Shown: positions 1 to 64,000 of the stretch, piece after piece
Layout: each line of letters opens with the position of its first letter
Numbering within the stretch: the first letter of the stretch is position 1
Source of the DNA: Lachnoclostridium sp.
Lineage (GTDB): Bacteria > Bacillota > Clostridia > Lachnospirales > Lachnospiraceae
Assembly: GCA_021770065.1 (NCBI GenBank)
Contig: JAETRR010000018.1
Span: 1-64,000, forward strand
DNA: 64,000 nt
Direction: 5' to 3'
Program-made: the position numbers and the translations under genes
The notes under the pieces: generated by a model
What the model was told of the DNA's origin: nothing
Seen by the model: only the letters and a program-made list of their open reading frames with translations
The model's database searches: none

Positions 1-130
1 AGTATACCATATATCACTAAATATTACTAGTTAATAAAACAAAAAAGTTGACAAAAAAATAAGCCTGTTATAAGGCTTGGAAGCACTTTTTTGATTATTG
101 ATGTGTCAAACACCCGAATTTCAGTAATGA

Positions 131-159
131 TTGATTAAAGGCGGTATATACGGTATAAT
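131..159 (+). promoter_or_regulatory. Sigma-A type promoter of the Rpn-family gene
   Basis: TTGATT (131-136) and TATAAT (154-159) are separated by 17 bases and lie just upstream of the ribosome site AAAGGAG and the ATG at 184. The -10 box is perfect and the -35 box has four of six consensus bases. Confidence 0.6.
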
Positions 160-183
160 AAAATCTATAAAAGGAGATATTGT

Positions 184-1158
184 ATGACTGAGATAACAAA
201 TGCTGTACAAGCGGCAGGCAGAAAGGCACAGTATGATGAGGCAGCGAAGCGCCTGCTGGGACAGAAAATTATTCTGGCGCATATCCTGGTAAAGACAGTG
301 CCTGAGTTTAAGGGTATGAAACCAAAAGATGTAGTTTCGCTTATTGAAGGAACGCCGATGATTGGCAGTGTTCCGGTAGAACCGGGGCTTACCAATGCGG
401 AGATAGAAAAGAACAATGGGAAACTTGTCGGTTTTAATACGGAAGATGCACAAATAAATGAGGGACTGGTAAGGTTTGACATTGTATTTTATGTGCGTAT
501 GCGTGACGGTCTGTCACAGATGATTATTAATTTGGAAGCGCAGCGCAGGAAGCCTTTGCAGTATTCGATATTGAATCGTGCCGGTTTTTATGTAAGTCGG
601 CTTATTTCTTCCCAGAAGGGACGGGATTTTGAAAAGGCGGATTACGACAATATCTGTCCGGTATATTCTATTTGGATCTTGATGAATATGGAAGAAAACT
701 CTTTAACCCATGTACATCTTACAAAGGATCAATTGTTAGGCTCTGTGGAACTGCCTGGAAAGGATATGTTTAATATCATTTTGATCGGATTGTCTAAAGA
801 GATTCAAGAGCATGAAAATGAACAGGAGCTTCACAGGCTTTTAGGAGTTTTGCTCTCGCCGGTATTGGATGTAAAGGAAAAAATAGGAATCATGGAAAAG
901 GAATTTGAAATTCCGGCAGAGGATAGAATAAGGAGGGATATCAGAGAAATGTGTAATTTAAGTGATAACATCTGGGATGAGGCGCTGGCAGCAGGCATCG
1001 CAGAAGGAGAAGCAAGAGGAGAGGTAAGAGGAGAGGCAAATATTATCTTGCAGATGAATCGAAAAGGATTAACCTCGAAAGAGATAGCGGAGATGTTGGA
1101 TCGTAAGGAGGAGGAAATAACAGCCATACTTACGGGAAAAGAACTAAATCTGGTATAA
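184..1158 (+). CDS. Rpn family recombination-promoting nuclease / PD-(D/E)XK transposase-like protein
   Basis: This 324-residue protein resembles the Rpn/PDDEXK_2 family, DNA endonucleases related to YhgA-type 'transposases' that promote recombination and are widespread, fast-evolving genes in Firmicutes. The sequence shows the family core: D99 in FDIVFYV, then the E-x-Q motif NLEAQ (E118, Q120) closing the nuclease fold. The C-terminal part has a glycine/glutamate-rich linker around residues 280-295 and a short helical tail (LTSKEIAEMLDRKEEE) typical of these proteins. The start follows AAAGGAGATATTGT. It stands alone, with its own promoter and a hairpin downstream. It is probably mobile or accessory DNA together with the recombinase region that follows. 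The family is a confident call; activity is inferred. Confidence 0.8.
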   Translation: MTEITNAVQAAGRKAQYDEAAKRLLGQKIILAHILVKTVPEFKGMKPKDVVSLIEGTPMIGSVPVEPGLTNAEIEKNNGKLVGFNTEDAQINEGLVRFDIVFYVRMRDGLSQMIINLEAQRRKPLQYSILNRAGFYVSRLISSQKGRDFEKADYDNICPVYSIWILMNMEENSLTHVHLTKDQLLGSVELPGKDMFNIILIGLSKEIQEHENEQELHRLLGVLLSPVLDVKEKIGIMEKEFEIPAEDRIRRDIREMCNLSDNIWDEALAAGIAEGEARGEVRGEANIILQMNRKGLTSKEIAEMLDRKEEEITAILTGKELNLV

Positions 1159-1324
1159 AGGAAAAGACAAATCTGGCAGTTTAAAAAGGCAGGAAAAATA
1201 TTGGAGCTTACCGCTCCGGCAGGCGTAACCACCTGCTATGATTTTGTGCAGATTATTTGGAACTGATTTCGTCATCAGATAAACTGCTGTTCACACAGGA
1301 AGATGCTTGTTCCTTAAATTATTA

Positions 1325-1356
1325 GAACCATACGCAGACGGCTCTGCGTATGGTTC
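1325..1356. terminator. Perfect 13-bp hairpin in gene-free stretch
   Basis: GAACCATACGCAG (1325-1337) and CTGCGTATGGTTC (1344-1356) form a perfect 13-bp stem with a 6-base loop. No clear T-run follows, so it may be a weak bidirectional terminator or an element end. The rest of the 1159-1654 gap holds only the decayed minus-strand ATPase tail described next. Confidence 0.45.
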
Positions 1357-1363
1357 CATGTCA

Positions 1364-1513
1364 TCATCCCAGTTGATTATCTTCAACGGCTATTCTAACT
1401 GTTTCTGCGTCTATGATTCCATGACCATGACTTGATCCGAACATCAGGCTGCGGCTGCAGATTTTATTGTTCATCCGGGCCGCGCCGTTTGCAGCGTTTA
1501 TAACCGTTTCCAT
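1364..1513 (-). pseudogene. C-terminal remnant of an ExeA/IstB-like AAA ATPase
   Basis: Read on the minus strand, this 49-codon stretch contains AANGAARMNNKICSRSLM followed by HGHGIIDAETVRIAVEDNQLG and a stop. It looks like the end of transposon-linked ExeA-type AAA ATPases (the segment with paired 'R-x-NN-L' residues, then a helix). The same frame stays open for about ten codons further upstream (around position 1545) before an in-frame stop, and no P-loop remains. I take it as debris of a transposon ATP-binding protein. The match is from memory of the family, so confidence is moderate. Confidence 0.4.
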
Positions 1514-1657
1514 GATATTCTCACCAAAGACAGGCTGTCGATAAGATTTTTATATAAATCTTGAGAAAAACCATTACAATCATCCATAAGAACAGTTACA
1601 CATAATCTTGTGAACAGACGTGTTTTGGATATCCAAATAAAAAGGAGTTTGGCTGTG

Positions 1658-1972
1658 ATGAAAAGCAAAACATCATTTATTCGGGTATATGAAAAAACAG
1701 GAAAACATAAGCTGAAAACAAGGAATCAACAGGATGTGGCAAAGATCAAAGGAAAGGTAAAAGAGATAACTTATAATTATAGAAGCCCAAACACGGGAAA
1801 ATTTCATATAACCCTGGAATTTGAAAATAATCCTGACAGCAAAAAAATCAGGCAGGAAATAAGAGAAATATTAAAAGGAGAATTTCTGAATAAATTTTTA
1901 GAAAGTTCTGGACAAAGCCCAAATACGGCGTTATCATCTCCCGTACATTTAGAGGAGGAAATAAGAGAATGA
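1658..1972 (+). CDS. Small basic protein of unknown function preceding the recombinase
   Basis: About 104 residues if translation starts at ATG 1658. GTG 1655 is the alternative, both behind AAAGGAG at 1641-1647, and an upstream start at 1610 lacks a good ribosome site. The protein is lysine-rich with predicted beta-strands (VKEITYNYRSPNTGKFHITLEFE) and a C-terminal tail; I recognise no domain. Its stop overlaps the recombinase start (ATGA, 1969-1972), so the two are translationally coupled and the small protein probably belongs to the same integrative element, perhaps as an accessory or control factor. That role is inferred only from position. Confidence 0.65.
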   Translation: MKSKTSFIRVYEKTGKHKLKTRNQQDVAKIKGKVKEITYNYRSPNTGKFHITLEFENNPDSKKIRQEIREILKGEFLNKFLESSGQSPNTALSSPVHLEEEIRE

Positions 1973-3615
1973 AGAGAGTAAGATGCTTATATCGTGTATC
2001 TTCAAAACAGCAGTTACATGGGGATGATATACCGTTACAAAGAAATGAATGTAAGGAGTTTATTGCTCACCAGTCAGACTGGCAATTTGATTCGGAATAC
2101 ATAGAAAAAGGAGTATCCGGTTATCGGAAAGCCATCAGTGAACGGGACATATTAATGGAGATTGTGAGGGATGCATCCAAAAAGGAATTTGACATTTTAT
2201 TGGTTTATATGTCTGATCGTTTAGGCCGCAGGGAAGGTGAGACACCACTTTATGTATCAAACTTAAATAACCTGGGAATTGAGGTCTGGTCAGTCAAAGA
2301 AGGAAAAATTGAGACCGAGGAACATATTGACAAGCTGTTAAACTATATTCGTTTCTGGCAGGCAGAGGGAGAAAGCAGGAAAACCGGAATTCGTGTGAGG
2401 GATGCTCAACTGGATAAAGTAAAGAAAGGGGAGTTTGTAGGTGGGTGTGCCCCCTTAGGTTATGATTTAGTTCCCACAGGTGAAATTAATGCACATGGGA
2501 GGATTGCAAGGAAATTAGTCATAAATGAGGAAAAGGCAAAGCTTGTGCGTCAGATATACAATTATGCACTGAATTATGGATATGGTTCCTTTAAGATTGC
2601 AAAGGTTTTAAATGAGCAGAAAGTGCCTGCTCTCAAAAGTGGTGAATGGAAAAGCACTTCTATTTCCTGCATACTAAAAAATCCAATATACAAAGGATAT
2701 GTAGCACGAAGGGATGGAGGGCCTAATGGAAGTAGAACCTATTCAGAACAGCCAAATCCGGAATACATCATTATACCGGAGGATATCTGGGACAAAGTAC
2801 AGGATATGAGAGAATGTCGTGTTAAGAGGATTCGGAAAACCTATCCAATTTCCACAAGTGGCCGATTATTGTTTATGGATATCTTGTATTGTGGCTATTG
2901 CGGAAAAAAGTTTACCAATGGGAGCAGGTATGATTATTGGACAACGAAGGACGGGGAAAAGAGGCAAAAGATTGTAGGCAGGTATCGTTGTGGTACAAAG
3001 GCTGCAGGCTCCCTTAGATGTGAAGGCAGAGGTACCTGCAGGCAGGAAGAAATAGAACCGATTTTATTGAATGTCATAGGAAATTATATGGATTCCCTAG
3101 GCAAAACAGAGGTTTATTCAGAACTTTTAGAGATGCAGGAAAAGCAGAGAAAGACTCTAAAAGCAAATATCAGTCAGCAGGAGAAAAAGATAAAGTCCAT
3201 AAAAGAGGATATTGCAACCTTAGAGGATAAGATACCCGATGCCATTCGTGGAGAATATGTTATCCCGATAGACAAATTATCCAATCTATTAGAGGATCGG
3301 GAGAAAAGCTTACAAGGTGAAATAGAGACATTGAGGGAAATGGAGAAGGAATATAAGCAATCCGAACTAGACTTCCAGGATTTAGAGAAGTATAATGACC
3401 TCATAGTAAACTGGAGGGAAACCTTTGAGCAGGCTCCCGCTCCTATGAAAAAGGTCATCATAGGAAAACTAATTGGGCGGATAGATGTTTACAATGATGA
3501 CATAAAAATTAAGTTCCGTGTAAATTCGGAGGATTTTGTACAAAGAATCACTGGTGGTTGCATGGTATCGGAACAAGGGATACGACTTCACCATCACCTC
3601 ATCCACCGCATTTGA
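1969..3615 (+). CDS. Large serine recombinase (site-specific integrase)
   Basis: This 548-residue protein cuts and rejoins DNA to integrate or excise a mobile element. The N-terminal resolvase domain (about residues 3-145) carries the nucleophile motif YRVSSKQQ (S11) and SDRLGRREGE (R84, R87). The recombinase domain follows at about 165-270, with a zinc-ribbon type region near 307-360 (CGYCGKKF ... YRCGTK ... CEGRGTC), then a coiled coil at about 375-450, the usual architecture of large serine integrases. The last 20 or so residues (from 3536 on) are read through DNA that belongs, in another frame, to a peptidoglycan-binding protein gene. The natural C-terminus has thus probably been replaced or fixed by the integration site. 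It overlaps the preceding small gene by four bases. Confidence 0.9.
   Translation: MKRVRCLYRVSSKQQLHGDDIPLQRNECKEFIAHQSDWQFDSEYIEKGVSGYRKAISERDILMEIVRDASKKEFDILLVYMSDRLGRREGETPLYVSNLNNLGIEVWSVKEGKIETEEHIDKLLNYIRFWQAEGESRKTGIRVRDAQLDKVKKGEFVGGCAPLGYDLVPTGEINAHGRIARKLVINEEKAKLVRQIYNYALNYGYGSFKIAKVLNEQKVPALKSGEWKSTSISCILKNPIYKGYVARRDGGPNGSRTYSEQPNPEYIIIPEDIWDKVQDMRECRVKRIRKTYPISTSGRLLFMDILYCGYCGKKFTNGSRYDYWTTKDGEKRQKIVGRYRCGTKAAGSLRCEGRGTCRQEEIEPILLNVIGNYMDSLGKTEVYSELLEMQEKQRKTLKANISQQEKKIKSIKEDIATLEDKIPDAIRGEYVIPIDKLSNLLEDREKSLQGEIETLREMEKEYKQSELDFQDLEKYNDLIVNWRETFEQAPAPMKKVIIGKLIGRIDVYNDDIKIKFRVNSEDFVQRITGGCMVSEQGIRLHHHLIHRI
3530..3565. other. Putative attachment-site junction (element end / host gene)
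   Basis: Recombinase-like coding ends near here, and from about 3563 another frame codes for the middle of a host peptidoglycan-binding protein with no start of its own. Large serine integrases are usually encoded at the end of their element, next to att. The exact crossover dinucleotide cannot be fixed without the other end, which lies outside the window. Confidence 0.5.
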
Positions 3616-4159
3616 CCACAAATGGATCAACGGCCGGAATATTTTTGAAAATATCTCCCGGATCGTGGATGAAATGTTCGGGAATTATCTGTCCAGGCCA
3701 AATGTAAAGCAGCCTATTCTGACCCAGTACTGTGACGGGCAGCGCGTTACCTGCCCCAACTGGATGAGCCAGTGGGGGAGCCAGTATCTGGGAGAGCAGG
3801 GGTACTCTGCGATTGATATTCTCCGCAATTATTATGGAAACAGTATTTACATCAATACTGCCGAAGAAATATCCGGTGTTCCCTATTCCTGGCCCGGGGA
3901 AGATCTGTCTGTGGGATCACGGGGGCAGAAAGTACTACAGATGCAGGAACAGCTGAACCGGATTGCCCAGGCCTATCCGGCACTGCCCGTGATTGCCCAG
4001 GACGGCATTTTCGGACCGGCGACGGAGGAAGCCGTCCGCGCTTTCCAGTCGATTTTCGGCCTTCCGGCTACAGGCATCGTGGATTATCCCACCTGGTATA
4101 AGATTTCCGAAATCTATGTAGGAGTATCCAGGATTGCAGAAGGCGCTCCCAGGGCTTAA
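3563..4159 (+). pseudogene. 3' part of a peptidoglycan-binding-domain protein, interrupted by element
   Basis: The frame reads WYRNKGYDFTITSSTAFDHK, continues through LTQYCDGQRVTCPNWMSQWG, and ends in a peptidoglycan-binding domain of the PG_binding_1 type (GSRGQKVLQMQEQLNRIAQA ... DGIFGPATEEAVRAFQ ... TGIVDYPTW). Clostridial proteins of this kind are about 400 residues long, so roughly the N-terminal half is missing. The open frame can be extended back to 3536, but those codons are recombinase-side DNA. GC and codon use match the genes to the right, not the AT-richer element to the left. The intact protein probably acted in cell-wall or spore-cortex biology; this is inferred from the domain. 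Confidence 0.75.
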
Positions 4160-4166
4160 GTATGCC

Positions 4167-4194
4167 TTGTAATACAGGAAGAGTCTGCTATAAT
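4167..4194 (+). promoter_or_regulatory. Promoter of hisA
   Basis: TTGTAA (4167-4172), a 16-base spacer and TATAAT (4189-4194) lie 43 bases before the hisA start. Confidence 0.6.
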
Positions 4195-4237
4195 ACAGAC
4201 AGAGGATTCACATATTTTATGAAAGAAGGACACTCCC

Positions 4238-5008
4238 ATGCATTTTCGTCCCTGTATAGACATTCACAACGGAAAGGTAAAGCAGATTGTTGGCGGCAGC
4301 CTTAAGGATAAGCAGGATTCTGCCAGGGAAAATTTTGTGTCGGAGCAGGATGCGGCCTGGTATGCCAGGCTGTACCGGGAGGACAGGCTGAAGGGCGGGC
4401 ATATTATCCAGCTGAACAGTATTGATTCCCCTTACTATCAGGCGACAAAGGCGCAGGCAATCGCCGCGCTTAAGGCATATCCCGGAGGCCTTCAGGCCGG
4501 AGGAGGCATTACGGCGGAGAATGCGGAAGAGTACCTGGATGCAGGGGCGTCCCATGTAATTGTGACCTCCTATGTCTTCCGGGACGGGCAGATTTCTTAT
4601 GAGAATTTAAGGCGGATCAGGGAAGCTGTGGGAAAAGAAAGGCTGGTGCTGGACTTAAGCTGCCGCAAAAAAGGCGGCCGTTACTATATCGTTACGGATC
4701 GCTGGCAGAAGTTTACCAGTGTACAGGTGACAAAGGAGGTTCTGACAGAGCTTTCCGCCTGGTGCAGTGAGTTTCTTGTCCATGCAGTGGATGTGGAGGG
4801 AAAGGCATCGGGAATTGAGGAGGAGCTTGCGGTTCTTCTGGGGGAATGGCAGGGGATTCCGGTCACCTATGCAGGGGGAGTAGGCAGCATGGAGGATATC
4901 CTCCGCTTAAAAGAGCTTGGGAAGGGACACCTGGATGTGACCGTCGGAAGCGCCTTAAGTCTCTTTGGTGGTTGTATCCCTTACCGAGATGTGGTATACT
5001 TGGAATAA
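4238..5008 (+). CDS. hisA: HisA, phosphoribosylformimino-AICAR ribotide isomerase (eukaryote-like type)
   Basis: HisA catalyses the fourth step of histidine synthesis, an Amadori rearrangement of ProFAR to PRFAR, on a TIM barrel. The 256-residue product begins [20 protein letters not shown], matching the fungal/plant-like HisA branch (about 260 aa) more than the usual bacterial 240-aa form. Phosphate-binding loops are visible as LQAGGGI (residues about 87-93) and TYAGGVGS (about 209-216). The N-terminal catalytic aspartate is D8 (CIDIHNG). The gene stands alone rather than in a his operon, behind its own promoter and GAAAGAAGGA ribosome site, and is followed 64 bases later by hpf. Confidence 0.88.
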
Positions 5009-5072
5009 GATTCCTGATGCAGGGAACGCCGCATTCAGAGGTCTGAGTATAAGGTAAAGGAGTTGATTATAT

Positions 5073-5597
5073 ATGCGTTATATTATCAGCGGAAAAAACA
5101 TCGAAGTAACAGAGGGCCTTCGTACAGCGATTACGGACAAGCTTGGAAAGCTGGAGCGCTATTTTACTCCGGACACAGAGGTACATGTAACCTTGAGTGT
5201 CGAAAAAGAGAGACAAAAGATTGAAGTAACGATTCCTGTTAAAGGGACGGTGATCCGCTCCGAGCAGGTGAGCAATGATATGTATGTATCCATTGATCTG
5301 GTAGAAGAAGTGATTGAGCGTCAGCTTCGTAAGTATAAGAATAAGCTGGTGCAGAGAGAACAGGGCGGAGGCAGCTTCCGGCAGGAATTCATTGAGCGTG
5401 AGGCGGAGGATGAAGAAGTGAAGATCATCCGTACCAAGATGTTTGACCGGAAGCCCATGTATCCGGAGGATGCATGCGTTCAGATGGAGATGCTCGGCCA
5501 CAGCTTCTACGTGTTTGTCAATGCGGAGACAGATCAGGTCAATGTGGTATATAAGAGAAAGGGCAATACCTATGGACTCCTGGAGCCGGAGGATTAA
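5073..5597 (+). CDS. hpf: Long-form ribosome hibernation promoting factor
   Basis: The 174-residue protein is the long HPF form found in Firmicutes, which dimerises 70S ribosomes into inactive 100S particles in stationary phase. The N-terminal domain (residues 1-100, MRYIISGKNIEVTEGLRTAI...) is the S30AE/HPF fold, joined by a charged linker to the C-terminal dimerisation domain (about 115-174, IIRTKMFDRKPMYPEDACVQ and GLLEPED at the end). The start is preceded by AAAGGAG. A 13-bp hairpin follows, then the secA promoter, so it is probably transcribed on its own or with hisA. Confidence 0.95.
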   Translation: MRYIISGKNIEVTEGLRTAITDKLGKLERYFTPDTEVHVTLSVEKERQKIEVTIPVKGTVIRSEQVSNDMYVSIDLVEEVIERQLRKYKNKLVQREQGGGSFRQEFIEREAEDEEVKIIRTKMFDRKPMYPEDACVQMEMLGHSFYVFVNAETDQVNVVYKRKGNTYGLLEPED

Positions 5598-5610
5598 GTA
5601 AGTGAATGAT

Positions 5611-5643
5611 ATGGCGGCATGGCTGTTTCGGCCGTGCCGCCAT
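5611..5643 (+). terminator. 13-bp hairpin after hpf
   Basis: ATGGCGGCATGGC (5611-5623) pairs with GCCGTGCCGCCAT (5631-5643) with one G-U pair and a 7-base loop. The stem is very strong but there is no long T-run, so termination is likely but not certain. Confidence 0.55.
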
Positions 5644-5661
5644 TCCCATATTATCAGCCTA

Positions 5662-5690
5662 TTGAATAATTTCTTTGTTAGTGTTACAAT
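5662..5690 (+). promoter_or_regulatory. Promoter of secA
   Basis: TTGAAT (5662-5667), a 17-base spacer and TACAAT (5685-5690) lie about 50 bases before the secA start. Confidence 0.55.
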
Positions 5691-5740
5691 ATGACGACAA
5701 GGGGATAAAACCCGGAATACGAAAACAGGAGTTATGTCTG

Positions 5741-8305
5741 ATGAGTATATTAACGAAAATGTTCGGAACCCACAGTGAGCGTGAGTTAAAATTGATTTAT
5801 CCGACAGTTGACAAGATTGAAGCTCTGCGGCCGGCTATGATGGAGCTGTCCGATGAGGAACTTCGAGGGAAGACAAAAGAATTCAAAGAGCGTCTGGCAG
5901 AGGGCCAGACACTGGATGATATTCTGGTAGAGGCGTTTGCCGCTGTGCGCGAGGCAGCCCGGCGTGTTCTGGGAATGGAGCATTACCGTGTTCAGCTGAT
6001 CGGCGGAATCATTCTTCACCAGGGCCGTATTGCCGAGATGAAGACCGGTGAAGGTAAAACTCTGGTATCCACACTTCCGGCGTATCTGAATGCGCTGGAA
6101 GGAAGGGGCGTGCATATCGTAACCGTCAATGACTATCTGGCACACCGTGACGCAGAGTGGATGGGCAAGGTCCATGAGGCTCTGGGACTGACCGTAGGCG
6201 TGGTGCTGAACAGCAATACCAACGATGAGCGCCGTGCAGCCTACAACTGCGATATCACTTATGTGACAAACAATGAGCTGGGCTTTGATTACCTTCGTGA
6301 CAACATGGTGATTTATAAGGAGCAGCTGGTACAGAGGGAGCTTCATTATGCCATCATCGACGAGGTGGACTCCGTGCTCATCGACGAGGCCCGGACACCC
6401 CTTATTATTTCCGGACAGAGCGGCAAGTCCACGAAGCTGTATGAGATCTGTGATGCCCTGGCAAAGACCATGAAGCGCGGCGAGGCCAGCGGGGAATTCT
6501 CCAAGATGAATGCCATTATGGGCGAGGAGATTGAGGAGACCGGAGAATTTATTGTCAATGAGAAGGACAAGGTGGTGAATCTGACTGCTGACGGTGTAAA
6601 GAGAGTAGAGCAGTATTTTCACATTGAGAATCTGGCGGATCCGGAGAACCTGGAGATTCAGCACAATATTATTCTGGCCCTGCGTGCCAACTATCTGATG
6701 TTCCGGGATCAGGATTATGTGGTAAAGGATGATCAGGTTCTGATTGTAGACGAATTTACCGGCCGTATTATGCCGGGCCGCCGTTACTCTGACGGGCTTC
6801 ATCAGGCCATTGAGGCAAAAGAGCATGTGAAAGTAAAGCGTGAGAGCAAGACGCTTGCCAATATTACATTCCAAAACTTCTTTAATAAATATGAGAAAAA
6901 AGCGGGCATGACCGGTACGGCGCTTACGGAGGAAAAGGAGTTCCGTGAGATCTACGGCATGGATGTAATTGAGATTCCCACCAATCGCCCGGTGATTCGT
7001 AAGGATCTCCAGGATGCCGTGTATAAGACCCGGAAGGAGAAGCTTTTTGCGGTGGTAAATGCCATTGAGGAGGCGCACAAGAGGGGGCAGCCGGTACTGG
7101 TGGGTACGATTACCATTGAAGCTTCTGAGGAGCTGAGCGTACTGCTGCGCAGGAGAGGCGTCCCCCATGAGGTATTGAATGCAAAGTTCCATGAGCGCGA
7201 GGCGGAGATTGTGGCTCTGGCGGGCCGTCACGGAGCAGTGACCATTGCCACGAATATGGCGGGCCGTGGTACGGATATTAAGCTGGATGACGAAGCAAGA
7301 GAGGCCGGCGGACTTAAGATCATCGGTACAGAGCGCCACGAGTCCCGGCGTATTGACAATCAGCTTCGCGGCCGTTCCGGACGGCAGGGAGATCCGGGAG
7401 TGTCCCGTTTTTATATCTCCCTTGAGGATGATCTGATGCGCCTGTTTGGCTCCGAGCGTTTGATGAGTATTTTCAATGCCCTCGGCGTGCCGGAAAATGA
7501 GGAGATTGAGCATAAGATGCTTTCCGATGCCATTGAAAAGGCGCAGAAGAAGATAGAGAACAACAACTTCGGAATCCGTAAAAATCTTCTGGAATATGAC
7601 CAGGTGATGAATGAGCAGCGCGAGATTATCTATGCGGAACGCCGCCGGGTACTGAATGGCGAGAGTATGCGGGATGCCATCTACAAGATGCTGACAGATA
7701 CGGTGGAGAATACGGTAGATACTTTGATTGGCGATGACCAGGATCCGGAAGAATGGGATCTGAAAGGATTAAATGAGATACTGCTGCCTGCGATTCCCTT
7801 AAAGCCGATTACACCGGACCGTGTAAGCGGGAAGAAGAAGAACGAGCTGAAGCATATGCTGAAAGAGGAAGCTGTCAAACTGTATGAACTCAAAGAGGCA
7901 GAGTTTCCGAATGCAGAGATGCTCAGAGAACTGGAGCGCGTATTCCTACTGAAAGTGATTGACCGGAAATGGATGGATCATATCGACGATATGGATCAGC
8001 TCCGCCAGGGCATCGGCCTGCAGGCATTTGCACAGAGGGATCCTCTGGTAGAGTATAAGCTGAGCGGCTATGAGATGTTCTCGGCCATGACTTCCAGCAT
8101 CCAGGAGGAGACGGTGCGGATTCTTCTTCATGTACGTGTAGAGGAAAAGGCAGAGCGTGAGCAGGTGGCCAAGGTGACGGGAACCAACAAGGATACAAGC
8201 CTTGCTAAGGCGCCCAAGAAGCGTGAGAGTGAGAAGATTTATCCGAACGATCCCTGCCCCTGCGGAAGCGGCAAGAAGTATAAGCAGTGCTGCGGCAGGA
8301 AATAG
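5741..8305 (+). CDS. secA: SecA, preprotein translocase ATPase
   Basis: SecA is the motor that pushes unfolded preproteins through SecYEG at the membrane. From ATG 5741 (CAGGAG at 5726-5731, 9-base spacing) it has 854 residues, the usual size. The open frame extends 22 codons further upstream, but those lack conservation and a ribosome site. Visible features: Walker A MKTGEGKT (about 99-106), DEVDS Walker B (about 206-210), helicase motifs DEFTGR and [12 protein letters not shown], the Q-rich [11 protein letters not shown] motif, and a C-terminal SEC-C zinc motif [14 protein letters not shown] that binds SecB or ribosomes. It is commonly followed by prfB in Firmicutes; here a toxin-antitoxin pair follows instead. 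Confidence 0.98.
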
Positions 8306-8336
8306 CAGAAAAAGGGAAATTCCGTATAGTATTTTC

Positions 8337-8365
8337 TTTACAATGTGTATTGATTGTGCTACAAT
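8337..8365 (+). promoter_or_regulatory. Promoter of the toxin-antitoxin pair
   Basis: TTTACA (8337-8342), a 17-base spacer and TACAAT (8360-8365) lie 24 bases before the antitoxin start, so the antitoxin can bind over or next to it for autoregulation. Confidence 0.65.
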
Positions 8366-8389
8366 AGAAGAGGAAGGAGGGATAATCAT

Positions 8390-8650
8390 ATGGCTCAAAC
8401 GATGGTAAATTTCAGAATTGATGAAGAGGTAAAGCGGAAGATGGAATCGGCCTGCAGAGAAATGGGATTATCATTAAGTACCGCATTTAATATATTTGCA
8501 GTTAAAGTTGGTAATGAGCGAAGAATACCTTTTGAGGTGTCTGCAGATCCCTTTTACTCGGAGGCTAATTTGAAGGTGCTTAAGGAACGGGCAGAGCGAG
8601 TAGAATCTGGCGCTTCAATTCCCAAACAGCATGATTTGATTGGGGAATAG
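8390..8650 (+). CDS. RelB/DinJ-family antitoxin
   Basis: About 86 residues from ATG 8390, behind GGAGGG; an in-frame start at 8354 would sit on the promoter and is rejected. The N-terminus MVNFRIDEEVKRKMESAC is the ribbon-helix-helix DNA-binding part, followed by MGLSLSTAFNIFAVKV, the standard RelB/DinJ signature. The C-terminal part should wrap the toxin. The stop is three bases before the YoeB-like toxin. Antitoxins of this type neutralise the partner and repress their own operon; this is family knowledge. Confidence 0.88.
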   Translation: MAQTMVNFRIDEEVKRKMESACREMGLSLSTAFNIFAVKVGNERRIPFEVSADPFYSEANLKVLKERAERVESGASIPKQHDLIGE

Positions 8651-8653
8651 TTT

Positions 8654-8917
8654 ATGGGTGTACTTTGGGAAGATGAGGCATGGCAGGAATATCTTGACTG
8701 GCAGGAGCAGGACAAAAGGACATTGAAGAAAATCAACAAGCTTGTCAGGGATATACAAAGGAATCCTTTTGAGGGAATTGGGCACCCGGAACCATTGACT
8801 GGCAATCTGGCCGGATGGTGGAGCAGACACATTGATGGGAAAAACCGTATCGTGTATAAATCTGAGGGGAATAATACAACGATTCTTTCCTGCAAAAATC
8901 ATTACAGCGATCACTGA
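8654..8917 (+). CDS. YoeB/Txe-family ribosome-dependent mRNA endonuclease toxin
   Basis: The 87-residue toxin has the complete YoeB catalytic set at the canonical positions: E46 (GHPEPL), R65 (GKNRIVY), H83 and Y84 (CKNHYSDH). YoeB toxins enter the ribosomal A site and cut mRNA, arresting translation. Family features LTGNLAGWWSRHIDGKNRIV are intact, so it looks functional. It is coupled to the RelB/DinJ-type antitoxin directly upstream; E. coli YoeB pairs with YefM instead, though RelB/DinJ-YoeB pairs occur in Clostridia. Confidence 0.92.
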   Translation: MGVLWEDEAWQEYLDWQEQDKRTLKKINKLVRDIQRNPFEGIGHPEPLTGNLAGWWSRHIDGKNRIVYKSEGNNTTILSCKNHYSDH

Positions 8918-8988
8918 AAAAACGAATAACAAAAAAGAAAATGGCCATACTCCTAATAAATGGAAATAGAAAGGGGTATGGTTATTTT

Positions 8989-9225
8989 ATGTCTAAAGCA
9001 AAAAAGGTGGATTTGAAAAATCTGGAGCCGGAGGAGCAGCTGAAATATGAGATTGCCGAGGAACTGGGGCTCCTTGATAAAGTAGTGGCTGAGGGATGGA
9101 AGTCTCTCTCCGCCAAGGAGACCGGCCGCATCGGGGGCTTAATGACAAAGAAAAAGAAAGAGATGCAGGCAAAGCTTCAAAAAGAGGATGAGGAGAGGGA
9201 GCTTTTGATTGAGGAGTTATTGTGA
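8989..9225 (+). CDS. Alpha/beta-type small acid-soluble spore protein
   Basis: From ATG 8989 the product has 78 residues. It contains the SASP germination-protease site LKYEIAEELGL and the DNA-binding segment LSAKETGRIGGLMTKKKKE, both hallmarks of alpha/beta-type SASPs that coat spore DNA and protect it from UV and heat. An in-frame start at 8941 is less likely, because AAAGGGG sits between the two. It implies a sporulating host and presumably sigma-G control, although no convincing sigma-G promoter was resolved. The C-terminal tail is unusually acidic (EDEERELLIEELL) for this family. Confidence 0.82.
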   Translation: MSKAKKVDLKNLEPEEQLKYEIAEELGLLDKVVAEGWKSLSAKETGRIGGLMTKKKKEMQAKLQKEDEERELLIEELL

Positions 9226-9258
9226 AATGTGAACGATTGTTGAAAATTGAATAAGTAC

Positions 9259-9287
9259 TTTACACGTTAGGGAGTGATTGTTATAAT
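9259..9287 (+). promoter_or_regulatory. Promoter of the 39-aa ORF
   Basis: TTTACA (9259-9264), a 17-base spacer and a perfect TATAAT (9282-9287). Confidence 0.7.
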
Positions 9288-9335
9288 GAGGTTATCTACC
9301 ATATAACCAGAGAACTCGCAAAAAGAGGTGATTAT

Positions 9336-9455
9336 ATGACTGGCAAAGAGGTTATTAACCTTGTTTGTAAATTAAGGGAAAAGGGTATCAGCAGCGATGA
9401 AATTATTGCCATCATTGAGTATATAGAAACTCATGACCCCAAAGAGCAAGAGTAA
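9336..9455 (+). CDS. 39-residue protein of unknown function
   Basis: A short ORF encoding MTGKEVINLVCKLREKGISS and ending EYIETHDPKEQE. It has a strong promoter (9259-9287), a ribosome site (AAGAGGTG, 7 bases before ATG) and its own intrinsic terminator, so it is a complete transcription unit. The sequence looks like one helix-turn-helix-sized bundle with a 'GISSDEIIAII' turn. I recall similar tiny proteins in Clostridia but know no function. It is too short to be picked by most gene finders. Confidence 0.65.
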   Translation: MTGKEVINLVCKLREKGISSDEIIAIIEYIETHDPKEQE

Positions 9456-9480
9456 CTAGTTAAATCATAGTTACAATTAG

Positions 9481-9520
9481 GGTGTAAGGTCTTATAAAGA
9501 CTTTACACCTTTTGTATTTT
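9481..9520 (+). terminator. Intrinsic terminator of the 39-aa ORF
   Basis: GGTGTAAGGTCTT (9481-9493) pairs with AAGACTTTACACC (9497-9509) with one G-U pair, a 3-base loop and TTTTGTATTTT after it. Confidence 0.88.
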
Positions 9521-9524
9521 ACTC

Positions 9525-9552
9525 TTGCATAATTCCATAGGTATGATATAAT
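9525..9552 (+). promoter_or_regulatory. Promoter of sufCB
   Basis: TTGCAT (9525-9530), a 16-base spacer and a perfect TATAAT (9547-9552). About 100 bases of leader follow before sufC. Confidence 0.6.
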
Positions 9553-9654
9553 AAATAAATCCGAGTATAATAGTCGGATTTACAGAGAGAAAGCGGCAGA
9601 AGTTATGTTCTGTATAGATTCTGTCAAACCAAATATAGAAAGAAGATGTGACAA

Positions 9655-10428
9655 ATGCTTGAAGTAAAGCACTTGACCTATCAGGTCATGGAAAACGGAG
9701 CAGAGCGGAAGCTGGTAGATGATGTAAGCTTTTCCGTGAAGGACGGTGAGATGCTGGTTATTACCGGTCCGAATGGAGGAGGAAAGTCCACCATCGCCAA
9801 GCTTTTGATGGGAATTGAGAAAGCCGATGAGGGAGAGATTCTGCTGGACGGGCAGGCTCTCTCACATATGAATGTAGACGAGCGCGCCAATGCAGGCATC
9901 GGATATGCCTTTCAGCAGCCGCCGTCTTTCAAGGGCATGACCGTGGAGCGTCTGTTGAATCTGGCGGCAGGAAAGCCCCTTTCGGAAGCTGTCTGCTGTG
10001 AGCTGTTAAGCAGCGTGGGTATGTGTGCCAGGGAATATCTGAAGCGTGAGGCGGATGCCACCCTTTCCGGAGGGGAGCGCAAGCGGATTGAGATAGCTAC
10101 CGTGCTGGCAAAGTCCCATAAGATCTGTATTTTTGATGAGCCTGAGGCCGGTATCGACCTGTGGAGCTTTTCCATGCTGGTAGATCAGTTTGAACGAATC
10201 CATGAGAAAAAGCAGGAGAGCCTCCTTCTTATTTCCCATCAGGAGCGGATTATCCGTATGGCAGATCGGATTCTGGTGGTTGATGACGGCCGGATTCAGG
10301 ACGAGGGAAGCAGGGAGGAGATGCTTCCTAAGCTGTTCCCGGAAGACGGCGGATGCGCCTGCAGAAATGAAAATGGCAAAAGGGAGGATGGAAGCTGTGA
10401 ATGTGAAGCTGGATGCGGCAGCAGATAA
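9655..10428 (+). CDS. sufC: SufC/SmsC, Fe-S cluster assembly ATPase
   Basis: This 257-residue ABC ATPase powers the SufB-type scaffold in iron-sulfur cluster assembly in the cytosol. Walker A GPNGGGKS (38-45), Q-loop AFQQPPSFKG, signature LSGGERKR (from 137) and Walker B CIFDEPEAGID (about 158) are all present, with the SufC-specific 'FDEPEAGIDLWS' reading. The C-terminal 25 residues are cysteine-rich (CAC ... CEC ... C, five Cys), an unusual extension whose DNA also carries the start of the next gene. Only sufC and sufB are present, which matches the minimal SmsCB/SUF-like arrangement of anaerobes rather than sufCDSUB. Confidence 0.93.
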   Translation: MLEVKHLTYQVMENGAERKLVDDVSFSVKDGEMLVITGPNGGGKSTIAKLLMGIEKADEGEILLDGQALSHMNVDERANAGIGYAFQQPPSFKGMTVERLLNLAAGKPLSEAVCCELLSSVGMCAREYLKREADATLSGGERKRIEIATVLAKSHKICIFDEPEAGIDLWSFSMLVDQFERIHEKKQESLLLISHQERIIRMADRILVVDDGRIQDEGSREEMLPKLFPEDGGCACRNENGKREDGSCECEAGCGSR

Positions 10429-11326
10429 AGTATTGAAAGTAATTGACAAGTCTGTGGCAGAGCAGAAAGGCGCCTACAATGTGCGTTACAATGGACAGCC
10501 TTTGTGCCATGGAGACAGTGAACATATTAAGATACGAAGAAAAGAAGACAAGCAGGGAATTGACGTGTACATTGATAAGGATGCCAGGGGCGAGCAGGTA
10601 CATATTCCGGTTGTGGTATCCGTATCGGGCATGACGGACATTGTATACAATGATTTCTATGTGGAGCCGGGAGCAGAGGTTGTGATTGTGGCCGGATGCG
10701 GTATTCATAATTCCGGCTGTGATTCCGCAAGACATGACGGAATCCACGCTTTCCACATCGGCAAGGGTGCCAATGTACGCTATGAGGAAAAGCATTACGG
10801 AGAGGGGGAGGGAAGCGGAGAACGAATCTTGAACCCGGTGACAAAGATTTATATGGAGGAGGATTCCGTATTTACCCTGGATACGGCGCAGATCCGCGGC
10901 GTAGATTCCACGATCCGTGAGACAGAGGTTGAGATGGGGGCAGGTGCGAGACTCCAGGTGACGGAGCGGCTGATGACCCATGACAAGCAGACTGCCGTCT
11001 CCAATATGGAGGTGCGGATGAACGGGGACGGAAGCTCCGCCCAGATTGTTTCCCGTTCCGTGGCAAAGGGAAGCTCCGTGCAGACTTTTCACCCCAAAGC
11101 CGTGGGCAATGCAGGCTGCCACGCCCATATCCAGTGCGATTCCATTATTATGGATCAGGCGGAGGTCTGCTCCATTCCGGAGATCAATGCCCGCCATATA
11201 GATGCACAGATTATCCATGAGGCGGCTATCGGGCGCATCAATGACGAGCAGCTTCTGAAGCTTCGGAGCCTTGGACTTACGGAGGAAGAGGCGGAAGCGG
11301 TGATTATCGAGAACTTTTTACAATAA
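10397..11326 (+). CDS. sufB: SufB/SufD-family Fe-S scaffold (SmsB type)
   Basis: About 309 residues if it starts at GTG 10397, chosen because AGGGAGG (10381-10387) is 9 bases upstream; ATG 10388 is too close to that site, and the open frame upstream to 10190 only shadows sufC. It overlaps the sufC end by 32 bases, so the two are coupled. SufB/SufD beta-helix features are visible: EVVIVAGCGIHNSGC, GKGANVRYEEKHYGEG, and the conserved end SIPEINARHIDAQIIHEAAI plus LRSLGLTEEEAEAVIIENFL. It is shorter than E. coli SufB (about 495 aa), as expected for the SmsB branch. It should form a complex with SufC. Confidence 0.9.
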   Translation: MNVKLDAAADKVLKVIDKSVAEQKGAYNVRYNGQPLCHGDSEHIKIRRKEDKQGIDVYIDKDARGEQVHIPVVVSVSGMTDIVYNDFYVEPGAEVVIVAGCGIHNSGCDSARHDGIHAFHIGKGANVRYEEKHYGEGEGSGERILNPVTKIYMEEDSVFTLDTAQIRGVDSTIRETEVEMGAGARLQVTERLMTHDKQTAVSNMEVRMNGDGSSAQIVSRSVAKGSSVQTFHPKAVGNAGCHAHIQCDSIIMDQAEVCSIPEINARHIDAQIIHEAAIGRINDEQLLKLRSLGLTEEEAEAVIIENFLQ

Positions 11327-11345
11327 ACGGAAGGACAGTATAATA

Positions 11346-11379
11346 ATAAGGGACTGCCGGCAGTAAGGCAGCCCCTTAT
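11346..11379. terminator. Bidirectional terminator between sufB and ROK gene
   Basis: ATAAGGGACTGCC (11346-11358) and GGCAGCCCCTTAT (11367-11379) form a stem with one mismatch, followed by TTTTAT. The genes on both sides converge on it. Confidence 0.75.
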
Positions 11380-11393
11380 TTTATGTCTTAATG

Positions 11394-12560
11394 TCAGAAT
11401 GGTTTTTCCGGAGGCTTTCTTAAGGTCAGATGCTGAATCCCCAGAAAACGCTGGATGCAGAGGCAGGCAGCCCCGAGAAGAATGGAGGTGTCCTGTAAGC
11501 CGGAGGGAACCAGGATACAGTGCATCCGCATCCGGTTCTGAAGCCGGTCCTGGATCTGCCGCAGCACTTCCGGGAAATAGGTGGTAAAAGAGCTGTTGAT
11601 CACGATCATATCCGGATTGAATGTATTCAGCAGATTGTTGATGCCGTAAGACATGTATCGGATAAAATCATTGAGGAGGAAAAGGGCGTCATCGTCCTGT
11701 TTGTGGCAGGCGGACACAAAGGCATCGATATCCGTGCGTTCCAGCCCTTTTAAAGCGGCAAACTGCTTCAGAATGGAGCGCTCGGAAGCGTACTGCTCCA
11801 GACAGCCCGAGTTTCCGCAGGGGCAGGGGCGGCCGCCCGGCTCTATGATGGAATGGCCGAATTCTCCGGCATTTCCGTTGGCGCCCGTGTAGAGCTGATT
11901 GTTGATAAGGATTCCCACGCCGATTCCTGTGTGGATGCTGATTCCGATGAGGTTCGGTGTGTGGTAGTAAAAGGTGTGCTCTCCAATGACGGAGAGATTG
12001 GCTTCATTTTCCAGATAAACGGGTATGCCGAACTCCTGCTCCAATGCTTCCTGGAAGGGAAGCTGTTCGTAGGGGGAGTAGGGAGTAAAGGTTACCTGGT
12101 TTTCATATACGGTTCCGTGGATGCCCAGGCCGATACCTACTACGCCGTAGGGCGTGGCCTCTAAGGAGGCGGTCATGTCACGGATTATGGTTATTAACAG
12201 GGGGAGGATTTCTTCGCGGCCGGCCTGGTTGGGGTATAGTTTCAGACGGCAGTTTTCACCTCTCAGGTTGCAGATCATGGCGGAGATGGTGTTGGCATTT
12301 ACGTCTATGGACAGGGCGTAGCCGCAGTTGGCATGGAAGGTCAGCAGGATTGGTTTGCGTCCTAATGAGGTGTTGTCGTTTCCCGCTTCTACTACGAGAT
12401 TTTGTTCTATAAGTTTTTGGACAATGGCGGAGACGGTGGCTTTGGTGAGGCCGGAGCTTTTGGCCAGGGCGGCCCGGGAAATGGTGCCTTCTTTTAGTAT
12501 CATCTCCAGGATTAGATGGCTGTTCATGTCGCGTATCAGTTCTTTGCTTCCGGTTATCAT
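11394..12560 (-). CDS. ROK-family transcriptional regulator (NagC/XylR type)
   Basis: The 388-residue protein has an N-terminal winged helix-turn-helix (about residues 15-65, TISRAALAKSSGLTKATVSA) followed by a ROK sugar-kinase-like domain. The domain shows GIGLGIHGTV, the zinc motif GGRPCPCGNSGCLEQYASE and the glycine-rich HTGIGVGILINNQLY. ROK repressors sense sugars and control sugar operons. It is divergent from the damaged sensing operon at 12877, which it may regulate; this is inferred from position. The DNA of its HTH part is G+T-rich on the plus strand, unlike most of the window. Confidence 0.9.
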   Translation of the reverse strand: MITGSKELIRDMNSHLILEMILKEGTISRAALAKSSGLTKATVSAIVQKLIEQNLVVEAGNDNTSLGRKPILLTFHANCGYALSIDVNANTISAMICNLRGENCRLKLYPNQAGREEILPLLITIIRDMTASLEATPYGVVGIGLGIHGTVYENQVTFTPYSPYEQLPFQEALEQEFGIPVYLENEANLSVIGEHTFYYHTPNLIGISIHTGIGVGILINNQLYTGANGNAGEFGHSIIEPGGRPCPCGNSGCLEQYASERSILKQFAALKGLERTDIDAFVSACHKQDDDALFLLNDFIRYMSYGINNLLNTFNPDMIVINSSFTTYFPEVLRQIQDRLQNRMRMHCILVPSGLQDTSILLGAACLCIQRFLGIQHLTLRKPPEKPF

Positions 12561-12578
12561 ATTATGTCCGTCACTTTC

Positions 12579-12606
12579 TTGAAGAATATTTATGTTTTAG
12601 TATAAT
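12579..12606 (+). promoter_or_regulatory. Candidate promoter of the sugar-sensing operon
   Basis: TTGAAG (12579-12584), a 16-base spacer and TATAAT (12601-12606), pointing to the operon starting at 12877 with a leader of about 260 bases. Confidence 0.5.
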
Positions 12607-12714
12607 ACATGTTTTGGGTTTAGTAAATATGCAATGCGTGTGTGGAATGGGGGAGGGGCAGGCACGAAATAAGCCCTCCGCCTTTTCCATATCCGTGTTC
12701 GGACGGTTCACGTA

Positions 12715-12804
12715 CACGCTGTCTGCTCTGAACGAACATTGCCGTTTGTTTTTGAGGGATGCTGTTTTGGGTGCGGGCAATGTTCGCTCATATCAGACAG
12801 TGTG
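12715..12804. repeat. Long imperfect inverted repeat (29-base arms) in operon leader
   Basis: Arm 12715-12743 and arm 12776-12804 are inverse complements at about 25 of 29 positions, with the inner 11 bases CGAACATTGCC/GGCAATGTTCG perfect and a 32-base loop. It lies between the ROK gene and the binding-protein pseudogene, so it could be a leader structure, an operator pair or a small MITE-like insertion. The rest of the 12561-12876 gap has the promoter and nothing else I can name. Confidence 0.7.
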
Positions 12805-12876
12805 TGCGGCAGTTTCTGGCGTTGTGCGGCGGTACTTGGGTGATAGAGGGAAAGATTAAGACGGGGCGGAAGGTAT

Positions 12877-13495
12877 ATGGCGGAGAGAAATGAAAAAAAG
12901 AAAATGGCTGTGGTTTTACTTGTGCTGTTGTTGACGGGGGTGGGGATTTACGGGCTTGTGCTGTTTTTGGGAAGTCTCCAGGTGACAGCTCTTGACGACA
13001 GTGCCTATAATCTCAGGAAATGTTTTGTGGGAGTAAATAATTATATTCTGGGGCGGGAGTACAGCAGGCTTTGTTTTGAGCTTCTCTCGGAGAATCCCAG
13101 GGACAGCCGGATGGTGGTTCTGATGGATTCTTCTTCTACCGGGACAGGGAAGAATACGATGTTCTGGGGGATGAGGGAGACGCTGGATGAGAAGATCCGG
13201 GAGACGGGATGGGGTTATGAGATTAAGATCCAGGCCGTGTCCATTGACAGCAGCAATGCTTTTATGACGGAGGAGACTATACGGAAGCTTCTGGTGACGG
13301 AGGAGGAGCAGCCGGATATTCTGATTTGCCTCAGTGAGATGGATACGCGCCGGGCTTATGAGGCTGTGGTGGATTATATGCTTCTGTGTGCAGGCACTTA
13401 CGGAGTATCGGGAGACAGGGTATGTGAATGGGTATTTTCCCATAGATACTTATGTGATTGATGAAAATAATGTGGGGCAGTATCGATTGCCGTGA
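12877..13495 (+). pseudogene. Membrane-anchored sugar-binding sensor protein with internal frameshifting deletion
   Basis: The first part has an N-terminal hydrophobic anchor (residues about 10-32) and a periplasmic-binding fold: VVLMDSSSTGTGKNTMFWGM, LVTEEEQPDILICLSEMDTRRAYEAVVDYM. After about residue 168 the sequence stops resembling the family. A second frame then resumes with ALTEYRETGYVNGYFPIDTY and VIDENNVGQYRLP plus stop at 13493-13495, the normal end of such proteins. About 90-100 residues between 'VVDY' and 'ALTEY' appear lost, with a change of frame near 13380-13395. In the intact arrangement this protein senses sugar outside the cell for the downstream histidine kinase. Start at ATG behind GGAAGG. 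Confidence 0.75.
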
Positions 13496-13539
13496 AGGCA
13501 TCCTGCCTGTGTTTGTACAAAAGACCGGGAGTTACGTGT

Positions 13540-15024
13540 ATGAAGAAATGGAATAATCTGTCTATTCAATTAAAGCTGATTGCTGCGTTCCTGCTTACAT
13601 TTTTCCTTATCTTTTTTGTGAATCTTATTTTATATGCCAATATTAATTTCATGTCCGGAAGAATCGATCAGGTCTATCAGAGCAACAGCAGTCTCAACGA
13701 GCTGTCGGAGGCTTTGAGTGCGGTACATGGCAGTATGACGGAGTATCTGAATGTGAAGAGCTCTGACACTCTGGATTCCTACTACCGGAACAGCCAGGAA
13801 CTGAATCAGCGGATCCAGGAGCTGAATACGGAGATTTGCAGTGACGAGCTTCTGATGATGGAGCGCAATATCCGGAATATGATTCTGGAATATCTGCATA
13901 TCACGGACGAGGCGACACAGGCAAAGCGCGGACGGAATATTGAAAAATACCGGCTGCGTTATGAGGAGGCTGTGGAGCGCTTTGAATATATCAATACATA
14001 TATTTACAGTCTGAATGACCGCAGGTTTAAGACGAACACCGACAGCTACGAGACACTGGCCAGGGCGCTCCGCAGATTTGAGCTGGTGGGGACGATAATT
14101 CTGGCGGCTGCGGGTGTGGTGATCACAGTCTTGATTTATGCCATCACAAGGAGTATTACGGGGCCTTTAAGCCATCTGGCCCGGAGAGCGAATGAGGTGG
14201 CGGAGGGAAATCTGGAGGTGGATCTGGTTCCGGTCCACAGTATGGACGAGATTGGAATTGTGACCACAGCTTTTAACCAGATGGTAGCCAGCATCCGGAT
14301 TCATATGGAACGGATTAAGGAAAATATGGAGAAAGAGGCAGCTATGAAGGAGAAGGAGCTGATGATGGAGGGGCATTTAAAGGATGCGCAGCTCAAATAC
14401 CTTCAGGCCCAGATTAATCCGCATTTTCTGTTTAATACGCTGAATGCCGGAGCACAGCTTGCCATGATGGAAGGAGCAGACAAGACATGTCTGTTTGTGG
14501 AAAATATGGCGGATTTTTTCCGGTACAATGTGAAGAAGATTAACCAGGATGCTGCCATCCGGGAGGAATTGGAGCTGGTAGACAGTTATCTTTATATATT
14601 GAATGTGCGCTTTGCGGGAGAGATTCATTTTCGGAAGCAGGTGGATGAGACGCTTCTTGACCTGCGTGTTCCAAGCATGATACTTCAGCCTATTGTGGAA
14701 AATGCCGCCAATTACGGAATCCGGGGCATTGACTGGGAGGGGTGGATTGAGCTTCTTCTGTACCGGGAGCCGGAGCGCATCTGTATCTCCATCCGGGACA
14801 ACGGCGTGGGAATGAGCCGGGAGAAAATAAAGGAGATTATGGAGGGAAAGATCCGGGAAGCGGATTTGTCCAGGAATTCCACAGGTATCGGCCTTGGGAA
14901 TGTGATCAGCCGTCTGAGGCTTTACTATAACAGGGAAGAGGTTTTTGAGATTCAAAGTGACGGGGAAGGCAAGGGGACCCAGGTGTTCCTGTACCTTCCG
15001 GCGGAGGAGGAATATTATGTATAA
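13540..15024 (+). CDS. YesM-type sensor histidine kinase
   Basis: From ATG 13540 (GGGAG upstream) the kinase has 494 residues. A GTG at 13492 overlapping the previous stop is a possible longer start. It has a transmembrane helix near residues 12-33, an extracytoplasmic helical sensor region to about 180, a second helix (IILAAAGVVITVLIYAI), HAMP (RSITGPLSHLARRANEVAEG), and the His_kinase family motif LQAQINPHFLFNTLNA with phospho-acceptor H295. A C-terminal HATPase carries N-box ILQPIVENAANYG, DNGVGM and GIGLGNV. All motifs are intact although both neighbours are damaged. It should phosphorylate the AraC-type regulator next door in response to sugar bound by the sensor protein. Confidence 0.93.
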   Translation: MKKWNNLSIQLKLIAAFLLTFFLIFFVNLILYANINFMSGRIDQVYQSNSSLNELSEALSAVHGSMTEYLNVKSSDTLDSYYRNSQELNQRIQELNTEICSDELLMMERNIRNMILEYLHITDEATQAKRGRNIEKYRLRYEEAVERFEYINTYIYSLNDRRFKTNTDSYETLARALRRFELVGTIILAAAGVVITVLIYAITRSITGPLSHLARRANEVAEGNLEVDLVPVHSMDEIGIVTTAFNQMVASIRIHMERIKENMEKEAAMKEKELMMEGHLKDAQLKYLQAQINPHFLFNTLNAGAQLAMMEGADKTCLFVENMADFFRYNVKKINQDAAIREELELVDSYLYILNVRFAGEIHFRKQVDETLLDLRVPSMILQPIVENAANYGIRGIDWEGWIELLLYREPERICISIRDNGVGMSREKIKEIMEGKIREADLSRNSTGIGLGNVISRLRLYYNREEVFEIQSDGEGKGTQVFLYLPAEEEYYV

Positions 15025-16197
15025 GATTATGCTGGCAGATGACGAGGGAATTGTGATTGACTCCTTAACTTATATTATCCGTCAGAATTTCGACGGAGAA
15101 TGCCGCGTAGAATCCGCAAAAACAGGGCGCAGTGTTATTGAGCTGGCAGAGAGCTTCCGGCCGGATATTGCTTTTATGGATATTCAGATGCCGGGAATCA
15201 ACGGCATTGAAGCCATGAAGGAGATTAAGAAAAACAACCCGAATCTTATATTTATCGTCATGTCCGCTTACGACAAGTTCGACTATGCCCAGGAAGCCAT
15301 CAATCTGGGTGTTCTGGAATATCTGCATAAACCGGTGAACCAGAAAAAGATAGTCGGTGTTCTAAAAAAGGCAATGGACATGGTGGACAGCAGAAGGAAA
15401 AAGCGGAGCCGGGATCTGGAGACAAAGGAAAAACTGGAGATAGCAGTCCCTATGCTGGAACAGGGCTTTATTATGGCCGGACTTTTACAGGCCAGGGACA
15501 GGCCGGGACTGGAAAATTATAAAAGCCTTCTTGACATAAATGAAAGCCATATGTTTGTGCTGGTTCTGGAATTCGGGGATGAAAAAAAGGAGCAGGAAGC
15601 TGCCGGTCCGGTAGAAGCCGGTGTCCGGCTTCTGGGAAGCTATCAGCAGATCCGCAGACGGAATATATGCCGAATATCCGCTTAAAGGTGCTGGAATTCG
15701 TGCTGTTTATGGAATACCTGGCCTACAAGAGCGGCGGAATGGTATACCGTTTCCGGGACCGCTCGGAGTATCTGGAGATGGTCCGCACAGGCTCTCTGGA
15801 GGAAATGCGGCGCTGGTTTCTGAAAAAGGCTGAGGAAGCGGCTGCAAATGTATCTGAGAAGAAGAAGGAATACTCCCACGAGATTATTGAGAAAGCCAGA
15901 GAATACATCGGGCAGAACTATAAGAAGGATTTGTCTCTGGAGAACATGTCCAGAGAGATGGACATGAGCCCCTACTATTTCAGCAAACTTTTTAAAGAGG
16001 TAACGGGGACAAATTTTGTGGAGTATGTGACCAGCATCCGCATCCGCCGGGCCAAAGAGCTTCTTCGGGAAGGCAAAAACTCCATGAAACAGATTTGCCA
16101 GGAGATCGGTTATGGAGATCCGAACTATTTCAGCCGCATTTTTAAGAAATGGACAGGCCAGACTCCTACGGAGTTTAAGGAGGGAAACGAGGAATGA
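15017..16197 (+). pseudogene. YesN/AraC-type response regulator, split by internal deletion and frameshift
   Basis: The first open frame (15017-15685, ATG overlapping the kinase stop) has a full receiver domain: acidic pocket ADDEG, phospho-acceptor D55 (AFMDIQMPGINGIEAM) and K (YLHKPVN), then breaks off. A second frame (in frame from about 15650, ORF 15667-16197) resumes with NIRLKVLEFVLFMEYLAYKS and ends in two AraC helix-turn-helices (MSPYYFSKLFKEVTGTNFVE; YGDPNYFSRIFKKWTGQTPT). Relatives of this layout have about 530 residues in one frame. Here the middle 150-180 residues are missing and the frame changes near 15650. Both halves could still be made separately, but the normal output is probably lost. 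Confidence 0.78.
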
Positions 16198-17249
16198 GAC
16201 AGAAATACACACAGATCATGGGAATGCTTGGACTGATCTTTTGTATGGCTGTGCTGCCGGGATGCAGGGGTGTGGAGACGGAAACAGCCGGGGTGGCAGA
16301 CCGGGAGGAGGATACGATCCGCATTGGTTTAAGCTTTGATTCTTTTATCATTGAGCGCTGGCAGCGGGACAGGGATGCGTTTACGGCCAGAGCCTCGGAG
16401 CTTGGAGCGGAGGTAAATGTTCAGTGTGCAAACGGGGATGCGCGGGAGCAGGCGGCCCAGATTGAATATCTGGTTAAGAAAGACATGGATGTGATTGTCA
16501 TAGTGGCTGCAGACTGCAATGCATTAAGCGAACCCGTAAGAAAGGCAAAGCGTGAAGGCGTCCGGGTGATTGCCTATGACCGTCTGATTATAAATGCGGA
16601 TGTGGATCTGTGCATTACCTTTGACAATGAGCGTGTGGGAGAGATGATGGCGGAAACTATCATTTCCAGGACTTCGGAGAACGCAAAGATCTTTATGATG
16701 TGCGGTTCTCCCGAGGACAACAATGTATCTCTTGTAATGGAAGGGTTTCACGCAATGGTTGATCGGACGGACCGGGAGATTGCAGAGACGGCTTATGCAG
16801 ATAACTGGCTTTCGGAGATTGGATTTTCCAGAGTCAGCGAATATCTGGATAACGGAGGGGAGGCAGATGCCATTATGTGCGGAAATGATGACATTGCCAG
16901 CCAGGTGATACGGGCGCTCTCTGAGCGGAGAATGGCCGGAGAGGTGTGTGTGGTGGGGCAGGATGCGGATCTTGGGGCCTGCCAGAGAGTGGTGGAGGGA
17001 ACCCAGGCCATGACCGTCTACAAGCCTGTAGAGAAACTGGCAAGGCGCGCGGCGGAGTGTGCAGTGACGCTGGCGAAAGGAGACGAACTTAAGACAGCCG
17101 GAACTTTTTTCGACGGTACTCAGGAGGTTCCCTACATCGGCCTTGAGCCTATTGCCGTGACAGCAGCTAATATGGATGTGGTTATTGAGGACGGGTTTCA
17201 TCTGAGGGAGGATATTTACCTGAATGTAAACAGTGAAGAGAGACCGTAG
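16194..17249 (+). CDS. Lipoprotein sugar-binding protein (XylF/ChvE-like)
   Basis: This 351-residue substrate-binding protein has a signal peptide with lipobox LPGC, so it is anchored outside the membrane. It has the periplasmic-binding type-1 fold of CUT2 systems: GLSFDSFIIERWQRDRDAFT, VIVIVAADCNALSEPVRKAK, GVRVIAYDRLI, MCGNDDIASQVIRAL, VVGQDADLGACQRVVEGTQAMTV (continuous family pattern). The start overlaps the regulator stop (ATGA). No transporter genes follow, so it may serve the sensing operon or deliver to the 31.9-35.5 kb transporter whose binding protein it resembles. It looks intact. Confidence 0.9.
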   Translation: MRQKYTQIMGMLGLIFCMAVLPGCRGVETETAGVADREEDTIRIGLSFDSFIIERWQRDRDAFTARASELGAEVNVQCANGDAREQAAQIEYLVKKDMDVIVIVAADCNALSEPVRKAKREGVRVIAYDRLIINADVDLCITFDNERVGEMMAETIISRTSENAKIFMMCGSPEDNNVSLVMEGFHAMVDRTDREIAETAYADNWLSEIGFSRVSEYLDNGGEADAIMCGNDDIASQVIRALSERRMAGEVCVVGQDADLGACQRVVEGTQAMTVYKPVEKLARRAAECAVTLAKGDELKTAGTFFDGTQEVPYIGLEPIAVTAANMDVVIEDGFHLREDIYLNVNSEERP

Positions 17250-17257
17250 GGATTCGG

Positions 17258-17281
17258 GGCTGTCGCAATAAGACAACAGCC
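17258..17281 (+). terminator. Hairpin of the GGCTGY-CGCAA-AATAAG family
   Basis: GGCTGT (17258-17263) and ACAGCC (17276-17281) enclose CGCAATAAGACA. Near-identical hairpins follow other operons in this window (for example 31726-31751). Confidence 0.5.
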
Positions 17282-17301
17282 ATTTCTTACAGAGGGAAAA
17301 A

Positions 17302-17398
17302 TTAATTTTTTACCAAAAGGGATGGATAATAAATTTAGATATGTGAAAATATTACCGCACGGAAAAAAGGCACGATTATTTTTTGGTAAAAAAATTAA
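17302..17398. promoter_or_regulatory. Widely spaced inverted repeat upstream of lacI-type gene
   Basis: TTAATTTTTTACCAAAA (17302-17318) is repeated in inverse orientation at 17381-17398 with one extra A. The core TTTTGGTAAAAAA is AT-rich and about 60 bases separate the arms. It lies immediately upstream of the lacI-type promoter, so it may be a two-site operator that allows looping. Confidence 0.5.
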
Positions 17399-17415
17399 AA
17401 CTTTTTGTCATGAGA

Positions 17416-17444
17416 TTGACAACATTGGGCAAAAATGATAATGT
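17416..17444 (+). promoter_or_regulatory. Promoter of the LacI-family gene
   Basis: A perfect TTGACA (17416-17421), a 17-base spacer and TAATGT (17439-17444). Confidence 0.65.
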
Positions 17445-17497
17445 CATACCAACAGTTATCGAGCACGGAAGTAAAAAAGTAAAAAAGAAGTGAGACT

Positions 17498-18553
17498 ATG
17501 GCAGGAAATATAAAAGAAATTGCAAGGCTTGCAAATGTTTCCAGAGGAACGGTTGACAGGGTGCTGCACGATCGATATGGGGTAAGCGAAGAGGCAAGAA
17601 GGAAAGTAAATGAGGTTATCAAGGAATTGAATTATCAGCCCAATGTTGTGGCAAAGGCTTTACAGAGCCTGCAGAGCCCCATCACATTAGGAGTAGTTCT
17701 GCCGCCCTCCAATATTGAATTTTTCCATGAAGTAGCCCGGGGGTTCCAGACAGGCGCGGAGAACTACAAATCCTACGGTGTAACCGTGCTTCAAGAGGTG
17801 CTGGAGGTCTATGATGTCTGCCATTGGAAAAAGGCTGTGGAACGGCTGCTTGAAAAGGATATTAAAGGCTTGATAACAATAGGAATTGATACACCGGAGG
17901 CGTGCGAATATTTGGAGCGGATGCCCCAGAGGCCGGATGTGGTGATTTATAATACAGATTTGGATTTTGACGGCAAGATCTGTTTTGTGGGCCAGGACAA
18001 CTATGCTTCCGGAAAAGCGGCCGGAAGCTTGATGGGGCGGATTATGAAGCAGCAGGGGAAGATATTTACAGTTATGGCGCCGCTGTCGAAGCAGGCAGGT
18101 ATACTGAGATACCAGGGATTTCAAGAAAGCATCCAAAAGCAGAACGGCACCCTGGAGCTGATGGAGCCTGTAATCACAGGCGAAAATCTGGACTATACAT
18201 ATAAGGTGGTCAAAGAAGCACTGGAGAAGCATTCGGATATCAGCGGGGTATTTATCAACGATTCCACGGTAATCGCGGCGGCGGACGCCATCGAAGAGTC
18301 GGGGAGAGGCAATGAGATTTCGGTTATTTCCTTTGACTTGTACAGCCGGATTCATACTTATCTGGATAAAGGAATCATCGACTATACCATTACCCAGGAG
18401 CCCTTTTACCAGGGATATATACCGATACAGATTCTCTACGAAAAGATTGTCATGGGTAAGATGCCCAAGCGGAAAAATTATTATACCATGATTGATATTC
18501 GGTGCAAAGAAAATCAGTATTACGAAAATATCAGCACTTTTTATGAAAGCTGA
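17498..18553 (+). CDS. LacI-family transcriptional regulator
   Basis: The 351-residue protein has the LacI helix-turn-helix at the N-terminus (IKEIARLANVSRGTVDRVLH, residues 5-24) and a ribose-binding-protein-like sensor domain (LGVVLPPSNIEFFHEVARGF, GLITIGIDTP, VFINDSTVIAAADAIEE). The 'GTVDRVLHDR' helix is typical of clostridial regulators placed next to ribose-type ABC operons. It sits directly upstream of a CUT2 permease, and a perfect 14-bp palindrome in between is the likely operator, so it probably represses the 18.6-23.7 kb operon until its sugar binds. Confidence 0.92.
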   Translation: MAGNIKEIARLANVSRGTVDRVLHDRYGVSEEARRKVNEVIKELNYQPNVVAKALQSLQSPITLGVVLPPSNIEFFHEVARGFQTGAENYKSYGVTVLQEVLEVYDVCHWKKAVERLLEKDIKGLITIGIDTPEACEYLERMPQRPDVVIYNTDLDFDGKICFVGQDNYASGKAAGSLMGRIMKQQGKIFTVMAPLSKQAGILRYQGFQESIQKQNGTLELMEPVITGENLDYTYKVVKEALEKHSDISGVFINDSTVIAAADAIEESGRGNEISVISFDLYSRIHTYLDKGIIDYTITQEPFYQGYIPIQILYEKIVMGKMPKRKNYYTMIDIRCKENQYYENISTFYES

Positions 18554-18579
18554 AAAGAAGAAATTTGTTTTAACTTATT

Positions 18580-18593
18580 TTTTGTGCACAAAA
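18580..18593. promoter_or_regulatory. Palindromic LacI-type operator
   Basis: TTTTGTGCACAAAA is a perfect 14-bp palindrome with the central CpG-free dyad typical of LacI/GalR-like sites, 29 bases before the permease start. A related TTGTGCACAA occurs at 43363-43372 in front of another binding-protein gene. Confidence 0.6.
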
Positions 18594-18621
18594 CCGTGCC
18601 CGAGCACAGAAGGAGGAAAAA

Positions 18622-19581
18622 ATGAAAGACAGGGTAGGAAAATTAAAGGCGGTAACAGGAAGAACTGAGTTCAGCGTATTTTTAGGGCTTCTTTTATTGA
18701 CGGTTGCTATGAGTATAGCCAGTCCCTTTTTCCTAAAAACATCAAATATTTTTAATGTGTTGAGCCAGATTTCAAGATATGGAATTATCTCAGTGGGAAT
18801 GGCGCTGGTAATTATTACAGGAGGAATTGATCTCTCCGTAGGCTATGTGGTTGGATTGTGCGCCTGCGTTGCAGCGTGGCTTACCTCACAGGCACATCTT
18901 CCGTGGCCGGCGGTACTGTTACTGGTGCTGCTTTTAGGAACCGTAATCGGAACGGTAAACGGCCTGCTGGTAACAAAGATGAAGCTGGTGCCTTTTATCG
19001 TAACCTTAGCAACAGGAAAAATTTTATCAGGATGCACGCTGCTGCTGACAAAAGGAATGCCGATAAGCTTTGAATCTTCTCTGGCGTGGCTGGGAAGCGG
19101 ATACATTGGCCCGATTCCCGTCTGTGTAATCATTATGTTTCTGGTTATTATAGGAGGCAGTGTTTTTGCACAGTGCACCCTGACGGGGCGCAATATCTAC
19201 GCAGTCGGAAACAATGAGAGGACGGCGGAGCTGTCGGGAATTAAAGTAAAAAAGCTGAAATGCTCGGTATATATCATCACCAGCCTTCTCTCTGCGCTGT
19301 GCGGTATTATTGTAGCGGGAAATCTGTACAGCTCGGATGCATCGCTTGGTATTGGCTACGAGACGGATATTATTGCCGCTGTAGTAATCGGCGGAGTGTC
19401 AATGAGCGGCGGTGAGGGAACGGTATGGGGCTCTCTCATTGGAGCAGCTATTATGGGAATATTAAAGAATGCCTTTGTTCTTCTGAACATTTCCTCCTAC
19501 TGGCAGTCCGTTGTAATAGGAATTGTAATTATTGTAGCTGTAGCACTGGATGTGCTTAGAGTGAATAAAAAAGAAAAGTAA
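18622..19581 (+). CDS. CUT2 sugar ABC transporter permease (RbsC-like)
   Basis: The 319-residue hydrophobic protein has about eight to ten membrane helices and the RbsC family marks: GMALVIITGGIDLSVGYVVG, GLLVTKMKLVPFIVTLATGK, GRNIYAVGNNERTAELSGIK and IAAVVIGGVSMSGGEGTVWG. It forms the membrane channel of a ribose/xylose-type importer. Ribosome site AAGGAGG. Unusually the permease comes first, with binding protein and ATPase after it, and 185 bases with a hairpin separate it from the binding protein. Confidence 0.93.
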   Translation: MKDRVGKLKAVTGRTEFSVFLGLLLLTVAMSIASPFFLKTSNIFNVLSQISRYGIISVGMALVIITGGIDLSVGYVVGLCACVAAWLTSQAHLPWPAVLLLVLLLGTVIGTVNGLLVTKMKLVPFIVTLATGKILSGCTLLLTKGMPISFESSLAWLGSGYIGPIPVCVIIMFLVIIGGSVFAQCTLTGRNIYAVGNNERTAELSGIKVKKLKCSVYIITSLLSALCGIIVAGNLYSSDASLGIGYETDIIAAVVIGGVSMSGGEGTVWGSLIGAAIMGILKNAFVLLNISSYWQSVVIGIVIIVAVALDVLRVNKKEK

Positions 19582-19611
19582 AGGAGAGGACGGGATTGAA
19601 AATAAGAAACA

Positions 19612-19638
19612 GGGAGTACCCATTCCCTTATCGGTACC
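19612..19638 (+). terminator. Hairpin between permease and binding protein
   Basis: GGGAGTACC and GGTACCCC flank an 11-base loop with a single bulge. No strong T-run follows, so it may attenuate or process the message rather than end it. Confidence 0.4.
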
Positions 19639-19766
19639 CCAAATAAACCGTTTTTAAGACGGATTTGAAAATTGAATATTAGAAATGAGAGTAAAAGGAA
19701 ATCAACTCTAAGAAACCATTTACATAATATTTGGCGCTGATGCGTAGTGAAAGGAACGGAATAATT

Positions 19767-20879
19767 ATGAAAAAGCGATTATTGAACGTAATTTTAGCAG
19801 CAGTTTTGGCATTTGGCCTGGTTGGATGTGGATCCGGAAGCAGTCCGGCTGCAGCGGAGCCTTCTAAGGACACAGCAGAGGAAAGCACAGAAGAGCCGTC
19901 AGAAGAAGCCGCAGATGTGAGCACCCAGGAAGAGGCGGCTGACACGGATGCCGGTGAGACGGCGGATGCTCCCAAGTTCAATTATGAACCCAAGAAAAAT
20001 GATACGGGAAATGAATTTAGAATTGCGGCATTAACCGTACAGAATAATCCCTTCTGGGTAGACGTAACAAAGGGAATCGAGGCTGCACAGGCATTTTTAG
20101 CAGGCGGCGACTACAATACAACAGTTGATTTGATTACTGTTGATGATTTTGACGGACAGGTATTTGCCGAGACAATCGACACCTGTATTGTAAAAGGCTA
20201 TGATGCCATCACGACAGTAGGTGTTTCCGATGCAATTGTGCCGGCGATTAACAAGGCGACACAGGCAGGCATCCCCGTTTATGTATTTAACAGTGATACG
20301 GAAAAGGAATCAGACAGAGTTGCCTTTGTGGGACAGGATCTGTATGCGGCAGGCGGCGTGGCTGCAGATACCGCAGCGGCCTTAATCGGTGAAAAAGGAA
20401 AGGTAGGTATCATCACCGGGCTTTACAGTGTAAATGCCCACGAGCTGAGACGCCATGGAATTGAAGATACCATAAATGAAAAATATCCGGATATTGAGAT
20501 TGTCGGCACCACAGAAAACCACGATTCCGCCGATGAAGCATATACACAGACAAAAGATTTTATTACCGGAAATCCGGACCTGTCCGCAATACTGGTAACG
20601 GCAGGAGGACCTCACGGAGCAGCGAAGGCAATTGAAGAGCTGGGAGTGCAGGATCAGGTGAAACTGGTCTGCTTCGATACTACCACAGAGATTGTCAGCT
20701 ATGTAAAGAAGGGAATTATCAACGGTACAGTAAGCCAGGATCCCTTCGGACAGGGAGCAGATCCCATTATACTTGCATATAATCAGCTTGTGACAGGAGA
20801 AACAGAGGTTACAGGAAATGCATTTACAAAAATGGATGTAATAACACCGGACAATGTCAATGAATTATTTCCGGAATAA
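19767..20879 (+). CDS. Sugar ABC transporter substrate-binding lipoprotein (RbsB-like)
   Basis: The 370-residue product starts at ATG 19767 (AAAGGAA upstream; the longer frame from 19731 lacks a site). A signal peptide ends in the lipobox LVGCGSG. A 50-residue acidic Glu/Ala/Thr linker follows, then the type-1 periplasmic-binding domain (FRIAALTVQNNPFWVDVTKG, GVSDAIVPAINKATQAGIPV, VTAGGPHGAAKAIEELG, GTVSQDPFGQGADPI). It captures sugar outside the cell for the permease and ATPase on either side. The substrate cannot be told from sequence alone. Confidence 0.92.
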   Translation: MKKRLLNVILAAVLAFGLVGCGSGSSPAAAEPSKDTAEESTEEPSEEAADVSTQEEAADTDAGETADAPKFNYEPKKNDTGNEFRIAALTVQNNPFWVDVTKGIEAAQAFLAGGDYNTTVDLITVDDFDGQVFAETIDTCIVKGYDAITTVGVSDAIVPAINKATQAGIPVYVFNSDTEKESDRVAFVGQDLYAAGGVAADTAAALIGEKGKVGIITGLYSVNAHELRRHGIEDTINEKYPDIEIVGTTENHDSADEAYTQTKDFITGNPDLSAILVTAGGPHGAAKAIEELGVQDQVKLVCFDTTTEIVSYVKKGIINGTVSQDPFGQGADPIILAYNQLVTGETEVTGNAFTKMDVITPDNVNELFPE

Positions 20880-20903
20880 GTAAGACTGGAAAAGGAGAAT
20901 ACA

Positions 20904-22418
20904 ATGGGAGATTCCGTAATTTGTGAATTGCAGAATATTACGAAGCGGTTCCCGGGTGTTGTTGCATTGGATCAAGTAAATCTTTCCATTAAAAAGGGAG
21001 AGATTCTGGCAATCGTCGGAGAAAACGGAGCAGGGAAATCTACGCTGATGAATATTTTGTCTGGAGTGTTCCCTCCTTCCGAGGGCAGGATTTTATATGA
21101 AGGCCAGGAAAGGCGCTTCTCTCATACGAGAGAAGCGCAGGAACTGGGAATTGCCATGATTCATCAAGAGCTGTCCCTTTCCAATGCCCTGAGTATAGCC
21201 GAAAACATTTTTCAAGGAAGGCTGCCCAAAAAGGCAACCGGTCTGATTGATAAAAAGAAGCTCTTTCAAGACAGCCAGAAGCTTCTTGAGCAGGTAGGGC
21301 TTGGCGGTGTGGATGTAAAAACCCTTGTGAGGGACATAAACGCTTCCCAACAGCAGCAGGTGGAGATTGCGAAGGCATTATCCTTACATGCTAAGCTGCT
21401 GATTTTGGATGAGCCTACGTCTGCGCTGACTCCTGCGGAAGCCAATGTCCTTCACGGTGTGATGGGTAAGCTGCGGGAAGAAGGAATCACGATGCTTTAT
21501 ATTTCCCACAAGCTGGATGAGATTATGAAAATAAGTGACAGAATTGCGGTATTTCGGGACGGCAGGTATATAGAGACGCTTATTACAAAGGATACCACAG
21601 TGGAACGGATGATCTCATTGATGGTTGGAAGAGAAAACAGCGCTGCATATACCAGGGCAAGGTATATGTCAGAAGAGGATTACAATTCCCGTCCGGTTGT
21701 AATGGAAGTGAAAAACATGACAGTGCACAAAAAGGTACAGGATGTCAGCTTCAAATTGTACCAAGGGGAAATACTGGGAATCACCGGACTTGTGGGAGCC
21801 GGACGGACAGAGCTTTTACAGGCTGTCTTCGGTGCGGACAAAAGAGAGCATGGAGAGGTTTACATAGAAGGAAAAGAGATCAAAATAAAGCATCCGTCGG
21901 ATGCAATTAAAAGCGGAATGGGACTTGTACCGGAAGGAAGAAAGGCACAGGGACTGTTTTTGGAGATGAACGTTAGAGAAAATATGTCCATAGTAAATCT
22001 GAAAGATCAGATTTCCGGCTTCCGTCTCATCCGCAGACAGGAAGAAAGAAAAAAGGTAACAGAATTCAATAACAGGCTTCGTGTAAAGACCCCGTCGCTG
22101 GAACAAAAAATAGTGAACCTGTCCGGCGGAAACCAGCAGAAGGTGATTATCGCAAGATGGTTAATGAATAATCCGAAGTTTTTATTTTTGGATGAGCCCA
22201 CTCAGGGGATCGATATCGGTGCTAAAACAGAGATTTATGACATCATCCATGAATTATCGGAGAACGGAATGAGCGTCATTGTAGTGTCCAGTGAAATGCA
22301 GGAGATTATGTCTCTGTGTGACCGGGTTATCGTTATGTACGAAGGAAAGGTTTCCGGAGAGCTGATACATTCTGATTTTGAAGAAGAAAAATTAATGACG
22401 TTTATGTCTGGAAAATAG
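20904..22418 (+). CDS. Sugar ABC transporter ATPase (RbsA-like, two nucleotide-binding domains)
   Basis: The 504-residue ATPase has two complete half-sites: first Walker [10 protein letters not shown] (about 39-47), Q-loop IHQELSL, signature-like INASQQQQVEIAKAL, Walker B LLILDEPTSAL and H-loop YISHKLDE. The second domain has the degenerate GLVGAGRTEL, signature [14 protein letters not shown] and FLFLDEPTQGIDIGAK, as usual for CUT2 ATPases. It follows the binding protein by 24 bases and powers sugar uptake. Confidence 0.95.
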   Translation: MGDSVICELQNITKRFPGVVALDQVNLSIKKGEILAIVGENGAGKSTLMNILSGVFPPSEGRILYEGQERRFSHTREAQELGIAMIHQELSLSNALSIAENIFQGRLPKKATGLIDKKKLFQDSQKLLEQVGLGGVDVKTLVRDINASQQQQVEIAKALSLHAKLLILDEPTSALTPAEANVLHGVMGKLREEGITMLYISHKLDEIMKISDRIAVFRDGRYIETLITKDTTVERMISLMVGRENSAAYTRARYMSEEDYNSRPVVMEVKNMTVHKKVQDVSFKLYQGEILGITGLVGAGRTELLQAVFGADKREHGEVYIEGKEIKIKHPSDAIKSGMGLVPEGRKAQGLFLEMNVRENMSIVNLKDQISGFRLIRRQEERKKVTEFNNRLRVKTPSLEQKIVNLSGGNQQKVIIARWLMNNPKFLFLDEPTQGIDIGAKTEIYDIIHELSENGMSVIVVSSEMQEIMSLCDRVIVMYEGKVSGELIHSDFEEEKLMTFMSGK

Positions 22419-22430
22419 GAGGGCAAAATA

Positions 22431-23699
22431 TTGACATCCAGAGAGCGGTTAATAAAAACATTGAATCATGAAGAGCCGGATAAGGTAGTTGTAGATTTGG
22501 GTTCCACTGCTATTACCGGAATCAATGCCAATGCATTGGCAAAATTGAGGAAAGCGCTGAAGCTGGAAGACAGAAAAATAAAAATCAACGAACCGCTGCA
22601 GCTTTTGGGAATGGTGGAAGAGGACGTAAGACAAGCGCTCCATATTGACGTCGTAGATATCACCAACAACTACAACATGTTTGGGTTTGAAAATAAAGAC
22701 TGGAAGCCCTGGACGCTGCAGTCGGGTCTTGAGGTAGAGGTACCGGGAGATTTTAATACAACCGTTGGAGAAAAAGGAGAGACTTATCTGTATCCCCAGG
22801 GAGATTTGAGCGCGGCCCCTTCTGCCGTTATGCCCAAAAACGGATTTTTCTTTGATAACATTGAAAGAGGCAGCATTCCCTTTGACGAGGATACCACAGG
22901 CGCCAGAGAGCATTTTAAGGATGACTACGGGCTCTTGACAGATGAGCAGTTAAGATATATAGAGGATAGATGCAGCTATTTTTATAACAATACAGAGTAC
23001 GGAATGATCGGCGGAGGAGCCCTTGCGGGCTTCGGGGATTTTGCGATTATTCCAGGCCCCAATGTAAAGAATCCTACAGGAATCCGTTCCTTGACGGACT
23101 TTATGATGGCGCATATGATCTGCCCGGACTATATTCACGAATTATTTGAGATGCAGTTAGAGGTGGGGCTTGAGAATGCGAAGCGCTTCTATCAGGCTGT
23201 GGGCAACAAGATTCAGGCAATCGTTATTTCCGGTACGGATTTTGGAACACAGAACGGGCCGTTTATGTCCCTGGACAGCTACAGGGAATTCTACAAGCCC
23301 TATCATAAAAAAATGAATGACTGGGTTCATCAGAATACCGAATGGAAAACCTTTTATCATTCATGCGGAGCGGTTATGGACTTTATTCCCGATTTTTATG
23401 AAGCAGGAATTGATATTCTGAATCCAGTGCAGCTTTCAGCGGCCGGCATGGACGGAAAAGTATTAAAGGAGCAGTGGGGAGATAAATTTACCTTCTGGGG
23501 AGGAGGAGTCGATACCCAGAAAACATTCCCCTTTGGTACGCCGGAGGAGATATACGCCGAAGTAACAGAGCGTCTGGAGCTGCTCACAAAAGGGGGCGGA
23601 TATGTTTTCAATCCCGTACACAATATACAGGGGCAGACACCGGCAGAAAATATGCTGGCAATGTTTAAAGCTATTGAGGATTTTAACGCAAAACGGTGA
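22431..23699 (+). CDS. Uroporphyrinogen-decarboxylase-family (MtaA/HemE-like) protein
   Basis: The 422-residue protein begins at TTG 22431, 8 bases after AGGAGGG. It shares the HemE/MtaA TIM-barrel layout: TSRERLIKTLNHEEPDKVVV at the N-terminus, MMAHMICPDYIHELFEMQLE, FYHSCGAVMDFIPDFYEAGI and GGGVDTQKTFPFGTPEEIYA. Members act as decarboxylases or corrinoid/CoM methyltransferases. Proteins of this subgroup recur in clostridial sugar operons, where their reaction is not known. The position only 12 bases after the ATPase implies a role tied to the transported compound, but I assign no reaction. Confidence 0.82.
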   Translation: MTSRERLIKTLNHEEPDKVVVDLGSTAITGINANALAKLRKALKLEDRKIKINEPLQLLGMVEEDVRQALHIDVVDITNNYNMFGFENKDWKPWTLQSGLEVEVPGDFNTTVGEKGETYLYPQGDLSAAPSAVMPKNGFFFDNIERGSIPFDEDTTGAREHFKDDYGLLTDEQLRYIEDRCSYFYNNTEYGMIGGGALAGFGDFAIIPGPNVKNPTGIRSLTDFMMAHMICPDYIHELFEMQLEVGLENAKRFYQAVGNKIQAIVISGTDFGTQNGPFMSLDSYREFYKPYHKKMNDWVHQNTEWKTFYHSCGAVMDFIPDFYEAGIDILNPVQLSAAGMDGKVLKEQWGDKFTFWGGGVDTQKTFPFGTPEEIYAEVTERLELLTKGGGYVFNPVHNIQGQTPAENMLAMFKAIEDFNAKR

Positions 23700-23723
23700 G
23701 GCTGCAAAAAACAAAGGGCAGCC
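23700..23723 (+). terminator. GGCTGC hairpin after the UroD-family gene
   Basis: GGCTGC (23700-23705) and GCAGCC (23718-23723) directly follow the stop codon, with a purine-rich loop. Confidence 0.5.
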
Positions 23724-23750
23724 GGGAAGAGTTATAGTGAAAAGGTGGCT

Positions 23751-23770
23751 GTCGGGAAATATTTCCCGAC
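23751..23770. repeat. Perfect 20-bp palindrome
   Basis: GTCGGGAAATATTTCCCGAC is a perfect palindrome without loop. No T-run follows. It may be a protein-binding site or the remains of a hairpin like the one at 57670. Confidence 0.6.
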
Positions 23771-23806
23771 CAATGTCAATAAGTTAAGTGAAGAGCAGAC
23801 GCTCTC

Positions 23807-23850
23807 AAAGAGTAGTTTATACACCAAAACGTATAACCTACTCTTTTTTT
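23807..23850 (+). terminator. Strong intrinsic terminator
   Basis: AAAGAGTAGTTTATAC (23807-23822) pairs with GTATAACCTACTCTTT (23831-23846) with one mismatch, followed by a T-run to 23850. Confidence 0.88.
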
Positions 23851-23863
23851 GTAATAAATTGAT

Positions 23864-24040
23864 ATGTTTCCGATTATGCTGTCCGTGGGACTGTCACAGG
23901 GAGTTGCCCCGCTGATCGGATTTTACTATGGAGCGAAACAGAGAAAACGTCTGCAGGCGGCCATGAGAATCAGCATCCTTTACGGAATGGCCCTGGGAGA
24001 ATCATGGCGTCTCAATCACATACAGGGACGGAAGAAGTAA
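23864..24040 (+). pseudogene. Fragment of a MATE-family efflux transporter
   Basis: A 58-codon open frame reads MFPIMLSVGLSQGVAPLIGF then YYGAKQRKRLQAAMRISILY. This matches the region of MATE multidrug transporters around the conserved 'GLSQGxxPLIGYNYGA' loop. Neither the N-terminal nor the C-terminal helices remain. The last 13 codons do not fit the family, and there is no ribosome site. It is a relic, implying deletion of a transporter gene between the sugar operons. Confidence 0.65.
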
Positions 24041-24245
24041 AAATAGCAAATTAGTCCACCTAAAAACGTAAATGAAAGAACATGTGCCTGTCAATAATGC
24101 GATATATTGGTTTTATCAAAATTAATTCGAAACAGCAATACCCCCTTTAGTGCAAAAGGAGTTGCGGACGCATATGCTGCCGGAAATATTTCTGGAAATA
24201 AGGTACTGTATGAGGTATTGCCAAACGAAGAATGGAGGAAGCAAT

Positions 24246-25280
24246 ATGTCAAAATTCAAATTTTCAGTAGGCCCATGGAACGTACATACAGGAGCAGATT
24301 CCTACGGCCCCGAAACCAGAAAGGATATTCCCTTCGAGGAGAAGGTAAAGAAATTCGCCGAGCTGGGCTTTTCCGCCATCCAATTCCACGATGACGACGC
24401 AGTTCCCAACATCAACGATTACACGGAAGAAGAGATCAAAGAAAAAGCCCGTGAGCTGAAAAAGCTTCTGGACAAATACAACATGGCCGCAGAGTTTGTA
24501 GCACCCAGGCTTTGGATGGACGGACACACCATCGACGGCGGTTTTATGAGCACTTCGGCGGAGGATCGGGAGTATGCCATGTGGCGTGCCTTCCGCTCCA
24601 TTGATATTGCGAATGAGCTTGGCTGCGATATGATTGTCCTCTGGCTTGCAAGAGAGGGAACGCTCTGCGCCGAATCCAAATCTCCCGTATGGGCGACGAA
24701 AATGCTCATCGAGGCCATTAACAAGATGCTGGAATACGATCCGAAGATCCGCGTCTGCATCGAGCCGAAGCCCAATGAGCCCATTGACCGCAGCATCTGC
24801 GGAACTATGGGGCATGTAATGGCCGTATCCGCAGCAACCATCGATCCCTCCAGAGTAGGCGGCAACTTAGAGAGCGCCCACGCTGTACTGGCAGGTCTGG
24901 ATCCGACTCACGAGATCGGTTTTGCAATGGCTATGGGCAAGCTGATGACCGTACATCTGAACGACCAGAACGGCATGAAGTACGACCAGGATAAGTCCTT
25001 CGGCGTAGAGAATTTACGATCCGCTTTCAACCAGGTAAAGGTATTGAAGGAGAACGGCTACGGCGATCACGGCGAGTACGTGGGCCTGGACGTAAAGGCT
25101 ATGCGCACCACCACGGATGCGGACAGCTATAAGCACCTGGAAAACAGCTTGAAGATTTTCAAGGCGCTGGAGGCAAAGGTAGACAGGTTTGACTACGATT
25201 TCCAGAAGAAATGCGTGGAGAACAGGGACTTTGAAGGTCTTGAGATGTATGTGATGAATCTGTTAATGGGAATAGAGTAG
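24246..25280 (+). CDS. Xylose-isomerase-like TIM-barrel protein (actinobacterial class I type)
   Basis: From ATG 24246 (GGAGGAAG) the protein has 344 residues. It resembles class I xylose isomerases: FSVGPWNVHTGADSYGPETR near the start, the catalytic FHDDD (H48, D51), EPKP with metal ligand E173 and catalytic K175, GHVMAVSAATID, and HLNDQNGMKYDQDKSFG. These residues bind two divalent metals and move the carbonyl between C1 and C2. It is shorter than the Streptomyces enzymes (about 388 aa), so the sugar may be xylose or another aldose. The following genes (dehydrogenase, epimerase, kinase) suggest one catabolic row. Confidence 0.83.
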   Translation: MSKFKFSVGPWNVHTGADSYGPETRKDIPFEEKVKKFAELGFSAIQFHDDDAVPNINDYTEEEIKEKARELKKLLDKYNMAAEFVAPRLWMDGHTIDGGFMSTSAEDREYAMWRAFRSIDIANELGCDMIVLWLAREGTLCAESKSPVWATKMLIEAINKMLEYDPKIRVCIEPKPNEPIDRSICGTMGHVMAVSAATIDPSRVGGNLESAHAVLAGLDPTHEIGFAMAMGKLMTVHLNDQNGMKYDQDKSFGVENLRSAFNQVKVLKENGYGDHGEYVGLDVKAMRTTTDADSYKHLENSLKIFKALEAKVDRFDYDFQKKCVENRDFEGLEMYVMNLLMGIE

Positions 25281-25320
25281 TACTGTTGCTGAGCAGTAAA
25301 TTTAAACAGGAGGTGTTTAT

Positions 25321-26457
25321 ATGGCAAAGCTGCGTTATGGAATGGTAGGCGGAGGCCCCGGAGCGTTTATTGGTGAGGCCCACCGGAAGGCAATCAGTCT
25401 GGACGGCACTGCAGAGCTTGCTGCAGGATGCTTTTCCAGAAATCCCGAAAAGACGGCGGAACAGGGAGCAGTCTTAGGAATTGCCCCGGACAGATGCTAC
25501 AAAAATTATGGGGAAATGGCTGCAGCGGAAGCAGCCCGAGAGGACGGCATTGATTTTGTGGTTGTGGTTACCCCCAACAATACCCACTACGAGATTTCCA
25601 AAGCCTTTTTGGAGGCAGGTATTCATGTGGCCTGCGACAAGCCTTTGGTGACAACATCTGCCGAAGCAGAAGAATTAAAGAAAATTGCCGATGAAAAGGG
25701 ACTTCTTTTTATGGTTACTTACACTTATACCGGCCATGTAACCATGAAGTTTATGAGAGATCTTGTAGCCCGGGGCGAGATTGGCACCGTCCGCACTGTT
25801 ATGGCAGAATATCCCCAGGGATGGCTGTACAATGAAAACGACTGGGGAGGCAAACAGGGTGAGTGGCGCTGCGACCCGGCCCAGTCCGGAAAAGTCAACT
25901 GCCTGGGAGATTTAGGCACCCATGTGGAAAATGCAGTGGCAGTCGTTACCGGATTAAAGATAAAAAGAGTTCTGGCCAAAATGGATGTGGTTGTGCCCGG
26001 AAGAAAGCTGGACGACAACGATCAGGTTCTGGTAGAATATGAGGGAGGGGCGACGGGAGTCAACTGGACCAGCCAGTTTGCAATTGGATGTGACAACAGC
26101 CTGCGCCTGCGCATTTACGGCTCCAAGGGCTCGCTGCTCTGGTTCCAGGAATCACCGGAGGAGGTTACCTTGATCCATGAGGACGGAATCCCCCGGATCA
26201 TTAAGCGCGGCTACGGGGCCGTGACGCCCAATGCCGCAAAGTACGGCAGGCTTCCCTCCGGACACACAGAAGGCTGGCTGGAAGCTATGGGAAATCTGTA
26301 TGACAGCTTCGGCGCCTGCGTACAGGCCAAAAAGGACGGAAGCTTTGAAGCGGAAATGATTGATTATCCCACCATTGAGGAAGGAATTGCCGGTCTGAAA
26401 TACGTGGAGGCATGTCTTGAAAGCAATGAAAAGGGAAATGTCTGGGTGACACTGTAG
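25321..26457 (+). CDS. Gfo/Idh/MocA-family NAD(P)-dependent sugar dehydrogenase
   Basis: The 378-residue protein has an N-terminal Rossmann fold (YGMVGGGPGAFIGEAHRKAI, residues 5-24) and the family motif CDKPL (VACDKPLVTTSAEAEEL), with a C-terminal dehydrogenase domain containing GDLGTHVENAVAVVTG, whose H acts in catalysis in relatives. Members oxidise or reduce sugars and cyclitols. It is 40 bases after the isomerase-like gene, with an AGGAGG site, and 17 bases before a TIM-barrel epimerase, in an arrangement like inositol-type or keto-sugar pathways. Substrate unknown. Confidence 0.88.
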   Translation: MAKLRYGMVGGGPGAFIGEAHRKAISLDGTAELAAGCFSRNPEKTAEQGAVLGIAPDRCYKNYGEMAAAEAAREDGIDFVVVVTPNNTHYEISKAFLEAGIHVACDKPLVTTSAEAEELKKIADEKGLLFMVTYTYTGHVTMKFMRDLVARGEIGTVRTVMAEYPQGWLYNENDWGGKQGEWRCDPAQSGKVNCLGDLGTHVENAVAVVTGLKIKRVLAKMDVVVPGRKLDDNDQVLVEYEGGATGVNWTSQFAIGCDNSLRLRIYGSKGSLLWFQESPEEVTLIHEDGIPRIIKRGYGAVTPNAAKYGRLPSGHTEGWLEAMGNLYDSFGACVQAKKDGSFEAEMIDYPTIEEGIAGLKYVEACLESNEKGNVWVTL

Positions 26458-26474
26458 AAAAGGAGGTATTTATC

Positions 26475-27476
26475 ATGGCAAGACCTGTAACATTATTTAC
26501 CATTCAGTGGGGCGACCTTCCCCTGGAAGAGATCTGCAGGCTGGCAAAGGAGATGGGATATGAAGGGCTGGAGCTGGCCAAGGATGCCCATTGGGATGTA
26601 AGAAAAGCAGCCAAAGATCCGGCCTATGTGCAGGGAGTAAAGGATACTCTGGCAAAATACGGACTGGGCTGCTGGGCCGTTAGCGCGCATCTGACAGGGC
26701 AGTGTGTGACGGACGCCTTGCAGTGGGCGTATGATCCCCGTCTGGACGGCTTCGCCCCCTCGCATCTGGCAGGAAAGCCGGAGGAAATCCGGAAATGGGC
26801 CGTGGAGGAGATGAAGATTACCGCTCATGGGGCCAAAGCCATGGGTGTGGATGTGGTTACCTTCTTTATGGGCTCTCCCATCTGGAAATTCTGGTATTCT
26901 TTCCCTCAGACTACCGAGGAAATGGTGGAGGAAGGCTTTCAGAAGGTAAAAGAGCTTTGGAGCCCGATTTTTGATGAGTATGATAAGTGCGGCGTGAAGC
27001 TGGCGCTGGAGGTGCATCCTACAGAGATTGCGTTCGATTACTGGAGCACAAAGAAACTTCTGGAGACCTTTGACTACAGGCCGACGCTTGGAATCAATTT
27101 TGATCCCAGTCATTTGATTTGGCAGGGAGTGGATCCGGCTATGTTCCTCTTTGACTTTGCGGACCGGGTATATCATGTGCATATAAAGGATGCGAAGGTC
27201 AATCTGAATGGGAGAAACGGGATTCTTGGTTCTCACATTACCTTTGGGGATCAGAGAAGAGGATGGAATTTTGTGTCTCCGGGTCATGGGGATGTGGATT
27301 TTGACAATATTATCCGGGTGCTGAACCAGAAAGGCTATACGGGTCCTCTTTCTATCGAGTGGGAGGACAGCGGGATGGAGCGTGTCTTCGGAGGGACGGA
27401 GGCATGTGAGTTTACGAAGAAGATTAATTTTTCGGCTTCGGATTTTGCTTTTGATGATGCCTTGAAGAACGATTAG
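26475..27476 (+). CDS. Sugar phosphate isomerase/epimerase family (AP_endonuc_2 TIM barrel)
   Basis: The 333-residue protein fits the IolE/xylose-isomerase-like TIM-barrel family: MGYEGLELAKDAHWDVRKAA, ALEVHPTEIAFDYWS with a metal-binding E, GINFDPSHLIWQGVDP with D and H, VYHVHIKDAKVNL, and a final SIEWEDSGM with E. The metal-ligand pattern E-D-H-E is therefore visible. It likely epimerises or isomerises a keto-sugar made by the neighbouring dehydrogenase. The gene is preceded by AAGGAGG. Confidence 0.85.
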   Translation: MARPVTLFTIQWGDLPLEEICRLAKEMGYEGLELAKDAHWDVRKAAKDPAYVQGVKDTLAKYGLGCWAVSAHLTGQCVTDALQWAYDPRLDGFAPSHLAGKPEEIRKWAVEEMKITAHGAKAMGVDVVTFFMGSPIWKFWYSFPQTTEEMVEEGFQKVKELWSPIFDEYDKCGVKLALEVHPTEIAFDYWSTKKLLETFDYRPTLGINFDPSHLIWQGVDPAMFLFDFADRVYHVHIKDAKVNLNGRNGILGSHITFGDQRRGWNFVSPGHGDVDFDNIIRVLNQKGYTGPLSIEWEDSGMERVFGGTEACEFTKKINFSASDFAFDDALKND

Positions 27477-27542
27477 TGGTAGTGGGGGCTGCCGCAAAAG
27501 AAGCCTGGTCGAGGTTGTGAGAAAGGGAAGGGGTGTGTATTT

Positions 27543-28559
27543 ATGGAGATGGAATTGAGAAAAGGGATTTGTGCGGCGGGGAATTTGCTGGTGGATGTTA
27601 CTTATCCGATTGAGCGGTGGCCCAGGCAGAGTGAGCTTACGACTATTACGGAGGGGATTACGCGTTCGATTGGCGGGGCTGTGTGTAATGTGATTACGGA
27701 TTTGGCAAAGTTGGATCCGGAACTGCCTTTGGAGACTCTGGGGGTTATTGGGGAGGATCCGGATGGGGAGTTTATTCTGGAGCAGCTTGGTGTTCATAAG
27801 AATGTGGATATTAGTCTGTTGAAGCGGAAGGGGAAAACTTCTTTTACGGCTGTCATGAGTGATAATAATACGAAGAAGCGGACGTTCTTTCAGTATCGGG
27901 GGGCGAATGCTTTGTTTGACGAGAGCTGTGTGGACTGGGATCGGATGAGGTGTGAGCTTCTTCATGTGGGGTATATTCTTTTGCTGGATGCGCTGGATCA
28001 GAAGGATGCGGAGTATGGGACGAAGATGGCAAGGCTTTTGGCGGAGGCGAAGAGGCATGGGATTAAAACTTCTATTGATGTGGTGTCTGAGTCGGGTGAT
28101 CGGTTTAAGACTCTGGTGCCTCCGGCTTTGAAGTATACGGATTATTGTGTTATCAATGAGCTGGAAGCTCAGCAGATCACGGGGGTGCTTCTGCGTGATG
28201 AGGAAGAGCGGCTGTATACGGAGCATATGGAGGAAGCCCTTCGGAAAATGAAGGAGCTGGGAGTTTCTGTATGGGCTGTGATTCACTGTCCTGAGGGCGG
28301 CTACGGACTGGATGAGAAGGGGAATTTTGTGTGTCTTGACAGCTTGAGCCTTCCAAAGGGCTATATCAAGGGAACTGTGGGAGCCGGGGATGCCTTTTGT
28401 GCCGGCGTTCTCTATGGTGCACAGAAACAATGGTCTCTTGAGGAGAGCATCCGTCTGGGAGTCTGCACGGCAGCCGCTTCCCTGTCAGAACCGGGGGCCA
28501 CAGAAGGGGTGGGAAGCCTGGAAGACGTGATGAAGCTTGAGGGATATTACGGAACTTAA
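27543..28559 (+). CDS. PfkB-family carbohydrate kinase
   Basis: This 338-residue kinase has the PfkB/ribokinase fold. An N-terminal substrate segment (GNLLVDVTYPIERWP ... GGAVCNVITDLAKL) leads to the ATP/anion-hole motif GTVGAGDAFCAGVLYG, with catalytic D near residue 283. It should phosphorylate the sugar that the preceding enzymes produce. The first two-thirds of the gene is strikingly G+T-rich at third positions compared with its neighbours, while the last third returns to normal; the same skew covers the end of the preceding gene. It is 16 bases before the mannitol-1-phosphate dehydrogenase gene. Confidence 0.9.
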   Translation: MEMELRKGICAAGNLLVDVTYPIERWPRQSELTTITEGITRSIGGAVCNVITDLAKLDPELPLETLGVIGEDPDGEFILEQLGVHKNVDISLLKRKGKTSFTAVMSDNNTKKRTFFQYRGANALFDESCVDWDRMRCELLHVGYILLLDALDQKDAEYGTKMARLLAEAKRHGIKTSIDVVSESGDRFKTLVPPALKYTDYCVINELEAQQITGVLLRDEEERLYTEHMEEALRKMKELGVSVWAVIHCPEGGYGLDEKGNFVCLDSLSLPKGYIKGTVGAGDAFCAGVLYGAQKQWSLEESIRLGVCTAAASLSEPGATEGVGSLEDVMKLEGYYGT

Positions 28560-28574
28560 AATAAGGAGAAAGAT

Positions 28575-29786
28575 ATGAAAGCAGTGATGTACGGCGCCGG
28601 GAATATTGGCCGGGGCTTTATTGGTATGCTATTTTCGGCATCCGGATATGAAGTAACTTTTATTGATGTGGCGGAGAATCTGATCGATGCCTTGAACCGT
28701 GAAAAGAAATACCCGATCCGCATTGTCTCCAATGAGGGCTTTGAGGACATAGAGGTAGAAAATATCAGCGCAGTAAATGGGAATCATACAGAGGCGGCAG
28801 TGGAGGCCATTGCCGAGGCAGATATTATGGCGACTGCCGTGGGCGTTAATATCTTAAAATATATTGTGCCGAACCTGGCAGCGGGAATCCGCAGCAGAAT
28901 GGAGAAGGGCGGCGGCCCCTTGAACATCATTATCTGTGAAAATCTTATAGACGCCGACAAGCTTCTGGCAAAGCTCATCAAGGCAGAACTGACAGAGACG
29001 GAACGGCTCTGGTTTGACAAAAACATCGGCCTGGCAGAGGCCTCCATCGGCCGTATGGTTCCGGTACAAACCGAGGAGATGAAGGCTGGGAATCCCTTAA
29101 GGATCTGCGTAGAGCAATACGATTTTCTGCCGGTAGACAAAGCAGCCTTCAAGGGAGAAATGCCAGAGATCAAAAATATGGTGCCTTTTGAGCCCTTTGA
29201 CTTTTACATCAAAAGAAAGCTCTACGTCCACAATATGGGCCATGCTATCTGTGCCTATCTTGGGCTTTACACCCACAGAGATTATATTTTCGAGGCTATC
29301 GACGATGTCGATATCCAGAGCATCGTACAAAACGCCATGCTGGAAAGCGCCATAGCTCTCACCCGCAAATATCACATGCCCACAGAAGATCTGGTTAAGC
29401 ACTTCCAGAATCTCCTGTATCGTTTTACCAACCGGGCCTTAAAAGATACCTGCAGACGCGTAGGCGCAGATCCCAGGCGGAAGCTGTCGCCGGCGGACCG
29501 CTTGATAGGAGCTTCTTTGTTATGTCTGGAGGGAAGCATTTCGCCTGTCTTTATCAGTATTGGAACGGCTGCAGCTGTCTACGAGTACATTCGTGAAAAC
29601 AGCCTGCCCCAGAGCACAGAACAGGCCGTAATGGTTCTCGAAAACGTATGTGCATTGGAAAAAGACCATCCTCTGTACAATTATGTTCTGCCCGTCTATC
29701 AGCTGTTCCTGGACGGCGTAAGCGTCCGTGAGATCCGCCGGTTTGCAGAAGGCCTGCGGGAAAAAGAACAGAAAGCAGTTATATAA
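28575..29786 (+). CDS. mtlD: Mannitol-1-phosphate 5-dehydrogenase family protein
   Basis: The 403-residue protein begins MKAVMYGAGNIGRGFIGMLF, the NAD-binding Rossmann motif (GAGNIG, residues 7-12) of MtlD. It has the C-terminal long-chain polyol dehydrogenase domain with KRKLYVHNMGHAICAYLG (catalytic K and H region) and the DRLIGA segment. MtlD links mannitol-1-P to fructose-6-P. No mannitol PTS is present here; instead it follows a PfkB kinase, so the real substrate may be another polyol or sugar phosphate. I keep the symbol as the family's usual name. Confidence 0.82.
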   Translation: MKAVMYGAGNIGRGFIGMLFSASGYEVTFIDVAENLIDALNREKKYPIRIVSNEGFEDIEVENISAVNGNHTEAAVEAIAEADIMATAVGVNILKYIVPNLAAGIRSRMEKGGGPLNIIICENLIDADKLLAKLIKAELTETERLWFDKNIGLAEASIGRMVPVQTEEMKAGNPLRICVEQYDFLPVDKAAFKGEMPEIKNMVPFEPFDFYIKRKLYVHNMGHAICAYLGLYTHRDYIFEAIDDVDIQSIVQNAMLESAIALTRKYHMPTEDLVKHFQNLLYRFTNRALKDTCRRVGADPRRKLSPADRLIGASLLCLEGSISPVFISIGTAAAVYEYIRENSLPQSTEQAVMVLENVCALEKDHPLYNYVLPVYQLFLDGVSVREIRRFAEGLREKEQKAVI

Positions 29787-29821
29787 GGCCGCTTTTTTCT
29801 ACTGCCCTTTGGTTAAATGCA

Positions 29822-30760
29822 TCAACCAAACGCCGTCTCCCCAAGGCGGTTCAAACTAATAAGACTCGCTTTGGGAGACAAAAATTCCTGGGTACTCAAG
29901 ATCGATCTCTGTTTAGAAGGAAGCTCTTCCAGATCAAACTGCGCCCGGTACTCTCTGGGAGAGTAACCATATTGCTTGGCAAAAGCCTTATTCAGATACT
30001 TAATGTCTGAAAATCCCGATTCCAATGAAATATCCAGAAGATTCAGGTTCGTCAGAAGCAGAAGCTGACGGGCCTTTTCACATCGAAGAGCCGCCAGATA
30101 CTGCTGAAAGCTCATCTGAAAATAATCCTTAAACAGATGAGAAAGATAATGAAGAGAAAGATGCTGCATTTCTGCGATATCCGTGAGCAGCAGCTTTTCT
30201 GTATAATGAGCATCGATATATTCCGTGATCTCCTGAATCCGCTCATAATGGATCCACTGCTTTTTCTGCCCGTCTTCCGACAGACATACTGTGGGAAGAT
30301 GGCAGACAAACAGATACAGAAGCTCATTGACCAGGCTCATACATTTAAACTCAAAGCCCTTTTCCATAGAAAAATAAGCATAGGCCAGGGAGATTGCCGT
30401 GTCACGAAGCAGATTGGCCTTTTCGGAAGGAAAAACGCTCCGGCCGGATACCAGGAGAAATTCCATACCGTTAATCTGGGGATAATAATCCATGCACAAA
30501 GATTTTTTAATCTGAATGGACAGAATCAGAGCATGCTTATCAGCCCGGAGCTCGTGGGGCGTACAGGGACTTAAGAGGAAAAAATCATCCTTGTCAAAAT
30601 GAAGCTGCCTGCTCCGGGAAAAAAGGGTAACGCTTCCGTTGAGAATCAGGCACATTTCCATATCCCCATGGATATGAGGCGTGCGGTAGTCCAGATTCAC
30701 CAGAAAAACCTTCACATTTTTAAGAATCGAATGGTCAATCAGTTCATATTCCTGCTGCAT
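29822..30760 (-). CDS. AraC-family transcriptional regulator
   Basis: The 312-residue regulator (start at MQQEY, behind AGGGGG; an upstream ATG at 30778 would place the ribosome site inside the gene) has an N-terminal cupin sensor (PHIHGDMEMCLILNGSVTLF, FDKDDFFLLSPCTPHELRAD) and two C-terminal helix-turn-helices (LHYLSHLFKDYFQMSFQQYL, DIKYLNKAFAKQYGYSPREY). Such proteins activate sugar operons. It converges with the mtlD operon and is 36 bases downstream of the HAD phosphatase gene on the same strand; it may control either of the flanking sugar operons. Confidence 0.9.
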   Translation of the reverse strand: MQQEYELIDHSILKNVKVFLVNLDYRTPHIHGDMEMCLILNGSVTLFSRSRQLHFDKDDFFLLSPCTPHELRADKHALILSIQIKKSLCMDYYPQINGMEFLLVSGRSVFPSEKANLLRDTAISLAYAYFSMEKGFEFKCMSLVNELLYLFVCHLPTVCLSEDGQKKQWIHYERIQEITEYIDAHYTEKLLLTDIAEMQHLSLHYLSHLFKDYFQMSFQQYLAALRCEKARQLLLLTNLNLLDISLESGFSDIKYLNKAFAKQYGYSPREYRAQFDLEELPSKQRSILSTQEFLSPKASLISLNRLGETAFG

Positions 30761-30796
30761 GGAACCCCCTGTTTTCATAAGTTTTCCAGCGTGTGT

Positions 30797-31636
30797 CTAT
30801 GGCTGCCGGGAGGATGCGTTTAATATATATTCTTCTACGGCCCAGGCCACGCCGCATTCGTCATTGGTAAAAGGGGCGATACAGTCCGCCTTTTCCAGTG
30901 TCTCCGGATAGGCATTTTTCATGGCGATGCCAAGGCCGGCATACTCAAGCATAGGGATGTCATTGAAGCCGTCGCCGCAGGCCATGATTTCCTCCCGGGT
31001 AATATTCAGATATTCACAGATACGGGCCAGAGCCTTATCCTTTGCAACGCCTTTCGGAGCCAGCTCCAGGAAATAGGACTCTGCAAAAAAGCTGTCGCAG
31101 ATATGGGAGTAAAGGGAAAGAAATTCCTCCCGGGCTTTCACAAGCCGCTCATGCTCGCCGGCTCCCAGAATCTTCGGAATGGGATAGTCCAGAAATTCCG
31201 GAAGGTTCGGAACCTTTTTCACCGATGCAGAGTTGCATTTGCATTCGGCAAGAACGTAAGGATCCGTATCTGTCTCCGCCACAATCTCCGTATCTGTATA
31301 AGATAGGGGCTGCGCACCGTATTTTCTTACAATGGCGCATGTTTCTTCAATGGCTTCCTTCGGGAAAAACAGCTGCTGAATCAAAGCGCCGGTTTGATAG
31401 TCGAAGGTTTTTCCTCCGTTAAAGGCGGCGATGATTCCGCCCCGTTTCTCGAATTCCAGCTCCTTTGCAAGGCCGGTAATACCCATAACCGAGCGTCCGG
31501 AGATCAAGATCACCTTTACGCCCAGATCCATGGCCTTCCACAGGGCTTCTTTATTCTTAAGAGGAAGCTTTTTGTCGCTGTCCGTCAAGGTTCCGTCTAA
31601 GTCCAGTGCAAGCGCTTTGTATCTTAAATTTTTCAT
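30797..31636 (-). CDS. Cof-type HAD-IIB sugar phosphatase
   Basis: The 279-residue protein has HAD motif I LALDLDGTLTDS (D12, D14), motif II ILISGRS, and motif IV ACGDGFNDIPMLEYAGLGIAM at the C-terminus, with the conserved 'KGVAKDKAL' of Cof-type HAD-IIB enzymes. These dephosphorylate sugar phosphates and small phosphorylated metabolites, often to relieve sugar-phosphate stress. Ribosome site GGGAGA upstream of ATG at 31636. The cap domain lies between residues about 85 and 190. Confidence 0.92.
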   Translation of the reverse strand: MKNLRYKALALDLDGTLTDSDKKLPLKNKEALWKAMDLGVKVILISGRSVMGITGLAKELEFEKRGGIIAAFNGGKTFDYQTGALIQQLFFPKEAIEETCAIVRKYGAQPLSYTDTEIVAETDTDPYVLAECKCNSASVKKVPNLPEFLDYPIPKILGAGEHERLVKAREEFLSLYSHICDSFFAESYFLELAPKGVAKDKALARICEYLNITREEIMACGDGFNDIPMLEYAGLGIAMKNAYPETLEKADCIAPFTNDECGVAWAVEEYILNASSRQP

Positions 31637-31725
31637 ACAGATTCTCCCTTAGTTTGTCATTTTTATTTCCTAATCATTATACCGTGGGCGCTGTGAAAGA
31701 GCAACCTTTAAAAAGATATGGATGA

Positions 31726-31751
31726 GGCTGCCGCAAAATAAGACAGCAGCC
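31726..31751. terminator. GGCTGC-CGCAAAATAAG hairpin
   Basis: GGCTGC (31726-31731) and GCAGCC (31746-31751) enclose CGCAAAATAAGACA. The rest of the 31637-31928 gap is AT-rich leader DNA with a TATAAT at 31802-31807 and a TTGTC/GACAA dyad near 31837, a likely promoter area for the next operon. Confidence 0.5.
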
Positions 31752-31928
31752 CCTGCCAGGACAAAATTGTCATCTTTTCCTGCTTGCCGGCAAAAAAATG
31801 CTATAATTAGTTTAGTGAATAAATTAAAATGCAAAATTGTCAAGAAAGTAGACAACTAATTGCTATAAAAGGTGTGTTATAGTACAAATGTAACAAATAT
31901 ACCAATATTAATAGGGAGGATGAAACAC

Positions 31929-33080
31929 ATGAAGAAAAGATTACTCAGTGTCATTCTGGCAGCAGCAATGGTAACGGCCATGCTGGCAGGCTGCGGCTCT
32001 AAGGAAGCGGAAGCTCCGGCAGCAGCAGATGGAGAAACAGAGACAGAGGCTCCGGCAGCAGACGGTGAAACGGAAGCTCCGGCAGAGAGCGCAGGCGGAG
32101 AAGGCGGCCTCGTAGGCGTGGCAATGCCCACCAAGGATCTTCAGCGCTGGAACCAGGACGGTTCTAACATGAAGGCCGAGCTGGAAGCAGCAGGCTACAC
32201 CGTTGACCTGCAGTATGCAAGCAATGACAATGCAACCATGGTATCCCAGATTGAGACCATGATCGCAAACGACTGCAAGGTTCTCGTTATCGCATCCATC
32301 GACGGCGACGCTCTCGGAACTGTTCTTGCACAGGCAAAGGAAAAGAATATTCCGGTTATCGCATACGACCGTCTGCTGATGAATTCCGACGCAGTTACAT
32401 ACTACGCAACCTTTGACAACTACATGGTAGGACAGAAGCAGGGCGAATACATTGTAGAGGCTCTTGATCTGGAAAATGCAGAAGGCCCCTTCAACATGGA
32501 GATCTTTACCGGCGACCCGGGTGACAATAACGCAAACTTCTTCTACGGCGGCGCTATGGACGTACTGAATCCTTACATTGAGTCCGGCAAGCTGGTTATC
32601 CAGTCCGGTCAGAAGGAATTCGCAGAGGTTGCTACTGCAAACTGGGCAACTGAGGCTGCACAGTCCAGAATGGATGCAATTCTTGCTTCTTATTATGCAG
32701 ACGGCACAAAGCTCGATGTAGTACTCTGCTCCAACGACTCCACTGCACTTGGTGCAACCAATGCTCTTGAGGCTGCTTACACAGGTGACTGGCCGGTAAT
32801 CACAGGTCAGGACTGTGACGTTGCCAACGTAAAGAACATGATTGCAGGAAAGCAGTCCATGTCTATCTTCAAGGATACACGTACACTGGCAAGCCAGGTA
32901 GTAAAGATGGTTGATTCCATTATGAAGGGTGAAGAGGCAGAAGTAAATGATACCGAGACCTATGATAACGGCACTATCGTGGTTCCCTCTTATCTTTGCG
33001 AGCCGGTATTCGCAGATGTGAATAACTACAAAGAGCTGCTGGTTGATTCCGGATATTATACAGAGGCAGATCTTCAGTAA
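31929..33080 (+). CDS. Xylose/multiple-sugar binding lipoprotein (ChvE/XylF-like)
   Basis: From ATG 31929 (GGGAGG, 9 bases) the product has 383 residues. A signal peptide ends in AMLAGCGS, then a repetitive Glu/Ala/Pro/Thr linker of about 45 residues (EAPAAADGETETEAP-type) and a ChvE-like domain: VGVAMPTKDLQRWNQDGSNM, VLVIASIDGDALGTVLAQAK, VIAYDRLLMNSDAVTYYATF, DNNANFFYGGAMDVL, VVLCSNDSTALGATNALEAA, ITGQDCDVANVKNMIAGKQS. This is the binding protein of a GguAB/XylGH-type importer; it resembles the orphan at 16194. Confidence 0.93.
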   Translation: MKKRLLSVILAAAMVTAMLAGCGSKEAEAPAAADGETETEAPAADGETEAPAESAGGEGGLVGVAMPTKDLQRWNQDGSNMKAELEAAGYTVDLQYASNDNATMVSQIETMIANDCKVLVIASIDGDALGTVLAQAKEKNIPVIAYDRLLMNSDAVTYYATFDNYMVGQKQGEYIVEALDLENAEGPFNMEIFTGDPGDNNANFFYGGAMDVLNPYIESGKLVIQSGQKEFAEVATANWATEAAQSRMDAILASYYADGTKLDVVLCSNDSTALGATNALEAAYTGDWPVITGQDCDVANVKNMIAGKQSMSIFKDTRTLASQVVKMVDSIMKGEEAEVNDTETYDNGTIVVPSYLCEPVFADVNNYKELLVDSGYYTEADLQ

Positions 33081-33107
33081 TCAGCAATAAAGAGACAAAA
33101 TGAGAAT

Positions 33108-33126
33108 AGGCGGGATTCTCCCGCCT
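33108..33126 (+). terminator. GC hairpin after the binding-protein gene
   Basis: AGGCGGG (33108-33114) and CCCGCCT (33120-33126) with a 5-base loop and a T-rich tail. It probably lowers transcription into the ATPase and permease genes relative to the binding protein. Confidence 0.6.
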
Positions 33127-33159
33127 GTTCTGTTCTATGAAAAAGAACTGTAATCAGCA

Positions 33160-33265
33160 ATTACATTCCAGTGCACAGAACAATTTACAGACACACGGAC
33201 TTGTGGCTGGGAATTGTTCTCAGAAGCCGTGTACTGGAATGTGATTGCGGAACTGGAATAGGGGG
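33160..33265 (+). ncRNA. Structured leader element, copy 1 (candidate cis-regulatory RNA)
   Basis: A nested three-stem structure. P1: ATTACATTCCAGTGCAC (33160-33176) pairs with GTGTACTGGAATGTGAT (33229-33245), 17 bp with two G-U pairs. P2: AGAACAATTTACAG (33177-33190) pairs with CTGGGAATTGTTCT (33207-33220). P3: CACA/TGTG with a six-base loop. It ends in GCGGAACTGGAATAGGGGG, which supplies the ribosome site for the TTG start at 33275. A second copy at 55126-55235 has different stem sequences but the same pairings, so the structure rather than the sequence is kept. Its ligand or role is unknown. Confidence 0.65.
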
Positions 33266-33274
33266 ATTTAAAAA

Positions 33275-34555
33275 TTGGCGAAGATTTTATTGGAAATGAA
33301 AAGCATCACCAAAACATTCCCGGGCGTCAAAGCGCTTGACAACGTCAATCTGAAGGTAGAAGAGGGCGAGATTCACGCTCTGGTAGGGGAGAACGGTGCC
33401 GGAAAGTCAACGCTTATGAATGTCTTAAGCGGTATCTACCCTTACGGAACTTACGAGGGAGACATTATTTACAACGGTGAGGTTTGTAAGTTCACAAAGA
33501 TAAAGGACAGCGAGGAAAAGGGAATCGTCATTATCCACCAGGAACTGGCTCTCATACCTTATATGACCATCGGAGAAAACATGTTCCTTGGAAATGAGAG
33601 GGGAAAAAAGGCAGCCATTGACTGGAGCGAAACCTACGGCCAGGCAGATAAAATAACGGTTATCCGGGACGGCTCCACCATTGAGACTTTGGACAAAGCC
33701 GTAGATGATATCAGTGAGGACCGGATTATCAAAGGAATGGTAGGCCGTGATTTGACAGACCGTTTTCCCAAAAGAACGGAAAAGAACATTGGAGAGATTA
33801 ACCTGGAGGTTAAGGACTGGACCGTATACCATCCTCTTTACACGGAACGCAAGGTGGTGGACGGCGTGTCCATGAATGTGCGCAAGGGCGAGGTGGTCGG
33901 CATCTCCGGTCTGATGGGCGCAGGGCGGACGGAGCTTGCCATGAGCATTTTCGGGAAGAGCTACGGAACGAATATCTCCGGAACTCTTAAGATTGCAGGG
34001 GAAGAGACAGAGCTTAAAAATGTCCGTGACGCCATTAAGCATAAGCTGGCCTATGTGACTGAAGACCGGAAAGGAAACGGACTTATTCTCTCCAATCCCA
34101 TAAAGATTAATACCACACTGGCCAATCTGGACAGCATCAGCGCCCGAGGCGTCATTGATAAGGACAGGGAATATCAGATTGCCGTGGAGTATAAGGAGAA
34201 ACTGAACACCAAATGTCCTACGGTGGAACAGAATGTAGGAAACTTAAGCGGCGGCAATCAGCAGAAGGTTCTTCTTTCCAAGTGGATGTTTGCCGATCCG
34301 GATGTTTTGATTCTTGATGAGCCTACCCGGGGTATCGACGTAGGTGCGAAATATGAGATTTACTGCATTATCAACAATCTGGTGGCAGAAGGAAAATCTG
34401 TGATTATGATTTCCTCCGAGCTTCCCGAAGTCCTTGGCATGTGTGACCGCATTTACGTGATGAATGAGGGGAAAATGGTGGGCGAGCTTACGGCGGAGGA
34501 AGCCACACAGGAGCGGATTATGGCCCAGATTTTAAAGTCAAGTAAAGGAGAATAG
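33275..34555 (+). CDS. Sugar ABC transporter ATPase (GguA/XylG-like) with in-frame internal deletion
   Basis: Only 426 residues, against about 505-512 for the family; start TTG 33275 behind GGGGG. The first nucleotide-binding domain has Walker [10 protein letters not shown] and Q-loop IHQELAL, but jumps from [12 protein letters not shown] straight to [14 protein letters not shown]. The signature motif, Walker B and H-loop of domain 1 are missing (about 85 residues). The second domain is complete ([38 protein letters not shown]). Intact relatives have an 'ADK' both before and after the lost block, which fits deletion between short direct repeats (GCAGATAAA). The protein is probably inactive in transport. 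Confidence 0.85.
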
Positions 34556-34560
34556 ACATT

Positions 34561-35472
34561 ATGGATAAAGCAAATATGAAAGCCGTCCTTCAAAAATATA
34601 CCATGATTATTGTACTGGTCCTGGTAACCTTGTTTTTTACCTGGAAAACAGGGGGCAAGATTCTGCTTCCCCAGAATATTTCCAATCTGATTTCCCAAAA
34701 CGCTTATGTGTTTGTGCTGGCAACCGGTATGCTGCTCTGTATCCTCACAGGCGGTAACATCGACCTTTCCGTAGGTTCTGTTGTCTGCTTTGTAGGGGCC
34801 GTGGGAGCCGTGCTGATGGAAAACTATAAAATGAATATGGGAGTGGCTGTGATAGCCATGCTGGTTATCGGAACGCTTATCGGTGCATGGCAGGGCTACT
34901 GGATTGCTTTTGTGCGGATACCGCCCTTTATCACCACTCTTTCCGGTATGCTTGTATTCCGCGGGCTGTCAAACGTAGTGCTGAACGGACTGACGGTGTC
35001 CCTTAACTCCGAGACCTTTATCAAAATCTTCGGCGGCGGTGCAAACTGCTTTGTGCCGGATTTCTTCGGCGTGGAAGGATTTAATCTGACTTGTATGCTG
35101 GCCGGAATTCTTGCGGCCGTGATTTACATACTGCTGAAGGTGAAGGGGCGCATGAACCGGGTAAAGAAGGGCTATGAGGTAGATCCCCTGTCCGGAATGC
35201 TGACGATTGCGCGTATGACCTCTGCGCAGCCTACCTACGGGCAGAACTATGAGATGGATGCCATCGGCTCCTGTTTTATCGGCGGCGCTTCCGCTTACGG
35301 CGGTGTGGGAACCGTTCCCGGCGTTATCGTGGGCGCTATCCTGATGGGCGTTATCAACCTGGGTATGAGCATTATGGGCGTAGATGCCAACTATCAGAGA
35401 GTGGTTAAGGGACTTGTGCTTCTGGCAGCCGTTATCTTCGACGTGGTTTCCAAGAGGGAGGCGCAGAAGTAA
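34561..35472 (+). CDS. Sugar ABC transporter permease (GguB/XylH-like) with in-frame internal deletion
   Basis: The 303-residue permease is short for this group (about 380). It has the normal start, GMLLCILTGGNIDLSVGSVV and IAFVRIPPFITTLSGMLVFR, then runs from KGYEVDPL directly into SGMLTIARMTSAQPTYGQNY. Intact relatives have about 75 residues with two to three membrane helices and the 'GRHFYAVGGNEKA' motif between these segments. The join falls at a repeated 'GML' (GGAATGCTG), again fitting deletion between short repeats. The C-terminal part (IGSCFIGGASAYGGVGTVPG) is intact. Together with the truncated ATPase, the importer is likely non-functional. Confidence 0.85.
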   Translation: MDKANMKAVLQKYTMIIVLVLVTLFFTWKTGGKILLPQNISNLISQNAYVFVLATGMLLCILTGGNIDLSVGSVVCFVGAVGAVLMENYKMNMGVAVIAMLVIGTLIGAWQGYWIAFVRIPPFITTLSGMLVFRGLSNVVLNGLTVSLNSETFIKIFGGGANCFVPDFFGVEGFNLTCMLAGILAAVIYILLKVKGRMNRVKKGYEVDPLSGMLTIARMTSAQPTYGQNYEMDAIGSCFIGGASAYGGVGTVPGVIVGAILMGVINLGMSIMGVDANYQRVVKGLVLLAAVIFDVVSKREAQK

Positions 35473-35649
35473 CTGCAAGATACTTGCATTTTATCCGGCT
35501 CCGTGTTACTATAAAAATAGTTAGTTTAGCAGCTAAACTATATAGTTGAATTCCACAGCTCCGGCATCCGGAAAGAAGAAATGTGTTTTTATAAATATTC
35601 CGAGAGCCTTGTAAAATGGGATTGAACGGGAAATGAAAGGAGGGTATTT

Positions 35650-36267
35650 ATGCAGATCAAAAAAGTAACAGACAAAGAATTTCAGAAATACGGCAGAGTG
35701 CTGGATGTAGAGGTGCCGGATTTACTGAAGCGTCTGGCCGGAACGCCTGTGCCGGAGGACGTGATCTATGTGGCATCTGCTCCGGAGCTGGAGGCGTGCG
35801 AGGAATTTGACATGCTTAAGAACAGCATCTTCGGCGGTATGCCTATCCAGGCAGGATACTGCAACGGAAATAACAATACGCTGAATGCTGTGGAATATCA
35901 CCGCAATTCCGAAATCAACATACCCCTTACGGGAGCCGTTTTAATGGTAGGAATGCAGCAGGATGTGGAGGAGGACTTTACATACGATACCTCTAAAATG
36001 GAGGCATTCGAAGCTCCGGCAGGCTGTGTGGTAGAGCTTTATGCAACCACTCTTCACTATGCGCCGTGCAATCTTGAGGAAGAGGGCTTCCGGGTAGTTA
36101 TTATTCTCCCCAAAGGAACGAATACAGAGCCTCCTGTGCTGACAGGAAAATCCGCGGAAGAAAAACTTATGACGGCCAGAAATAAATGGCTGATAGCCCA
36201 CGAGGAATCAGGCCTGGGTGCAGACGGAGCTTTTGTAGGACTTAAAGGTGAGAATCTGAAACTGTAA
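35650..36267 (+). CDS. DUF4867 family cupin-like protein
   Basis: The 205-residue protein fits DUF4867, small proteins found next to sugar isomerase and kinase genes in Lachnospiraceae. It shows a cupin-like beta-barrel with EYHRNSEINIPLTGAVLMVG, EAPAGCVVELYATTLHYAPC and a C-terminal tail. Histidines and glutamates are placed as possible metal ligands (HRNSE, TLHYAP). By analogy with ureidoglycolate-lyase and mutarotase-like cupins it may be a sugar mutarotase or lyase, but no function is established. It has a strong AAAGGAGGG site and precedes a fucose-isomerase-like gene. Confidence 0.82.
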   Translation: MQIKKVTDKEFQKYGRVLDVEVPDLLKRLAGTPVPEDVIYVASAPELEACEEFDMLKNSIFGGMPIQAGYCNGNNNTLNAVEYHRNSEINIPLTGAVLMVGMQQDVEEDFTYDTSKMEAFEAPAGCVVELYATTLHYAPCNLEEEGFRVVIILPKGTNTEPPVLTGKSAEEKLMTARNKWLIAHEESGLGADGAFVGLKGENLKL

Positions 36268-36325
36268 CTTAAAATAGTCCAGCTAAGAAATGTCAAGTGC
36301 TTATTAGAAATATTTCATGCTGGAT

Positions 36326-36418
36326 GGTAAAGCCGCAAAGGCGCACGAGAGGAACTTTCATGAGTGCCCTTTCGAATGAAAGTTTCTCTCAATACCGGTG
36401 TGCCGAAGCGGCTTTACC
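36326..36418. repeat. Large 93-nt hairpin upstream of the isomerase gene
   Basis: Three successive stem blocks: GGTAAAGCCGC (36326-36336) with GCGGCTTTACC (36408-36418), perfect; GGCGCAC (36340-36346) with GTGTGCC (36398-36404), one G-U; GAGAGGAACTTTCAT (36347-36361) with ATGAAAGTTTCTCTC (36376-36390), one mismatch. The loop is 14 bases. It could be a non-autonomous mobile hairpin (REP/MITE-like) or a regulatory RNA. Confidence 0.75.
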
Positions 36419-36447
36419 CTTTAGTGCTGTCGCGCAGCGACTTAAAA
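36413..36447 (+). repeat. Intergenic repeat with GTCGC-GCA-GCGAC hairpin, copy 1
   Basis: The segment carries CCCTTTAGTGCTGTCGCGCA and GCGACTTAAAA, with a small perfect stem GTCGC/GCGAC. Two more copies lie in tandem at 55061-55123, in both places just before another hairpin-bearing leader and a ribosome site. Confidence 0.7.
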
Positions 36448-36462
36448 TAGGAGGTACATAAC

Positions 36463-37947
36463 ATGATTAATATTCCATCTGTAAAAGTAGGAATTGTAGC
36501 AGTGAGCAGAGACTGTTTTCCGGAGTCTCTGTCTGTAAACCGCAGAAAAGCTCTCGTAAAGGCTTATGAAGAAAAATACGAAGCAGCAGACATTTACGAA
36601 TGTCCCATCTGTATTGTGGAGAGCGAGATCCATATGGTGCAGGCCCTTGAGGACGTAAAGAAGGCCGGCTGCGACGCCCTGGTCGTTTACCTGGGCAACT
36701 TCGGACCGGAGATTTCCGAAACGCTTCTGGCAAAGCATTTTGACGGCCCTGTAATGTTTGTGGCAGCGGCTGAGGAGTCGGGAGATTCCTTGATCCAGGG
36801 CCGCGGCGACGCTTACTGCGGCATGCTGAACGCAAGCTATAACTTAAAACTCCGCAATGTCCGCGCCTACATTCCCGAGTACCCGGTGGGAACAGCCGAG
36901 GAATGCGCCGATATGATCCACGAGTTTCTTCCCATTGCCCGTGCCATTGTGGGACTCGGAAGCCTAAAGATTATCAGTTTTGGACCGAGACCCTTAAATT
37001 TCCTGGCCTGCAATGCGCCCATCAAGCAGCTCTACAATCTGGGCGTGGAGATCGAAGAGAATTCTGAGCTGGATCTCTTTGAGGCATTCAATAAGCATGC
37101 GGACGATCCACGGATTCCCGACGTAGTCAAGGATATGGAGGAAGAACTGGGCGAGGGCAACCAGAAGCCTCAGATTCTCTCCAAGCTGGCCCAATATGAA
37201 CTGACACTCTTAGACTGGGTGGAGGAGCACAAGGGCTATCGGAAGTATGTGGCTATCGCAGGAAAATGCTGGCCCGCTTTCCAGACTCAGTTCGGCTTTG
37301 TTCCCTGCTATGTAAACAGCCGCCTTACCGGCCGGGGCATTCCCGTATCCTGCGAGGTTGATATCTACGGCGCGCTCAGCGAATTTATCGGAACATGCAT
37401 AAGCCAGGATGCAGTGACCCTTCTTGATATCAACAATACGGTTCCGGCTGATATTTACAAAGAAGAGATCGCGCCCAAGTACGATTATACCCACAAAGAT
37501 ACCTTTATGGGCTTCCACTGCGGCAATACCTGTTCCAAGAAACTGTCTTTCTGCGCTATGAAGTACCAGCTGATTATGGCAAGAAGCCTGCCCGAGGAAG
37601 TAACCCAGGGAACCTTAGAGGGCGACATTGTGCCTGGTGATATTACCTTCTTCCGCCTTCAGAGCACAGCCGACTGCAAGCTGCGGGCTTACGTGGCACA
37701 GGGCGAGGTGCTTCCCGTTGCAACACGTTCCTTCGGAGCCATCGGAATCTTTGCCATTCCGGAGATGGGGCGCTTCTACCGCCATGTACTGATTGAGGGT
37801 AATTATCCTCACCACGGAGCCGTAGCCTTTGGCCATTACGGAAAGGCTCTGTTTGAGGTATTCAAATATCTGGGCGTAGAGCCGGATGAGCTTGGCTTCA
37901 ATCAGCCAAAGGGGATGCTTTATAAGACGGAGAATCCTTTTGGATAA
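36463..37947 (+). CDS. L-fucose/L-arabinose isomerase-like protein
   Basis: The 494-residue protein belongs to the FucI/AraA-like superfamily: N-terminal domains KVGIVAVSRDCFPESLSVNR and CDALVVYLGNFGPEISETLL, FVAAAEESG, a substrate region with KCWPAFQTQFGFVPCYVNSR and EVDIYGALSEF, and a C-terminal TFMGFHCGNTCS and GNYPHHGAVAFGHYG with metal-binding E/D/H residues. It should interconvert an aldose and a ketose. With xylulokinase next and a xylose-type importer upstream, xylose or arabinose-type pentoses are plausible, but the specificity is not readable. Start has a good AGGAGG site. Confidence 0.85.
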   Translation: MINIPSVKVGIVAVSRDCFPESLSVNRRKALVKAYEEKYEAADIYECPICIVESEIHMVQALEDVKKAGCDALVVYLGNFGPEISETLLAKHFDGPVMFVAAAEESGDSLIQGRGDAYCGMLNASYNLKLRNVRAYIPEYPVGTAEECADMIHEFLPIARAIVGLGSLKIISFGPRPLNFLACNAPIKQLYNLGVEIEENSELDLFEAFNKHADDPRIPDVVKDMEEELGEGNQKPQILSKLAQYELTLLDWVEEHKGYRKYVAIAGKCWPAFQTQFGFVPCYVNSRLTGRGIPVSCEVDIYGALSEFIGTCISQDAVTLLDINNTVPADIYKEEIAPKYDYTHKDTFMGFHCGNTCSKKLSFCAMKYQLIMARSLPEEVTQGTLEGDIVPGDITFFRLQSTADCKLRAYVAQGEVLPVATRSFGAIGIFAIPEMGRFYRHVLIEGNYPHHGAVAFGHYGKALFEVFKYLGVEPDELGFNQPKGMLYKTENPFG

Positions 37948-37992
37948 AATAGGAAATCCGATATTAAATAAATTGGAAATGAAACGTTACAG

Positions 37993-38016
37993 GCCTGCCC
38001 TTTTTTAGGGGCAGGC
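37993..38016. terminator. Hairpin between isomerase and xylulokinase genes
   Basis: GCCTGCCC (37993-38000) pairs with GGGCAGGC (38009-38016) around TTTTTTAG. No T-run follows on the plus strand, so its terminating power is doubtful. Confidence 0.45.
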
Positions 38017-38106
38017 ATTGTAGGATAATGATAAAAATGGTACAATTTATAACAAATTACGTTATGTTTGATAAAGCTGTTTATCAGGCAGGAATAGGAG
38101 GCGTTC

Positions 38107-39579
38107 ATGCTATACATAGGAATTGATCTGGGAACTTCGGCGGTGAAACTGCTGCTGATGGACGGTGCGGGAAAGATTCAGAAAATTGTATCTAAGGAAT
38201 ATCCCCTGTATTTTCCGAATCCGGGCTGGTCCGAGCAGAATCCGGAGGACTGGTACACGGGAGCTTTGGAGGGTTTAAAGGAGCTTATCGCTGACTGTGA
38301 CAAAGCTGAGGTAGCCGGAATCAGCTTCGGCGGTCAGATGCACGGACTTGTGATTCTTGATAAGGATGACCAGGTAATACGTCCGGCCATCCTCTGGAAT
38401 GACGGAAGAACCGCGAAAGAGACAGACTATCTCAATCAGGAGATTGGGAAGGATAAGCTGTCTGAATACACCGCCAATATTGCCTTTGCGGGTTTCACTG
38501 CGCCGAAAGTGCTCTGGGTGAAAAACCAGGAGCCGGAGAACTTTGCCCGGATCGAGAAGCTGATGCTGCCCAAGGACTATCTGGCCTACCGTCTGTCGGG
38601 TACTTTCTGTACCGATGTATCGGATGCTTCCGGCATGCTGCTCTTTGACGTAAAGAATAAATGCTGGTCCAGGGAAATGATGGAGATCTGCGGCGTGAAA
38701 GAGAGCCAGCTGCCCAGGATTTTTGAGAGCTACGAAGCGGTGGGAACTTTAAAACCGGAACTTGCAGCAGAGCTTGGCCTTTCCGAGCATGTAAAGATCG
38801 CAGCCGGGGCCGGAGACAATGCCGCTGCGGCAGTGGGAACGGGAACCGTAGGGGACGGAAGCTGTAATATTTCCCTGGGAACCTCGGGAACCATTTTTAT
38901 TTCCAGTGAAAAATTCGGTGTAGACGATAACAACGCCCTTCATTCCTTTGCCCATGCGGACGGACATTTCCATTTGATGGGCTGTATGTTAAGCGCTGCT
39001 TCCTGCAATAAGTGGTGGATGGATGAGATTCTTAAGACGAAAGACTATGCAGGAGAGCAGACAGGTATCAAAGAGCTTGGAAAGAACAACGTATTTTTCC
39101 TGCCTTATCTTATGGGTGAGCGCAGCCCTCACAATAATCCCAATGCCAGGGGAACTTTTATGGGAATGACCATGGACACCACAAGAGAGGATATGACCCA
39201 GGCGGTTTTGGAGGGTGTGGCCTTTGCCCTTAGGGATTCCTTTGAGGTGGCCAAGTCCCTGGGAATTCAGATTGACCGTACCAAGATCTGCGGCGGCGGT
39301 GCCAAGAGCCCTCTGTGGCGGCAGATGATTGCGGATATCTTTAACATAAAGGTGGATATTCCGGAGAGTGAGGAAGGACCTGCCATGGGCGGCGCTATGC
39401 TGGCGGCCGTAGCATGCGGGGAGTACGCAAGCGTAGAGGAAGCGGCTCAGAAGATTGTAAAGATTGTAGATACAGTAGAGCCTATTCCGGAGAATGCTGC
39501 ACGTTACGAGAAGCAGTATCAGAAATTCCGTCAGATTTATCCGGCGGTGAAGGAATTGTTTGATGTGATACAGCCGTAG
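38107..39579 (+). CDS. xylB: Xylulokinase
   Basis: The 490-residue FGGY kinase begins YIGIDLGTSAVKLLLMDGAG and has the FGGY xylulokinase marks SFGGQMHGLVILD (residue ~75), LWNDGRT, PKDYLAYRLSGTFCTDVSDA, NISLGTSGTIFISS and the C-terminal signature ICGGGAKSPLWRQMIADIFN. It phosphorylates D-xylulose to xylulose-5-phosphate, feeding the pentose-phosphate pathway. It has a full AGGAGG site and sits after the isomerase-like gene, completing an isomerase-kinase pair with the (now truncated) transporter. Confidence 0.95.
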   Translation: MLYIGIDLGTSAVKLLLMDGAGKIQKIVSKEYPLYFPNPGWSEQNPEDWYTGALEGLKELIADCDKAEVAGISFGGQMHGLVILDKDDQVIRPAILWNDGRTAKETDYLNQEIGKDKLSEYTANIAFAGFTAPKVLWVKNQEPENFARIEKLMLPKDYLAYRLSGTFCTDVSDASGMLLFDVKNKCWSREMMEICGVKESQLPRIFESYEAVGTLKPELAAELGLSEHVKIAAGAGDNAAAAVGTGTVGDGSCNISLGTSGTIFISSEKFGVDDNNALHSFAHADGHFHLMGCMLSAASCNKWWMDEILKTKDYAGEQTGIKELGKNNVFFLPYLMGERSPHNNPNARGTFMGMTMDTTREDMTQAVLEGVAFALRDSFEVAKSLGIQIDRTKICGGGAKSPLWRQMIADIFNIKVDIPESEEGPAMGGAMLAAVACGEYASVEEAAQKIVKIVDTVEPIPENAARYEKQYQKFRQIYPAVKELFDVIQP

Positions 39580-39851
39580 GAAAAGGATGAAAACTGAGTA
39601 AAGTATAGCATTTTTACAGCTGCTTTAGAAGATATTATATGGAAAAGAGAGACTGTCGTAAAACGAGTTTGATTTGCGGCATAGATGCTGTGTGACCTGC
39701 AGAATTGAAAAAGCCTTTTTAATCCGGGGATAAAAGCTAAACTGGACTGGTTAAAAAATGCATTACTGGCTATTTCTATCAATCCAGATTTGCAATATAA
39801 TGTGAGAAATCAAAAAAAGTCAAACAGCAATGTCCTTTGAATAGGGGAAAT

Positions 39852-39880
39852 TGCGGAACTGGAATAGGAGGCTCACATTA
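39852..39880 (+). promoter_or_regulatory. Conserved leader tail with ribosome site before the ECF gene
   Basis: TGCGGAACTGGAATAGGAGG is the same tail that ends both structured RNA elements (33246 and 55216). Here no matching three-stem structure precedes it; the remaining 39580-39850 DNA is AT-rich with no gene I can see. Confidence 0.5.
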
Positions 39881-40416
39881 TGAATTCGAATCTGAAAAAA
39901 ATTGTCCTTGCAGCACTGATGGCGGCATTTGCCTGTGTCGCGACCATGTCTATTCGCATCCCGACACCCGGAACGGGCGGATACATCCATCCGGGCGACG
40001 CGGTTGTGATTCTTTCGGGCGTGATTCTCGGACCGGCCTGGGGGCTTTTGGCAGCCGGAATCGGTTCCGCGATGGCAGACCTTATGGGGGGCTATTTTAT
40101 ATACGTTCCTATTACCTTTGTTATCAAGGGCATTGTTGCATTTGCAGCCGGAACGATTTACCGCCGTATGGGCAGGACATCCAGAAGCCGTTATATTGCT
40201 GTTGTGCTTGGCGGAATTGCAGATATGATGCTGGTAGCAGGCGGTTATTTCCTCTGTGAATGCGGACTGTACGGCGCAGCGGCAGCAGCGGCAAGCGTTC
40301 CGGCCAATATCATACAGGGAATCGGCGGCCTGGTGATCGGCGCAATTCTGTATCCGGTTCTCATTGCCGTTCCGGATATCCGAAAGATTGCACAGGAGGC
40401 AAAGGCGCAGGCATAG
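39880..40416 (+). CDS. ECF transporter S component
   Basis: The 178-residue membrane protein has five to six hydrophobic helices and the family segment TPGTGGYIHPGDAVVILSGV with GPAWGLLAAGIGSAMADLMG, typical of ECF-type substrate-binding (S) components that capture vitamins or cofactor precursors and use shared EcfAAT energising modules elsewhere in the genome. It resembles the HmpT/pyridoxine-like S branch, but the ligand cannot be named with confidence. It is 85 bases before the glycine riboswitch and transcribed in the same direction. Confidence 0.82.
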   Translation: MNSNLKKIVLAALMAAFACVATMSIRIPTPGTGGYIHPGDAVVILSGVILGPAWGLLAAGIGSAMADLMGGYFIYVPITFVIKGIVAFAAGTIYRRMGRTSRSRYIAVVLGGIADMMLVAGGYFLCECGLYGAAAAAASVPANIIQGIGGLVIGAILYPVLIAVPDIRKIAQEAKAQA

Positions 40417-40500
40417 CGCTTGTTTTACACAACATACTAAGAATATAAAACCTTTGCATTCCCAAAAGAAAATTGATATAATAATCTCAACAACATAAAC

Positions 40501-40685
40501 CGGCAGAGGATAACCCTAGAGACTTCCCGAAAGCAGATGACTGGGAAGCGCCGAAGAAGCAAATGAGGAAGCAGATCGGCTTCTTCGTGGAAACTGACAG
40601 GCAAAAGGAAGGTTGTCCGACGGAACTCTGGAGAGAGCGGCAGCGCCGCCGCCTACGTGGCTATAACCAACTGGTAAAAGGACAG
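40501..40685 (+). ncRNA. Glycine riboswitch (one full aptamer, one degenerate)
   Basis: Aptamer 1 shows the glycine core CGCCGAAGAAGCAAA (40549-40563) and GGAAACTGACAGGCAAAAGG (from 40589), with a P2-like CTTCCC...GGGAAG stem just before. The linker GTCCGACGGAACTCTGGAGA is the standard inter-aptamer segment. Aptamer 2 keeps only the 5' CTCTGGAGAGAG and the 3' CTGGTAAAAGGACAGAG; its central CCGAAG core is replaced by a short GC hairpin, as in single-aptamer forms with a 'ghost' second aptamer. It overlaps an intrinsic terminator, so glycine should control read-through into the dehydrogenase gene. Confidence 0.78.
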
Positions 40686-40722
40686 AGAGACAGATGCTTA
40701 AGTGCATTTGTCTCTTTTTTCT
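40686..40722 (+). terminator. Riboswitch expression-platform terminator
   Basis: AGAGACAGATGC (40686-40697) pairs with GCATTTGTCTCT (40704-40715) with one G-U, followed by TTTTT. Its 5' arm starts in the 3' end of the riboswitch (GGACAGAGAGAC), so ligand binding and termination are mutually exclusive. Confidence 0.88.
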
Positions 40723-40845
40723 TACAAAAAATCAAGCAATTGCAAAATCTGTCTTGATATGCCGGATTTGTGCGCCGAAAGGTCTTTGCTGCTTACCTGG
40801 AAGTTCCGTCAAACTATTTGGAAAGAAGAAAGAGGGATCAAAGCT

Positions 40846-42150
40846 ATGAGAATGATGCTGGCAGGAGCCGGAGCAGTAGGAGAATGTATTTTAAAGGTAT
40901 TGAAAAGGCGGGATCCGAAAGGAGACTGGTTAGAATATGTGCTGATTACGGATTACAGCCGGGAACGGGCAGAAGAGGTGCTGGAACACATAAAGCATTG
41001 GCCGGGGACGGCAGAAAAAGAGCGGCAGGAAAATGACGCTGCCGACGGGAAGAGAGCCGTCGTCTATGAAGCTGCCTGTGTGGATGCCCATGAAAAGCCG
41101 GAACTGGTACATCTCATAAAAGAACATGATATTGATTTTGTCATGGATGCAGCTTCTCCCTTTGTAAGCAACTGTATCTTTGATGCAGCCTATGAAGCGG
41201 GAGCCTCTTACGGAAGTATGGGAACCTGGTCTGTGCCCCGGGAACATCCCGATTTTGGAACAGGCTTTGAGGGAAGCTATCTGGAGCCGATGACAAAATA
41301 CAACTTCGACCGCCATGAGCAGTGGAGAGAGAAAGGCCTCACTGCCTGTATCTGCCTTGGCATCGATCCTGGAGTAGTGAATGTATTTGCAAAGTATGCG
41401 GCGGAATATCTTTTTGACGAGCTTTGGGAGGTTCATGTAAAGGACGGGGGCAATCTGCAGGCACCGGGAGCGGATAAGGATGCAGTGCAGTTTGGCTTCA
41501 ATGTGTGGACGGTTCTGGACGAGGTTATGAATCCCAATGCGGAATGGAGCGAGGAAGAGGGATTTCGGATCGAGGACGCATTTGCCGGGGAGGAGGAATT
41601 CCGGATGCCCGAACCCTTCGGCGTCAACCGCCTGGTAAAGGTGGAGCACGAGGAAGTGGTGACCATGCCCCGTTACCTTGGAAAATACGGTCTTAAAAAA
41701 GCCAGCTTTAAGATAGCCCTGGACGATAATCTTCTCAATGCCTTGAAGGTCATCAATGCCCTGGGCCTGCGGAGCACCCGGCCTATAGAAGTGGACGGCG
41801 TGAAGGTCATTCCCCGTGATGTGGTGGCGGCCTGCGCGCCGCAGCCCAAGGACATCGGCGCGGAAATGACGGGCGGCATGTGCGTAGGCGTTCACTGCAT
41901 TGGAAAAAAGGACGGAAAGAGAAAAGAATGCTTTATCTATCAGCCCTTTGACAACGAAGAATCTATGAAAACCTGGGGAATGCAGGCAGTGGTGGCCCAG
42001 ACAGGCTTCGGAGCGGCTCTGGGAATCGAGCTCCTGGGAAAAGGAATCTGGAAGGACGCCGGAGTCTTTTCGCCGGAATATTTTCCCTCGAAGCCTTATA
42101 TGGAGCTGATGGAGGAAGCGGGATTGGAATACCGGATTGAAGAGCGGTAA
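40846..42150 (+). CDS. Saccharopine-dehydrogenase-like protein
   Basis: From ATG 40846 (GAGGG upstream; a longer frame from 40702 overlaps the riboswitch terminator) the protein has 434 residues. N-terminal Rossmann MLAGAGAVGECILKVLKRRD (residues 4-23) and segments KEHDIDFVMDAASPFVSNCI, CICLGIDPGVVNVFAKYAAE and NRLVKVEHEEVVTMPRYLGK fit the saccharopine dehydrogenase / carboxynorspermidine dehydrogenase superfamily (NAD(P)-dependent C-N bond chemistry). Under a glycine riboswitch it may make or break an amino-acid conjugate, rather than act in the classical lysine pathway. Reaction unknown. Confidence 0.83.
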   Translation: MRMMLAGAGAVGECILKVLKRRDPKGDWLEYVLITDYSRERAEEVLEHIKHWPGTAEKERQENDAADGKRAVVYEAACVDAHEKPELVHLIKEHDIDFVMDAASPFVSNCIFDAAYEAGASYGSMGTWSVPREHPDFGTGFEGSYLEPMTKYNFDRHEQWREKGLTACICLGIDPGVVNVFAKYAAEYLFDELWEVHVKDGGNLQAPGADKDAVQFGFNVWTVLDEVMNPNAEWSEEEGFRIEDAFAGEEEFRMPEPFGVNRLVKVEHEEVVTMPRYLGKYGLKKASFKIALDDNLLNALKVINALGLRSTRPIEVDGVKVIPRDVVAACAPQPKDIGAEMTGGMCVGVHCIGKKDGKRKECFIYQPFDNEESMKTWGMQAVVAQTGFGAALGIELLGKGIWKDAGVFSPEYFPSKPYMELMEEAGLEYRIEER

Positions 42151-42176
42151 ACTGCGGGAAACAGAAAATAGGCGGC

Positions 42177-42228
42177 AAAAAGACCTGCAGATTTTTCTGA
42201 CATGTTTGAAAAATCTGCAGGTCTTTTT
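42177..42228. terminator. Perfect 21-bp bidirectional terminator
   Basis: The arms 42177-42197 and 42208-42228 are perfect inverse complements (AAAAAGACCTGCAG core ... ) with A-run on one side and T-run on the other, between two converging genes. Confidence 0.92.
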
Positions 42229-42259
42229 CATTCCTGCGGACGCAGATTCCGGGAAACTT

Positions 42260-43129
42260 TTATCCGCAGAAAGCTTTCCGCACAAACCGGCAGGATTCGG
42301 CAATATCCTGATCCATTTTTTCGTCTGAGGCATTATCCGAGAGATCGCGCCAGACTTTGATATCGGCTCCGACACCGCCGCCGGGACGCACAAAGGGCTC
42401 CATAACAACGGTCCCGTCATAGCCGATGTCGCGCAGGGCGCGTCCAATCTCATCCCAGGGAATGCGGCCCTTGCCGGGAACCTTGCGGTTGGGTTCGCCT
42501 ATATGGAAATGGCCGAGATAGGAACCGGTGGAGACAATTGCGTCGTAGAAACTGTCTTCCTCAATATTCATATGGAAGGAATCAAGCATAACCTTTACAT
42601 TCTCCCGGTTTACATCCTTCACAAACTGTGTTGCCTCTGCCGCATCATTGAAAAGAAACTGCTCAAAGCGGTTGACCGTCTCTAATGTCAGAGTAACGTT
42701 TTTGGGAAGGGCGTAGTCGGCCAGTTCCTGTACGCTGCGGATGCTGATCTCGCGCACTGCGGCTTTGCTGACCGGCTTGCTATAGTCCACCGGCCAGTAA
42801 GCATAGACGATGCCGCCGATCTGCCTGGCGCCCAGGAGATGGGTTTTGTCAATGAGGCGCTTCATGTAGGCAATGCCTGCCTGGCGGATCTCTTCATTTT
42901 CGGAAGAAACATCATACTGGGGCGGCAGGCCGATGCATACAGTTAAGGTGACATTGCAGCGCTCTGCCTCATCCCGAAGCCGGATCACCTGGTCGTCCGG
43001 CAGATCGGCGAGTCCTCCTCCGGCAATCTCCAGAATGTCAAAGCCAAGCTTCGAAACTTTGGAGATGTAAGGAAAGAAGTCTGTATCCCATTCCTTTTCC
43101 CAGTAAGCAAAATATGTACCAATCTTCAT
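42260..43129 (-). CDS. D-psicose/D-tagatose 3-epimerase (allulose epimerase) family
   Basis: The 289-residue TIM-barrel enzyme matches ketose 3-epimerases in length and residues. Metal ligands sit at the exact canonical positions E150 (LTLETVNRF), D183 (MLDSFHMNIEED), H209 (GHFHIGEPNRKVPG) and E244 (VVMEPFV). The start MKIGTYFAYWEKEWDTDF also matches the Clostridium cellulolyticum psicose epimerase pattern. It interconverts fructose with allulose or tagatose with sorbose using Mn2+ or Co2+. Ribosome site AGGAGG. It points away from the binding-protein operon at 43613, so both may respond to one regulator. Confidence 0.9.
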   Translation of the reverse strand: MKIGTYFAYWEKEWDTDFFPYISKVSKLGFDILEIAGGGLADLPDDQVIRLRDEAERCNVTLTVCIGLPPQYDVSSENEEIRQAGIAYMKRLIDKTHLLGARQIGGIVYAYWPVDYSKPVSKAAVREISIRSVQELADYALPKNVTLTLETVNRFEQFLFNDAAEATQFVKDVNRENVKVMLDSFHMNIEEDSFYDAIVSTGSYLGHFHIGEPNRKVPGKGRIPWDEIGRALRDIGYDGTVVMEPFVRPGGGVGADIKVWRDLSDNASDEKMDQDIAESCRFVRKAFCG

Positions 43130-43225
43130 GTTACAATACCTCCTGTTTTAATATTTCTTTTATTTTTCCGGCAATTGTCTTGCCGGGTTTTCCATGAGAA
43201 TTTCCTTTTTCCGTATTGTATCAAT

Positions 43226-43253
43226 TTCAATTTATTGAATCAATAAAATTCAA
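43226..43253. promoter_or_regulatory. AT-rich dyad in divergent region
   Basis: Near-palindrome TTTATTGAATCAATAAA (43231-43247) flanked by TTTCAA and TTCAAA. It lies between the divergent epimerase and binding-protein genes, with TTGTGCACAA (43363-43372) further right, the same core as the LacI operator at 18580. Both are candidate operators. No other gene is visible in 43130-43612. Confidence 0.45.
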
Positions 43254-43612
43254 AATAATAGTTGAAATGAACAAAAAAGAGTAGATAAATAAAAACAACC
43301 GTATCAGACAGAAGTTGATAAAGTTGATGATAGTAAGAAGAATAAAAAAGATTTTTTTGGTGTTGTGCACAATAATTTTGAATTTGGATACAGAATTTGT
43401 TTTTGATTTTGGAATTCTGATTGCAAAAAATAAAAGAAAACAAAGGACAAATGAAACAATAAAAAAGTTGTTTTGGACAAAATATATAAGACATCAACAA
43501 AGACAGGAGCTTCAGGGTATTATAAAATGGAGACATACAGAATGCACCGCCGTTTTTCCGGTGCAGCCGCGCGGATTGAAAGTAAATAAAAACAATACTA
43601 GGAGGAATGAAA

Positions 43613-44707
43613 ATGAAAAGAAAATTAGCAATTGTTTTATCCCTGGCATTCGTTATTTCGGCCATAGCCGGCTGCGGTTCCAAGGAGGCTCCGGCAGCGG
43701 AAGCTCCGGCGGCGGAGGCGCCCGAAGCGGAGGCAGACGCACCGGAACCGGCGGAAGACAGCGCTCCGGCGGGCGGAAAAGTGCTTAAGGTCGGCGTATC
43801 ATGGGCGCATTATAATGACGCTTTGTTCTATGCATGGGGCGACGGAATGGAGCAGGTTCTGAAGGACAATTGTAAAGACCACGGCTTTGATTCCGTAGAG
43901 TGGATCAGCCTGGTGGCAGAGGATGACGCTTCCAAGCAGGCTTCCGATATCTCGGATCTGGTAACACAGGGCTGTGATGTGATCATCAGTTATCCCTTTG
44001 ATAATCAGGCTATCACCAGCTCGGTGCAGGAATGTAAAGATGCCGGAATTCCCATTGTTCTCTGGGACAGGAATATTGCAGAAGGCGCTTCTCCCGCTCC
44101 CGACCTTTTTGTGGGACTGGATACATATAATCAGGCATATGAAGCAGGTAAGGTATTCTTCCAGGAAATGATCGATGCCGGAGAGACTCCTACGGATATC
44201 ATTTCCATAATCGGGGCTACGAATGACAACAATGCATTGAACAGGCAGAAAGGCTTTGAGGATGCGGCCAGAGAATTTAACCTGACAATTGCCCAGACGG
44301 TTCCCTCGGACTGGGATTCCGAAAAAGCACTGACCGGATTTACCGCCGCATTCCAGGCACATCCTAACTGCAATACGGTTCTCATTGCTTCTGATTTTAT
44401 CGTTACGGCCGTACAGACGGTTCTGGAGAGCAACGATGCATGGCATGTGAACGGTGAGGACGGACATATCTGGATCTGCTCCCAAGACGGCTTCCCGACC
44501 GGCTGCGAGTTTATGCAGGACGGATATATGGACTGCTCCGGAATGTACAGTGTAGAAGGCATGTGCAGTGACTTCTCGGATGCAATCTTCCAGATTATTG
44601 ACGGAAGTTATGCAGGCGAGGCAGAGCTTTACTCCGATCCGCTTATCGTTTCCGCCAAGGATATTGCCGGAATGTCCGATTTGTGGGGAATAAAGTACGC
44701 AGAATAA
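43613..44707 (+). CDS. Sugar ABC transporter substrate-binding lipoprotein
   Basis: From ATG 43613 (GGAGG at 43601-43605, 7-base spacing; ATG 43607 is too close) the product has 364 residues. The signal peptide ends in the lipobox AIAGCGSK, followed by a 35-residue Ala/Glu/Pro linker and a type-1 periplasmic-binding domain: KVGVSWAHYNDALFYAWGDG, GCDVIISYPFDNQAITSSVQ, GIPIVLWDRNIAEG, IGATNDNNALNRQKGFEDA. It is related to CUT2 binding proteins and heads an operon with two permeases. No substrate assigned. Confidence 0.9.
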   Translation: MKRKLAIVLSLAFVISAIAGCGSKEAPAAEAPAAEAPEAEADAPEPAEDSAPAGGKVLKVGVSWAHYNDALFYAWGDGMEQVLKDNCKDHGFDSVEWISLVAEDDASKQASDISDLVTQGCDVIISYPFDNQAITSSVQECKDAGIPIVLWDRNIAEGASPAPDLFVGLDTYNQAYEAGKVFFQEMIDAGETPTDIISIIGATNDNNALNRQKGFEDAAREFNLTIAQTVPSDWDSEKALTGFTAAFQAHPNCNTVLIASDFIVTAVQTVLESNDAWHVNGEDGHIWICSQDGFPTGCEFMQDGYMDCSGMYSVEGMCSDFSDAIFQIIDGSYAGEAELYSDPLIVSAKDIAGMSDLWGIKYAE

Positions 44708-44727
44708 GAAAACGGCCGATAAACCGG

Positions 44728-44771
44728 AATTTATCTGCAGAGCGGCTTTGCGGCTGCTTTGCAGATAAATT
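44728..44771 (+). terminator. Hairpin between binding protein and permease
   Basis: AATTTATCTGCAGAGC (44728-44743) pairs with GCTTTGCAGATAAATT (44756-44771) with one mismatch, flanked by CGGCCG/GGCCG. There is a short TTTT after it. Likely partial terminator giving more binding protein than permease. Confidence 0.65.
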
Positions 44772-44821
44772 TGGCCGATTTTATATCCGGCTTGATATTG
44801 TATGGAAGGGGTTCGGACAAG

Positions 44822-45817
44822 ATGGGCAAAAAAGAGGCTCCACCCACAGGAACAGCAGCAGTGAAGCACTCATTGACGGAGAAATTAAAGAATGAGAATG
44901 CGGCTTTGATACTTCTGGTCATTGTTTCCATGATCGTATTTGGAATTACTGTTCCTAATTTTATGACAGTAGGCAATATTTTTAATCTTTTGGTTCAGGC
45001 CAGTACCATCGGGCTGCCGGCGATTGGCCTGACCTTTATTTTAATTACCGCAGGAAATGATTTGTCACTGCCTACCAATATGGCCTGCAGTGCAATTCTG
45101 GGCTGTGCGGTTATGCAGAAAACACAGAATACATTTCTGGGCGTAATTGCGATTCTGGCTATTGCGGTCTGCTTCGGCGTGATCAACGGTTTCTCGGTTG
45201 CAAAGCTGAAGATGGTTCCTATGATTGTAACCCTGGCCATTCAGACGCTGAACGTGGGGATTTCCGAGTTCTATACCCAGGGGACGAGCGTGGGCGGTCT
45301 GCCCCAGAGTTTTTACAGGATTTTTTCCAGCTCTCTGTTTGGCGTAGTTCCCGTATCCGTTATTATCTTTCTGCTGACTGCCTTTGTGATGCACCAGATA
45401 CTTACAAAAACGGTTTTCGGCAGAGAACTTTTCCAGACCGGAATCAATGAAAAAGCGGCCAGAGTCAACGGTGTGAATACCACCAGAATTTTGTTTGTGA
45501 TATATGTCATCGGCGGCTTTATGGCAGGAATCAGCGGAGTGCTGATGGCGGCGAGACTGAAAGCGGCAGGAACATCCATGGGACCGGTAAGCGCCTTCAA
45601 CAATATCATCTGTGCCTGCGTGCTGGGAGGAGCCAGCGTATGGGGCGGAAAGGGAACCATTCTCGGAACTCTGATAGGAAGCATTGTGATGGCAATTATA
45701 ACAAATGTGATGAATCTTCTGAATGTGAATTTTTTTGTAACCTATGTTGTGAAAGGGATTATTATTATCCTTGTCTGCTATCTGGACGTGCTTAGAAATC
45801 AGGAAAAGGAGAGATGA
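44822..45817 (+). CDS. CUT2 sugar ABC transporter permease, first of two
   Basis: From ATG 44822 (AAGGGG) the permease has 331 residues. Family marks GLTFILITAGNDLSLPTNMA, GFSVAKLKMVPMIVTLAIQT, FGRELFQTGINEKAARVNGV and ACVLGGASVWGGKGTILG are present, with eight or more membrane helices. It is followed by an ATPase and a second, different permease, suggesting a heterodimeric channel (as in the AI-2 type Lsr system, which also has two permeases). Confidence 0.92.
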   Translation: MGKKEAPPTGTAAVKHSLTEKLKNENAALILLVIVSMIVFGITVPNFMTVGNIFNLLVQASTIGLPAIGLTFILITAGNDLSLPTNMACSAILGCAVMQKTQNTFLGVIAILAIAVCFGVINGFSVAKLKMVPMIVTLAIQTLNVGISEFYTQGTSVGGLPQSFYRIFSSSLFGVVPVSVIIFLLTAFVMHQILTKTVFGRELFQTGINEKAARVNGVNTTRILFVIYVIGGFMAGISGVLMAARLKAAGTSMGPVSAFNNIICACVLGGASVWGGKGTILGTLIGSIVMAIITNVMNLLNVNFFVTYVVKGIIIILVCYLDVLRNQEKER

Positions 45818-45823
45818 TAGGAG

Positions 45824-47305
45824 ATGGCTGAACAAATAACCCTGGAGATCAAAAATATTTCCAAAAGCTTTCCCGGTGTCAGAGCGCTTGATCATGTGAG
45901 CATAGAGGCCAGAGGCGGTGAAATCATCGGTCTGATCGGCGTGAACGGCGCCGGAAAGTCTACCCTTATGAATATTCTCGGGGGCGTATTTCCGCAGACG
46001 GAAGGCGAGATCCGGATCAATGGTCAGGAGATACAGATTAAAAGCCCCCAGGATGCGGAAAAGTACGGCATCGGCTTTATTCACCAGGAGCCGGTTATGT
46101 TTCAGTATATGACAGTGGCTGAAAATATCTCCGTATCCAGGCTTCACGGAAAGGTCAATTATAAAGAACTGAATGCCGCGGCCCGGAAACATCTGGAGCA
46201 GATGAACTGTGATATTGATCCCCGTAAAAGGGTGGCAGATCTGCCTATCGGTGAAAGACAGATGGTTGAGATTGCAAGGGCCCTGTCCTCCGGCGGAAAG
46301 ATATTATTGTTTGACGAGCCTACGGCCTCCTTTACGGATAAGGAAAAGCAGAGGCTGTTTGAAGTGATACGCGAACTGAAAAAGGCAGGATCCTGTATTT
46401 TCTTTATCTCCCATTTTCTGGATGAGGTGGAAGAGCTTACGGACCGCACCATCGTTTTGCGGGACGGTAAGGTAGTGATTAACGGAAAAACGGCCGATAT
46501 TTCCCGGAAGGATATTCTGCGGAATATGATTGGCGGAGAAATGGCAAAGGTTGACAACGAAGAGGAACGGAAATTTGAAAAGGTTCTGATGCGTGTGGAC
46601 AATCTGACAGCGGGAGATAAGCCGGATCATGTAAGCTTTGATCTTTATGAGGGCGAAGTGCTCGGGATCTGGGGGCTTATGGGCGCCGGAAGAACAGAAA
46701 TCTTAAGGGCGCTTTACGGACTGGATAAAGCGGATGAAGGGACGGTTTCCCTGGATCTGGGTGACGGCAGAGGCCTGCAGGCAATTCCTTTTGCACGGAT
46801 GAGTGAGTACTGCGGTTATGTGACAGAAGCGCGCCACGATGACGGCTGTCTGCTTCCCTGGTCAGTGTGGGAAAATATGTCTGCTCCTAATCTGAAAAAT
46901 TATAAGAGGAACAGATTATTTTTGGATTTTAACAGGCAGAAAGAAGAGAGCAGGGTGTACTGTAAAAGACTCAATGTAAAAACACCCTCTGTTTTCACGA
47001 AGGTTTCCACCCTTTCCGGAGGAAATCAGCAAAAGGTAATTATGGCAAAATGGCTTATGAAAAAGCCGAAGGTATTCTTTATTGACGAACCTACCCGCGG
47101 CGTGGATGTGGGGGCAAAAGCGGAGATTCAGCGGATGGTCCGGGAACTGGCAGCCCAGGGGAGCTCCTGCCTGGTGGTTTCTTCCGAGATTGAAGAGCTG
47201 TCCGCCGTCTGTGACCGTGTCGTAATTCTGAACCGGGGAAGGCTCACGGGTGAGCTTCTGAAAAAGGAGATTGATAAGGATACTCTGATGCACCTTTGTG
47301 TCTGA
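45824..47305 (+). CDS. Sugar ABC transporter ATPase (two nucleotide-binding domains)
   Basis: The 493-residue ATPase has both domains complete: Walker A GVNGAGKST, Q-loop IHQEPVM, signature LPIGERQMVEIARAL, Walker B LLFDEPTASF and H-loop FISHFLDE in the first; [24 protein letters not shown] and FFIDEPTRGVDVGAK in the second. It begins 6 bases after the upstream permease and is 21 bases before the second permease, so it drives both. Confidence 0.95.
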   Translation: MAEQITLEIKNISKSFPGVRALDHVSIEARGGEIIGLIGVNGAGKSTLMNILGGVFPQTEGEIRINGQEIQIKSPQDAEKYGIGFIHQEPVMFQYMTVAENISVSRLHGKVNYKELNAAARKHLEQMNCDIDPRKRVADLPIGERQMVEIARALSSGGKILLFDEPTASFTDKEKQRLFEVIRELKKAGSCIFFISHFLDEVEELTDRTIVLRDGKVVINGKTADISRKDILRNMIGGEMAKVDNEEERKFEKVLMRVDNLTAGDKPDHVSFDLYEGEVLGIWGLMGAGRTEILRALYGLDKADEGTVSLDLGDGRGLQAIPFARMSEYCGYVTEARHDDGCLLPWSVWENMSAPNLKNYKRNRLFLDFNRQKEESRVYCKRLNVKTPSVFTKVSTLSGGNQQKVIMAKWLMKKPKVFFIDEPTRGVDVGAKAEIQRMVRELAAQGSSCLVVSSEIEELSAVCDRVVILNRGRLTGELLKKEIDKDTLMHLCV

Positions 47306-47326
47306 TGAATGAGAGGTTGTCATACT

Positions 47327-48307
47327 ATGAAATTAAAAACAAAACAGATTTCAGTTAAGGATTTCCTGATTAAATATGCCCTGTTTATTTTGATTATTGC
47401 GCTGTGGATCGTCTATGGCATAAACAGTCCGCACTTTTTCACCATAAAAAATCTTCGTTCTCTGCTTACCAATGCGGCGCCGCTTCTTATCTATGCTACA
47501 GGTATGACGTATATTCTGATTCTGGGGGAGATTGATCTCTCGGTGGGCTCTGTGGGCGCCGTGGCATCGGCAGCCTGGATCTTAAGCATGACAAAGCTGG
47601 ATGTGCCTCTGGCCGCAGCTTTTCTGATTGCGCTTCTGATCGGAGCAGCGTGCGGCCTGCTGACCGGCTTTATGGTGGTGAAGCTGCGCATCAATGCATT
47701 CATGGCTTCTCTGGGGATGCAGTTTATTCTTCGGGGAATCTGTTATCTGTCGGCAGACGGAGAACAGATTCTGACGCCTAAGGATGTCCACACCTTTGCC
47801 AATTACCGCCTGCTGACTCTGTCCCCGCTGATTTATATCAGCTTATCGATTGCGGCCATAATGATGCTGATATATAAGTACACGGCATTCGGAAGGAAAA
47901 TCCAGGCCTGCGGCTGCAACAGAGAGGCTGCGAAAACAATCGGAATCAATGTGGACCGCATAAAATGGTCTGCATTTATCATAAGCGGAATGCTGGCCGG
48001 CCTTGCAGGCTCTCTTCAGTGCGTGAATTTTGGAATTCTTCTTCCCGGAAGCATAGGAGAGGGAAGCGAATTTCTGGCAATTACCGCCTGTGTTCTGGGA
48101 GGAACCTCCTTGATGGGAGGAACCGGCAGCATTATTCCGGGAACTTTGATTGGCGTTATTTTTTATTACAGTATTGAAAACGGCCTGGGGCTTCTGGGGG
48201 CAAATGTATACCTTTATCCCATCGTGCGCGGAATTGTCATTTATCTGGCTATGGTGACGGATTCCCTTAAGTTCTCTGTCGGCCGGAGAAAATCGAAAGG
48301 ACTGTGA
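47327..48307 (+). CDS. CUT2 sugar ABC transporter permease, second of two
   Basis: From ATG 47327 (GAGAGG upstream; the 47309 start is less likely) it has 326 residues. Marks: GMTYILILGEIDLSVGSVGA, GFMVVKLRINAFMASLGMQF, FGRKIQACGCNREAAKTIGI, ITACVLGGTSLMGGTGSIIP. Distant from the first permease (44822), so they are not a recent duplication. Its end overlaps the start region of the next gene. Confidence 0.92.
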   Translation: MKLKTKQISVKDFLIKYALFILIIALWIVYGINSPHFFTIKNLRSLLTNAAPLLIYATGMTYILILGEIDLSVGSVGAVASAAWILSMTKLDVPLAAAFLIALLIGAACGLLTGFMVVKLRINAFMASLGMQFILRGICYLSADGEQILTPKDVHTFANYRLLTLSPLIYISLSIAAIMMLIYKYTAFGRKIQACGCNREAAKTIGINVDRIKWSAFIISGMLAGLAGSLQCVNFGILLPGSIGEGSEFLAITACVLGGTSLMGGTGSIIPGTLIGVIFYYSIENGLGLLGANVYLYPIVRGIVIYLAMVTDSLKFSVGRRKSKGL

Positions 48308-48309
48308 CT

Positions 48310-49728
48310 ATGAAAAAATTTAAAGTAGGACTTATAACAATGTCTGACGGACGTCCCTATCTGCACAACCTGCAGTATGATATGAATATGGGTTATCAGA
48401 CAGAGATTAAGGAACGGCTTGAAGCGACCGGCCTGGTGGAGGTTGTGGAAGGCGATCAGCCGGTAAATTCAAATACCGCTGCAAAAGAACAGGCCGGAAA
48501 GCTTAAGGCTGCCGGAGCGGAAATGACCATTTTCAATTACGCAATCTGGTGCTATCCGCAGTATACGGCGGTGGCAGCGAATTTTGCGCCGGGGCCGTAT
48601 CTGCTGTTCTGCAATATTCATCCCTCTGAGTGCGGAATGGTGGGAATGATGGCGGCATCCGGAACCCTGGATCAGCTGAAGCTTGTCCATAAACGGATTT
48701 TCGGCTCCATCGGCGATGATGAAGTGCTGGGGAAGGTACTGGGCTTTATCCGCGCGGCCTGTGCGGTCAACCGTCTGCGCGGCCTGACCTATGGCAATTT
48801 CGGCGGCCGGCCTATGGGAATGTATACGACGGTGGCAAACCAGGCGCAGTGGCAGAGGATGTTCGGCATTGATATTGAAAATGTGGAACAGTATGAGATT
48901 ATGCGTTACGGCAATGAGGAGGCGCAGGATAAGGTGACGGCGGCCAGAAAATGGCTTGAGGACCGTGTGGGGAATATCGCTTACAACGATTCTAATTTCA
49001 CGCCGGAAAAGCTGGAGACACAGATCCGCTCCTATTACGCCCTGCGCAGGATTATTGACGAACGGGGGCTCGACTTTATCGGCATAAAGGCCCACGGAGA
49101 TCTGACCGACTGGTATGTTACGATGGATCTGGCGGAGGCTTTCTTAAACGATCCCTATGACTGGGACGGACCCCATGAGCCGATAGTGGCGGCTACAGAG
49201 TCGGATATGGACGGAGCCCTGACCATGCAGATTCTGAAAGTGATTTCCGGAAAACCTGTCCTGTTTGCAGATGTGCGCCATTATGAAAAATCCGTGGACT
49301 GCTGGTTCTTCGGCAACTCCGGAACTCACGCCACCTATTTTGCGGGAGGCAGTATGATTCCGGAGGAGAATCTAAAGCATGTGTCCTTCCTGCCCGAGTC
49401 TAAGGATTATCCCGCGGGCGGCGGCAGCGTGCACCATTTTGCGGCTCCGGGAAAGATGACCTTTGCCCGTTTTGCCCGTAAGGGAGATGATTATTACCTA
49501 ACGATTGTCCCGGGAGAAATTGTGCAGTTTTCCGAGGAAAAGATGTGGGAACTCGGCAGTACGGCAACACCTTCATGGCCCATCGCATTTACAAAATGCA
49601 GGGTTTCTGCCGATGAATTTATTGAGAAATATCCCTGTAACCACATTCACGGCGTTTACGGAGACTATGTGGAGGAATTAAAGACTGCGGCACAGCTTCT
49701 GCATATCCCGGTTCAAATTCTGGAGTGA
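48310..49728 (+). CDS. L-fucose-isomerase-like protein (second paralogue)
   Basis: About 472 residues from ATG 48310 (AAAGGA, 8-base spacing); GTG 48304 overlapping the permease stop is an alternative. The fold matches FucI/AraA-like isomerases: KVGLITMSDGRPYLHNLQYD, GAEMTIFNYAIWCYPQYTAV, CNIHPSECGMVGMMAASGTL, TYGNFGGRPMGMYTTVANQA, GIKAHGDLTDWYVTMDLAEA, and a final CNHIHGVYGDYVEEL with histidines. It is distinct from the paralogue at 36463. With the importer upstream and the allulose/tagatose epimerase beyond it, a ketohexose-linked route is suggested. Confidence 0.83.
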   Translation: MKKFKVGLITMSDGRPYLHNLQYDMNMGYQTEIKERLEATGLVEVVEGDQPVNSNTAAKEQAGKLKAAGAEMTIFNYAIWCYPQYTAVAANFAPGPYLLFCNIHPSECGMVGMMAASGTLDQLKLVHKRIFGSIGDDEVLGKVLGFIRAACAVNRLRGLTYGNFGGRPMGMYTTVANQAQWQRMFGIDIENVEQYEIMRYGNEEAQDKVTAARKWLEDRVGNIAYNDSNFTPEKLETQIRSYYALRRIIDERGLDFIGIKAHGDLTDWYVTMDLAEAFLNDPYDWDGPHEPIVAATESDMDGALTMQILKVISGKPVLFADVRHYEKSVDCWFFGNSGTHATYFAGGSMIPEENLKHVSFLPESKDYPAGGGSVHHFAAPGKMTFARFARKGDDYYLTIVPGEIVQFSEEKMWELGSTATPSWPIAFTKCRVSADEFIEKYPCNHIHGVYGDYVEELKTAAQLLHIPVQILE

Positions 49729-49757
49729 TGTTATAGGATTGGAATAGGAGAGTGCGT

Positions 49758-50705
49758 ATGACAATCCGGGATCTTGCGAATGTCCAGCCGTATATCCGTA
49801 TGGTAAAGATAAAAAAGTCCGTTCATCTGGAAGGGGCCTGGGAAGATTTGGACTATGTTCTCATTTATATCGCAGAGGGATCTCTGGATTATATCCTGGA
49901 AGGAAGGCGGTATCATATGAAGGAAGGCGACTTTATCCTGATACCGCCTTATATGCATCATCTGATTATGAAGACAAATGCAGATCCGCTGATACAGTAT
50001 GTACTGCATTTTGACTTTTACATGGATGCGGAAAGAATGAAGATACCTCATCAGAGCGGAATGAATCTGATCTCAAAATATCCGGTTCCGGAAAGGGAAA
50101 AGCTTCTGGACGGGAAAGAGATTATAGGGACAATACGCCGGAGTGAGCGGTATTCCGTTGAAAAGCTTTTTCTATCCATGTACCATGAATTTTCGCGGGA
50201 AGAAGAAGGCTACAGAACCATGCTCAAAGGGATGGCCCTGCAGTTTCTGACTATTATGGTGCGCTGCTTTCCGTCTCAGAGCAAAGAGAACCGGGAGGGG
50301 AAGTCAAAGAAAACAAAGTCCTGGAAGCTGGTGGAGAATGCTCTGGAGTATATCTGCCTCCACTATAACGAAGAACTGGACAATGTAAAAATCGGTGAGG
50401 CGATTCATGCCTCGCCGAATTATCTGTCAAAGCTGTTTCAGGATTACATTGGAGTATCCCTCCATATGTATCTTTTGAACTACAGGCTTGACAGGGCCCA
50501 GGAATTTATGATGAGCGGCAGGTACAATATTACGGAAACCGCTCTGAAATGCGGATTTTCCAGTGTTCATGCATTCAGCAAGGTTTTTAAGCAGAAACGC
50601 GGTTTAAGCCCCAGCGCTTATATGGAAATGATTGAGGACAGCGGTAAGTCCATGCTGCAGAAAGTGGATTACAACCCCCAAAGGCAGATCTATTTTAATC
50701 AATAA
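49758..50705 (+). CDS. AraC-family transcriptional regulator
   Basis: The 315-residue protein starts at ATG 49758 behind AGGAGA; GTG 49752 is possible. The leader tail GGATTGGAATAGGAGAG resembles the conserved tail of the structured RNAs. It has an N-terminal cupin sensor (YILEGRRYHMKEGDFILIPP, YMHHLIM) and two C-terminal helix-turn-helices (SPNYLSKLFQDYIGVSLHMY, GFSSVHAFSKVFKQKRGLSP). It probably activates the operon it closes. Confidence 0.9.
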   Translation: MTIRDLANVQPYIRMVKIKKSVHLEGAWEDLDYVLIYIAEGSLDYILEGRRYHMKEGDFILIPPYMHHLIMKTNADPLIQYVLHFDFYMDAERMKIPHQSGMNLISKYPVPEREKLLDGKEIIGTIRRSERYSVEKLFLSMYHEFSREEEGYRTMLKGMALQFLTIMVRCFPSQSKENREGKSKKTKSWKLVENALEYICLHYNEELDNVKIGEAIHASPNYLSKLFQDYIGVSLHMYLLNYRLDRAQEFMMSGRYNITETALKCGFSSVHAFSKVFKQKRGLSPSAYMEMIEDSGKSMLQKVDYNPQRQIYFNQ

Positions 50706-50812
50706 TTTATTGGATTGAAGGCGGATTTTATGATATAGTTTTATTTGACGGATTATAAGGTGCTGTTTCGGAGGCAGCAGATTGTTAAACACCAGAATGA
50801 AATGAGGGAAAA

Positions 50813-51607
50813 ATGGGAATGGCGGAAACACAAAAAGGGCTTTTTGGCGAGGTGCGCAGACAGGAAATCGCTGCTCTGGTCAAAAAAAGGAGCAGGGTAA
50901 CAGTTGACGAACTGAGTGAACGGTTTTCTGTTTCCACGGCAACAATCCGAAAGGATTTGACGGAACTGGAGCAGCAGGGAATGCTGAAGAGAACTCACGG
51001 AGGCGCAATCAGCCGGAATTATGCCGACTATGAACAGACATCCCGGGAAAAAGAAGGACAGAATGTAGCGCAGAAGCAGGCCATTGCCGGTTTGGCGGCA
51101 CGGTATGTGCATTCCGGCGACGTGATTGCCCTGGATACAGGCACTACGACCTTTGAGCTTGCAAAGCAGATTGTCAATATTCCCAATCTGACTGTGATTA
51201 CAAATGATTTGAAGATTGCCGGCTTTCTGGAGCAGAACAGCGATATTACCATAGTTCTCCTTGGAGGGATGGTCCGCCATAATTTTCACTGCACCATCGG
51301 TAACTCTGTGCTGAGCGCTCTGGAGGCATTCTATGTAGATACTCTGTTTGTTGCCACGAACGGCATTTCCGCTGCGCGGGGCTTAAGCACATTCCGGCTG
51401 GATATTGCGGAGATCAAGCGCAAGATGATTTCTGTTTCGGCGAAGGTTGTGGCTCTGGCAGACAGCACAAAGATTAATAATGAGACATTTTCCGCTTTTG
51501 CCGGGCTTCAGGACATCCATACCCTGATTACGGATCAGAGAGCGGATCGGGAGTTCGTGAAGGAGGCCGTTTCCATGGGGATCGAGGTTATCCAGGCAGA
51601 AATCTGA
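50813..51607 (+). CDS. DeoR-family transcriptional repressor
   Basis: The 264-residue protein has the DeoR helix-turn-helix (VRRQEIAALVKKRSRVTVDE ... FSVSTATIRKDLTELEQQGM, residues 14-60) and the C-terminal DeoRC sensor (DVIALDTGTTTFELAKQI, TVITNDLKIAGFL, LGGMVRHNFHCTIG, TLFVATNGISAARGLS). These repress sugar operons until a phosphorylated sugar binds. It is followed by an intrinsic terminator, so it ends this regulatory pair. Confidence 0.92.
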   Translation: MGMAETQKGLFGEVRRQEIAALVKKRSRVTVDELSERFSVSTATIRKDLTELEQQGMLKRTHGGAISRNYADYEQTSREKEGQNVAQKQAIAGLAARYVHSGDVIALDTGTTTFELAKQIVNIPNLTVITNDLKIAGFLEQNSDITIVLLGGMVRHNFHCTIGNSVLSALEAFYVDTLFVATNGISAARGLSTFRLDIAEIKRKMISVSAKVVALADSTKINNETFSAFAGLQDIHTLITDQRADREFVKEAVSMGIEVIQAEI

Positions 51608-51651
51608 TCTTTTGGGAATTGACAAAGCTTCTGAGGGTAAAATGAGAAAAG

Positions 51652-51692
51652 AGAACTTTTTTTTCATTGTATGAAAAAGGGTTCTTTTTTTG
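51652..51692 (+). terminator. Intrinsic terminator after deoR-type gene
   Basis: AGAACTTTTTTTTCAT (51652-51667) pairs with ATGAAAAAGGGTTCT (51671-51685) with one bulge, followed by T-run to about 51692. The rest of the gap to 52064 is very AT-rich promoter DNA. Confidence 0.85.
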
Positions 51693-51969
51693 TTTCACAG
51701 GAAACAGATTTGTCCCGGGCTTTGTTAATTTCGTTTATTAAGAATAAGAGAAAATACAGAAAACAGCCCCAAAATACAAAAAAAGATTGAAAAATATAAG
51801 AAAATAATTGAATATAAAACGAAAACGATACAATATGAAAAAAATAGAAACAGTTAAGAAAAAATAAAAATTATCATTTTACCGGCAAAATTTTTTCTAC
51901 AGTATTTTCCAATGGTATATTTTCCATAAATTATCCCACAAAAAACTTATAAAAATAAACAAATTGTTG

Positions 51970-51998
51970 TTGACAAACAGCGGGAAAAGTATTATTCT
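51970..51998 (+). promoter_or_regulatory. Promoter of the FGGY kinase operon
   Basis: A perfect TTGACA (51970-51975), a 17-base spacer and TATTCT (51993-51998), followed by AGTTAAGTGAATTAAGTAAG, a repeated AATTAAGT-like pattern that may bind the ROK regulator. Confidence 0.68.
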
Positions 51999-52064
51999 GT
52001 GCTTAGTTAAGTGAATTAAGTAAGAACAAGGAATTATAAAACGCAATCGCAAAGGTGAAAGAAA

Positions 52065-53747
52065 ATGAAAAAGGATTATGTAATCGGAATAGATTTCGGA
52101 AGTGATTCCGTCCGGGCAGTCGTTGTGGATGTGACAAATGGAGCTACAGTGGGAAGTGATTTCTGTGAATATGAGCGCTGGATGAAAAAGATGTACTGCG
52201 ATCCGTCAAGGAACATGTTCCGCCAGCATCCCCTGGACTATCTGGAAGCGTTTGTAAAGTGTGTCAGAGGCGCCCTTCGGGAGGCCGGGGAGGATGCGGG
52301 AAGCTTTGTGCGCGGAATCGGAGTAGATACGACAGGCTCCACACCCTGTCCGGTGGATAAGGACGGGACCCCTCTGGCTCTGCTCCCGGAATTTGCGGAG
52401 AATCCCAATGCCATGTTTTATCTGTGGAAGGATCATACGGCCATTGAGGAAGCCAGGGAAATCAACGCCGTATTTTCCAATTTCGGCGGTGAGGATTATC
52501 TGAGGTTCCAGGGAACCTATGCATCCGAATGGTGGTGGGCCAAAATCCTCCATGGTTCCAGAGTGGATGAGCAGGTGAAAGAGAGAGCTTATGCCTGGGT
52601 GGAGCACTGCGACTGGATTCCCGCGCTCCTGACGGGAAATACAGATCCCAACACCATGTACCGCTGCAGCTGTGCGGCCGGACATAAGGCGCTGTGGCAC
52701 AGCGACTTCGGCGGCCTGCCCTCTATGAAGTGTTTAAACGAGGTGGATCCCTATCTGGCTTATGTGGCGAAGCATTATACGAAAACGCCTCAGGTGTCTA
52801 CCCATAAGGTAGGAGTAATCACAAAGGAATGGGCAGAGCGCCTGGGAATAAATGAGCAGGTGATTGTGGGAGGAAGCTCTCTGGACGCCCATGCGGGGGC
52901 CGTGGGAGCGGGCGTGAAGCCGAATGTTCTTGTGAAGGTAATCGGAACCTCCACGGTAGATATGCTGGTACATAAACGCGAAAATTTAAGAGGCAGGGAT
53001 CTGCATGATTCCTGCGGCCAGGCGGAAAATTCCATTCTTCCGGGCTATGTGGGGATGGAGGCCAGCCAGGCGGCTTTTGGAGATTTGTGCACCTGGTTCC
53101 GGAATCTGTTAATGTGGCCGGTCGGAACTCTTCTGAATGAGACAAAACTGATTGAGGATAAGACAAAAAAGGCGCTGATAAAAGAGATCCGGGAACAGAT
53201 GCTGGATCGGATCACCCGGGCGGCTCTTGACACAGAGGAGGATTCGGAGCTGACAGTGATTGACTGGTTTAACGGACGCAGATATCCCATGATCAATGAA
53301 ACCGTAAAGGGCGGAATGTACGGACTTACACTGGGAACGGATGCGGTAGAACTGTTCAGGGGAATCCTTCAGGCAGCAGTATTTGGTTCACGGCGCATTA
53401 TCGATTCTTTCGTGTCCAGAGGAATTCAGATTGACGAGATTATTACCGTGGGCGGAATACCGAAAAAATCGCCTCTGATTATGCAGATGCTTGCAGATGC
53501 CATGAAAAGGCCGATAAAGGTGTCCAATCTGACCCAGGCATGCGCCCAGGGATCCGCCATGTATGCGGCCGTTGCGGCGGGATTCTATCAGGATCTTGAG
53601 GAAGCCCAGGCTCATATGAACGTAGGTTTTATGAAGATCTATATGCCTGAGGAAAAGAACTTTGAGAAATACGACAGGCTCTACTGCCGGTATCTGAAGG
53701 TGGGAAGGCATTTTGAGGAAATACAGGCAGCGCGGAATGGAGGCTGA
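52065..53747 (+). CDS. FGGY-family ribulokinase-like sugar kinase
   Basis: The 560-residue kinase has the ribulokinase layout (AraB-type, about 560 aa): YVIGIDFGSDSVRAVVVDVT, GIGVDTTGSTPCPVDKDGTP, FYLWKDHTA, ASEWWWAKILH, VEHCDWIPALLTG, VIGTSTVDMLVHK and the C-terminal ITVGGIPKKSPLIMQMLADA. It phosphorylates a ketopentose or related ketose. In this operon no araA or araD is present, so the substrate may be unusual. The gene opens the operon with promoter 51970-51998. Confidence 0.88.
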   Translation: MKKDYVIGIDFGSDSVRAVVVDVTNGATVGSDFCEYERWMKKMYCDPSRNMFRQHPLDYLEAFVKCVRGALREAGEDAGSFVRGIGVDTTGSTPCPVDKDGTPLALLPEFAENPNAMFYLWKDHTAIEEAREINAVFSNFGGEDYLRFQGTYASEWWWAKILHGSRVDEQVKERAYAWVEHCDWIPALLTGNTDPNTMYRCSCAAGHKALWHSDFGGLPSMKCLNEVDPYLAYVAKHYTKTPQVSTHKVGVITKEWAERLGINEQVIVGGSSLDAHAGAVGAGVKPNVLVKVIGTSTVDMLVHKRENLRGRDLHDSCGQAENSILPGYVGMEASQAAFGDLCTWFRNLLMWPVGTLLNETKLIEDKTKKALIKEIREQMLDRITRAALDTEEDSELTVIDWFNGRRYPMINETVKGGMYGLTLGTDAVELFRGILQAAVFGSRRIIDSFVSRGIQIDEIITVGGIPKKSPLIMQMLADAMKRPIKVSNLTQACAQGSAMYAAVAAGFYQDLEEAQAHMNVGFMKIYMPEEKNFEKYDRLYCRYLKVGRHFEEIQAARNGG

Positions 53748-53781
53748 ATCAAAGCGCCGAAACAAAAGAGGGGAACGTTAG

Positions 53782-55047
53782 ATGGAAAAGGTAGACAGAA
53801 GCGTCGTTAATATGGCCAATAAGGTAAATGTCCTGCGGATACTCTGGGAAAACAAATGTATTTTCCGGGCGGAGATTGCCCGGATGACAGGACTTTCACA
53901 GCCTACCGTTTTGAAAATTGTAGATGAATTCATGGAACGGGGCCTGGTAAATATCAGCGGAAAGGGCATATCCAGCGGAGGGAAGCCGCCGCTGATGCTG
54001 GAGTTCCGGTGGGATGCCTATTACATCATCGGTGTAGACATCAATGAGTACCGGATTGAGATCATTCTGATGGACTTAAGCTTTGATATCATAGACAAGC
54101 GGATTCAGGATAACCGGGAGGTTGACACGGCAGATACCATATTAAAGCGTCTGGCTGACGAAATCAGAGGGCTCATAAGCGAACATCCAGGCGAGGAGAG
54201 CCGCATCCTGGGAATCGGCGTGGGAATTCCGGGCATTGTGGATGCGCAGAAAGGAATTTTGATTTATTCCACGGAGCTGGGCTGGAAAAACGTTAATTTG
54301 AAGGAATATTTAAAGCAGTATTTTGACGGCCAGATTACCATTGATGACAGTACCAGAGCTTTTGCCATAGAGGAGAAGATTTTCGGGAAAGGGAAGGATG
54401 TCAAGAATTTCCTCTGTCTGAACCTTGCTTCCGGAATCGGTTCTGCACTGGTAATGGACGGCAACCTGTATTACGGAAGCTCGGGCTCCTCCGGGCAGCT
54501 GGGACATGTGGCGGTAGAGAGGGAAGGCCCCTTATGCTCCTGCGGCAATTACGGATGTCTGGAGCATTATGCTTCCGGCCGGGCCATTGAGGAGGCCGCG
54601 AGAAGGGTTGTAGAGGAACACCGGGAATCACAGATTACCGATTTGGTGTATGGAGATGCGGGGAAGGTAGATTTGAACATTGTTTTTGAGGCGGCTATGG
54701 GAGGCGACAGTACGGCCCTGGAAATACTGGAGAAGGCGTCAGACTACCTGGCAATGGCTGTTTCGGGAGTTGTGAATCTGACCGATCCGGAAATGATTAT
54801 CTGCGAAGGAAAGATCAGCAGAGAATGTCCCATTTTTATGGAAATGTTTAAGAGGGCCCTTCGGCGCAGAGGAATGAAATATGTGGGAAGAGAAGTGGAA
54901 ATCGTGATATCCAATACAAAAAGCTACATGGGCTCCTTCGGCTCGGCATCTTTTATTCTGGAACAGTTTATTCAGAGCGGAGGGGAAGCGGAGAGGTTTG
55001 TCCGTATCAGAGGGAACAGCAATCAGCGTTTAGATTACGTTGGCTGA
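53782..55047 (+). CDS. ROK-family transcriptional regulator (second)
   Basis: The 421-residue protein carries an N-terminal helix-turn-helix (NKCIFRAEIARMTGLSQPTV, residues 24-43), then a ROK domain with GIGVGIPGIVDAQKG, the zinc motif GPLCSCGNYGCLEHYASG and a glycine-rich LNLASGIGSALVMDGNLYYG. It lies 35 bases after the kinase gene and is followed by the repeat and RNA element before the next cistron, so it may control this operon. Confidence 0.9.
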   Translation: MEKVDRSVVNMANKVNVLRILWENKCIFRAEIARMTGLSQPTVLKIVDEFMERGLVNISGKGISSGGKPPLMLEFRWDAYYIIGVDINEYRIEIILMDLSFDIIDKRIQDNREVDTADTILKRLADEIRGLISEHPGEESRILGIGVGIPGIVDAQKGILIYSTELGWKNVNLKEYLKQYFDGQITIDDSTRAFAIEEKIFGKGKDVKNFLCLNLASGIGSALVMDGNLYYGSSGSSGQLGHVAVEREGPLCSCGNYGCLEHYASGRAIEEAARRVVEEHRESQITDLVYGDAGKVDLNIVFEAAMGGDSTALEILEKASDYLAMAVSGVVNLTDPEMIICEGKISRECPIFMEMFKRALRRRGMKYVGREVEIVISNTKSYMGSFGSASFILEQFIQSGGEAERFVRIRGNSNQRLDYVG

Positions 55048-55060
55048 TATAAAGTTCAAA

Positions 55061-55123
55061 TTACCCTTTAGTGCCATCGCGCAGCGACTTTACCCTTTAG
55101 TGCTGTCGCGCAGCGACTTAAAA
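55061..55123 (+). repeat. Two tandem copies of the GTCGC-GCA-GCGAC repeat
   Basis: Copies at 55061-55090 (GCCATCGCGCAGCGAC variant) and 55090-55123 (GCTGTCGCGCAGCGAC), each beginning TTACCCTTTAGTGC. Almost identical to 36413-36447. The copies are separated by no spacer. Confidence 0.75.
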
Positions 55124-55125
55124 CA

Positions 55126-55235
55126 GTAATATCCCTCACAGTGCACAAATCAATTTACAGGCACATATTTTTGTGACTGGAAATTGATTTAGGCTAAGGT
55201 GTACTGGGAGGGATGTTACGGAACTGGAATAGGAG
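55126..55235 (+). ncRNA. Structured leader element, copy 2 (candidate cis-regulatory RNA)
   Basis: Same architecture as 33160-33265. P1: 55126-55146 pairs with 55199-55219 (about 21 bp, two wobbles and one mismatch). P2: AAATCAATTTACAG (55147-55160) pairs with CTGGAAATTGATTT (55177-55190). P3: CACA/TGTG. Compared with copy 1 the P2 arms change AGAAC to AAATC with the partner changing GTTCT to GATTT, so pairing is preserved. The tail TACGGAACTGGAATAGGAGG carries the ribosome site of the next gene. Confidence 0.68.
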
Positions 55236-55243
55236 GATTTCTT

Positions 55244-55726
55244 ATGAAGACAATCAAAGCAAAACCAATCACTGTTGAAAACTTTGCACCCTATGGAAGC
55301 TTTACCAGCATTGTAGAGCCGTCGGGCAATGCCCTGGGGAACTTTTACAATGACAAGGTGCTTCTTCCGGTATCGGGAAGCATGCCGGTAGCATTTTCGC
55401 CTCTGGTGATGGACAAGCCGGACAAAATGATAATCCGTGAGGCGGAATATCACAATACCACAGGGGAAGGGATTCTTCCGGTGGACGATGACGTGGTTAT
55501 GCATGTTGCGCCGCCGAGCAAAGAGCCGGTTCCGGAGCTTACGGAAGCATTTATTGTTCCGAAGGGAACCATGGTTAAGATTAATACGGGCGTGTGGCAT
55601 ATGGGAGTGCTGCCGCTCAATCAGGAGCAGGTACATGTACTGATTGTACTTCCGGAACGGATCTATATGAATGACTGCACCGTAGTGACATATCCGGAAG
55701 AGGATCAGATGGAAATTGTGTTATAA
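55244..55726 (+). CDS. Ureidoglycolate-lyase-family (AllA-like) cupin protein
   Basis: From ATG 55244 (GGAGG) the 160-residue protein resembles the ureidoglycolate lyase/hydrolase cupins: KTIKAKPITVENFAPYGSFT, a barrel with MIIREAEYHNTTGEGILPVD, DDVVMHVAPPS, FIVPKGTMVKINTGVWHMGV, and VLIVLPERIYMNDCTVVTYP. Clostridial relatives occur in sugar-catabolic operons, where ureidoglycolate is not involved; a sugar lyase or mutarotase role is more likely but unproven. DUF4867 at 35650 belongs to the same general fold and genomic setting. Confidence 0.8.
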   Translation: MKTIKAKPITVENFAPYGSFTSIVEPSGNALGNFYNDKVLLPVSGSMPVAFSPLVMDKPDKMIIREAEYHNTTGEGILPVDDDVVMHVAPPSKEPVPELTEAFIVPKGTMVKINTGVWHMGVLPLNQEQVHVLIVLPERIYMNDCTVVTYPEEDQMEIVL

Positions 55727-55764
55727 AGCGGTATGCCGCTGAAAAATAAAAGGAGGATAAGAAT

Positions 55765-56544
55765 ATGCCGAATGTAAATGAATTGTTTTCTTTAAAGGGG
55801 CGTACAGCCATTGTGACGGGAGGCGGACAGGGACTTGGAAAGTCCATGGCGATCGGGCTGGCTCAGGCGGGCGCTGATATTGTCATTGCCGCCAGAAGAA
55901 TCGAGACGGCGCTGGCCACCCAGAAGGAGATTGAGGCGCTGGGAGTAAAGTGCACCGTTATCAAGGGCGATATGCGTGTGGAAGAAGACGTAATCCGCAT
56001 GGTGAATCAGGTAGTGGAGGAATACGGAAAGATTGATATTCTCTTCAACAATGCGGGAACCTGGAGAGGCGACGATGCGGAGAAGGTTACAACCGAGGAC
56101 TGGAAAGAGGTTATTGACGTTAATCTCACAGGTCCCTTCATCGTATCCCGTGAGGTTGGAAAGGTAATGTTAAAACAGGGAAAGGGAAGCATTGTCAACA
56201 TTGCTTCCATGTCGGGCATGATTGTCAATACGCCGCAGAATCAGTGTGCTTACAATGCATCAAAGGGCGGACTCATCATGCTGACAAAATCAATGGCGAC
56301 CGAGTGGGCAGACCGCGGTGTGAGAGTAAATGCACTGTGCCCTGGATATATGAGAACCGAAATGAGTGAGGAGCGGTATCAGAGAAAGGATCCTGCAATT
56401 GAAAGATGGTTTTCCATGACTCCCATGGGAAGATCCGGTGTGCCGGACGAGCTGATGGGAATTGCAGTGTACCTGGCATCGGATGCATCCAGTTTTGTGA
56501 CGGGTTCCACGTATCTGGTTGACGGCGGTTATACTGCTTGGTAG
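55765..56544 (+). CDS. Short-chain dehydrogenase/reductase
   Basis: The 259-residue SDR has the cofactor motif GGGQGLGK (residues 18-25), the structural NNAGTWRG, active-site S148/S150 (IASMSG), Y163 and K167 (YNASKGG) and a C-terminal GSTYLVDGGYTAW. It should oxidise or reduce a sugar, polyol or sugar acid, with NAD(P). It is 38 bases after the cupin gene, with a strong AAAGGAGG site, and 42 bases before the binding-protein gene. Confidence 0.93.
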   Translation: MPNVNELFSLKGRTAIVTGGGQGLGKSMAIGLAQAGADIVIAARRIETALATQKEIEALGVKCTVIKGDMRVEEDVIRMVNQVVEEYGKIDILFNNAGTWRGDDAEKVTTEDWKEVIDVNLTGPFIVSREVGKVMLKQGKGSIVNIASMSGMIVNTPQNQCAYNASKGGLIMLTKSMATEWADRGVRVNALCPGYMRTEMSEERYQRKDPAIERWFSMTPMGRSGVPDELMGIAVYLASDASSFVTGSTYLVDGGYTAW

Positions 56545-56586
56545 AAAAAAGAGCCAAAAAAGAAAAACGTATGGAGGTATTTAGGT

Positions 56587-57573
56587 ATGAAAAAGAGATT
56601 ACTGGCTTTTGTAAGTGTGGTTATGGTAGGCGCCATGGTACTTGGCGGATGCGGAAGTAAGGCAGAGGAGCCGGCAGAGGCTCCTGCAGAAGAAGCTCCG
56701 GCTGCTCCTGCAGAGGAAGAAGAACCTGCCGCTGCTCCGGCAGAGGGCGAGGCAATCAAGATCGGCGTGTCTGTAGCAGATCAGTCCAATCCTTTTTACA
56801 TTGACATTGTGGACGGAATGGAATCTGCCGCAAAGGACGGCGATGAGCTGATTATCGTAGATGCGGGCTTTGACGCTGCAAAGCAGCTGAATGATATCGA
56901 CGATATGATTCAGCAGGGTGTCAGTGTTATGCTGATTGACCCGGTTGACTCCAATGCAATCAAGTCTGCCATTGAGGCCTGCGATGCGGCGGGAATCCCT
57001 GTAATCGCTTACAATTCTCCGCTGAATTTTGAGATTGCATCCACAGTTGCTACAGACAACTATCTGGCAGGCCAGTTAGTGGGCGAGGCTATGGGAAAAG
57101 CGCTGGACGGCAAAGGAAAGGTTGCAATGCTTACCTACAATGTGGCAGAGGTATGCCTGGATCGTGCAAACGGCTTCAAGGATGCCATCGCAAACTATCC
57201 GGACATTGAGATTGTTGAAGAACAGGAGATTCAGCCCGGTACAGACACAGCTCTTCCGGTTGCAGAGAATATCCTGCAGTCCTATCCGGATCTGAGCGGC
57301 TTCTTCGCACTGAATGACCCGTCCGCACTTGGCTGCGTTGCTGCCGTAGAGAGTGCGAATCTTCTGGATCAGATAAAGATCGTAGGCGTTGACGGTTCTG
57401 ACGATGCAAAGGCTGCTATCGCAGAGGGAAAGATGCTTGCAAGTGCGGCACAGGATCCGGTTACCATCGGATCAGAGGCTGTTGAGACTGCCTATAAAGT
57501 AATCGCCGGCGAGACGGTTGAGTCTGATATTAAGATTCCGTCCTATCTGGTTGACGAGAGCAATGCGAAGTAA
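56587..57573 (+). CDS. Sugar ABC transporter substrate-binding lipoprotein (RbsB-like)
   Basis: The 328-residue binding protein has a signal peptide with lipobox LGGCGSK and a Glu/Ala/Pro-rich linker of about 35 residues, then the ribose-binding-like domain: KIGVSVADQSNPFYIDIVDG, SVMLIDPVDSNAIKSAIEAC, GIPVIAYNSPLNFEIASTVA, DLSGFFALNDPSALGCVAAV. Its domain is the closest in this window to RbsB, so pentose-sized ligands are likely. GGAGGT upstream. Two hairpins follow before the ATPase gene. Confidence 0.93.
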   Translation: MKKRLLAFVSVVMVGAMVLGGCGSKAEEPAEAPAEEAPAAPAEEEEPAAAPAEGEAIKIGVSVADQSNPFYIDIVDGMESAAKDGDELIIVDAGFDAAKQLNDIDDMIQQGVSVMLIDPVDSNAIKSAIEACDAAGIPVIAYNSPLNFEIASTVATDNYLAGQLVGEAMGKALDGKGKVAMLTYNVAEVCLDRANGFKDAIANYPDIEIVEEQEIQPGTDTALPVAENILQSYPDLSGFFALNDPSALGCVAAVESANLLDQIKIVGVDGSDDAKAAIAEGKMLASAAQDPVTIGSEAVETAYKVIAGETVESDIKIPSYLVDESNAK

Positions 57574-57627
57574 ATCATAGAACATAATCAGGTGAATGTG
57601 AATAGCCGGGGGCGATGCTCGTTCACC

Positions 57628-57662
57628 AGAGGCCGCCGCAAAAGTGCTTTGCAGCGGCCTCT
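57628..57662 (+). terminator. Intercistronic hairpin 1
   Basis: AGAGGCCGC (57628-57636) pairs with GCGGCCTCT (57654-57662), with an inner GCAAA/TTTGC stem. No T-run; likely a processing or attenuation element. Confidence 0.6.
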
Positions 57663-57669
57663 CATAAGG

Positions 57670-57694
57670 GGGCTGTCGGGAAATAAGGCAGCCC
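57670..57694 (+). terminator. Intercistronic hairpin 2 (GGGCTG family)
   Basis: GGGCTG (57670-57675) and CAGCCC (57689-57694) enclose TCGGGAAATAAGG, the same loop style as the hairpins at 17258 and 31726. Confidence 0.55.
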
Positions 57695-57716
57695 TCTAAG
57701 TCAATGGAGGTTAGGC

Positions 57717-59243
57717 ATGAGCGACAACTATTATTTGGAAATGCTCGATATTAACAAAACATTCCCCGGGGCGAAAGTACTTAACCATATTGATTTTAAA
57801 ATTAAATTAGGTGAAGTACGGGCATTAATGGGGGAAAACGGCGCGGGAAAATCTACGCTGATGAAGATTCTCGGGGGAATTTATCAAAAGGATAAAGATT
57901 CCGGAAGGATTTTAATAGAAGGTAAAGAGGTAGAAATCAATCATGTGGACGATGCCAAGAAATACGGCATCAGCATCATCCACCAGGAAATCAGCCTTGC
58001 GGAAAATATGACGGTTTATGACAACATATTTATGGGCTGTGAATTGGATGCCGGCATCAAAGGTTTTTTGAATGACAAAGAAATGATACGCCGCGCCCAG
58101 GCAATTGTGGATGAGCTGAAAGTTGGAATTGATGTCCGGCAGAAAGTGGGCGATTTGAGTATTGCAAAGCAGCAGATGATAGAGATCTGCCGTGCGCTGC
58201 TGTCCAAGGCAAAGGTTATTGTTATGGATGAGCCGACCTCATCCTTGACACAGACAGAGATTGAACAGCTGTTTGAGCAGATAAGAAAGCTCAGGGAGGA
58301 TGGGATAGCGATTATCTATATTTCCCATCGTATGGAAGAGATTTTTCAAATCTCCGATTCTATTACCGTACTGCGTGACGGTTCGCTGATTGGTACAAAG
58401 CAGGCCGGCGAACTGGATAACCGTAAAATTATCGAAATGATGGTGGGACGGGATCTGGACAATTATATGAGAAACGATGCAGTGCTGGATATCGGAGAGG
58501 TATGTCTGGAAGTAAAAAATCTGAATAATAAAAAGTTGAAAGATATCAGCTTCACCTTAAGAAAAGGAGAGATTCTCGGATTTGCAGGCCTTGTGGGGGC
58601 CGGACGTTCGGAGATGGCCCGGGCGGTCTTTGGAATTGACCGTATCGATTCCGGCCAGATTCTGGTTGGCGGGAAGGAAGTAAAAATAAAGAGCGCATCC
58701 GATGCGATCCGGGCGGGAATCGGATATGTGCCGGAGAGCCGCAAGGAAGAAGGCCTGGTGCTCTCTAATTCCATAAAGTTTAATCTGACGATCTCGGTAC
58801 TGGAGCAGTTCATTAGGGGCTGCCTTGTGAACCGGAAAAAGGAAACAGAGATTATTGATGAATATGTAAACAAGCTTTCCATAAAAATGGCTTCTGCCGA
58901 TCAGCTTGTCCAGTATTTGTCGGGAGGAAACCAGCAGAAAGTTGTGGTTTCCAAGTGGCTCGCCACAAAGCCGGATATATTGATTCTGGACGAACCCACC
59001 AGAGGAATCGATATCGGGGCCAAGACGGAGATCTATCATCTCATTGTAGACATGGCCAAGGCCGGTGTGGCGGTTCTTCTGATTTCCTCTGAAATGGAAG
59101 AAATTATGAATCTGAGCACAAGAATTGTCGTGATGTATGAGGGCAGAATTAAAGCGATCCTCACGGAGGAGGAGACAAAGAAGGCAGTCCAGGAGGACAT
59201 TATGTGGTATGCATCGGGGAGGAAGAAAGATGAAGCAGAATGA
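57717..59243 (+). CDS. Sugar ABC transporter ATPase (RbsA-like)
   Basis: The 508-residue ATPase has both nucleotide-binding domains complete: [65 protein letters not shown]; then [28 protein letters not shown] and [14 protein letters not shown]. Start ATG 57717 with GGAGG. It overlaps the permease start by 14 bases (59230), so the two are coupled. Confidence 0.95.
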   Translation: MSDNYYLEMLDINKTFPGAKVLNHIDFKIKLGEVRALMGENGAGKSTLMKILGGIYQKDKDSGRILIEGKEVEINHVDDAKKYGISIIHQEISLAENMTVYDNIFMGCELDAGIKGFLNDKEMIRRAQAIVDELKVGIDVRQKVGDLSIAKQQMIEICRALLSKAKVIVMDEPTSSLTQTEIEQLFEQIRKLREDGIAIIYISHRMEEIFQISDSITVLRDGSLIGTKQAGELDNRKIIEMMVGRDLDNYMRNDAVLDIGEVCLEVKNLNNKKLKDISFTLRKGEILGFAGLVGAGRSEMARAVFGIDRIDSGQILVGGKEVKIKSASDAIRAGIGYVPESRKEEGLVLSNSIKFNLTISVLEQFIRGCLVNRKKETEIIDEYVNKLSIKMASADQLVQYLSGGNQQKVVVSKWLATKPDILILDEPTRGIDIGAKTEIYHLIVDMAKAGVAVLLISSEMEEIMNLSTRIVVMYEGRIKAILTEEETKKAVQEDIMWYASGRKKDEAE

Positions 59244-60210
59244 GAATAAAAAGAATTATTTGATTGATAACGGGCTTGTAGGCTTTGTGCGGAGAAATAT
59301 GGGGATTCTGATTGGACTGGCCGTGCTTTTCCTGTTCCTTTCCATATTCACGGACTCCTTTCTGACAACAAAAAATATGCTGCAGGTTCTCAGACAGATA
59401 TGTATTAATGCGCTGCTGGCCTTTGGCATGACCTTTGTGCTGATCATCGGTGGTATTGACCTTACGGTAGGCTCTGTGGTGGCTATCAGCGGCGTGTCTA
59501 TAGTAATGCTGCTCAACACCGGTATGCCTCTTCCTGCGGCATTTTTACTTTCCCTTCTGATCGGCTCTCTGATTGGTGTAATCAATGGCAGCATTATTGC
59601 TTTTACAGGAATGCCGCCCTTTATTGTGACGCTGTCTTTGCAGGGGGCGATCCGGGGCGTGGCTTATGTGATTACGGACGGGCGGAGCGTTTCCTGCGAA
59701 AATGAGGTGTTTAATGCAATCGGAAACGGATATTTTCTGGGAATTCCTCTTCCGATTTATATTGTAGCCCTTGTTATGATTCTGATTTCTGTTATTTTGT
59801 ATTATACACGTTTCGGAAGAAGGATGTATGCGGTAGGAGGAAATGTTACCGCAGCACAGTTTTCGGGAATTCATGTAAAACGTATCACTGTCTGGGTTTA
59901 TATTATTTCCGGGACGCTGTCGGCGCTGGCGGGAATTATTCTTGCTTCCCGTATGTATTCGGGACAGCCGGCATCCGGACAGGCCTATGAATCGGACGCC
60001 ATTGCTGCGGCAGTTCTTGGCGGAACAAGTTTTAACGGCGGAATCGGAACCATCGGAGGCACCCTGATCGGCGCTCTGGTAATCGGGTTTCTGACAAATG
60101 GCCTGAATCTGCTTCATATTTCGTCCTATGTACAGATGATTATTAAAGGCATTGTTATTATCGGAGCCGTCGGAATTGATATCTTGAAAAACAGGAATAA
60201 AAAGGGGTAG
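59230..60210 (+). CDS. CUT2 sugar ABC transporter permease (RbsC-like)
   Basis: From ATG 59230, overlapping the ATPase end, the permease has 326 residues. Marks GMTFVLIIGGIDLTVGSVVA, GSIIAFTGMPPFIVTLSLQG, FGRRMYAVGGNVTAAQFSGI and IAAAVLGGTSFNGGIGTIGG. The upstream frame extension to 59137 is only a shadow of the ATPase gene. It completes the fourth importer of the window. Confidence 0.94.
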   Translation: MKQNENKKNYLIDNGLVGFVRRNMGILIGLAVLFLFLSIFTDSFLTTKNMLQVLRQICINALLAFGMTFVLIIGGIDLTVGSVVAISGVSIVMLLNTGMPLPAAFLLSLLIGSLIGVINGSIIAFTGMPPFIVTLSLQGAIRGVAYVITDGRSVSCENEVFNAIGNGYFLGIPLPIYIVALVMILISVILYYTRFGRRMYAVGGNVTAAQFSGIHVKRITVWVYIISGTLSALAGIILASRMYSGQPASGQAYESDAIAAAVLGGTSFNGGIGTIGGTLIGALVIGFLTNGLNLLHISSYVQMIIKGIVIIGAVGIDILKNRNKKG

Positions 60211-60214
60211 GATT

Positions 60215-61057
60215 ATGGATCAGAGAAAGAAAAAAGAACTGGAAAAACTGGCGTATCAGCTTCGGATTACCGGACTGAAAATGGTTCAGGGCGCGCATTC
60301 CGGGCATATAGGAGGAGCCTTTTCTCTGTCGGAGATTATGGCAGTGTTATATTTTGATAAAATGAATATCAGGCCAAAAGAGCCGCACTGGGAGGAGAGG
60401 GATCGGTTTGTTCTGTCCAAAGGACACGCTACGGTAGCGCTCTATCCTGCACTGGCACACAGGGGCTTCTTTCCGATGGAAACTCTGAAAACATTCCGCA
60501 GGCTGGACGGAGAATTATCCGGGCATGCAGAGATGTGTCATGTGCCGGGGGTGGATATGTCCACGGGCTCCCTGGGCCAGGGGTTTTCGGCGGCGGTCGG
60601 AATGGCGGTATCCGGAAAGCTGTCGGGAAAGAATTACACAACCTATGCAGTGCTTGGGGACGGAGAAATTGCGGAAGGCCAGATCTGGGAGGCCTGCATG
60701 TTTGCGGCAGCCAGAAAGCTGGATAATCTCGTAGGAATTCTGGATTCCAATAAAGTTCAGCTGGACGGAACGGTAAAGGAAGTATTGGATACGGGTGATT
60801 TACAGGCGAAGTTTGAGAGCTTTGGTTTCTATGTACAGTCTGTGGACGGACATTCCGTAGAGGAATTTGCAGATGCGGTAGATAAAGCAAAATCTTATCT
60901 GGGAAAGCCTTCCATGATTATTGCAAATACCGTGAAAGGAAAAGGCGTTTCGTTTATGGAGGGCAATCATGCATGGCATGGAAAAACGCCGGATGAAGAA
61001 CAGTTTGCTCAGGCCTTTGAGGAACTGGAAGCAGCATTAAAGGAAAAGGAGGCGTAG
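60215..61057 (+). CDS. Transketolase, N-terminal subunit (ThDP diphosphate half)
   Basis: The 280-residue protein is the N-terminal half of a split transketolase: HSGHIGGAFSLSEIMAVLYF, DRFVLSKGHATVALYPALAH, MSTGSLGQGFSAAVGMAVSG, and the thiamine-diphosphate motif GDGEIAEGQIWEACMFAAAR (from ~148) with DSNKVQLDGT. It transfers two-carbon units between sugar phosphates and needs the C-terminal subunit next door. It follows the importer permease by four bases, so it is dedicated to the transported sugar and not the housekeeping pentose-phosphate enzyme. Confidence 0.95.
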   Translation: MDQRKKKELEKLAYQLRITGLKMVQGAHSGHIGGAFSLSEIMAVLYFDKMNIRPKEPHWEERDRFVLSKGHATVALYPALAHRGFFPMETLKTFRRLDGELSGHAEMCHVPGVDMSTGSLGQGFSAAVGMAVSGKLSGKNYTTYAVLGDGEIAEGQIWEACMFAAARKLDNLVGILDSNKVQLDGTVKEVLDTGDLQAKFESFGFYVQSVDGHSVEEFADAVDKAKSYLGKPSMIIANTVKGKGVSFMEGNHAWHGKTPDEEQFAQAFEELEAALKEKEA

Positions 61058-61059
61058 AC

Positions 61060-61998
61060 ATGGCGGAGAAAATTGCAACAAGGCATGCCTATGGGGAGGC
61101 CCTGGCAGAGATTGGCGGGAATCAGCGGATCGTTGCGCTGGATGCGGATGTGTCCACCTGTACGATGTCCTGTATGTTCGGAGAAAAATATCCGGAGAGA
61201 TTTTTCAACGTGGGAATTGCGGAAGCGAATATGACAGGCATTGCGGCCGGAATGGCAGCGTGTGGTTTTATTCCTTTTGTACATACCTTTGCTATGTTCT
61301 GCGCGGGAAGAACCTACGATCAGATCCGCAACAGCATTGCTTATCCGGGCCTAAACGTAAAACTGGTGGGAACACATGCGGGTCTTACGGTAGGCGAGGA
61401 TGGAGCAACACACCAGTGTCTGGAGGATCTGGCTCTGATGCGGGTAATTCCCGGAATGACGGTAATCTGTCCGGCAGACGGAAATGAGACACGGGCTGCG
61501 GTGCGGGCGATTGCAGAGCATGAAGGGCCTGTCTATCTGCGGCTGGGACGCCTGTCGGTGGATACGGTGACCGACAGAGACGATTATAAGTTTGAGATTG
61601 GAAAAGCCTACACCATGCAGGAGGGTACGGATGCTACGGTGATTGCCACAGGCTGTATGGTACAGGAAGCCTTGAAGGCCGCAGAAGAACTGGATAAGGA
61701 AGGAATCCGCGTCCGGGTTCTGGATATGCATACAATTAAGCCTCTGGATGAGGCGGCAGTGATTGCTGCAGCAAGGGAGACAGGCGTGATTGTAACGGCA
61801 GAGGAGCACAATATTCTCGGAGGGCTTGGAGGGGCCGTTGCGGAGACAGTGTCATCTGTCTGCCCGGTTCCGGTTCTCCGAGTAGGAACGCATGACACCT
61901 TTGGCCATTCGGGAAATGCGCTGGAGCTTCTAAAGCGCTACGGGCTGACCGGCAAAGAGATTGCAGAACAGGTGAAAAAGGGAATTAAGCTGAAATAA
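61060..61998 (+). CDS. Transketolase, C-terminal subunit
   Basis: The 312-residue partner holds the pyrimidine-binding domain (FFNVGIAEANMTGIAAGMAA with catalytic E55) and the C-terminal transketolase domain (VLDMHTIKPLDEAAVIAAAR, VTAEEHNILGGLGGAVAETV). It begins two bases after the first subunit's stop, so they form one coupled pair. Split transketolases in sugar operons are known for pathways that cleave unusual ketose phosphates; here the substrate is not known. Confidence 0.95.
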   Translation: MAEKIATRHAYGEALAEIGGNQRIVALDADVSTCTMSCMFGEKYPERFFNVGIAEANMTGIAAGMAACGFIPFVHTFAMFCAGRTYDQIRNSIAYPGLNVKLVGTHAGLTVGEDGATHQCLEDLALMRVIPGMTVICPADGNETRAAVRAIAEHEGPVYLRLGRLSVDTVTDRDDYKFEIGKAYTMQEGTDATVIATGCMVQEALKAAEELDKEGIRVRVLDMHTIKPLDEAAVIAAARETGVIVTAEEHNILGGLGGAVAETVSSVCPVPVLRVGTHDTFGHSGNALELLKRYGLTGKEIAEQVKKGIKLK

Positions 61999-62065
61999 GT
62001 CAGAAAAATGTAAATAAACAAGGCCTCTGGAATGAAAGCGGTCATAATATGAGGAAGGTGAGACT

Positions 62066-63220
62066 ATGAATAATTTTACTTATTCTATTCCTACAAAGAT
62101 TTATTTTGGAAAAGGGCAGATTGAGCATCTGACAGAGCTGAAAGAAAGCGGGAGACGTGTGCTGCTTGTCTATGGCGGCGGAAGTATAAAGCGTGCAGGA
62201 ATCTATGATACAGCCATGAAACTTTTAGGCGAGGCGGGATTAAGCGTTTTTGAGCTTTCGGGCGTGGAACCGAATCCGCGCATTCAGACAGTGCGAAGAG
62301 GAGCCGGAATCTGCAGACAGGAAAATATTGAAATGGTTCTGGCGATTGGCGGCGGGAGCACGATTGACTGTGCAAAAGTTGTGGCGGCAGCTGCAAAGTA
62401 TGACGGCGATGCCTGGGATTTGGTGCTGAATCCGGAATTAATCAAAGAAGCGCTTCCGATTTACACCGTATTAACTCTGGCGGCGACCGGATCGGAAATG
62501 GATCAGTTTGCGGTTATTTCCGATATGACAAAAAACGAAAAGTGGGGTACAGAGGGAGAGTGCCTGAAGCCTAAAATGTCCATTCTGGATCCGGAATATA
62601 CCTATACCGTGTCGGCAAAACAGACTGCTGCCGGTACGGCGGATATTATGAGCCATACGCTGGAGACATACTTTACCGCCGTTCCGGATGCGGCGGTGCA
62701 GGCAAGATTTTGTGAAGGGCTTCTGAAAACCCTGATTCAATATGGCCCGGTTGCGCTTAAGGAACCGGACAATTACGAGGCCAGGGCCAATCTGATGTGG
62801 GCCGGAAGCCTGGCGATTAACGGCCTTTGCAAAGGCGGAGCAGAAGTGACCTGGTGTGTACATCCCATTGAACATGAGCTTTCGGCATTTTATGATATTA
62901 CGCACGGGGAGGGCCTTGCAATTATGACACCTTATTGGATGGATTATGCCCTCAGTGATAAGACGGTTTCGAAATTTGCGGAATATGGGCGCAATGTCTG
63001 GGATCTGACCGGGGACGATGATATGCTGATTGCCAGACAGTCTATTGCATGTACCAGAGAGTTTTTTAAGAAATTGAATCTGCCTTCTGCATTGAGCGAA
63101 GTCGGCATTGATGAGACCCATTTGGAAATAATGGCAGAGAAAGCAGAAAAAGGCTGCGAAGGGGCGTACGTTCCTTTGACGAAAGAAGCGATTCTTTCTA
63201 TTTATAAGGCGGCGCTTTAG
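62066..63220 (+). CDS. Iron-containing alcohol dehydrogenase
   Basis: The 384-residue group III dehydrogenase (YqhD/BDH-like) has the NAD(P)-binding GGGS motifs (LLVYGGGSIKRAG, LAIGGGSTIDCAKVVAAAAK) and the metal ligands D193, H197 (GTADIMSHTLE), H266 (VHPIEHELSA) and H280 (THGEGLA), at the family's usual spacing. It reduces aldehydes to alcohols. In this operon it could reduce a C2-C4 aldehyde released by the transketolase or a related cleavage step. Ribosome site GAAGGTGAG. Confidence 0.93.
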   Translation: MNNFTYSIPTKIYFGKGQIEHLTELKESGRRVLLVYGGGSIKRAGIYDTAMKLLGEAGLSVFELSGVEPNPRIQTVRRGAGICRQENIEMVLAIGGGSTIDCAKVVAAAAKYDGDAWDLVLNPELIKEALPIYTVLTLAATGSEMDQFAVISDMTKNEKWGTEGECLKPKMSILDPEYTYTVSAKQTAAGTADIMSHTLETYFTAVPDAAVQARFCEGLLKTLIQYGPVALKEPDNYEARANLMWAGSLAINGLCKGGAEVTWCVHPIEHELSAFYDITHGEGLAIMTPYWMDYALSDKTVSKFAEYGRNVWDLTGDDDMLIARQSIACTREFFKKLNLPSALSEVGIDETHLEIMAEKAEKGCEGAYVPLTKEAILSIYKAAL

Positions 63221-63309
63221 ATAAAGTATTTATGAACATTAAGTTCGCAGATATCTCCGCAGGTCAGTTTGATTTCAAAAAATCGGAAGAAAAAACAAGG
63301 AGGGTGCAG

Positions 63310-64000
63310 ATGAAAGCGATATTACAGCCGTTTTATTTTGCAGGAAGAAATGAGAGGGAAGTAAAGGAATACGGACAGCAGCTGGAGCAGCTGAAGGCTC
63401 TTTATGGGGATGAGGCGGAGTTTCTTGAGGAGCGCGAATTCGGAACGGAAATTCCAGGGGAAGCGCAGGCCATTATTTTCCCCCAGCTGTTCGGAGCTAT
63501 TTTCCGGGAAAAAGAACGTTTGAGTAAGATTGAACTCCCTGTTATTATTTTAACATCTGAGTTCGGCACAGTGGAAATGTGGGACTGGGAGATTGTAGCC
63601 TGGTTACGGGATGAACTGCATCTGAATGTGTTCTCACCCTACAAGACAGAGCTTGCCAGAGTTATTCTGCGGACTATTGCTGCAAAGGTGGAAATGAAGA
63701 GCGGAATGAAGTTCCTGATGATGCAGGATGATCCGGGCGAGGGGATGCAGGCTTACCTCTTTAAGCGCTTTTACTGGTGGGATAAAGACTGTACTAAGGA
63801 GATAGAAGATGCCTTTGGGCTGAAGATACTGTATCGAAGCTGGAAAGAGGTAAATGAACAGGCGGAAGGCTTTACGGATGAGGATGCCTTGAAGCTCTGG
63901 CAGGAGAGGGCCGTTCCGACAGAAGACGTGCCGGAGAAAAATATTTTGAAGGCAGTAAAACTGTATATGGCAATCCGCGCATTGATTCAGGAGATCGGCG
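63310..64000 (+). CDS. Fucose-isomerase-like protein, partial at window end
   Basis: From ATG 63310 (AGGAGGG) the frame stays open to the window edge (230 codons). It reads MKAILQPFYFAGRNEREVKE ... AIIFPQLFGAIFREKERLSK, LPVIILTSEFGTVEMWDWEI, and resembles the N-terminal domains of FucI/AraA-like isomerases, with 'TSEFGTVEMWDWE' in the place of the family's second-domain loop. It is a third such paralogue in the window. Likely it isomerises the operon's sugar before kinase and transketolase action. The C-terminal metal site lies outside the window. Confidence 0.7.
   Translation, partial: MKAILQPFYFAGRNEREVKEYGQQLEQLKALYGDEAEFLEEREFGTEIPGEAQAIIFPQLFGAIFREKERLSKIELPVIILTSEFGTVEMWDWEIVAWLRDELHLNVFSPYKTELARVILRTIAAKVEMKSGMKFLMMQDDPGEGMQAYLFKRFYWWDKDCTKEIEDAFGLKILYRSWKEVNEQAEGFTDEDALKLWQERAVPTEDVPEKNILKAVKLYMAIRALIQEIG

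Follow-up and report, generated by a model that had tools for sequence, protein, structure and literature searches.

A dispersed hairpin family of about 105 bp located directly 5′ of Shine-Dalgarno sites in Lachnoclostridium and related genomes

Two hairpins in the 64,000-nucleotide stretch of Lachnoclostridium sp. DNA analyzed here (the window) belong to a dispersed, mobile-like family of about 105 bp. On balance we favor the view that each member supplies one fixed mRNA hairpin, exactly 5′ of a Shine-Dalgarno (SD) sequence and almost always in the sense orientation, and that this hairpin probably acts after transcription. The family has a high copy number in its genome, lies in sense before SD sites, occupies orthologous sites erratically, stacks with itself and with a sister element, and covaries in its stems. 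The family of copies 1 and 2 is called E1 below, and the sister element E2 (Table 1).

Table 1 E1, E2 and neighboring features in the window; the last four bases given for E2 are the start of the SD of ORF 36463
Feature	Position	Strand	Basis or remark
E1 copy 1, core hairpin and tail GGAACTGGAA	33155–33258	+	fold; covariance model, 98.3 bits
Copy 1, P1 5′ arm	33157–33176	+	fold and pair counts
Copy 1, P2 5′ arm	33177–33186	+	fold and pair counts
Copy 1, P2 3′ arm	33211–33220	+	fold and pair counts
Copy 1, one-sided 8-nt bulge on the 3′ side between P2 and P1	33221–33228	+	
Copy 1, P1 3′ arm	33229–33248	+	fold and pair counts
Copy 1, conserved tail	33249–33258	+	
SD region TAGGGGGATTT of the ABC ATPase gene	33259–33269	+	
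ABC transporter ATPase gene behind copy 1	33275–34555	+	PF00005
E1 copy 2, core hairpin and tail	55124–55229	+	fold; covariance model, 123.1 bits
SD TAGGAGGA of the cupin gene (ATG at 55244)	55230–55237	+	
Ureidoglycolate-lyase-type gene behind copy 2	55244–55726	+	PF04115, E 1e-10
Two E2 tails, 5′-truncated, abutting copy 2 upstream	55061–55123	+	
E2, similar predicted architecture	36319–36451	+	directly before TAGGAGG of ORF 36463
Degenerate E1 directly before an SD	24133–24231	+	38.2 bits
E1 remnant without P2, before ORF 39880	39825–39864 (tail end 39871)	+	27.2 bits

The hairpin in the window and its covariation

The preliminary description of this DNA reported two leader hairpins of the same fold 22 kb apart. 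Both are present, at 33155–33258 and 55124–55229, and their minimum free energies lie far beyond those of shuffled sequences: −50.8 kcal/mol for copy 1 against a shuffle mean of −27.4 (z −6.7), and −48.9 kcal/mol for copy 2 against a mean of −23.5 (z −7.2), with 0 of 200 shuffles as good in either case. The parts attributed to them are all found as well, namely a long P1, a P2 whose arms differ between the copies (AGAAC/GTTCT versus AAATC/GATTT), an A·G mismatch and the CACA/TGTG pairing, and both copies share the tail GGAACTGGAATAGG, which precedes the SD. In the P2/P3 region a further purine-purine mismatch alternates between A·G and G·A among copies. The 8-nt bulge between P2 and P1 recurs in the consensus of 49 E1 copies, and CGGAACT (33248–33254) shows high conservation that extends to the aligned copies of other genera.

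The gene behind copy 1 probably starts with the TTG at 33275. Its product has 426 amino acids, compared with 512 in the relative G007, owing to an in-frame loss of about 258 bp inside the first ATPase domain at a short shared sequence (33640–33660); this shortening is either a natural deletion or an assembly collapse. Between the preceding gene and copy 1 lies a GC-rich hairpin followed by T-rich sequence (33105–33138), which looks terminator-like by eye.

Pair-preserving change, which had been claimed from the two copies, extends to further homologues in the source genome and in other genera, where both P1 and P2 covary. Covariation was gauged by pair counts with shuffled and slid controls; the kinship of the copies inflates the shuffle control. 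Among 49 copies from the source genome (47 distinct), 97.1% of cells are paired and 20 of 36 pairs show double changes (shuffled mean 7.2, slid 3–9). Unguided RNAalifold recovers the E1 stems, and 17 of its 32 pairs show double changes. For 44 copies (42 distinct) from seven other genera, in an alignment fitted to the covariance model, double changes occur in 33 of 36 pairs (shuffled 21.3, slid 12–21) and in 309 cells, against 88 in shuffled and 27–78 in slid alignments. The inner helices pair there in 95–96% of cells and the outer P1 in only 74.3%, with pair 13–107 formed in 1 of 42 copies, so the outer P1 either differs or is misaligned in these genera. A chance likeness of the two hairpins can be rejected from the fold z-scores, the covariation and the 111 strong sense matches described below.

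The inner stems contain many more G·T than A·C appositions, 72 versus 4 in the source genome and 48 versus 6 in the other genera. Two column pairs, 20–81 and 29–64, supply most of the 72, so this excess does not stand for many independent events. An excess of this direction points to constraint on the coding strand, either as RNA or as that strand of DNA; it suggests constraint on the mRNA strand, a conclusion that is supported but less firmly. The opposite candidate, a single-stranded DNA hairpin of the bottom strand as the selected form, is disfavored by the same G·T excess, mostly in those two columns.

Copy number, placement and arrays

Far more than the two copies first described are present, as the source genome holds at least 111 strong sense matches. 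A blastn search with copy 1 gave 46 matches there, and a covariance model built from 49 E1 copies (R1) gave 140 matches with E ≤ 0.001 among 150 of 2,082 candidates scored. We sorted these into 111 strong sense matches (E 2.2e-16 or better) and 3 weaker sense matches, the other 26 being antisense echoes of the palindrome. The 111 include an identical pair at the ends of contigs C17 and C93 that may represent a single copy; otherwise 111 is a lower bound, since 150 of the 2,082 candidates were scored and related copies in the window lie outside the R1 list. The genome also has 48 exact tail sites, 16 of them outside that list; by eye one of these (L278) is nearly full length and the rest are tail-only or truncated, and all 16 appear to precede a start codon.

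The placement of these copies follows a simple rule: hairpin, CGGAACTGGAA, SD, start codon. Among the 114 sense copies, 17 have a further copy behind them in head-to-tail order and 97 are terminal. An open reading frame of 60 amino acids or more with an ATG, GTG or TTG start begins 9–22 nt downstream on the same strand in 94 of the 96 evaluable terminal copies (a looser count, with the ORF within 60 nt, gave 95 of 97 and is superseded by this one). The corresponding control counts are 2 of 113 on the antisense side and 28 of 96 when the search range is shifted by 30 nt, the latter presumably because the shifted range falls inside genes. One of the two exceptions is followed by another repeat and an E2, and the other has no convincing gene behind it. 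The copies run on as TAGGAG in 48 of the 94 cases. Copies in other genera (27 stretches; one further copy is too near a contig end) are similarly placed, with a sense start 8–30 nt downstream in 25 of 29 evaluable terminal copies and an antisense start in 2 of 29; the remaining four are followed, by eye, by a further copy, by a remnant or by a start that falls just beyond this range. Remnant tails seem to sit between the full copy and the SD in three stretches from other genera (L217, L203 and L205), and also in some arrays of the source genome. Given this placement, any action of the element would be on the mRNA of its downstream gene.

E2 occupies the same kind of site. Its predicted fold (36319–36451) has a long P1, a P2 and a 7-nt 3′ bulge, and then a small hairpin before the SD; R1 itself picks up the window's E2 at 37.9 bits. 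At least 55 E2 matches were found in the source genome (40 of 120 candidates scored), 44 of them near full length and 11 short. The 43 other near-full copies are 90–98% identical to the E2 of the window, and all 11 short ones derive from the 3′ region (query start 79 or later). Array-ending E2 copies (25 stretches and the window) also lie before SD sites, as judged by eye. An E2 or its 3′ part lies upstream within 400 nt of 32 of the 114 E1 copies, one of them at a distance of 285; 23 of these upstream pieces start at position 73 or later and 9 are near full length. Stacking next to the SD takes the forms E1, E1–E1, E2–E1 and E2–E2. A further small hairpin repeat (CCAGC…GCTGG; 36278–36324) lies 5′ of the E2 in the window, and similar stretches are found upstream of several E2 copies and also between E1 and E2 on contig C119.

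Retrotransposition was considered because the partial E2 matches retain the 3′ region. What weakens it is that reverse transcriptase (PF00078) has no match in two element-rich genomes, G000 (92.5% complete) and G006 (83% complete); PF00078 was found in six other element-bearing genomes of the genus.

Orthologous sites and distribution

The leader of prfA illustrates how erratically orthologous sites are occupied. Twenty genomes were searched and 19 examined by eye (G003, where the locus is split, was left out). The leader contains one E1 copy in G000, at least two in tandem in G002, only the tail in G013, an internally deleted hairpin in G007, a decayed remnant in G005 and an E2 instead in G012; no copy was seen by eye in the element-bearing G004 and G006, in seven non-bearing genomes of the genus or in four of other genera. 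The junction before ORF 36463 holds an E2 in the window, two E1 copies in G013 and two E2 copies in G007, and the site of the degenerate copy at 24133 is, by eye, empty in G007, with a similar SD. Occupancy is also mixed at other genes in the named relatives, a biased sample in that their contigs were chosen for carrying the tail. With its high dispersed copy number and its filled and empty orthologous sites, E1 shows two of the hallmarks of a MITE or other small dispersed repeat.

Among close orthologs, the stems tend to stay paired. Copy 1 and its orthologs in G013 and G007 differ by an A-U to G-C double change, an A·G to G·A swap and one broken pair. In three close sets (the copy 1 trio, C133:28769 and L080–L087), 8 of 11 hand-counted single stem changes keep pairing, against about a third expected (p 0.009, from 11 events and an expected rate that is our own estimate). 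More distant pairs give compensated versus broken changes of 7 versus 1 at C104 and 5 versus 3 at prfA, and the opposite trend at C133:24642 (3 versus 6) and C59 (1 versus 5). Most orthologous pairs are only 68–79% identical, so that replacement by another copy is indistinguishable from change in place. Continued constraint on resident copies is supported, but less firmly.

Forty of the 94 downstream proteins (30 taken in order of model score and 10 picked as recognizable-looking) were scanned against Pfam, and 38 have matches, nearly all to different families. These include PfkB kinase, cobalt chelatase, flagellar rod protein, response regulator, class V aminotransferase, zinc alcohol dehydrogenase (twice), BacA, asparagine synthase, a GTPase with a KH domain, rhamnose isomerase, YajC, an AAA/M41 protease, an SRP54-type GTPase, release factor 1, MreD and a Clp ATPase. 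The preliminary description had suggested a riboswitch-like regulator of sugar operons, and a ligand-sensing riboswitch would fit the leader position, the covarying structure and the conserved internal nucleotides. The genes behind E1 are nevertheless of many unrelated kinds and do not form a coherent set; the prfA leader is so erratically occupied that, by eye, an intact copy is present in two of the eight element-bearing genomes of the genus; two or three copies may stand in a row, and E1 joins E2 in mixed arrays; and the predicted folds leave the SD unpaired. Gene content and occupancy lead us to reject a riboswitch of one pathway, and we regard a ligand-sensing riboswitch of sugar operons as extremely improbable. 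The case warns that covariation and leader position are not sufficient to call a riboswitch.

The preliminary description did not recognize the structure as a known riboswitch class, and no Rfam 15 family reaches its gathering cut-off over either hairpin. In a looser Rfam search of two stretches every match stayed below cut-off; the best E values were 0.26 and, for a match upstream of the copy 1 core, 0.25. Across the whole window only a glycine-GGAnGA aptamer reaches cut-off (154.7 bits, 40500–40689), before ORF 40702.

A covariance-model search of Lachnospiraceae had been proposed, and it did find further homologues, both within the genus and in seven genomes of other genera. E1 occurs in 8 of 16 genomes of the genus and in at least 8 of 397 sampled genomes of the family, the latter in a shallow search that scored 9 candidates in each genome. 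When the seven bearing genomes outside the genus were searched more deeply, they gave 48, 9, 55, 1, 30, 123 and 1 matches, echoes included. Among the matches listed, the exact tail is found in contigs titled Lachnospiraceae bacterium or Clostridia bacterium, in one titled [Clostridium] symbiosum and in Acetatifactor muris DSM 23669. The exact tail pattern gave no match in viral contigs, and blastn found no match of copy 1 to phages or of copy 2 to plasmids.

A mobile hairpin at random positions with target-site duplications had been named as the alternative that would overturn a regulatory reading. It is partly right, as E1 behaves like a mobile element, but its positions are not random, being nearly all in sense and immediately 5′ of an SD; no target-site duplication is clear by eye in pairs of filled and empty sites. 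A purely selfish miniature element of the REP or MITE kind, in which the hairpin is a transposase substrate and the SD or its complement the target, with no function for the host, would account for the patchy distribution (8 of 16 genus genomes; 8 of 397 family genomes in the shallow search), the tandem and mixed arrays, the sites occupied in one relative but vacant in another, and the presence of E2 as a second family at the same sites, its near-full copies so similar (90–98%) to that of the window. Single-strand transposases of the IS200/IS605 kind leave no clear target-site duplication, which agrees with what is seen by eye here. On the other hand, close orthologous copies tend to keep their pairs (a small sample), and a scan for motifs of IS200/RAYT-type proteins (Y1, PF01797) found none in the 1.69 Mb of fetched sequence, which covers only part of any genome. 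We consider a purely selfish element somewhat unlikely.

Possible modes of action and known systems

The reading that we prefer has the hairpin act in cis, as part of the mRNA, where its most likely effect would be to set mRNA stability and SD accessibility for the cistron behind it. Neither predicted fold pairs the SD, which in copy 2 falls within the loop of a weak 5-bp hairpin, so SD occlusion is not the default state. Our first choice is that the stable upstream stem would shield the cistron from 5′ decay and insulate the SD, with a protein optional; the conserved UUUACAG/CUGGAAA part and the CGGAACU foot might be recognized by such a protein reader. The copies turn over between species and may erode down to the 3′ tail, and the SD or its complement may be the insertion target of a putative mobilizing enzyme. 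Repeated insertion at one landmark would explain the stacking, the mixed arrays and the single orientation together. Selection on the hairpin could also serve mobility rather than the host gene. More tentatively, E1 may stand for a class of mobile elements that targets the SD and provides stackable, portable RNA leaders before scores of unrelated genes, a transposable control of translation or mRNA stability that is rewired between sister species; we regard this wider claim as possible rather than probable.

If a protein reads the element, a global RNA-binding protein such as CsrA could use it as a binding platform. CsrA binds GGA motifs, and the tail CGGAACUGGAAUAGGAGG has GGA three times at 6-nt spacing, the last one in the SD. 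A csrA gene is present in G000 (contig C143), and CsrA (PF02599) is over cut-off in 8 of 8 element-bearing genomes of the genus versus 1 of 8 without the element, or, with other genera included, in 14 of 15 versus 11 of 28 (Fisher p 0.0009). This association may reflect motility and ancestry instead, since csrA in G000 lies behind a FliW-like ORF among flagellar genes (L250, 2735–3413; we take two ORFs of this neighborhood to be FliW and FlgL). Outside the genus alone the difference is not significant, at 6 of 7 versus 10 of 20 (p 0.18), with element absence in those 20 taken from shallow searches. Moreover, the middle GGA of the tail is not conserved, and the E2 copy examined does not have this tail. 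CsrA is a candidate reader on phyletic grounds only, and such a platform seems to us distinctly unlikely.

The long stems might alternatively be substrates for RNase III-type processing, or act as terminator-like hairpins, with no role at the SD; RNase III cleavage of Correia elements is described in a review (PMC10969869). No T run stands behind the stem in copies 1 and 2, however, and a fixed distance to the SD would be unnecessary, which makes this explanation quite improbable.

If an action on the mRNA is confirmed, a family locked to one direction and to the SD, before essential and accessory genes alike, would amount to a new form of post-transcriptional rewiring by a repeat, and the questions then raised are which machinery recognizes the SD and whether the host profits. 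Small dispersed hairpins usually occur in both orientations and with no tight spacing to genes. No description of E1 was found in the open-licence literature, among the matches listed, and as far as can be told from Rfam and that search the family is new.

Among the closest known systems are the BOX, RUP and SPRITE repeats of Streptococcus pneumoniae (PMC3049150), from which E1 may be set apart, by description only, through its sense orientation, its position directly 5′ of the SD and its stacking there. The TAACTGA direct repeats of marine Beggiatoaceae, in whose repeat-containing regions canonical ribosome sites are described as rare, are heptamers, whereas E1 is a covarying hairpin of about 105 nt that ends at the SD (PMC4679880). 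REP sequences are, like E1, high-copy extragenic palindromes (PMC2817692, PMC3116915, PMC3733652), but they measure 20–40 bp, in contrast to the approximately 105 nt, the single orientation to genes and the pre-SD position of E1; a further difference from the REP/RAYT system is that no RAYT-type protein was seen in the 1.69 Mb scanned here. Finally, the mobile or repeat candidates of a 50-genome RNA survey (PMC11109978) resemble E1 in being structured and present in multiple copies per genome; that survey marks such elements by their inconsistent orientation to neighboring genes, whereas both the orientation and the position of E1 are nearly constant.
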